Origin: Bryobacterales bacterium
GTDB lineage: Bacteria > Acidobacteriota > Terriglobia > Bryobacterales > Bryobacteraceae
NCBI GenBank assembly: GCA_025462945.1
Contig: JAOAPO010000398.1
Location: 1 to 33,135, forward strand
Direction: 5' to 3'
DNA: 33,135 bases
In this document: in pieces, positions 1-33,135 of the stretch
Position numbering within the stretch: the first letter of the stretch is position 1
How the letters are laid out: each line of letters starts with the position of its first letter
Notes under the pieces: generated by a model
Seen by the model: only the letters and a program-made list of their open reading frames with translations
Told to the model about the DNA's origin: nothing
Database searches by the model: none
Program-made: the position numbers and the translations under genes

Positions 1-581
1 TGTCGTTGCCACCCCTCATCCTCCATCCCTTCGGCGGAGGCGAGTCCGTGGACGATCTGCTGGCAGGCTCCAAAGCCATGCTCGCCCTCGAAGGGCTCTC
101 CGGCAACGAGCCACCGGAAGGCGATGAACGCTACGAACTCCAGAGGAAAGCTTTGGTCGGCCGCTATCAGGAAATTCGCATGCTTCTTTTCCTCGGCAAA
201 GACATCTCCCGCTGGCTGCAGCAGTGTGTCGATTTCGCCCGCGGTTCCGACCCTGAACTTTCCGCGCAAAGCTTCGCAGAACTGCTGGTCGACAATGCCC
301 CGGCGAACGTCACCCGCAAGCTCCAGACGTGGGGCGTCACAGACCGCCGCACCATCTTCTCCAGAGCGATTGGAATCTATAGCCTCTTCGTGGTGCCACC
401 GCCGATCTGGTCACTGGCCCCCACGTTCCTGAACAACTACCACCGCTACGCCGATTACGCCTACATCTGTTTCCAGCACCTCAAGCCTTTCGAGCCGGCC
501 AGACCCGAAGCATGCGCCTTTGATCTTTATGCCTCCGAAGAGTACTCCCGCCGCCTCTCTGAAGTGTGGGAACGGGTCTGA
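1..581 (+). CDS. hypothetical protein, probably 5'-truncated by the window edge
   Basis: Frame is open to the left edge (listed start is a TTG at 6); stop at 579-581. No family recognised. Confidence 0.5.
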   Translation, partial: SLPPLILHPFGGGESVDDLLAGSKAMLALEGLSGNEPPEGDERYELQRKALVGRYQEIRMLLFLGKDISRWLQQCVDFARGSDPELSAQSFAELLVDNAPANVTRKLQTWGVTDRRTIFSRAIGIYSLFVVPPPIWSLAPTFLNNYHRYADYAYICFQHLKPFEPARPEACAFDLYASEEYSRRLSEVWERV

Positions 582-619
582 TCCGCGCACGGCGATGCGG
601 CCGGCCCACTTGCCGCGAT

Positions 620-628
620 TGATATAAT
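620..628 (+). promoter_or_regulatory. extended -10 promoter element TGATATAAT
   Basis: TG at 620-621 and TATAAT at 623-628, seven nt before the ATG at 636; no Shine-Dalgarno between. Confidence 0.55.
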
Positions 629-635
629 TCACCTC

Positions 636-1919
636 ATGCCGCTGCCCCAAATGCTTCTCGTCAAGCAGATCTTCCCTGACCGCCAACTCGCCGACATCCC
701 CGGCACCGTCGCAAAGGAACTCCAGGAAGCGGGCTTCGGTGCCAATCTCGCCCCCGGCGCCGCGGTCGCAATCGGAGTAGGCAGCCGAGGCATCACCAAC
801 ATCGCCACCATCGTCAAGTCCGTAGTCGCTTTTTGGAAGGAGAAGGGCATGAGCCCGTTCATCTTCCCCGCCATGGGAAGCCACGGCGCCGCCACTGCCG
901 AAGGCCAGGCCGACGTCCTCGCCCACTACGGCATCATCGAAGAAACCATGGGCTGCCCGGTGCGCAGTTCGCTTGAAGTCATCTCCCTGGGGCGCACTCC
1001 CGAAGGCATCGAAGCCTTCCTCGATAAGCACGCCGCGAGCTCTGACGGCATTATGCTGGTGGGCCGCGTGAAGCAACACACGGACTTCGAAGGCAAAATC
1101 GAAAGCGGCCTCTTCAAAATGATGGGCATCGGTCTGGGCAAATGGGCCGGAGCCAAAAACTATCACATCCACGCCTACAAGCTGGGTATGGAAGCCGTCA
1201 TTCGCAGCGTCGGCACCCAGGTTTTAGGCTCAGGCAAAATCCTCGGCGGCATGGCAATTCTCGAAGACGCCTACCACAACACCGCCAAACTGACCGCCGT
1301 CCCGGTTGGCCGCATGCTCGAGATGGAGGAAGGTCTCCTCGAAATCTGCAAGTCCTGGGCTCCGTCCCTCCCGTGCGATCTCGACATCGTGATGATCAAC
1401 GAGATCGGCAAGCAAATCAGCGGCGCCGGCATGGACACCAAAGTGGTCAACCGCGGCACCCAGGGCGAGTACAACCCGTGGAGCAACACGCCCAACATCG
1501 CCCGCATCTACCTCCGCGATCTCAACTCCCTCAGCTATGGCAACGGAGTGGGTTTCGGCCTTTCCGACATCGTGAATGACCGCCTGCTCGCTAAACTCGA
1601 TCCCCACCCCACCTGGATCAACGCCCTCACCGCCTCCACCCCCGGCGCTGCCAAGACCCCCATCCACTTCGCCACCGACCGCGAATGCCTGGATCGCATT
1701 GCGCTCACCGTAGGCAAGCACGACGTCTCCGAGGTCACCATCGGCTGGATCCACAACACCCTCGAACTCGGCACCATCGCCCTGAGCGCCAACCTGCGGT
1801 CCGAAATCGAAGCGAATCCCAGGCTCGAAATCCTCGAAGAAGCCCACGACCTCCCCTTCGACCGCGACGGCAATCTCCCCTTTGATGTCTTCATCAAGGA
1901 ACCCGTCCACGCTCACTAA
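636..1919 (+). CDS. LarA-like / DUF2088 lactate racemase-domain protein
   Basis: 427 aa ORF with PAMGSHGAATAEGQ and GRVKQHTDFEGKIESGLFKMMGIGLGKWAGA, typical of DUF2088/LarA-N-like proteins; no larB/C/E visible nearby. Confidence 0.8.
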   Translation: MPLPQMLLVKQIFPDRQLADIPGTVAKELQEAGFGANLAPGAAVAIGVGSRGITNIATIVKSVVAFWKEKGMSPFIFPAMGSHGAATAEGQADVLAHYGIIEETMGCPVRSSLEVISLGRTPEGIEAFLDKHAASSDGIMLVGRVKQHTDFEGKIESGLFKMMGIGLGKWAGAKNYHIHAYKLGMEAVIRSVGTQVLGSGKILGGMAILEDAYHNTAKLTAVPVGRMLEMEEGLLEICKSWAPSLPCDLDIVMINEIGKQISGAGMDTKVVNRGTQGEYNPWSNTPNIARIYLRDLNSLSYGNGVGFGLSDIVNDRLLAKLDPHPTWINALTASTPGAAKTPIHFATDRECLDRIALTVGKHDVSEVTIGWIHNTLELGTIALSANLRSEIEANPRLEILEEAHDLPFDRDGNLPFDVFIKEPVHAH

Positions 1920-1947
1920 GTGTCCGGCGCTGTGTTACTGTGGAGTC

Positions 1948-2181
1948 ATGCGCAACATCACAGTCACAGTCGATGACGACACGTATCGCCGTGCGCGCAT
2001 CGCAGCCGCCGAGCAAGACACCTCTGTCTCCGCCCTCGTCAAGAGCTACCTCCAGACACTAGCTGCGAACGAGACCGAGAGCGAGCGACTGAAACGACAG
2101 GAACGAGAAATCCGCGAGAAGATCATGGCCTTTGACGGCGGCGATCGTCTGTCCCGCGAACAACTCCACGACCGTCGCTGA
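1948..2181 (+). CDS. RHH/CopG-like antitoxin (VapB-type)
   Basis: MRNITVTVDDDTYRRARIAAAEQDTSVSALVKSYL is a ribbon-helix-helix pattern; directly upstream of a PIN toxin. ATG at 1948 rather than the tracked 1882 start. Confidence 0.75.
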   Translation: MRNITVTVDDDTYRRARIAAAEQDTSVSALVKSYLQTLAANETESERLKRQEREIREKIMAFDGGDRLSREQLHDRR

Positions 2182-2195
2182 GCCGCCTGCTCTCG

Positions 2196-2624
2196 ATGCC
2201 CCACTTCATAGACACCAACGTTCTGCTTTACTCGATCAGCAGGAACCCCGCCGACGCAGCGAAAAGGGATCGCGCCGTAGCGCTGCTGGCCGACGATGAC
2301 GGCGTACTCTCCATCCAGGTCTTGCAGGAATTCTACGTCCAGGCTACCCGAGTAACCCGCCCCGACCCGATTCCCCATCACTTTGCCGCAGCCCTCATCA
2401 AGTCCTGGACACGCTTCCGCATTCAGGACATGACCCTCGCCGTCCTCGACGGAGCCCTTCGGATTCGCGCCGACCATGGCTTCTCCTTCTGGGACAGCAC
2501 CATCGTCTCTGCAGCCCAAACTCTCGGCTGCAACACTCTCTACACAGAGGATCTCAACCACGGTCAGACACTCGAAGGTTTGACGATCCTCAATCCATTC
2601 CGTACCCTGAGTGACGCACCTTAA
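2196..2624 (+). CDS. PIN-domain ribonuclease toxin (VapC-type)
   Basis: MPHFIDTNVLLYSIS start and conserved acidic residues (...FSFWDSTIVSAA...TLYTEDLNHGQ), typical of VapC PIN domains. Confidence 0.88.
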   Translation: MPHFIDTNVLLYSISRNPADAAKRDRAVALLADDDGVLSIQVLQEFYVQATRVTRPDPIPHHFAAALIKSWTRFRIQDMTLAVLDGALRIRADHGFSFWDSTIVSAAQTLGCNTLYTEDLNHGQTLEGLTILNPFRTLSDAP

Positions 2625-2670
2625 CCGCGCGGCTGCCCCGACCAGCGAGCACCGCAAAAGCTGCAGCGAT
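2621..2670. repeat. dispersed intergenic repeat A, copy 1
   Basis: ttaaccgcgcggctgccccgaccagcgagcaccgcaaaagctgcagcgat, about 85% identical to copy 2 at 3762-3810; weaker similarity continues to about 2712. Confidence 0.75.
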
Positions 2671-2710
2671 CCCCGCCCCGGGCACCTCTCCCGCCTACGC
2701 TCGATCGCGA

Positions 2711-2769
2711 GGGCTTAGCGTTAAGCCCGTCCAGCCTTAATTTCGGCTGGGAATCCGGGTCGCCGACCC
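2711..2769. other. three consecutive perfect inverted repeats
   Basis: GGGCTTA-GCGT-TAAGCCC (2711-2728), CCAGCC-N8-GGCTGG (2731-2750), GGGTC-GCC-GACCC (2757-2769). Confidence 0.6.
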
Positions 2770-2787
2770 CACTCTCGCCCCGGCTGG

Positions 2788-2796
2788 TGATATGTT
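2788..2796 (+). promoter_or_regulatory. extended -10-like element TGATATGTT
   Basis: TG at 2788-2789 and TATGTT at 2791-2796, upstream of the isomerase ATG at 2821; SD-like GGGAGAG at 2811-2817. Confidence 0.35.
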
Positions 2797-2820
2797 CGTA
2801 GGCAACTCTCGGGAGAGACC

Positions 2821-3705
2821 ATGAAAACACCTGTCAGCCGCCGCACCTGGCTCGCCTCAGCCGCCGCGCCCCTCGCCCTCAACACTCCCCTCACTGCCGC
2901 CACCCCGGGCCCGCCTCCCTACACCCTCTCCATCAACATCGAAGTCATGTTCCCCCGCACCGTGCCCCGACCTGAGCGCATGCAGATCGTCGCCGACCAG
3001 GGCTTCAAAGCCTACGGCTTCTGGAACACCAACGAGGAAGAGCAGGACGCCATGCTCAAGGTCCAGCAAAAGACCGGCCTCAAATGCACCGGCATTACCG
3101 GACCCGGCAGTTCCGTCAGCAGCACAGGCCTCACGAAACCCGGCATGGAAGAGGTTTTCCTGAAAGACATGGAAGCCCGCGCGAAGATGGCCGCTAAATT
3201 CGGCGGCGCCCAGTCCATCATCTTCGTCGGCAAACAACAGCCTGACGTCCCCTGGCAACAGCAACGCTCCCAGATCGTCAGCGGCCTGAAAAAAGTCGCC
3301 GAAATCGGCGCCCGGAACAACATGACGTTCATCCTTGAGCCTCTCAGCAGCAACCCAGGCCAGGGACGCATGGCTCTCGACACCGCCGCCGAAGCCTTCC
3401 CCGTCGTCGCCGAGGTCAACCACCCCAACCTGAAAATCTGCTTCGACTTCTACCACCTCCAGCTCATGGAGGGAAACGTCATCACCCACCTGCGCGAGGG
3501 CTTCGCCAAGAACCTGATCGCCCTCGTCCAGATCGGCGAAGTCCCCGGACGCAAGGAGCCCGGCACCGGCGAAATCGACTACGCCTATGTCTTCCGCGTT
3601 CTCCGCGAACTCAACTACAGAGGCTACGTCGACACGGAAATGGGCACCTCGACCACACCCGAAGCCGCCATGCAATTGACCCGGAAGATGACAATCGAGA
3701 ATTAG
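2821..3705 (+). CDS. Tat-exported sugar phosphate isomerase/epimerase (hydroxypyruvate isomerase-like TIM barrel)
   Basis: Twin-arginine leader MKTPVSRRTWLASAAAPLAL; NMTFILEPLSS, LKICFDFYHLQLMEG and VQIGEVPGRKEPGTGEIDYAYVFRVLRELNYRGYVDTE. Confidence 0.85.
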   Translation: MKTPVSRRTWLASAAAPLALNTPLTAATPGPPPYTLSINIEVMFPRTVPRPERMQIVADQGFKAYGFWNTNEEEQDAMLKVQQKTGLKCTGITGPGSSVSSTGLTKPGMEEVFLKDMEARAKMAAKFGGAQSIIFVGKQQPDVPWQQQRSQIVSGLKKVAEIGARNNMTFILEPLSSNPGQGRMALDTAAEAFPVVAEVNHPNLKICFDFYHLQLMEGNVITHLREGFAKNLIALVQIGEVPGRKEPGTGEIDYAYVFRVLRELNYRGYVDTEMGTSTTPEAAMQLTRKMTIEN

Positions 3706-3761
3706 GCCCCAGCCGCAACTGCGACTGACCGGGCCAGAAGAAAACGACGTCCGAACTGCCT

Positions 3762-3810
3762 TTACCCGCGCGGCTGCCCGACGATCGAGCACCGCACAAG
3801 CTGCAGCGAT
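3762..3810. repeat. dispersed intergenic repeat A, copy 2
   Basis: ttacccgcgcggctgcccgacgatcgagcaccgcacaagctgcagcgat, matching 2621-2670; similarity continues weakly to about 3846. Confidence 0.75.
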
Positions 3811-3871
3811 ACGAGCGAACCTCCCCGGTCGGCGCTCGACGACAGTACCGGACGGGCGTGAGAGCCATTAT

Positions 3872-4132
3872 CTAGCTGTCGGCCTGCTCCAAAACGACTC
3901 CGTCGAGGATAGCAAGTTCGTCATCCGAGAACCCACTGAATGCCGCGCGATAGTTTCCCACAATCTCCGCCAGCCGCTCGCGTGCGGCTTCCACCCGAAG
4001 TCCCTCTGCAAGGGCCTCGGCGATGACCCCGCTGACACTGACCCGCCGCGAATGCGCGATCCGCTTGGCCTCCTTAAGCGATTCGGACAATGAAGTCAGA
4101 GTGCTGTGAGTCATAGGTCTGCTCAGCGTCAT
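3872..4132 (-). CDS. small antitoxin-like (RHH-type) protein, no adjacent toxin
   Basis: 86 aa; SESLKEAKRIAHSRRVSVSGVIAEALAEGL resembles an RHH region. Start 4132, or 4114 (MTHSTL...). Confidence 0.55.
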   Translation of the reverse strand: MTLSRPMTHSTLTSLSESLKEAKRIAHSRRVSVSGVIAEALAEGLRVEAARERLAEIVGNYRAAFSGFSDDELAILDGVVLEQADS

Positions 4133-4141
4133 GCACGCATC

Positions 4142-4150
4142 ATCGTATCA
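4142..4150 (-). promoter_or_regulatory. extended -10-like element TGATACGAT
   Basis: Reverse complement of atcgtatca; nine nt before the minus-strand ATG at 4132. Confidence 0.4.
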
Positions 4151-4271
4151 AAAGCATCCTTCGCATAAGCTCCCCCATCACCGTCCGAAAAAATAAATCG
4201 TCCTAATCTTTCTAACAACTTACCTCTCCACCACCCAGTTCTCCCCAATCCTTTCGGCTAACTCTGGTATC

Positions 4272-4307
4272 GAGCCCGGACCCTTGTAACGGAGTCGGGA
4301 CCGACTA
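4272..4307. repeat. dispersed repeat B, copy 1
   Basis: gagcccggacccttgtaacggagtcgggaccgacta; aligns with gagccgtgactgtaagggagcgggaccgatga at 6293-6324. Confidence 0.5.
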
Positions 4308-4328
4308 AGCCAAAGGAAAACGAAACCA

Positions 4329-5051
4329 ATGATCTCCGAACTCCAACTCATCGCGAACCAGCTCAACGCCCTGAAATCCACCGGCCCCCGCACTGAACCC
4401 GGCAAGAACGCCGCCAAATTCAATGCCCGGCGCCACGGCCTTACCGGACAGTTCTACTGCATGTCCGAAGGAGACGAAGCCGCCTACAAAGCCTTCGAAG
4501 CCAACCTCCTCTCCAACCTCAAACCGGCCACCCACTACGAATCTCAGATCGCCATCTCGATCGTGCAGGACCAGTGGCGCCTCAACCGTTCAAGGGGCAC
4601 GGAATTCAATGTCTACGGCCAGGGTCACAACTATTACGCCGACGAGAACAACGAAGTCTCGCCCAACATCCAGGCCGCTCACACGATGGCCAGCACGGCC
4701 CTCGAAGAGCAGCGCTACTTCGCGAACATAGCGCTCTACGAAACGCGGCTCCACCGAATGATCGCCAGAAATGAGAAACGCCTCGCCGAACTGCAGGCCG
4801 AACGCAAAGCCGCTGAAGCTGCCGCTCTCGAAGAGGCTGAACTCCTCACCCGCCTCGCGCTCATGAAAGGCGAAAAGCTCAACCCAGAAGCGACCATCGA
4901 GACCAATGGGTTCGTTTTTTCCACCGCCGGAATCCTCAAAGCCATCAACCATAGAGACCAGCTAGCCGAAGCTCGCCACTACCAGCGAGAGCGCTGGGAC
5001 GCCAAAAAGGCGTTTCCAGGACCCCGGTCGCCCCTCCCGAAAGCGGCCTGA
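4329..5051 (+). CDS. STGPRT...RHGLT family protein of unknown function
   Basis: NQLNALKSTGPRTEPGKNAAKFNARRHGLTGQF N-terminus, recalled as common in Acidobacteria-type genomes, followed by an Ala/Glu-rich helical C-terminus. Confidence 0.75.
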   Translation: MISELQLIANQLNALKSTGPRTEPGKNAAKFNARRHGLTGQFYCMSEGDEAAYKAFEANLLSNLKPATHYESQIAISIVQDQWRLNRSRGTEFNVYGQGHNYYADENNEVSPNIQAAHTMASTALEEQRYFANIALYETRLHRMIARNEKRLAELQAERKAAEAAALEEAELLTRLALMKGEKLNPEATIETNGFVFSTAGILKAINHRDQLAEARHYQRERWDAKKAFPGPRSPLPKAA

Positions 5052-5106
5052 ACAACCCCCCATTGCTACAATGACAATTACCCCACCCCCTGCCTCAAGG
5101 AGAAAT

Positions 5107-6234
5107 TTGTTGGATTCTGCAATTCTGGCTCTGGAAGACGGAACCGTCTTCGAGGGCAGGAGTTTTGGTGCGCCCGCCGAACGTGCCGGCGAAGTTGTGT
5201 TCAATACAGCCCTTACCGGCTATCAGGAAATCTTCACCGATCCCTCGTATACCGGGCAAATCGTTGTCTTAACCAATCCTCAAATCGGGAACTATGGCAC
5301 AGCTGTCGCCGACAACGAAGCAGCCAAGCCCGCGATTCAGGGCTTAGTCGTCCGCGAATTCTCCCAGGTCACCAGCAACTGGCGCTCTGACGTCCAGGCC
5401 AACGACTTCCTCTCCCGTGCTGGTATCCCTGTCGTTTCCGACCTCGACACCCGCACACTCGTTCGCCATCTCCGCAGCCGCGGCTCCATGCGCGGAGTCC
5501 TCTCGTCCATTGAAAAAAATCCCGCGAAGCTGATCGCAAAAGCTCGCGCCATCCCTTCCATGGCCGGACTCGATCTTGCCACCCGCGTCTCCACGCCGGC
5601 CGCGTACCAGTGGTCTGAGCCGGACGCGCCCTGCTCTCCCTCCGAGCGCATGGTCACCGCTGCCACCCCCGAATTCCACGTCGTCGCCTACGACTTCGGC
5701 ATCAAGAACAACATCCTTCGCCGCCTCGTCCACGTTGGCTGCAAAGTCACCGTCGTGCCGTCCCTGACCTCCGCCGAAGACGTTCTGGCCCTCAAGCCCA
5801 CCGGCGTCTTCCTGTCCAACGGACCGGGCGACCCTGAGCCTCTCACCACCCAGATCGACAACGTCCGCAAGCTCATCGGCAAGACGCCAATCTTCGGCAT
5901 CTGCCTCGGCCACCAGATCCTCGGCCTCGCCCTGGGCGGCAACACTTACAAAATGAAATTCGGACACCGCGGCGCCAACCACCCGGTCTTCAACAGCATC
6001 ACCCGGCGAGTCGAAATCACCTCGCACAATCACGGCTTCGCAGTCGACCCCGACTCCCTCAGCACCAACGACATCGAAATCACGCACCTCAATCTCAACG
6101 ACAACACCCTTGAAGGCTTCCGCCACCGCCGCGAGCCCGTCTTCTGCGTCCAGTACCACCCCGAAGCCGCACCCGGCCCTCACGACTCTCACTACCTCTT
6201 CGACGACTTCACGAAACTGATGAGGGGAGTCTGA
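5107..6234 (+). CDS. carA: carbamoyl-phosphate synthase small subunit
   Basis: LALEDGTVFEGRSFGA, FNTALTGYQEI, GICLGHQILGLALGG (class I glutaminase Cys), VQYHPEAAPGPHDS. AAGGAG at 5097-5102 precedes in-frame TTG codons at 5107/5110. Confidence 0.96.
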   Translation: MLDSAILALEDGTVFEGRSFGAPAERAGEVVFNTALTGYQEIFTDPSYTGQIVVLTNPQIGNYGTAVADNEAAKPAIQGLVVREFSQVTSNWRSDVQANDFLSRAGIPVVSDLDTRTLVRHLRSRGSMRGVLSSIEKNPAKLIAKARAIPSMAGLDLATRVSTPAAYQWSEPDAPCSPSERMVTAATPEFHVVAYDFGIKNNILRRLVHVGCKVTVVPSLTSAEDVLALKPTGVFLSNGPGDPEPLTTQIDNVRKLIGKTPIFGICLGHQILGLALGGNTYKMKFGHRGANHPVFNSITRRVEITSHNHGFAVDPDSLSTNDIEITHLNLNDNTLEGFRHRREPVFCVQYHPEAAPGPHDSHYLFDDFTKLMRGV

Positions 6235-6380
6235 TGCGAACCACCCCGGCCCCGAACCGCACGCCAAACCAAACCGCCGCGAACCGTCTTCTGAGCCGTG
6301 ACTGTAAGGGAGCGGGACCGATGACCTCCCACAACCCACCGGTAATCACAAAACTCACCCCCGCGGAGCCGACCCTCTAA
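6234..6380 (+). CDS. candidate 48-aa small ORF between carA and carB
   Basis: [48 protein letters not shown]; start shares the A of carA TGA, stop TAA shares its last A with carB ATG; purine-rich GAGGGGAG at 6222-6229. Confidence 0.45.
6293..6324. repeat. dispersed repeat B, copy 2
   Basis: gagccgtgactgtaagggagcgggaccgatga, inside the carA-carB spacer/sORF. Confidence 0.5.
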
Positions 6381-9300
6381 TGCCCCGCCGCACAGACCTC
6401 CACCGAATCCTCATCATCGGCTCCGGCCCCATCATCATCGGCCAGGCCTGCGAATTCGACTACTCCGGCACCCAGGCCACCAAAGCCCTGCGTGCAGACG
6501 GCTTCGAAGTCATCCTCGTCAACTCCAACCCGGCGACGATCATGACCGACCCCGAGCTCGCCGACTGCACCTACGTCGAGCCCCTCACCCGCCAGTACCT
6601 CGAAGAAATCATCGCCCGCGAACGGCCCGACGCGCTCCTCTCCACCGTCGGCGGCCAGACCGGCCTCAACCTCTCGGTCGAACTTGCCGAAGCGGGCATT
6701 CTCGAAAAGTACGGTGTAGAACTCATCGGCGCCAAGATCGACGCCATCAAGAAGGCTGAAGACCGCCTGCTCTTCAAAGACGCCATGCGCAAGATCGGCC
6801 TGGAAACGCCTTTCTCGCAGCTCATCACCGACGTCGAAGGCGGCCTCGACTTTGCTGAAAAACACGGCTACCCCGCCATCCTTCGGCCCAGCTTCACCAT
6901 GGGCGGCTCCGGCGGCGGCATCGCCTATAACCGCGAAGAACTCATCACCATCTGTGAACGCGGCCTCGACCTCTCACCCGTCCACGAAGTCCTCATCGAG
7001 ATCAGCCTGCTCGGCTGGAAAGAATTCGAACTCGAAGTCATCCGCGACCTTGCTGACAACGTCATCATCGTCTGCTCCATCGAAAACTTCGACCCCATGG
7101 GCGTCCACACCGGCGACTCCATCACGGTCGCCCCTGCCCAGACACTCACCGACCGCGAATACCAGATGATGCGCGACGGAGCCATCCGCTGTCTCCGCGA
7201 AATCGGCGTCGATACGGGCGGCTCCAACGTCCAGTTCGCCATCAACCCGCAGGACGGCCGCATGGTCGTCATCGAGATGAACCCGCGCGTATCGCGCAGC
7301 TCCGCGCTCGCCTCCAAAGCCACCGGTTTCCCCATCGCCAAGATCGCCGCGAAGCTCGCCGTCGGCTACCGTCTCGACGAACTCAAGAACGACATCACGC
7401 GCGTCACCCCCGCCTCCTTCGAACCGACCATCGACTACGTCGTTGCGAAGATCCCGAAGTGGGCCTTCGAGAAGTTCCCCGGAGCCGACACCACACTCGG
7501 CACCCAAATGAAGTCCGTCGGGGAAGTCATGGCCATCGGCCGCACCTTCAAAGAGGCGCTGGGCAAAGGTATCCGCGCGCTCGAAACCGGCAAGAAGTTC
7601 GGCACAGAGAACTTCGACCCCGCGCTCATCCCGCAGAAGCTCATCACCCCCACTCCGGACCGCCTCAGCTACCTTCGCTTCGCCCTGCAGTCCGGTTACA
7701 CCGTCGAGCGCATCCACGAGATGACCTCCATCGACCCCTGGTTCCTCGAACAGCTCCGCCAGGTGAACGAGCTCGAAAACGGTCTCGCCGCAGGCTCCCT
7801 CGAAGCCGCCGACAAAGCCAGCTTCCTTGAGGCCAAGCGCGCCGGTATCTCCGACACGCAGATGGCGGCCTACTGGAAGACCGACGAAATCACCGTCCGC
7901 AATCGCCGCAAGGAACTCGGCGTCGCGCCCGTCTTCAACCGCGTCGATACCTGCTCCGCCGAATTCGAAAGCTTCACGCCCTACCTCTACTCCACCTACG
8001 AGTCGTCCTGCGAAGCCGAACCGACTAATCGCAAAAAGGTGATGATTCTCGGCAGCGGACCTAACCGTATCGGGCAGGGAATTGAGTTCGATTACTGCTG
8101 CTGCCATGCCGCCTTCGCCCTCCTCGGCGAAAATGTCGAGTCGATCATGGTCAACTGCAACCCCGAGACCGTCTCCACCGACTACGACACCAGCGACCGC
8201 CTGTACTTCGAGCCCCTCACGCTCGAACACGTTCTCAATATCGTCGACGTTGAGAAACCCGACGGCGTTATCGTTCAGTTCGGTGGCCAGACGCCTCTCA
8301 ACCTGGCGCTGCCCCTGAAGCGCCTCGGCGTGCCAATCATCGGCACCGACCCCGAAAACATCGACCTTGCGGAAGATCGCAAACTCTTCGGCAGACTCCT
8401 CGAAGAACTCAACATCCCGTCGCCCGAAAACGGTACCGCCACCAGCGTGGAAGCCGCCGTCGCCATCGCGGCCCGCATTGGCTACCCTGTCCTCCTCCGT
8501 CCCAGCTACGTTCTTGGCGGACGAGCGATGGTCATCGTCTACGACGAAGAGAGCGTTCGCCGCTACATGCGCGAAGCCGTCACGTTCTCGCAGGACCGCC
8601 CCGTTCTCGTTGATCGCTTCCTCGAAGACGCTGTCGAAGTCGACGTCGATGCTCTCTGCGACGGCGAAGACGTCCTTATCGCGGGCATCATGGAGCACAT
8701 CGAAGAAGCCGGGATCCACTCCGGAGACAGCTCCTGCGTCCTGCCCCCGCAGTCACTCAAGCCGGCAGAAATCGCCTGCATCGAGGACTACACGATCCGC
8801 CTCGCACGCGCCCTGAAGGTCATCGGCCTGATGAACGTTCAGTACGCCATCAAAGACGGTAAAGTCTACGTGCTCGAAGTAAACCCGCGCGCCTCGCGTA
8901 CCGCGCCCTACGTCAGCAAGGCAACCGGCGTACCTCTGCCCAAGCTCGCTGTCCAGTTGATGCTGGGCAAAAAACTCCACGAAGTCACTGACCACCGGGG
9001 TACCCTTCCGGTCAAGCTGACCTTCGTGAAATCGCCCGTCTTCCCGTTCAACAAGTTCCCTGGCGTCGACCCGGCCCTCGGACCGGAGATGCGCTCCACC
9101 GGTGAGGTGATGGGAGTCGGTGAGCACTTCGGTGAAGCCTTCGCGAAGGCGCAGATCAGTGCAGGAACGCCAATGCCGCTGAAGGGCACCGTATTCATCA
9201 GCGTCAGCGACCGCTACCAGACCGACATCGTGCCCGTCGCCAAACGCTACGCCGAACTCGGCTTCAAGCTCGTCGGTACCCGAGGCACGGCCAGCTACCT

Positions 9301-9628
9301 TCGCAACGCGGGCCTCGAATGCAAGACGGTCTTCAAAGTGAACGAAGGCCGGCCCAACGCCGTCGATCTGCTCAAAGCGGGAGCAATTCAGCTCATCATC
9401 TACACCACCACCGGAGCCCTCTCGTTCGAAGACGAGAAGTCGATCCGCCGAGCCGCCGTCACCCACCGAGTCCCCTGCATCACCACCATGAGCGGAGCAA
9501 GGGCCTCAGTCGAAGCCGTAGCCTCCAGGCTGAACGACCCGATCCGGGTCTGGAGCCTCCAGGAGATTCACTCCGACCGGAGCGTATCGATCGGATCGAC
9601 CGCCGTAGCTCTCGACGCCGGTACGTAG
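6380..9628 (+). CDS. carB: carbamoyl-phosphate synthase large subunit
   Basis: Duplicated ATP-grasp halves; [76 protein letters not shown]-terminal MGS-like domain. Confidence 0.98.
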
Positions 9629-12012
9629 CTCGCCGCCAAAGCCGCAAGCACCATCGCGCCCGCCATCGCGCTCCACGTTAGTGGGTCGATAGCCGCCACG
9701 CCGAATAGCAGGGACTTCATGAGCCGGGTCAGCCCGACCGCCCCTGCGAGACCGCAGAGGACGCCGACGCCGGCTAGCCCCAGTCCCGAGCGGACGAACA
9801 TGCCCCGAACCTGGCTCTGCCTCGCCCCCAAAGCCATTCGGATGCCGATCTCGCGTGTGCGTTGCGTGACCGAGTACGAGATAGCGCCGTAGATGCCGAT
9901 CAGGCCCAGCACCAGCGCCATCACGCCAGCTATCGCCAGCATCACCAGTGTGAACGATGTTCGCCCCATTGACTTCTGATAGAGCTCATCCATCGTCCGC
10001 ACGCTGGCGATGGGGATGTTCGGCACCACCGACCAGACGGTTTGCTGAACCTGCTTCAGAAAATCAGCGCTCCCGGTGCGAGGGCTGCGGATCGCGAACG
10101 CGACATAGCGGCGAACCCCGATACCCTCGCTTGCGAAGTTCTTCCGCAGCACCGCGCCGTAAACGATGGTTGGCGGCTTCTTGTCCACGCCAAGGTCGTA
10201 GACGTCAGCGGTAACCCCGACGACCTCCTGCCAGTCGCTCTTGAGATTGTCGCGGATGCGCTTACCCAGCGCCGCCGCTGGCGAGCCCCAGATCTCTCGC
10301 GCCATGTTCTCCGTCACCAGCACGGCCGGTCGCAGGTCGTAAACGTCAGCCCACGTCAGATCGCGGCCCGCCACCAGGCGGTTGCCCATCGTCGAAAAGA
10401 AGCCCGGCGACACGAACTTGAAGCGGCGGATAGCGGGGACTTTGCCGTCGGCCACGGGCTGGTCCTGGACCATGATCGGATCGCCCGACGAGTTGCCGTC
10501 CATCGTGACGCCAGTGGCGAAGCTCACCGACTGAACGCCGGGCAGTTGGGCCAGCTTGTCGTTCATGTGTTGCAGCAGCCGGGTGACTGCTACCGGATCT
10601 TTGACAGAAGTGCTCGGAATGCCCACCCGCAGAGTCAGCAATTCCTGCGGCCTGACGAAGCCCGGATTCACTGCATGCAGTGCCTGAAACGTGCGGATCA
10701 TCAGCCCCGATCCGATCAGCAGCACCAGCGCCAGCGCTACCTGCGCTACCACCAGGACATGACGCGCGTGCACGCGGTCCTTCGAGTGGCTCATGCTTCG
10801 CCCGCCTTCGCGCAGCCGTATTGTGGCCCCGCTGTACCTGGCAGCCGGCAGGATGCCAAACAGCAGACCAGCTACCAGCGAGACGGCCGTCGTAAAGCCG
10901 ATCACCAGCGGGTCGATCGTAATCTCCCCCAGCCGGGGCAGATTCGCCGGCGCGATGGAGATCAGCAGCCGCAGGGCACCATAAGCCAGACCGAGGCCCA
11001 GTACGCCGCCCAGCACGCCGAGCGTGAGGCTTTCGCTCAGAAGATCGCGCGCGATGCGACCCGGGCCTGCACCCAGAGCGGACCGGATAGAAAGCTCGTG
11101 CTGCCGCCCCTCGGCCCGAACGAGCAGCAGGTTCGCCACGTTCGCGCACGCAATCAGCAGAACCCCGCCGATCGTGCCCAGGATGACCCATAAGGTGCCG
11201 CCGACGTCGCCGACCACGTCCTGGAGCAGAGGGTGCAGGTTGGGCCCGAACCTGGCATCGATGAAGAGCTTCGCGCTGAAGCCACCCGGAGCGGGGAACA
11301 GGCTCCACGTCATCGGGATCATACGGGCTACATCGGCATTGGCCTGCGCGAGCGTCACCCCGGGCTTCAGGCGCGCCACGCCCCTTTGACTGAAGTTGCC
11401 GAGCACCGTCTTGTTCCGATTGAACCGGAACGGTAGCACAAGCGCCGGCTTCTCGTTGAGGAAGCGGAAGTCCTTCGGCAGCACACCGATGATCTGGCAA
11501 TCCCGTCCATCGATCGTCAGATGCCGGCCCACCACGGACTTCTGTCCTCCGAAGTGGCGCTGCCGGTAGCCCCATGTGATCACCGTCGTTAATGGAGCGC
11601 CGTCGGCATCATCCTGAGCGTTGAAGCCTCGTCCCATATAAGGCTTCACGCCCAGCAAAGGCAGCACCGTGTGGGTGACGGTCAGGTTCTCCTCCTGCTC
11701 CGGTTCGCCCGCGCCGGTGACTGCGACCGAGTCCGTCCGGTACAGGCCGACGCTCTCGAAGGCCTTCCCGTAGTCCTGATAAACGAAGTAGAGAGACGGC
11801 GACATCTCGATCTCCTTCAGGTTTTCGAGCCCGGCCGCGGTGTGCCAGAGGCCGACCAGACGGTCCGGATCTTTGAAGGGCAGAGGCTTTAGTAAGATGC
11901 CGTTCACCACGCTGAAAACGGCGGTCGTGGCGCCAATGCCAAGCGCCAGAGTAAGAATGGCGAGCCCGGTAAACGCCGGAGCCCGCAGCAGTCGCCGCGC
12001 GATGAGCTTCAT
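9568..12012 (-). CDS. ADOP-type (MacB-like) ABC transporter permease without adjacent ATPase
   Basis: [47 protein letters not shown]-terminus; C-terminal [17 protein letters not shown] and [19 protein letters not shown]. Confidence 0.93.
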
Positions 12013-12052
12013 GCCTGTCTATACGCGCAGCCGGCTGTCTAGTTCGCAGGAA

Positions 12053-12790
12053 TCACCCTGCGAGAATGTTTTTGCAGTAATCGAGGTTGCGGCGAGTCTC
12101 CGCCGCGTGGTCGATACTGGGCACGTTGTAGATGCGCTCGATCGAGAAGGTGAAGTCGAACCTCTCGTTTCGCGCCATCAGCAGCAGTTCGCGAGTCGGC
12201 AGTTCGCCCTCGCCGAACGGCACGAAAGCGTTGCCCTTGCGGTCGTGGAAATGGATCGACGTGATCCGCTGGTGGTGTTCCCGGATGAAGGCCAGCGGGT
12301 CCGGCCCGAGGTTCTTCCAGGCATAAAGGTCGATGTTGGCGTTGATCCAGGGCGAGATCCCGAAGCCCTCCAGATAGGAGGCGCCGGAGCCGATGCCGCC
12401 GCCCGAATGCAGCCCGACCCGCACCTTGTGCTTTGCCGCGAAAGGGGCAATTCGCTTCGCGGTCGGCAGCGTCGTGGTTGTGTTCAGAATGGCTGCACCC
12501 AACGCCTTCGTCTTCAGCACCACCGCTTCGATCTCAGCGTCTGTCAGCTTTTCGGGGATTGGGGCGTTAAACGCGTAGACCCTGAGTTGTTTGCGTGCCC
12601 GTGCCGGGTCATCGCTCCCCAGCGAGGAGGCTTCCAGCTCAACACCGGGACTGCCGGCCGAGTGAACGATGCGGGCAACCTCATCCAGCTTGAGGCCCCG
12701 ATACGAGAAGGTGCCGATGCCCAGCCGCACGCCCTTGAAGCGAACGGCCGACGCAGCCAGTGCCCCGATGAACTCTCTGCGGCCGATCAC
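12053..12790 (-). CDS. Tat-exported sugar phosphate isomerase/epimerase (TIM barrel)
   Basis: [16 protein letters not shown] leader; GLKLDEVARIVHSAGSPGVELEASS, RVGLHSGGG, ITSIHFHDRKGN. Confidence 0.8.
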   Translation of the reverse strand: MIGRREFIGALAASAVRFKGVRLGIGTFSYRGLKLDEVARIVHSAGSPGVELEASSLGSDDPARARKQLRVYAFNAPIPEKLTDAEIEAVVLKTKALGAAILNTTTTLPTAKRIAPFAAKHKVRVGLHSGGGIGSGASYLEGFGISPWINANIDLYAWKNLGPDPLAFIREHHQRITSIHFHDRKGNAFVPFGEGELPTRELLLMARNERFDFTFSIERIYNVPSIDHAAETRRNLDYCKNILAG

Positions 12791-14550
12791 AAAGGAGGCT
12801 GCGGCGGCTTAACCACCGACCACGCCGCACTGCCCTTGATCTTGACCGGTCGCCGATAGACAGCATTGCCCGAGGCCACATACAGGTAGTCGAGTTCCTG
12901 CCCACCAAACGCCATCGCACGAACCGGCGCGCTCGTCGGTTTGTTGACGATCCCGGCGCAGCGACCGTTCTGTTCGCAGTACTGAATGCCCAGCGGCGTG
13001 GCGAAGTAGATCTGACCGATGCTGTCCGACGCGATCGCCCTCATGTCGCTTGTGGCTGAAGCCTCCCACAGGTCAACCCGGAAGAACGGCTCGCCATTCG
13101 CAATACCGCCATCCGGCATGATCTGGTACGACCACTGGAACCGGCGGTCCCGATCGCCCACAATGAGCATTGCCTGGTCGGGCGTCAGCCCCACCGACGT
13201 CATCAGGCTGATCGCCGGATTGTTGAGGACGTTTCGCTTCTGACCGCTTGCATCAATCAGCCCGACCGTGTGCGTCGCCGGGTCCACGTAGTAGATGGCG
13301 TTCTTCGAAGTCAGCACCAGGTCGGTGGCGATCACGCCCTCCGCAACTATTTTTTCGTCGGGGCCGGCGCCATACGAAACCACGCGTCTGCGCCCCGTTT
13401 GTGACGCGTACAAGCGTCCGTCGGCACCCATCCGTAACGCCGTCGCGCCGCCCGTTACCTTGAACGGAGCCTCTTTACCCGAAGCATCTGCGCTGAAGAT
13501 CGTGTCAGTGTTGGAGTAGAAAACGCGCCCGTCCGGCGCCGTGGCAAGAGCGGTGATCTCGCCGTGATTGCTGCCAACTTGCTCCCAGCGTTTGGCTGCG
13601 GACACGATCGAATAAACCTGGCCCCGAGGCTCCCAGTCTTTCTTGTTCAGTGCGGCCGGTTCGTGAACCTCGATCGGCTTGCCGTAATCGCGCCAGAGCC
13701 AGCGCAGAGCATCCGGCATGATCGCCGCGCCATGTTTCATGTTGTGGCCCTCAGTGCCCAGTTCGAACTTCACGTCGTAGCCCGAGAACTGCAGTGCCTC
13801 GTACATCAGCTGGTTCTGCATCGGCCAGCTGCCGCCATAGAAAACGCCGAACGGCTGACCCTCGCCGATGTGATCGTTCTTGCCCGCCTGCAGAAACACG
13901 CGCAGCGGCTTCGGCTCAGTCCTCCGAATGATGGCCGGAAACGAATCCGCGCCCTTCATGCTGACGAAGGTGCCGATGAAGCTGAGGACGCGCCGAAACA
14001 GATCCGGCCGTTCCCACGCGGCGACGAAAGCGCCGACAGCCCCGGTGCTCACGCCCTCGATCGCGTGGTCGTTCGGGTCTTTCGAAAGGTTGTAGCTCTT
14101 CGCGATCTCCGGAATCAGCTCCGTCTCCAGAAAGCTGGCGAACATCGGGCTCACGTTGTCGTACTCGAAGATTCGGTTGTACCGGCTCTGTGCCGAATCG
14201 GAAACTGCCGGCAGAACGCCTGGATCGACGAAGATGCCGATCAGCGGCGGCACATCGCCCTTCGCGATAAGGTTGTCCAGCACCGTGGGAACACGCTGTC
14301 CCTGACCAGCGGCACCGCTGCCATCGAGAAAGATCATGAACGGCGCAGGCTTCGACGCCGAGTACTGCGCCGGCACATAGATCTGGTAATTGTGGGGCAC
14401 GCCCTGATAGATCTTGCCCGGTGGCAGAACATGGCGGGTCAGCTTGCCCTGTGGCACGCCAGGCTGGACCTCAGATTCCGGGCCCATCTTGTAAACCTGG
14501 GCGCACGACAGCATGGAAAAGCCGAGAGTGAGTGCAAGCAGAGTTTTCAT
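12787..14550 (-). CDS. secreted esterase fused to an SMP-30/gluconolactonase-like beta-propeller
   Basis: Signal peptide; [28 protein letters not shown] and [23 protein letters not shown] (GxSxG); C-terminal propeller-like repeats. Overlaps the next gene by 4 nt. Confidence 0.8.
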
Positions 14551-14551
14551 C

Positions 14552-14578
14552 TTGAAAAAGGAAGTATATCGCTACAAT
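14552..14578 (+). promoter_or_regulatory. candidate promoter TTGAAA-15 nt-TACAAT
   Basis: TTGAAA 14552-14557 and TACAAT 14573-14578; ATG at 14587 is eight nt after the -10, with no SD. Confidence 0.45.
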
Positions 14579-14586
14579 GCAACCTA

Positions 14587-15840
14587 ATGCCCGTCTCGCG
14601 ACCGTTCTACAGAAGTCTTCATTTTCAGGTGCTGGCCGGGATTTTGCTGGGGGTTTTGTTCGGGGCGCTCTTCCCAGCAACCGCCGTAAAGATGAAGCCT
14701 CTGGGCGATGGCTTCATCCGGCTGATCCGCATGATCATCGCCCCCATCATTTTTTGTACCGTGGTCGTCGGCATCGGCACCGCGGGGGATATGAAGAAGC
14801 TCGGGCGCATTGGTGTGAAGGCCCTGTTCTACTTCGAAGTAGTCACCACCTTTGCGCTCCTGATCGGTCTGGTCGTCGTCAAGGTTCTGCAGCCAGGGGC
14901 CGGAATCAACGCGGACCCGAGAACCCTCGATGCGAAATCCATCGCGGCCTATGCCGCACCTGGTCAGGCTCTGTCGACCGTCGATTTTTTTCTGAACATT
15001 ATCCCCGACACGCTTGTTGGCGCATTCGCCAAAGGGGAGGTTTTGCAGGTGCTGCTGATCGCCATCCTGTTTGGCGTCGCGCTGGCAAATGTGGAGCACG
15101 GGCATCGCATCATCAACGGCTGTGAGCATTTCTCGCATGCGCTGTTCGGCATTATGGAAATCATCATGAAAGCCGCGCCTGTCGGAGCCTTTGGCGCCAT
15201 GGCATTCACGATTGGGCGCTTCGGGTTGGCCACGCTGATTCCGCTCGCCAAGCTGATGGGCTGCGTGATCCTGACCAGCGCCGCTTTCATAGTCTTAATT
15301 CTCGGCTCGATTGCAGCCTATGTGGGCGTCAACCTTTGGAAGCTTTTGAAGTACCTGAAAGAGGAACTGCTGGTGGTGCTCGGAACCTCGTCGTCCGAGG
15401 CGGCTCTGCCGGGACTGATGAAGAAATTGGAAGGCCTCGGCTGCGCCAAACACGTAGTCGGACTGGTCGTGCCGTCCGGCTACTCATTCAATCTCGATGG
15501 CACCTCGATCTATCTGACGATCGCCGCAATCTTTGTCGCCCAGGCAACGAACACGCACCTCACGCTGGGGCAGGAAGCCATCCTGCTGCTGGTGCTCATG
15601 CTGACATCGAAAGGCTCGGCAGCGGTCACGGGTGGTGGTTTCATTACCCTGGCAGCGACCCTGTCGTCGCTCGGTACGGTTCCGGTCGCCGGCATCGCCC
15701 TGTTGCTCGGCGTGGACCGATTCATGTCGCAGGTCCGCGCTTTCACGAATCTGATCGGCAATGCCGTGGCGGCGATCGTTGTTGCCAAGTGGGAAAAAGA
15801 GCTGGACGAAACGGTGATGGCAGCGGCTCTGAAAGAATAA
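14587..15840 (+). CDS. dctA: C4-dicarboxylate:cation symporter (DctA/DAACS family)
   Basis: [98 protein letters not shown]. The tracked ORF from 13564 is over-extended. Confidence 0.93.
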
Positions 15841-15844
15841 AGAC

Positions 15845-16387
15845 GTGCCTTCTTTAGCAAGGCTTTCATTCATCTTCTTCCGGATCGGCAACTTCACCTT
15901 CGGTGGTGGTGCGCCGACCACGGCCGCGCTCCAGCGCGAACTGGTTGCCAATCGGCACTGGCTCAGTGAGGAAGACTTCGCCCTCTCTTATGCGCTCGCC
16001 CGGGTCACACCCGGCACCAACCTGTTCGCGTTTTGCACCGCTGCAGCGTGGCAGATGCGAGGCTGGCAAGGGGCGATTTCGGCGCTCGTCGTTGCCTCCG
16101 TCCCGGCTTGCGCGATCACCTGGGCGATCACCGCTGGTTTTGACCGGTTCAGTTCCAATGTCTGGATCGCGGCCGGCATCGCCGGAGCACTGGCCTCCTC
16201 GGCCGGAATTCTGGTGGCCAGTTTCTGGCTGCTCGTGCGACCCGCCCTGACCGCCGGCAATCGCCTCCGGGCGACTGTCATTGTCCTCGCCAGTATCGCG
16301 CTCTCGTTCTGGCTGCAGTTGGCCCCGATACCGGTGCTGGCGATCGCTGCAGTCGCGGGCTGGTTCTGGCCGGAGCGGTCCGCGTGA
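15845..16387 (+). CDS. chromate transporter family, half 1
   Basis: FFRIGNFTFGGGAPTTAALQRELVANRHWLSEEDFALSYALARVTPGTNLFAFCTAAAW; GTG start. Confidence 0.85.
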   Translation: MPSLARLSFIFFRIGNFTFGGGAPTTAALQRELVANRHWLSEEDFALSYALARVTPGTNLFAFCTAAAWQMRGWQGAISALVVASVPACAITWAITAGFDRFSSNVWIAAGIAGALASSAGILVASFWLLVRPALTAGNRLRATVIVLASIALSFWLQLAPIPVLAIAAVAGWFWPERSA

Positions 16388-16899
16388 CGTTCCTGACGCT
16401 GTACTGGCTGCTCCTCAAGGCAACGCTCAGTTCCTTCAGTGGACTCGCCGCGCTGCCTGTAATGCGCAACGATCTGGTGCTTCACACCCACCTGATCACC
16501 GACCGGGAACTGAACACTGCTGTTGCGATCGGGCGCATCACACCGGGTCCGAAAGGCCTCTACATCGTTAGCGCGGGCTATTACGCCGCAGGCACGGAAG
16601 GCGTCTTTGCCGCATGGCTGGCAATCATTACGCCGGCGCTTCTCGTAATCCCGCTGTTGCAGTTCGCTGCGAAACGGACGAAAGATCCCAGGGTCCAGCG
16701 AACCTTGCGGGCAGTGGTGCTGGCAAGTGCCGGCATCAGCCTTTCCGCGACTCTGCCGCTGGGTGCGGACGCGCTCCAGTCGCCGGCGGCATGGGCCTTC
16801 GCCATAGCAAGCCTGGGCCTGCTGGTGTTCACGAAGATCGATACGACCGTGGTGGTGCTCGGCTGCGCCCTGATCAATGTTGCCCTGCTTGTACACTAA
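16384..16899 (+). CDS. chromate transporter family, half 2
   Basis: LLKATLSSFSGLAALPVMRNDLV...LNTAVAIGRITPGPKGLYIVSAGYYAAG; 4-nt overlap with half 1. Confidence 0.83.
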   Translation: MTFLTLYWLLLKATLSSFSGLAALPVMRNDLVLHTHLITDRELNTAVAIGRITPGPKGLYIVSAGYYAAGTEGVFAAWLAIITPALLVIPLLQFAAKRTKDPRVQRTLRAVVLASAGISLSATLPLGADALQSPAAWAFAIASLGLLVFTKIDTTVVVLGCALINVALLVH

Positions 16900-16907
16900 G
16901 CGAGCAA

Positions 16908-17615
16908 ATGGCTGCCAAGACAACGAAGACGTGGAAGACTGACGCAGAGCTGTTCCGGCTCTTGCGGAAGAAGCTGTTTACGGCGGTGGTAGGCGACGTC
17001 CTCGATCACATGGGACTGCGCCGCCAGTTCCTGCCGCCGGCCATTCAGCCGCTGGATACAGCCATGATTGTGGCGGGCCGTGCGATGCCGGTGCTTGAGG
17101 CCGATTACTACACGTTCTCCGATGATGCCTCGCAGACCGAAGTCGGCAAGAGACCCTTCGGACTGATGCTCGAAGCGCTTGACGATCTGAAGACAGACGA
17201 GGTCTACGTCGCCACGGGTGGCACGCCAAGGTATGCCATGTGGGGCGAGCTTATGAGCACTCGGGCCACGCATCTGGGCGCTGCCGGCGCAGTGATGAGC
17301 GGTTATTCGAGAGACACGAAGGGCATCCTCGCCATCGGCTTCCCGACTTTCTCGTATGGCCGCTACGCGCAGGACCAGGGCTATCGGGGCAAGGTGGTCG
17401 ACTTCCGTGTCCCGGTCGAGATCGAAAGCGTCAGCATTCGCCCCGGCGACATCGTGTTCGGTGATCTGGACGGTGTCCTGATTGTGCCGAAGGAAGCGGA
17501 GCGCGAGGCGATCGAAAGAGCCCTCGAAAAGGTGGCAGGCGAGAACGCCGTTCGCAAGGCTATTGAGAAGGGCATGAGCACCGTCGAGGCGTTTCGCAAG
17601 TTCGGCGTTATGTAG
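16908..17615 (+). CDS. RraA-like / HMG-CHA aldolase family protein
   Basis: TAVVGDVLDHMG, ATHLGAAGAVMSGYSRDTKGI, VPVEIESVSIRPGDIVFGDLDGVLIVPKE. ATG at 16908; the tracked start at 16614 lies inside the preceding gene. Confidence 0.88.
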   Translation: MAAKTTKTWKTDAELFRLLRKKLFTAVVGDVLDHMGLRRQFLPPAIQPLDTAMIVAGRAMPVLEADYYTFSDDASQTEVGKRPFGLMLEALDDLKTDEVYVATGGTPRYAMWGELMSTRATHLGAAGAVMSGYSRDTKGILAIGFPTFSYGRYAQDQGYRGKVVDFRVPVEIESVSIRPGDIVFGDLDGVLIVPKEAEREAIERALEKVAGENAVRKAIEKGMSTVEAFRKFGVM

Positions 17616-17623
17616 AGGAACCG

Positions 17624-17632
17624 TGATAGCTT
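17624..17632 (+). promoter_or_regulatory. extended -10-like element TGATAGCTT
   Basis: Six nt upstream of the ATG at 17639; no close SD. Confidence 0.35.
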
Positions 17633-17638
17633 ATCCAC

Positions 17639-18565
17639 ATGTTTACCAGACGTGGATTTCTGCAGAGTGTGGCAGCCAGTGCCGCATTGCCCGCCCTTTA
17701 TGGGCAGACGAATGAATGGGGAAGCCCCGTCTTCGATCTTCACCACCACCCGAGGCAGCAGGCCGCTGCTTCAATCGCGCACCAGGATGGCGCAGGCGTC
17801 ACCAAAGCAAACCTGCTGGGTGCGTCTCTGGCTCAGTTCAAAGCAGTCGAGGCGCTCGCGCCCGGTCGGTTCATCTGGTTTGCCCGCGCTGACATTACGA
17901 AGCCCGAAGCTGTCGCCACACTAACGCAGGCAGTGAAAGACGGCACGCAGGGCTTTGGCGAATTGAAACATCATGTCGCCGCTGATGGTCCTGAACTCAC
18001 GCGGATGTACGATCTCGCCGCGGAACTGAATGTGCCGATCCTGGTTCACTTCCAGGAAGTGGATCACATGGAGAACGAAGGCAAGTGGGCCAGCGGGTAT
18101 GCGACGTCGTTCGAAAAGGTTGTGAAGGCTCATCCGAAGACGAAGTTCATCGCGCATGCGGATGCGTTCTGGGCCAACGTCAGCGCGGATTATCATAACG
18201 AGACTGCGTATCCGTCGGGTCCAATCAAGAAGGGCGGCATCTCGGACAAGCTGCTCAGTGACTACGCGAACTTCTACGGCGACTGCTCGGCTAACTCCGG
18301 CAACAACGCTTTGTCCCGCGACCCGGAGTTCACTAAAGATTTCCTGGTGCGTCATCAGAATAAGTTGATGTTCGGCAGTGACTGCAGTTGTTCAGACGGC
18401 CACGGTGGCGGCATCAGCCAGGCGAACAACCCTGCCGCCGCCCGGCTCTCCGGTAAGTGCGTCGCAAGGTCGACTCTCGGCGTTCTGAAGGGTGCGACAA
18501 CTCCGGCGATCTTCAAGAAAATCGCGTGGGACAACGCGCACAAGCTCCTGAAGATCCCGGCTTAG
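17639..18565 (+). CDS. Tat-exported amidohydrolase (amidohydrolase-2-like)
   Basis: MFTRRGFLQSVAASAALPALYG leader; VFDLHHHP, VPILVHFQEVDH, FIAHADAFW, LMFGSDCSC. Confidence 0.82.
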   Translation: MFTRRGFLQSVAASAALPALYGQTNEWGSPVFDLHHHPRQQAAASIAHQDGAGVTKANLLGASLAQFKAVEALAPGRFIWFARADITKPEAVATLTQAVKDGTQGFGELKHHVAADGPELTRMYDLAAELNVPILVHFQEVDHMENEGKWASGYATSFEKVVKAHPKTKFIAHADAFWANVSADYHNETAYPSGPIKKGGISDKLLSDYANFYGDCSANSGNNALSRDPEFTKDFLVRHQNKLMFGSDCSCSDGHGGGISQANNPAAARLSGKCVARSTLGVLKGATTPAIFKKIAWDNAHKLLKIPA

Positions 18566-19377
18566 TTCCCTCTGAGGTGAGCCAGCAGATGCTGGTTCAC
18601 CTCATCGGCTCTCATCATCGGTGCGCCATGGGCGGCGCCTTTGATCTCGACGTACCTGGCTCCGGGGATGGCCTGCGCCATCGCCCGTCCGCAACTCGCG
18701 GGCGCGATTCCGTCATGCTCGGCTGAGACCACCAGTGTCGGGATGCCGGCGAGTTGAGCCAGTCGCGGCGTTGTGTCGTGTGCTCCGAGTGCTCCAAGTT
18801 GTTTGAGCGCGTTCGGCGGATGGTCGGCGAGGTCGTGTCCGAAGTACTGCGCCAGGTGTTCCGCGAGCCTTTCGCACGCGGCTGCGTCTTTCGGTACCTC
18901 GCCCGGAGGCAGCACCATGTGCAGGAACGCTCGGCGGCGTGCAGCGCGCGGTCCCACCCAGGTGCGGGTTCCCGTCCAGAAGCGGAACCAGGTCAGGCTT
19001 GTCGCATCGGAGCCTCTGGTGACGGTACACATCAGGGTCAGGCTTTTCACCCGACTTCGAGCGCGCAACGCCAGTTCCTGCGCGATGACGCCGCCCATCG
19101 AGTGCCCGACAATGTGAGCGGACTCCCAGCCCTGCGAGTTCATGAGAGCGAGCGAGTCGTCCACAAGCTGCGCAATCGTGACCTTTGCTCCGACCGGCTG
19201 GCTGGGGCCGATGCCGCGGTGGTCCCAGGTGAGGCAGTTGAAGTGTGGCGTCAAAGCGGCGAGTTGCGGCAGCCAGCCCGAGCCGTAGACTCCGACGCCC
19301 TGAATCATCAGCACCGGCGGGCCTGCGCCTTCGACACGGTACGCCAGCGTACAGTTTTCAAACAATTGAATGGGCAA
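18562..19377 (-). CDS. alpha/beta hydrolase
   Basis: GPPVLMIQGVGVYGSGW, LTWDHRGIGPSQP, IVGHSMGGVIAQELAL (GHSMGG), C-terminal GARYVEIKGAAHGAPM; TTG start. Confidence 0.9.
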   Translation of the reverse strand: MPIQLFENCTLAYRVEGAGPPVLMIQGVGVYGSGWLPQLAALTPHFNCLTWDHRGIGPSQPVGAKVTIAQLVDDSLALMNSQGWESAHIVGHSMGGVIAQELALRARSRVKSLTLMCTVTRGSDATSLTWFRFWTGTRTWVGPRAARRRAFLHMVLPPGEVPKDAAACERLAEHLAQYFGHDLADHPPNALKQLGALGAHDTTPRLAQLAGIPTLVVSAEHDGIAPASCGRAMAQAIPGARYVEIKGAAHGAPMMRADEVNQHLLAHLRGN

Positions 19378-19430
19378 CTTCCAGGATAGAATACAGAGGT
19401 AAGGTTAACGCTTACGTGGTGAAAAAATAG

Positions 19431-22199
19431 ATGATCCTTCGCCGTATCCAAGTCGTCTCCGCCGTCGCTTTTCTGTCGGTCGCACCCGCGTTTTCGCAGA
19501 CGCCGGCGCAGGTTGAGCTCTTCGAGAAGTACGCGCGCCCCGTGTTCATGGAGAAATGCGCGGGCTGCCACAACGAGAAGCTGAAGAGCGGCGGACTGGA
19601 CCTCACCTCCACCGACGCGCTGCGACAGGTAGCGGGCTCGGGCATCTTCGGCGAAGCGGCGCATCCGGAGAAGAGCGTCCTGCTGAAGGCCCTGGCGTAT
19701 GAAGACCGAGTGCGGATGCCGCCGCAGGGCAAGCTGCCGGACGCGACGATCGAAGGCATCAAAGAATGGCTGACTGCGGGCGCGCCCATCCCTGGCGCTG
19801 CCACGGTTAGTGCCGAGCCGGGCTCCGGTACCGGACTGCGTGCTGTAGCACTGCGCGGCAAGATCACTGAGGAAGACAAGAAGTATTGGGCCTTCAAACC
19901 CCTGGTGAAGCCGGACGTTCCGGCTGTGAAGAACACCGCATGGGCGGGCACCGCAATCGACAAGTTCATCCTGGCGAAGCTGGAAGGAGCCGGGCTGCAA
20001 CCCGCTGCTCCGACCACGAAGACCACGTTGCTGCGCCGGGCCACGTTCGACCTGACCGGTCTGCCTCCCACCGAAAAAGAGCTGGCTGACTTCCTCGCGG
20101 ACAAGTCCCCCAAGGCGTTCGAGAAGGTAGTCGATCGCCTGCTGGCCTCACCTCGCTATGGCGAGCGGTGGGGACGGCACTGGCTCGACGTGATGCGCTA
20201 TGCCGATTCGACCGGCAGCGACGAAGACCATCGCTACCCACACGCCTGGCGTTACCGGGACTACGTCATCGACGCGTTCAACGCCGACATGCCGTACGAC
20301 CAGTTCGTGCGTGAGCAACTGGCCGGCGATATCCTCGCGGCTGACCCGAACTCGAACACCGGCTATCGCGGTGTGGTGGCGACAGGCTTCCTGGCGTTGG
20401 GCAAGAAGGCACTGGCACAGAAAGATCTGCCGCTCAAGCGCTACGATGTGGTCGACGATCAGATCGAGGTGACCGCCAAAGCCTTCATGGGACTGACCGT
20501 GAACTGCGCGCGCTGCCACGACCATAAGTTCGACCCGATCGCGACGAAAGACTACTATCAGCTCGCCGGCGTCTTTGCGAGCACCACGAGCTACGCGAAG
20601 CTCGCGGAGGGCGAGCCGATCCAGACGCCGCTGGTGCCCGCGGAGAAGTTCGAAACGTTCCGCAAGGCCTGGACGGACTACCTCGATGTCGAGAAGAAGA
20701 TCGCGAAGATCATCGACTTCGACAAGGATGCCAAAAAGGCCCGCGACGCTGAGGAAGCGAACATCGCCCGCTACATGCTCGGCGACCAGACGCTGGATCC
20801 GAAGAAGCTGGCCGCGTGGTCTGCTTACCTCAAGTCCGATGCTCCCGAACTGGCCAAGTGGCGGGCGGCTACCGATGCCAATCGCAAGGAGATCGCGCAG
20901 CAGTATCAGGAAGAGTTCCGACGCGGCGCCTACCAGTACGACCAGGATCTGAGCTGGTGGAAGGGCGCTCGTAACAGCTATCCGAACTCCGGCAAGATCG
21001 CCGGTCCGCGGCCTGCTGTGTCGAAAGTGAAGGACCCGTTCTTCTACGCTGTGTGGCTTGATCCGAAGGGCCCCGCATATCGCTCGAAGGATGAGCAGAT
21101 CGCGACGCTGCAGCCGGAGAAGGCCACCGAGTTACGAGCTCTGATGGCGCAAAGTGCAACGCTCGAAAAAACGCTGCCAACGGAAGAGATTCCAATGGCC
21201 TCAGCTGTGCGCGAGGGCGAGGCGGTGAAGCAGCATGTGTTCCTCCGCGGCGATTATCACAACGAGGGCGATGAGGTGGATCACACGCCCCCGATGATCC
21301 TGCGCGTGAATGCTCCGGCACTGCCCGTAAAAACGAACAGCGGCCGCCTGGAGCTGGCGAACTGGATTGTGGATTCGCGGAATCCGCTGCCGGCGCGCGT
21401 TATGGCAAACCGTATCTGGCAGGGGCATTTCGGCGACGGCATCGTGAGGACCCCGGATAATTTCGGGCGTCTGGGCGAACGGCCGTCGAATCCCGAACTG
21501 CTCGATTACCTGGCGACCTCGTTCATGGAAAACGGCTGGTCGGTGAAGAAGATGCACCGGCTTATCATGCTCTCGAACACTTACCAGATGAGTGCCGAAT
21601 ACGACGCGGTAAAGAAAGAGAAGGACCCCGAGAATCGGCTGCTGAGCCACTTTCCGCGGCTCCGGCTTTCCATCGAACAGATTCGCGATTCGTATCTCGC
21701 GATTGGCGGCGATCTGGACCTGAAGATGGGCGGTACTCTCGACCCCGGCGTAGGAACTGACGGTGAGACGAGCGCGAACCGCATCAGTATGAATCCCGAA
21801 GCGACGACGCGGCGAAGTGTTTACCTGCCGCTGCGCCGGTCGAACTTGCCGACGCTCTGGATGCTCTTCGACTTCGGGGATGCGACGACGCCGGACGGCA
21901 AGCGCTCGGCCACAACGGTCTCGACGCAGGCTCTCTTCGTGCTGAACAGCCCGCTCGTGAATCGTGAAGCGCAGGCGCTGGCCGAACGCGTAATGGCCGC
22001 GAGTAAGAGCGACCAGCAGCGCGTGGAATCGCTCTACCTGAAGATTCTGAACCGCAAGCCCGACGCACAAGAAATCGAATCGGGCATGGCCTACGTGAAG
22101 GATCTGCAGGGCAAGTGGAAAGACATTGGTCCACAGAAGGCGTGGCAGAGTTACAGCCACGCGCTGATGGCGTCGAACGAGTTTATCTACATCTATTAG
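19431..22199 (+). CDS. DUF1549/DUF1553 protein with PSCyt1 cytochrome domain
   Basis: CXXCH in KCAGCHNEKLKSGGLDL and NCARCHDHKFDPI; WGRHWLDVMRYADSTGSDED; RVMANRIWQGHFGDGIVRTPDNFG. Confidence 0.93.
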   Translation: MILRRIQVVSAVAFLSVAPAFSQTPAQVELFEKYARPVFMEKCAGCHNEKLKSGGLDLTSTDALRQVAGSGIFGEAAHPEKSVLLKALAYEDRVRMPPQGKLPDATIEGIKEWLTAGAPIPGAATVSAEPGSGTGLRAVALRGKITEEDKKYWAFKPLVKPDVPAVKNTAWAGTAIDKFILAKLEGAGLQPAAPTTKTTLLRRATFDLTGLPPTEKELADFLADKSPKAFEKVVDRLLASPRYGERWGRHWLDVMRYADSTGSDEDHRYPHAWRYRDYVIDAFNADMPYDQFVREQLAGDILAADPNSNTGYRGVVATGFLALGKKALAQKDLPLKRYDVVDDQIEVTAKAFMGLTVNCARCHDHKFDPIATKDYYQLAGVFASTTSYAKLAEGEPIQTPLVPAEKFETFRKAWTDYLDVEKKIAKIIDFDKDAKKARDAEEANIARYMLGDQTLDPKKLAAWSAYLKSDAPELAKWRAATDANRKEIAQQYQEEFRRGAYQYDQDLSWWKGARNSYPNSGKIAGPRPAVSKVKDPFFYAVWLDPKGPAYRSKDEQIATLQPEKATELRALMAQSATLEKTLPTEEIPMASAVREGEAVKQHVFLRGDYHNEGDEVDHTPPMILRVNAPALPVKTNSGRLELANWIVDSRNPLPARVMANRIWQGHFGDGIVRTPDNFGRLGERPSNPELLDYLATSFMENGWSVKKMHRLIMLSNTYQMSAEYDAVKKEKDPENRLLSHFPRLRLSIEQIRDSYLAIGGDLDLKMGGTLDPGVGTDGETSANRISMNPEATTRRSVYLPLRRSNLPTLWMLFDFGDATTPDGKRSATTVSTQALFVLNSPLVNREAQALAERVMAASKSDQQRVESLYLKILNRKPDAQEIESGMAYVKDLQGKWKDIGPQKAWQSYSHALMASNEFIYIY

Positions 22200-22209
22200 G
22201 AGACGCAAC

Positions 22210-23649
22210 ATGGACCTGAAGAACTTCATCACAAAAGCGCCGCGGACGTCGCAGTTCTCCCGGCGGGCCATGCTGCGGGCTGCAGGCTGCGGGTTCGGCT
22301 TCATGGGTCTGGAGTCGGTGCTGGCACAGGCCGCATCAATGCCCAGCACCGATCCGTTGACTCCGAAGGCTCCTCACTTCCCGGCGACCGCGAAGCGGGT
22401 CATCTTCCTGTTCATGCACGGCGGGCCATCGTCGATCGACTCGTTCGATCCGAAGCCCTACCTTGATGCGAACGATGGCAAGCCGCTGCCCATCAAGCAG
22501 CCGCTGACGTTTGCACAGGGTAAGACCGGCGGGCTGATGAAGTCGCCGTGGCAGTTCAAGAACCGGGGCCAGTCGGGCATTCCGATTTCAACTCTCTTCC
22601 CGAAGATCGCAGAGTGCGCTGACGACTTGTGCGTGATCCGGTCGATGGTGGGCGAGGGCGTGGATCATGGCGCCGCCCTGCTGCAGACGTTCACGGGGAC
22701 GTTTACATTCACGCGGCCCAGCATGGGTTCGTGGGCGCTCTATGGGCTGGGCACGGAGAACCGGAACCTGCCGGGTTACATCACCATCAAGCCCGCACTG
22801 TCACATGGCGGGGCGAAGAACTGGAGTTCGGGCTTCCTTCCGGGTCCGGTGCAGGGTACGGCGATCGGACATGCCGGCATGCAGGTCTCTGAGATCCAGA
22901 AAGAGCCCATTGAGTACCTGATCAACCAGGGTCTGAATCGCGAGCAGCAGCGGTATGAGCTCGATATGATTCAGGCGATCAACCGCAAGCATCAGGAGCT
23001 TTGGAAGTACGACGATGAGCTGGAAACTCGCATCCAGTCCTTCGAGATGGCGTTCCGGATGCAGGCGGAGGCACATAAGGTCTTCGACGTGACGGGCGAG
23101 TCCGAGGCGACCAAGAAGCTCTACGGGCTGGACGAGCCCAAGACAGCCGACTTCGGCTGGCAATGTCTGCTCGCGCGGCGGCTGGCGGAGTCAGACGTTC
23201 GCTTCATCCAGTGCACGCATAGCTACAAGTGGGACCAACACTCGGACCTGTTCGAGAAGCACAACGAGAACGCGGCTGAGGTGGACAAGCCGATTGCGGG
23301 ACTGCTGCAGGATCTGAAAGCCCGCGGTCTGCTGAAAGATACGCTGGTGATCTGGGCCGGCGAGTTCGGTCGGACGCCGATTTCGGAGAGTGGAAACGGT
23401 CGCGATCACAATCCGTATGGATACACGATCTGGATGGCTGGCGGTGGCGTCAAGCCGGGTTTTGTCTACGGGGCGACCGATGAATTCGGCTATCACGCGG
23501 CAGAGAACCGGATGCACATCCACGACTTCCATGCGACGGTGCTGGCTGCGATGGGCCTCGATCATCTCAGGCTCACCTATAAGTACTCGGGACGAGACTT
23601 CCGCCTGACGGACACAGCGGGCAACGTTCACCGCGATATCTTCGCCTGA
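22210..23649 (+). CDS. DUF1501 protein (Tat-exported)
   Basis: SRRAMLRAAGCGFGFMGLESVLA leader; IFLFMHGGPSSIDSFDPKP; VIWAGEFGRTPISESGNGRDHNPYGYTIWMAGGGVKPG. AGGAGA 9-11 nt upstream of ATG. Confidence 0.93.
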   Translation: MDLKNFITKAPRTSQFSRRAMLRAAGCGFGFMGLESVLAQAASMPSTDPLTPKAPHFPATAKRVIFLFMHGGPSSIDSFDPKPYLDANDGKPLPIKQPLTFAQGKTGGLMKSPWQFKNRGQSGIPISTLFPKIAECADDLCVIRSMVGEGVDHGAALLQTFTGTFTFTRPSMGSWALYGLGTENRNLPGYITIKPALSHGGAKNWSSGFLPGPVQGTAIGHAGMQVSEIQKEPIEYLINQGLNREQQRYELDMIQAINRKHQELWKYDDELETRIQSFEMAFRMQAEAHKVFDVTGESEATKKLYGLDEPKTADFGWQCLLARRLAESDVRFIQCTHSYKWDQHSDLFEKHNENAAEVDKPIAGLLQDLKARGLLKDTLVIWAGEFGRTPISESGNGRDHNPYGYTIWMAGGGVKPGFVYGATDEFGYHAAENRMHIHDFHATVLAAMGLDHLRLTYKYSGRDFRLTDTAGNVHRDIFA

Positions 23650-23675
23650 CTGTATTTTTTCAGGCGGGACCGAAT
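23644..23675. repeat. possible degenerate repeat B, copy 3
   Basis: gcctgactgtattttttcaggcgggaccgaat shares GCC-TGACTGTA and GCGGGACCGA blocks with 6293-6324; CGCCTGA/TCAGGCG inverted repeat (23643-23666) spans the DUF1501 stop. Confidence 0.35.
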
Positions 23676-23734
23676 TAAAATCTTACTCGTCTTCTGGTAA
23701 CCGGGCGCATAATGATTTCTGCACGTTAGAACCA

Positions 23735-26700
23735 TTGCGTCTACTGTCTTTATACCGGGGATTTCACTTGAAGCCTTCTCTTTCCGCGCTCGTTGTTTTC
23801 GTTCTTTCCGTTGTACCCGCCGTTGCACAGCGTCGGACCGGGCTGCCTGACATTGACCTGAGGGATCAACCTGCGGTGCCAGAGGTTCGGACGGGCGGAC
23901 TTCAGCCCCGGGCGCGCGCGCTGGTGACGGAACGCGGGGCGCAGCTCGCGTCACTTGTGGCTTCAAGTCAGGATGCCCAACCAGGTCTGCGAGTCACCGC
24001 GAATCGATGGGGCCTGCCCAAGCTGCTGCTTCGCGAGGGCAGCGCACTGACTGCACCGTCACCAGCAGACCCTGAAGCGATCGGCAGGAATTTCCTCCGG
24101 CAGAACGCGCGCATGTTCTCGATGGACGGCGCTGCTGTAGATCAACTGCGGCTGGCGAGCCGCGATGCGCAATCAGGCGCGACGTATCTGGGATTTACTC
24201 AGACGATCAATGGCCTGGATGTTTTCGAAGGGCACCTTCGCGTTGTGCTGAGTCCAAAAGGTGAAGTGGTACAGGCCAGCGCGGGCGAACTGATACCTGG
24301 CGTGGCGGTTGTGACCCGGCCGGTGCTGACCGCAGCGGAAGCCGAAGCCAAAGCGCGTGGGGCTGTGAAGGCCGGCGAGTTTATTCGCGCACCGGAGCTC
24401 ATGATCTTCCCGCTGGATGCTGCTACCGGGCGTCTGGCTTACCGGCTCTACTTCGAGGCGGATCCGGCGCACACCTACGAGATTCTGATTGATGCTCGCG
24501 ACGGCTCCACGCTCTACCGGCACAACAATACCGTGTTCGCGACGGCGCAGGGGCGCGTGTGGAAAGAGTCGCCGCTCGTTGGCACACGCGATCTGGTGGA
24601 CTTTCCAGCCTGGTGGCTGCCGGATATCCCGGCCGTGACCACAGGAAATAATGTGGACGCGTTCCTCGATGCGAATGGTGATGAGAGGCCCGACACGACC
24701 GTCACGCCGGGTCTCCGCAACGCGCGTGCCGCTGCGAGTGCGGGCGTATTCGATTTCCCTTTCGGGGACGCGACGACCAGCTCCGATCCGCGAAATTACG
24801 CCGCTTCATCGGTCCTGAACATTTTCTACTTCCTCAACCGGGCTCACGACTACTTCTACGACCTCGGCTTCGATGAAGGGGCCGGTAACTTCCAGACCGA
24901 CAACTTCGGGAAGGGCGGCAAGGGAGGCGACGCGGTTGTGGGACTCGCGCAAAGCAGCAGCAGCACCAACAACGCTTCGTTTACGCCAACGCCCGAGGGC
25001 ACGCCGGGTCGCGCGCGTTTCGGAATCTTCACCCGGGGCACGACGAGCCGGCTGGACGACCGTGATGCGGCGTACGACGGGCAGATCGTGATCCACGAGT
25101 ATACGCATGGCGTTTCGAACCGTTTAGTGGGCAATCTGACCAGCACCAGTTGCCTGGCAAGGATTCAATCGGGAGCCATGGGCGAAGGGTGGTCCGATTA
25201 CTTCGCGGCGAGCTTCTTCAACAACCCGGTGATGGGTGCTTACATTGACGCGAATCCGGTGCGGGGTATCCGACGGCAGAGTTACGAAAACTACACGTTC
25301 ACTTATGAAGACATCGGTAACGATGGCTATGAAGTGCATGATGACGGCGAGATCTGGGCAGGCACACTTTGGGACGTTCGTAAGACACTGGGCCAGGCAA
25401 CAGCGGATCGGTTGATCATGGCCGGGCTGAAAGCGACGCCCTGTAATCCCTCGATGACAGATGCACGCGATGGCATTTTAGGCGCCGACCAGGCGACGAA
25501 CGGTGGGGCGAACCGGGCTGCGATCTGGACGGTGTTCGCGCGTCACGGAATGGGCTTCTCTGCCAATGGGGTGGAGGGTTCAGACTTCAGCGGGCACGTC
25601 TACGACGCTGCCTTCGACAAGCCTGCTGACCTGCAGCCTACGCGCGGACCTGCCATCACCAGTAAGCCGCTTACCGTTGTGGCCGGCGCGGGTGACAATT
25701 ACGTTTACACGGTGAGTGCGTCGAATCCGGGGCAGGGAACGCTGGTTTACAACCTTGCTGCGGGGCCGGCAGGGATGCTGGTGGATGCGAACTCGGGAGC
25801 TGTCTCCTGGACCGGTACCTTTACGTCGCCTCGCGTCAAGATCGAGGTGACTGACGGGAAGGGCGGCCGTGTCGTACACGGTTATATGGCGCCGATGCTG
25901 ACCCGCATCTCACTGGGCACACCGGTAACGATCTCCGGCAGTATCTACAGCTTCGGTTTTGCTTACGTCGACGTGCCGGCCGGGCTGCCAGTGTTACAGG
26001 TGGCCACCCGAGGCGCAAGCGGTGACGCAGACCTCGCGGTGCAGGATCCGGCGCGCGTGCTGTCCTACACGGAACGCGACGGTTCGAATGAGACCCTCAG
26101 CTTCGCGCGGCCGTTGCAGGGGCGATGGCTGATCGAGGTCGACGGCTTTGACAACTACTCTGACGTGAGTTTGTTGACGACGGCAATCACGCCGTCACCG
26201 CTGGCGGCGAACAGCGCGGTGAGCGGACTCGGGGGCATCGCTGGTTCAGAGCGGTTCTACCGCGTTTCTGTTCCGGCGCAGGCGGCGACCCTGAAGGTAA
26301 CTACTTCCGGCGATAACGGAGATGTCGACTTGTACCTAAGGTACGGAAACCCGGCGGTTTGCCAGGAAGCTGATTCTGTGCAGGAAGCCTGCTTGTTTAC
26401 GGTCAGATCCGCGGGCGAAGACTCCAATGAAGCGTTGACGGTCCAGAGCCCGGCAGCGGGCGACTGGTACATCGGCCTGACCGGCTTTGGGGCTTATAGC
26501 TCCCTGACACTGCGAACCTTCGTGACCTTGCGTCAACCGGATCTGACGGTGACCAGTACTCATTCGGACGGCTTCACGCAGGGGAAGAAAGGCGGGGCTT
26601 ATTCGCTCGTTGTAGCAAATGTCGGGTCCGTGGAGACGCTGGGAACGGTGACACTGGTGAACACGCTGCCCGCTGGCTTTACCGCCACCGCGATGGAAGG

Positions 26701-27646
26701 CGCGGGGTGGACTTGCGTACTCGGTACGCTCTCGTGCTCGCGAAGTGACGTGCTGGCTGCGGGAGCGAGTTTCCCGGTAGTCACTCTGACGGTCGACATC
26801 GGTGCTGGCGCGGGTGTCAGTGCTCTGAACGTCGCGACAGTAGCGGGCGGCGGCGAAGCGAACACGGACAACAGCACAGCCCGTGAGATCGCGCTGGTGG
26901 GCAATGGCGGACCGAGTCCGACTGTTCTGACGGGGGGCGTTGCCCCTGTGTATAGCTCGTCCACAACGATTCAGGCTGGTTCATGGATTTCGATCTACGG
27001 GACGAACTTCGCTGCCGGGGTCACGGAGTGGGCGGGCGACTTCCCCACGACGCTGGGCGGGGTGACGGTGACGGTCAACGGCAAGCCAGCCTACATCTGG
27101 TTCGTCAGCCCGACGCAGATCAACGTACAGGCTCCGGACGATTCGGTGACGGGCGAGGTTGATGTAGTGGTGGCTACCGGCAACGGGTCCGCCACTGCGA
27201 AGGTAACGCTGGGGGTGGCCGGCCCGTCGTTCAGCGTGCTTGGCGATGGCAAGCATGCCGCGAGTGTGATTGTGACGCCCGACGGCAGCGGCCAGTACGG
27301 GGGCGGGACCTACGACCTGAGCGGGCCAGCCGGCGCGTTCCCGTTCGTCACGCGATCGGTGAAGGCGGGCGAGGTGTTGATTCTGTACGGCGTCGGCTTC
27401 GGGGCGACGTCGCCTTCGGTGCCTGCGGGCCAGGTGTTCACGGGCGCCGCGCCTCTGGAGAGCCGAGTGGTTGTAACCATCGGGGGCATCAATGCGCCGG
27501 TGTCGTTTGGCGGCCTGACGGGAGCGGGACTTTACCAGTTCAACGTCACGGTGCCTGCAGGTTTGGGTGCCGGGGACAAGGCGCTCCGAGCCCAACTGGC
27601 GAACGGCTTCGCTACGCCGGTCGGTCCGGTAGTGGCGCTTCAGTAG
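23735..27646 (+). CDS. secreted M36-type (fungalysin) metallopeptidase with two PPC-like domains, a DUF11-like domain and a TIGR03437-like C-terminus
   Basis: VIHEYTHGVSNRLVG (HEXXH), MGEGWSDYFAASF; C-terminal IYGTNFA...VNGKPAYIWFVSPTQINVQAPD...LILYGVGFG...GLYQFNVTVPAGL. TTG start uncertain (23735 or 23768). Confidence 0.88.
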   Translation: MRLLSLYRGFHLKPSLSALVVFVLSVVPAVAQRRTGLPDIDLRDQPAVPEVRTGGLQPRARALVTERGAQLASLVASSQDAQPGLRVTANRWGLPKLLLREGSALTAPSPADPEAIGRNFLRQNARMFSMDGAAVDQLRLASRDAQSGATYLGFTQTINGLDVFEGHLRVVLSPKGEVVQASAGELIPGVAVVTRPVLTAAEAEAKARGAVKAGEFIRAPELMIFPLDAATGRLAYRLYFEADPAHTYEILIDARDGSTLYRHNNTVFATAQGRVWKESPLVGTRDLVDFPAWWLPDIPAVTTGNNVDAFLDANGDERPDTTVTPGLRNARAAASAGVFDFPFGDATTSSDPRNYAASSVLNIFYFLNRAHDYFYDLGFDEGAGNFQTDNFGKGGKGGDAVVGLAQSSSSTNNASFTPTPEGTPGRARFGIFTRGTTSRLDDRDAAYDGQIVIHEYTHGVSNRLVGNLTSTSCLARIQSGAMGEGWSDYFAASFFNNPVMGAYIDANPVRGIRRQSYENYTFTYEDIGNDGYEVHDDGEIWAGTLWDVRKTLGQATADRLIMAGLKATPCNPSMTDARDGILGADQATNGGANRAAIWTVFARHGMGFSANGVEGSDFSGHVYDAAFDKPADLQPTRGPAITSKPLTVVAGAGDNYVYTVSASNPGQGTLVYNLAAGPAGMLVDANSGAVSWTGTFTSPRVKIEVTDGKGGRVVHGYMAPMLTRISLGTPVTISGSIYSFGFAYVDVPAGLPVLQVATRGASGDADLAVQDPARVLSYTERDGSNETLSFARPLQGRWLIEVDGFDNYSDVSLLTTAITPSPLAANSAVSGLGGIAGSERFYRVSVPAQAATLKVTTSGDNGDVDLYLRYGNPAVCQEADSVQEACLFTVRSAGEDSNEALTVQSPAAGDWYIGLTGFGAYSSLTLRTFVTLRQPDLTVTSTHSDGFTQGKKGGAYSLVVANVGSVETLGTVTLVNTLPAGFTATAMEGAGWTCVLGTLSCSRSDVLAAGASFPVVTLTVDIGAGAGVSALNVATVAGGGEANTDNSTAREIALVGNGGPSPTVLTGGVAPVYSSSTTIQAGSWISIYGTNFAAGVTEWAGDFPTTLGGVTVTVNGKPAYIWFVSPTQINVQAPDDSVTGEVDVVVATGNGSATAKVTLGVAGPSFSVLGDGKHAASVIVTPDGSGQYGGGTYDLSGPAGAFPFVTRSVKAGEVLILYGVGFGATSPSVPAGQVFTGAAPLESRVVVTIGGINAPVSFGGLTGAGLYQFNVTVPAGLGAGDKALRAQLANGFATPVGPVVALQ

Positions 27647-30600
27647 CTACTTGCCGCCATTCAGGACCTCGATCGCTTTCTCAATCTGGCGGTCGTGGCC
27701 TGCGAGAAAGTCGGCCGGGGTGTTGTCGACCAGGATGTCGGGGGGCACGCCGAAGTTCTCCATATTTTCGCCCGTCGCTGTGTAGATGCCTGCGCCCGGG
27801 GTGCGAATGGAAGACCCATCGAGCAGCGTGAAGGCACCTGTACCGATGACGGCGCCGTATGTGGGCATGCCGATGATCTTGCCGAGTCCGAGGCGCCGGA
27901 AGCCGTCGGGGAACATTTCGGCATCGCTGGCGGAGCGCTCGTTTTGCAGCACCACCATGGGCCCGAGATAGGTGCGACCGGGTCTGACGATCTCGACTGA
28001 ATCCCGGCCCCTGGTTCGCTGGTAGGCGACGCGCTGGTTGAGGAGTTCCAGCAGTTCCTGATCGATGCCGCCACCGCTGTTGAAGCGCTCGTCGATGATG
28101 AGGCCTTTCTTGTCCTGATTGGCGAGAAGGTCGGTCTCGAAGCGGCGCAGCGACGGTTCATCCATGGCGCGGATATGCAGATAGCCGAGGGTTCCATCGG
28201 TGAGGCGCGCGACCATCTGCCTTTTATCTTCGACCCACTGGGCGTACTGGAGGTCGACGAAAGCGGCTGAGGTGATGGGTTCCACGGAGACGGTCCACGC
28301 GCCGTCGTGGGTGGGTTTGGAGTTGACGACGAACTCGAACTTACCGCCCGGCAGAACGTTGAAGAGCTTCCAATAATTCTCGCCGGGAGTGATTTCGTAG
28401 TCATTCACGGCAAGGACGAAGTTGCCGGTCGCGAGCCTCATGTATTCGTGGTCGGCGGGGCCGTTGCGATAGATGGTGGAGATCTTGTAGAAGCCGGAGG
28501 GATCGGGGACGAGGTCGAAGCCAGGATAGCGCGTCTGGACGCGATCGATGGCGTTCTCACCGGGGATGCGATTGCCGCCAGTGATGCCGGTGTGAGAGGC
28601 GTTGAGTTCGCCGATCATCTCCATGATCAGGTTGTGGAGCTCTTCCAGATCGGCGACATGGGGCAGCAGCGATTCGTACTTGTCGCGCGCGGCCGACCAG
28701 TTCACACCGTGCATTTGCGGATCGTAGAAGCGGTTTTTCATCACCCTCCACGCTTCGGCGAAGACCTGGCGTTGTTCGGCCACGGTATCGAATTCCATAC
28801 GCAGGGTGAAGTTGACGCGTCGGGGTTGTGCGCCTGTGGCAGCAGTTCCGGCTGCGGCAGCGGCGGCGGCTGCAGCAGCGCCGCGTCCAGCTCGACCTGC
28901 GCCAACGGCGGCGGCAGCAGAGGTATCGGAGGGTGGCGGAGTGACCGCGAGGTTGTAGAGGCCGCCGCCGGCGATGTAGTAGACGCTCCGGCTGTCTTTC
29001 GTCCATTGGGGTTCAGCGCCACCGCCGAAGCCGCCACGTCCACCGCCACGTCCGCCCTCTGCAGCGGTGTTCAGGCGAGTGATGCCCGAACCGTCTTCGT
29101 TCATCACCAGAAGTCCGTCACCGAAGGACGACATCACGATCATGCGACCGTCAGGGGACGGGACGATGGAGGTGACTGAGCCCGCCTGCCTCGTGAGTTG
29201 AGTGATGCGCCGAGTGAGGCCATCCCAGTCGATCTTCACCTGGACGGGCGGGGTTGCGGACGCGTCGCCGTGTGCGCCGCGTCCGGGCCCGGGCACGGCG
29301 GGTTCCTTGAGGTCCGCCTGCGCTTCCGTGTTGATGTCGCGATTGCCGGGATCCTTTTCCACGGGCTGGAAAGCGGCCGCGAAGACCTGCATGGCGTTGC
29401 CCCAGCCGAGTTGCGCGACACCGGGCACCGAGACGCCACCGAGGAAGAAGAGACGCTTTCCATCAGGAGCCCATTTGGCACCCGTGGAAACCTGGAAAGC
29501 GTCGTTTGTGATGATGTGTTCAAGGCCCGTAGAGAGTTCCTTGATCCAGACATGGGCGCGGAGACGCTTGTCCTGGCTGGTGTAGGAGAGCCACTTGCCA
29601 TCCGGCGAGAGCTGCACGTCTGCGATGTTGCCTGCTTCGCCCGTCGCCAGAACTTGTTCGGCCCCCGACTCAATTTCCACCTTGTGGAGTTTGTGGTCCG
29701 ATCCAGACCAGAGCAGCGACTCGGAGTCGGCCGTCCAGAGCAGGCCCGACTTGTCGCAATCGACGGTGGTTAATTGTTTAGGGTTTTTGCCTAACTCGTC
29801 GGAGATGAAGAGTTCCTCGCGGCCGGTCCGGTCAGAGACGAAGGCGATCCACTTGCCATCGGCGGACCAGCGGGGTTGCTGTTCCTTCCACGGGGTGGCA
29901 CTGACGCGCTGGGGTTCGCCCCGGTCCGTGGCGACGGTGAAGATCTCGCCATGCGCCACGACAGCGGCACGACGATTGGAGGGGGACAGGCTGAAGTCCT
30001 GGGCGGTGCTGTTAAGGGTTATCAGTTCCGCTTCGTTTTGCTTCGGGTCCGTAGTGATCTCGATGCGGATTTCTGTGCACTTGCCACTGGCGATGTCGAG
30101 CTTCCAGAGTCAGAAGTTATCTTCGTAGACGATGACCTTGCCGTCGGCGGAGATGCTGGGGAAGAAGAGGTTGCCGTCCTCATGATGTGTGACCTGGGTT
30201 GCCCGCCCGCCTTTATCGGAGATCTTCCAGATGTTATTGACGCTCTTCATCACTTCGGGGCTGCCGTTTTTGACGGTCTTCTCGTTCGGTAGTTCGTTGG
30301 AGACGAAGTAGATCTCGCCGCCGGTGCTGTACATGGGCCAGAGCATGTTGCCTTTGTACTCGGGGTCGCCCAGCTTCGTGAAGCTCTTGGAGGCCACATC
30401 TTCGACCCAGAGGTCGGCCGCGTAGCTGCCGCGGTAGTGCTTGCGCGACCAGAGCTGGGGATGGCGCGTGAACGCCAGTTTCTTACCATCGGCCGAGTAA
30501 CTGGCCCAGATCCCCCAATCGGTGCCGATGGCCGTTTCGATTCCGCCCTCGGCCGCTACCTGCCAGAGTGTCGTTACTGTGGGGAAGGCGCCGTTGCCGC

Positions 30601-30973
30601 GAGTGGAACTGAAGACGATCTTCTTACTGTCGGCGGTCCAGCCGACCACGTCGTCGTCGGCGGAGTGCCAGGTCAGCTGGCGTGGTTTTCCTCCGGTTGC
30701 GGGCATGACGTAGACGCCATAGTTACCGGCACGATCGGAGGAGAAGGCGATCCACTTGCCATCGGGCGAGAAACGAGGGTAGGTTTCTCGCGCAGTGTTA
30801 TCGGTCAGCCGTGTGACGCCCGTCCCGTTTTCGTTCGCCGCCCAGATGTCACCGAGATAGCTGAAGGCTACTCTGCCGTTGAAGTAAGTGGGGTGCCGCA
30901 GCAGTTTCACCTCTGCCTGCGCGGTTACGCCAACGATAAGGGTAAAAAGAAGTACCAAAAATCGAGTGAACAT
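27647..30973 (-). pseudogene. Tricorn-like protease interrupted by one in-frame TGA (30110-30112)
   Basis: Upstream part MFTRFLVLLFTLIVGVTAQAEVKLLRHPTYFNGRVAFSYLGDIW...IVYEDNF; stop; same frame continues LWKLDIASGKCTEIRIEITTDPKQNEAELITLNSTAQDFSLSPSNRRAAVVAHGEIF...GELNASHTGITGG...NERSASDAEMFP. Confidence 0.8.
28840..28930 (-). repeat. GCN-rich low-complexity tract encoding poly-Ala/Gly linker
   Basis: Encodes SAAAAVGAGRAGRGAAAAAAAAAAGTAATGA between propeller and catalytic regions of the Tricorn-like protein. Confidence 0.7.
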
Positions 30974-31012
30974 GGATGAAAACAGTATGGCGTGGAATCC
31001 TTGTCTCCCGCC

Positions 31013-31021
31013 TGATAAAAT
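31013..31021 (+). promoter_or_regulatory. extended -10 element TGATAAAAT
   Basis: Nine nt upstream of the GTG at 31031; no SD. Confidence 0.45.
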
Positions 31022-31030
31022 TCGGGCATT

Positions 31031-31747
31031 GTGAGAAAGCTTCTTCCGGTTGTATTCGTGTTTGTTTCGGCGGCACTGGCTGCGAGCCCCAAAACGGTTT
31101 GGGACGGCGTCTATACGGACGCTCAGGCGACGCGGGGACAGGCGGCTTACATGACGGAGTGCAGCCGCTGCCACGGCGAGGATCACCGCGCTTCGGGCAA
31201 CGTCATCGTGGGCGCTAAGTTCATGCAGCAGTGGCGGGAAGACAACCTGAATAACCTGTATACGATTTTGCGGAACACGATGCCGCGCAATGCTCCGCGC
31301 AGTCTGCCGGAAGGCACGTATCTCGACATTGTTTCTTACATGCTGAAGCTGAACGGGTTTCCGGCCGGTAAGGCTGATCTGGCGATAGCCGATGTTGCGG
31401 ACATTATGCTGGTGGGGAAAGAGGGACCGTCCGCGGTGCCTGACTTTGCGCTGGTGACGATTACCGGGTGCCTGGGTCCGATCACGGGCGATACGAGCTT
31501 CGTGTCGGCGGCGACGGAACCGGTGCGCACGCGTCAGCCGCAGAAGTCGCAGGGTGACGAGATGGCGACGGCTTTCGCGAAGGCGGCGGGTACGCGCAAG
31601 CTTGCATTGATGGGCGTGGCCTATAACGCGGCGGGCGCGGAGCCGAGTCACCGGGTAGAGGCGAAGGGTTTCCTGATTCGTTTGCCGGAGGGCGACAAGC
31701 TGAACGTGACCTCGCTGCAGACCAACAAGACGGCCTGTACTCCGTAG
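31031..31747 (+). CDS. secreted mono-heme c-type cytochrome with C-terminal extension
   Basis: Signal peptide MRKLLPVVFVFVSAALAAS; TECSRCHGEDH (CXXCH); NTMPRNAPRSLPEGTYLDIVSYMLKLNGFPAG. Confidence 0.82.
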   Translation: MRKLLPVVFVFVSAALAASPKTVWDGVYTDAQATRGQAAYMTECSRCHGEDHRASGNVIVGAKFMQQWREDNLNNLYTILRNTMPRNAPRSLPEGTYLDIVSYMLKLNGFPAGKADLAIADVADIMLVGKEGPSAVPDFALVTITGCLGPITGDTSFVSAATEPVRTRQPQKSQGDEMATAFAKAAGTRKLALMGVAYNAAGAEPSHRVEAKGFLIRLPEGDKLNVTSLQTNKTACTP

Positions 31748-31754
31748 GCTTCGG

Positions 31755-32507
31755 TCAGCGTTTGCTGGCCACGATGCGAAGGCGGCGGTAATCGGCGTGC
31801 CACTGGCCATCCACCCAGAGAGAACTGCGCAGACGTTCCTCGATTCGATGCTCGATCTCGCCCCGAGCGGGTCCCGGGACACCTTCGAAGTACGAGCCGC
31901 CGAACATTTCGAGCCATTCGCGGAGGCCGCGTTCGGGGTGTTCCAGCTTCGTCCACCGGGCGAAGTTCTGAGCTAAGTGGACTTCGAAGCCGTGCGCTTC
32001 GAGCAGGGTTGTGTATTCACCGATGCTGGGAAAGTACCAGACATTCTGGCCAGAGAAACCGGCGCCGCGAATGACCTCTTCGACCCCGGCCATAATGCAC
32101 GCGACGTTGCCCTTGCCGCCCATCTCCATCACGAAACGACCGCCAGGGCGAAGGGCTGCGCCGATGCACTGCACAGCGGCTTCGGCCTCCTGCACCCAGT
32201 GGAGAGCGGCATTCGAGAAGACGGCGTCACAGGGCTCGTCCAGCATGAAGTTGCGGACATCGGCGAGGAGGAACTTCAGCTTCGGGAAGTTCTGCCTGGC
32301 CTGGGCGATCATGGACGTGCTGGAGTCAAGGCCGGTCACCTGTGCACCGCTCTCCGCGATTTTGGCGGTGAGGTGACCGGTGCCGCAGCCGATGTCGAGG
32401 ATCTCTTCGCCGGCTTTCGCGTCGAGGAGTTCGAGCAGATCGCCGGCTGATTTCCAGACGAAGGAGTGGCGGTCGTCGTAGAGCGAGCTGTCCCACTTAT
32501 CGGGCAT
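31755..32507 (-). CDS. class I SAM-dependent methyltransferase
   Basis: EILDIGCGTGHLTAKIAESGAQVTGLDSSTSMIAQAR, CDAVFSNAALHWVQ, GGRFVMEMGGKG. Confidence 0.92.
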   Translation of the reverse strand: MPDKWDSSLYDDRHSFVWKSAGDLLELLDAKAGEEILDIGCGTGHLTAKIAESGAQVTGLDSSTSMIAQARQNFPKLKFLLADVRNFMLDEPCDAVFSNAALHWVQEAEAAVQCIGAALRPGGRFVMEMGGKGNVACIMAGVEEVIRGAGFSGQNVWYFPSIGEYTTLLEAHGFEVHLAQNFARWTKLEHPERGLREWLEMFGGSYFEGVPGPARGEIEHRIEERLRSSLWVDGQWHADYRRLRIVASKR

Positions 32508-33135
32508 TATGGGCGCTCCGCCGGGACGAGCGTGAAGTAGTCATAAACGGTTCGAGCGATTTCAGCCACGGCCTTTTCCGAAACTTCAGAGGGGCGGAAG
32601 GAAGCCTTGGTGAAGACGGAGATGGCCACGTGTCCGGCATCGCCCGGGAGGGTGATCACGCCGACGTCATCCACCACACCGCCGATTGAACCGGTCTTGT
32701 GGGCGACGGCGGTACCGGCGGGGAGCAGGCCCTTCAGGCGGGTCTTGCCGGTCTGGCAGCGTTCGAGCATGCCGAGAAGAGTGGCTGCATTCGCGGGGCT
32801 GAACAGATCTTGTTTCCAGATGCGCACCAGCAGCTTCGTCATGTCATCGGGCGTTGCGGTGTCGCGAGGGTCAGACCACTGGGCGCGGCGCGCTCGCATG
32901 TGATCGGGCTCAGGAACCGCGTTGTAGATCTGGTCCCACATATCGCGATTCCATTCGGTTTCGGGGGGAAGCGACTTCGCACCCATGAAGTCATGCAGGA
33001 GGAGCGCGATGTTGCGGTCGATCCGGATGCTGTTCAGGCCGAGTTCCCTCATTCGGGCGGTGACCGCCGCTGGTCCGCCTGCCTCTTTCAGGACAATGTC
33101 GGCAGCAGTATTGTCGCTGATCACGATCATGAGTT
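32507..33135 (-). CDS. class A beta-lactamase-like serine hydrolase, N-terminus beyond the window
   Basis: SDN motif (VISDNTAAD), DPRDTATPDDMTKLL and HKTGSIGG; the SxxK region would lie off the right edge. Confidence 0.82.
   Translation of the reverse strand, partial: LMIVISDNTAADIVLKEAGGPAAVTARMRELGLNSIRIDRNIALLLHDFMGAKSLPPETEWNRDMWDQIYNAVPEPDHMRARRAQWSDPRDTATPDDMTKLLVRIWKQDLFSPANAATLLGMLERCQTGKTRLKGLLPAGTAVAHKTGSIGGVVDDVGVITLPGDAGHVAISVFTKASFRPSEVSEKAVAEIARTVYDYFTLVPAERP

Follow-up and report, generated by a model that had tools for sequence, protein, structure and literature searches.

The interrupted gene and its neighborhood

The window, which is the whole 33,135-nucleotide stretch analyzed here (contig C191), belongs to a 6.5 Mb acidobacterial assembly of 640 contigs derived from metagenome data. 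A frame of 1109 codons on its minus strand (30973-27647) translates with a single internal stop, a TGA at codon 288, in addition to its terminal stop (Table 1). No other internal stop and no frameshift occur between 27647 and 30973, in agreement with the original prediction of one in-frame TGA in an intact frame. The join across the stop reads ...YEDNF*LWKLDIASGK..., and the earlier translation by hand matches it. Both sides of the TGA have high coding potential in a common frame, which excludes a chance pair of open reading frames.

Pfam matches identify PD40/TolB-like propeller repeats both before and after the TGA, followed by Tricorn_C1 and Peptidase_S41 domains that score over their cut-offs (E = 3e-20 and 2e-25). 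This order of shared repeats and then protease domains indicates that the two halves are one protein. The Tricorn protease of Thermoplasma (PDB 1k32; MEROPS S41) aligns to residues 733-1104 (E = 3.5e-47), and S793, H794, S1016, and E1072, which are invariant among 19 aligned orthologs, align with the Tricorn active site. The histidine and serine that had looked catalytic from the letters alone both coincide with Tricorn catalytic positions. Judged by its domains and catalytic positions, the gene encodes a putative Tricorn-like S41 protease. It shares with the Thermoplasma enzyme the Tricorn_C1 and S41 domains, the aligned Ser-His, Ser-Asp, and Glu positions, and an N-terminal half that is a propeller. 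However, this propeller half is weakly similar in sequence to that of Tricorn, the N-terminus resembles a signal peptide, and the copy in the window is interrupted. The earlier description of a signal peptide before the stop and catalytic residues after it holds: the signal-peptide-like start lies in the N-terminal part, and the histidine and serine lie downstream.

Table 1. Features of the interrupted locus, with other features of the same genome that are discussed in the text
Feature	Position	Strand	Description
Whole interrupted Tricorn-like S41 protease gene	27647..30973	-	1108 codons including the internal TGA, plus stop
N-terminal part	30113..30973	-	287 codons; signal-peptide-like start and first PD40/TolB-like propeller blades
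In-frame TGA	30110..30112	-	Codon 288; Gly (GGN) in 22/22 ortholog loci
Downstream part	27647..30109	-	Remaining propeller, Tricorn_C1 (query 732-788), Peptidase_S41 (929-1082); Ser793-His794, Ser1016-Asp1017, and Glu1072 kept
GTG codon	29957..29959	-	Codon 339; first in-frame ATG/GTG/TTG past the TGA; no Shine-Dalgarno-like sequence ahead
M36 (fungalysin-like) peptidase gene	23735..27646	+	With Solibacter C-terminal domain (TIGR03437)
Class A beta-lactamase-like gene fragment	32507..33133	-	Runs off the contig end
tRNA-Sec, anticodon TCA	L056 (G000:C414) 1497-1590	-	68.7 bits, over cut-off
SelB gene	L065 (G000:C627:15103-16932)		347.8 bits, over cut-off
OEP (outer membrane efflux) gene	L118 (G000:C230) 13403-14827	+	TAG at 14507
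cNMP-binding and pyridine nucleotide-disulphide oxidoreductase gene	L093 (G000:C21) 1033-2685	+	TAA at 2485

The Tricorn-like gene is flanked by the M36 peptidase gene and a divergent cytochrome c gene. Both are also its neighbors in one relative (G016), and the cytochrome c gene is present beside the ortholog in another (G008). These shared neighbors indicate that the locus is orthologous. The M36 and Tricorn-like genes converge and their ends abut directly, and this pair adjoins in G016 as well.

The interrupted codon in orthologs

Glycine is encoded at the site (GGA, GGC, GGG, or GGT) in each of the 22 ortholog loci that cover it, and none of them has a stop or a split at this position. The surrounding motif is FGLWKLD or FGIWKLD in most orthologs, so the FGLWKLD given in the original prediction was right. 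The closest ortholog (~79% identical) has GGA at the site and the next closest has GGG. A single G-to-T change is enough to convert GGA to TGA, which bears out the earlier proposal that this is the simplest route to the stop. Distant homologs carry Glu, Asp, or Tyr instead.

The original prediction had also raised the prospect of homologs that are naturally divided in two here; in the alignment, homologs are uninterrupted and are never two genes. A natural split gene or an internal restart, by which the downstream part would be made separately, is accordingly very improbable. A 770-codon frame does open at GTG 29959, which is the first in-frame ATG, GTG, or TTG past the stop, as had been tracked before. 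However, no relative is split at the site, ~50 conserved codons lie between the TGA and this GTG, and a restart product would be without the signal peptide and first blades. No Shine-Dalgarno-like sequence was found ahead of the few first in-frame starts past the TGA (GTG 29959 and CTG codons). Scanning the region for promoters and terminators was uninformative.

Full-length orthologs are present in 8 of the 19 genomes of the genus (the source genome counted) and in other Bryobacterales/Solibacteraceae. Because its presence in the genus is patchy, the Tricorn-like gene is probably dispensable. The window sequence groups with its two closest orthologs with full support in the tree. A search of its own genome for a second copy, as a sign of chimerism or redundancy, found none, the other matches being weak and partial.

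Selection and the age of the lesion

Pairwise dN/dS with relatives is about 0.03-0.17 overall in both parts of the gene, and these ratios are rough since dS is almost saturated even for the nearest relatives. The window sequence gives about 0.05-0.07 with its closest two relatives and 0.11-0.17 with a more distant one, and the closest two give 0.03-0.05 with each other. The ratios are similar before and after the TGA and also in pairs without the window sequence. The comparison of the two sides of the stop that had been proposed earlier thus gives purifying selection in both parts alike. The protein distance of the window branch is 0.159 upstream of the stop and 0.178 downstream. This branch is longer than those of the two closest relatives, and the same is true, to a smaller degree, of the cytochrome c gene next door. 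By contrast, the window sequence and its two closest relatives hardly differ in their dN to the more distant relative (0.239, 0.222, and 0.232).

About 3% of point mutations in the frame 30973-27647 would create a stop, so that under neutrality one stop should arise for each 0.01 changes per site. A second one would be expected well before 0.03 changes per site, and its absence bounds the age of the lesion at about that value. If real, the lesion is recent, because no second stop or frameshift accompanies it and the two sides are under equal selection. Given this recency and that no relative shares the stop, the downstream purifying selection reflects the time before the stop arose and is no argument for read-through.

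Decoding of the UGA codon

In E. coli, a UGA that precedes a C terminates translation weakly. Leaky read-through of UGAC by near-cognate tRNA-Trp might give a little full-length protease, with the stop being either tolerated or regulatory. Purifying selection on either side of the TGA is compatible with this reading, and one survey argues that in-frame stops are common in bacterial genes with low dN/dS and may be read through there, although its authors hold many of them to be short-lived (PMC7918605). We nevertheless consider read-through unlikely. The dN/dS values mirror a long period that preceded the stop, the stop is found in no relative, and the other interruptions in this genome are TAG and TAA. 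The TGAC context is in normal use, ending 28 of 113 TGA-terminated long ORFs. Furthermore, tRNA-Trp(CCA) is canonical and has a 5-bp anticodon stem rather than the 4-bp stem of the tRNA-Trp variants linked to UGA reading (PMC13092985). An elaboration of this model, in which the UGA acts as a switch controlled by phase or stress and leaky UGAC read-through places Trp at the Gly position to supply a small, tunable amount of exported protease, is more doubtful still.

Reassignment of UGA to Trp and a suppressor tRNA were considered and rejected. Long ORFs in this genome normally end in TGA more often than in any other stop (113 of 271), and the tRNA-Trp is the canonical one described above. None of the 40 tRNA matches found in addition to tRNA-Sec reads a stop codon, and the anticodon TCA is found in tRNA-Sec only.

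The genome encodes both tRNA-Sec(TCA) and SelB (Table 1), which makes selenocysteine at UGA 30112-30110 worth testing. An in-frame UGA in a genome with this machinery is what the gene has in common with bacterial selenoprotein genes, but unlike them it is without Cys homologs, a hairpin, or a redox site. The homologous residue is never Cys, being Gly in all orthologs and Glu, Asp, or Tyr in distant homologs, and the site is a propeller strand. No stable hairpin was found directly past the UGA: the 53 nt that begin there fold worse than 197 of 200 shuffled sequences (z-score +1.85), and the region has no Rfam match. The machinery is present and the site is unsuitable, so that insertion of selenocysteine here is extremely improbable. 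Overall, the read-through and internal restart options of the original prediction gained no positive support: a Sec hairpin, a suppressor tRNA, and a Shine-Dalgarno-like sequence ahead of the first in-frame starts were all absent, and the tRNA-Trp is canonical.

Other interrupted genes in the same genome

We scanned 759,616 bases of this genome, comprising the window and 63 fetched stretches (57-60 contigs; ~0.73 Mb), with a dicodon score for stops that have in-frame coding sequence on either side. These stretches, partly picked because preceding searches had named them, are the basis for the count of interrupted genes. Most of the 49 candidates were gene ends with a start codon immediately after or shadow frames. 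On inspection by eye or with Pfam these were discarded, and so was a possible transposase remnant in C410 that has no Pfam match. In addition to the window gene, the scan yielded two genes that are clearly interrupted within a Pfam domain. The TAG of the OEP gene replaces a codon that is CAG (Gln) in three homologs, and the TAA of the oxidoreductase gene falls at a conserved Lys/Arg codon that is AAA or AAG in the closest homologs. Each stop is one base away from the codon of the relatives. Single interruptions are therefore ordinary in this genome and are not specific to UGA: TAG, TAA, and TGA all recur as single-base stops, a pattern to be expected from nonsense mutations of the ordinary kind, from variation among strains, or from base errors, and not from a UGA-specific mechanism.

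Base errors are the basis of the most serious competing explanation, that the TGA is an assembly or consensus sequencing error and the organism has an intact gene. The assembly is fragmented, the Tricorn-like gene is intact in all other respects, and the two other single-base stops at conserved codons in the 0.73 Mb sample make such errors possible. However, if ~3% of errors give stops, then three random ones would imply a rate of ~1e-4 per base, which seems high for a consensus, and the other genes in the window appear to be free of such lesions. We regard a consensus error as a real but lesser possibility.

A probable recent nonsense mutation

The interruption seen in the assembly consensus is probably an ordinary single-base nonsense mutation that is real in the organism, either fixed or as a strain polymorphism. 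In support of this reading, there is only one TGA, the codon is Gly in every ortholog, the catalytic residues are intact, and selection is alike on either side. As counterpoints, a consensus error in a fragmented assembly would look identical, and a working read-through gene would be equally well kept. A very recent nonsense mutation and a sequencing error had both been listed in the original prediction, and both fit the GGA to TGA change as the simplest one and the lack of a second lesion.

In the mechanism we propose, a single-base change, most simply GGA to TGA, would have struck an invariant Gly codon of an intact gene for a secreted Tricorn-like protease. Translation would stop after 287 residues and leave an exported propeller fragment that lacks the protease domain. 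The allele is most likely null, with a truncated and inactive product. The event would be too recent for more stops, frameshifts, or relaxed selection to have appeared.

Nonsense-interrupted genes are common in bacteria. Like the young pseudogenes surveyed in PMC7918605, the window gene has one in-frame stop in a frame that is otherwise intact, purifying selection on both sides, and a stop that is not shared with relatives. Nothing specific sets it apart from them except that its sequence comes from a fragmented assembly. The finding calls for the gene to be annotated as interrupted and has little importance beyond that. As a case, it illustrates that a genome with selenocysteine machinery may hold in-frame UGAs other than Sec codons, and that Gly homologs, an absent hairpin, and a genome-wide count of interruptions settle the selenocysteine question quickly.
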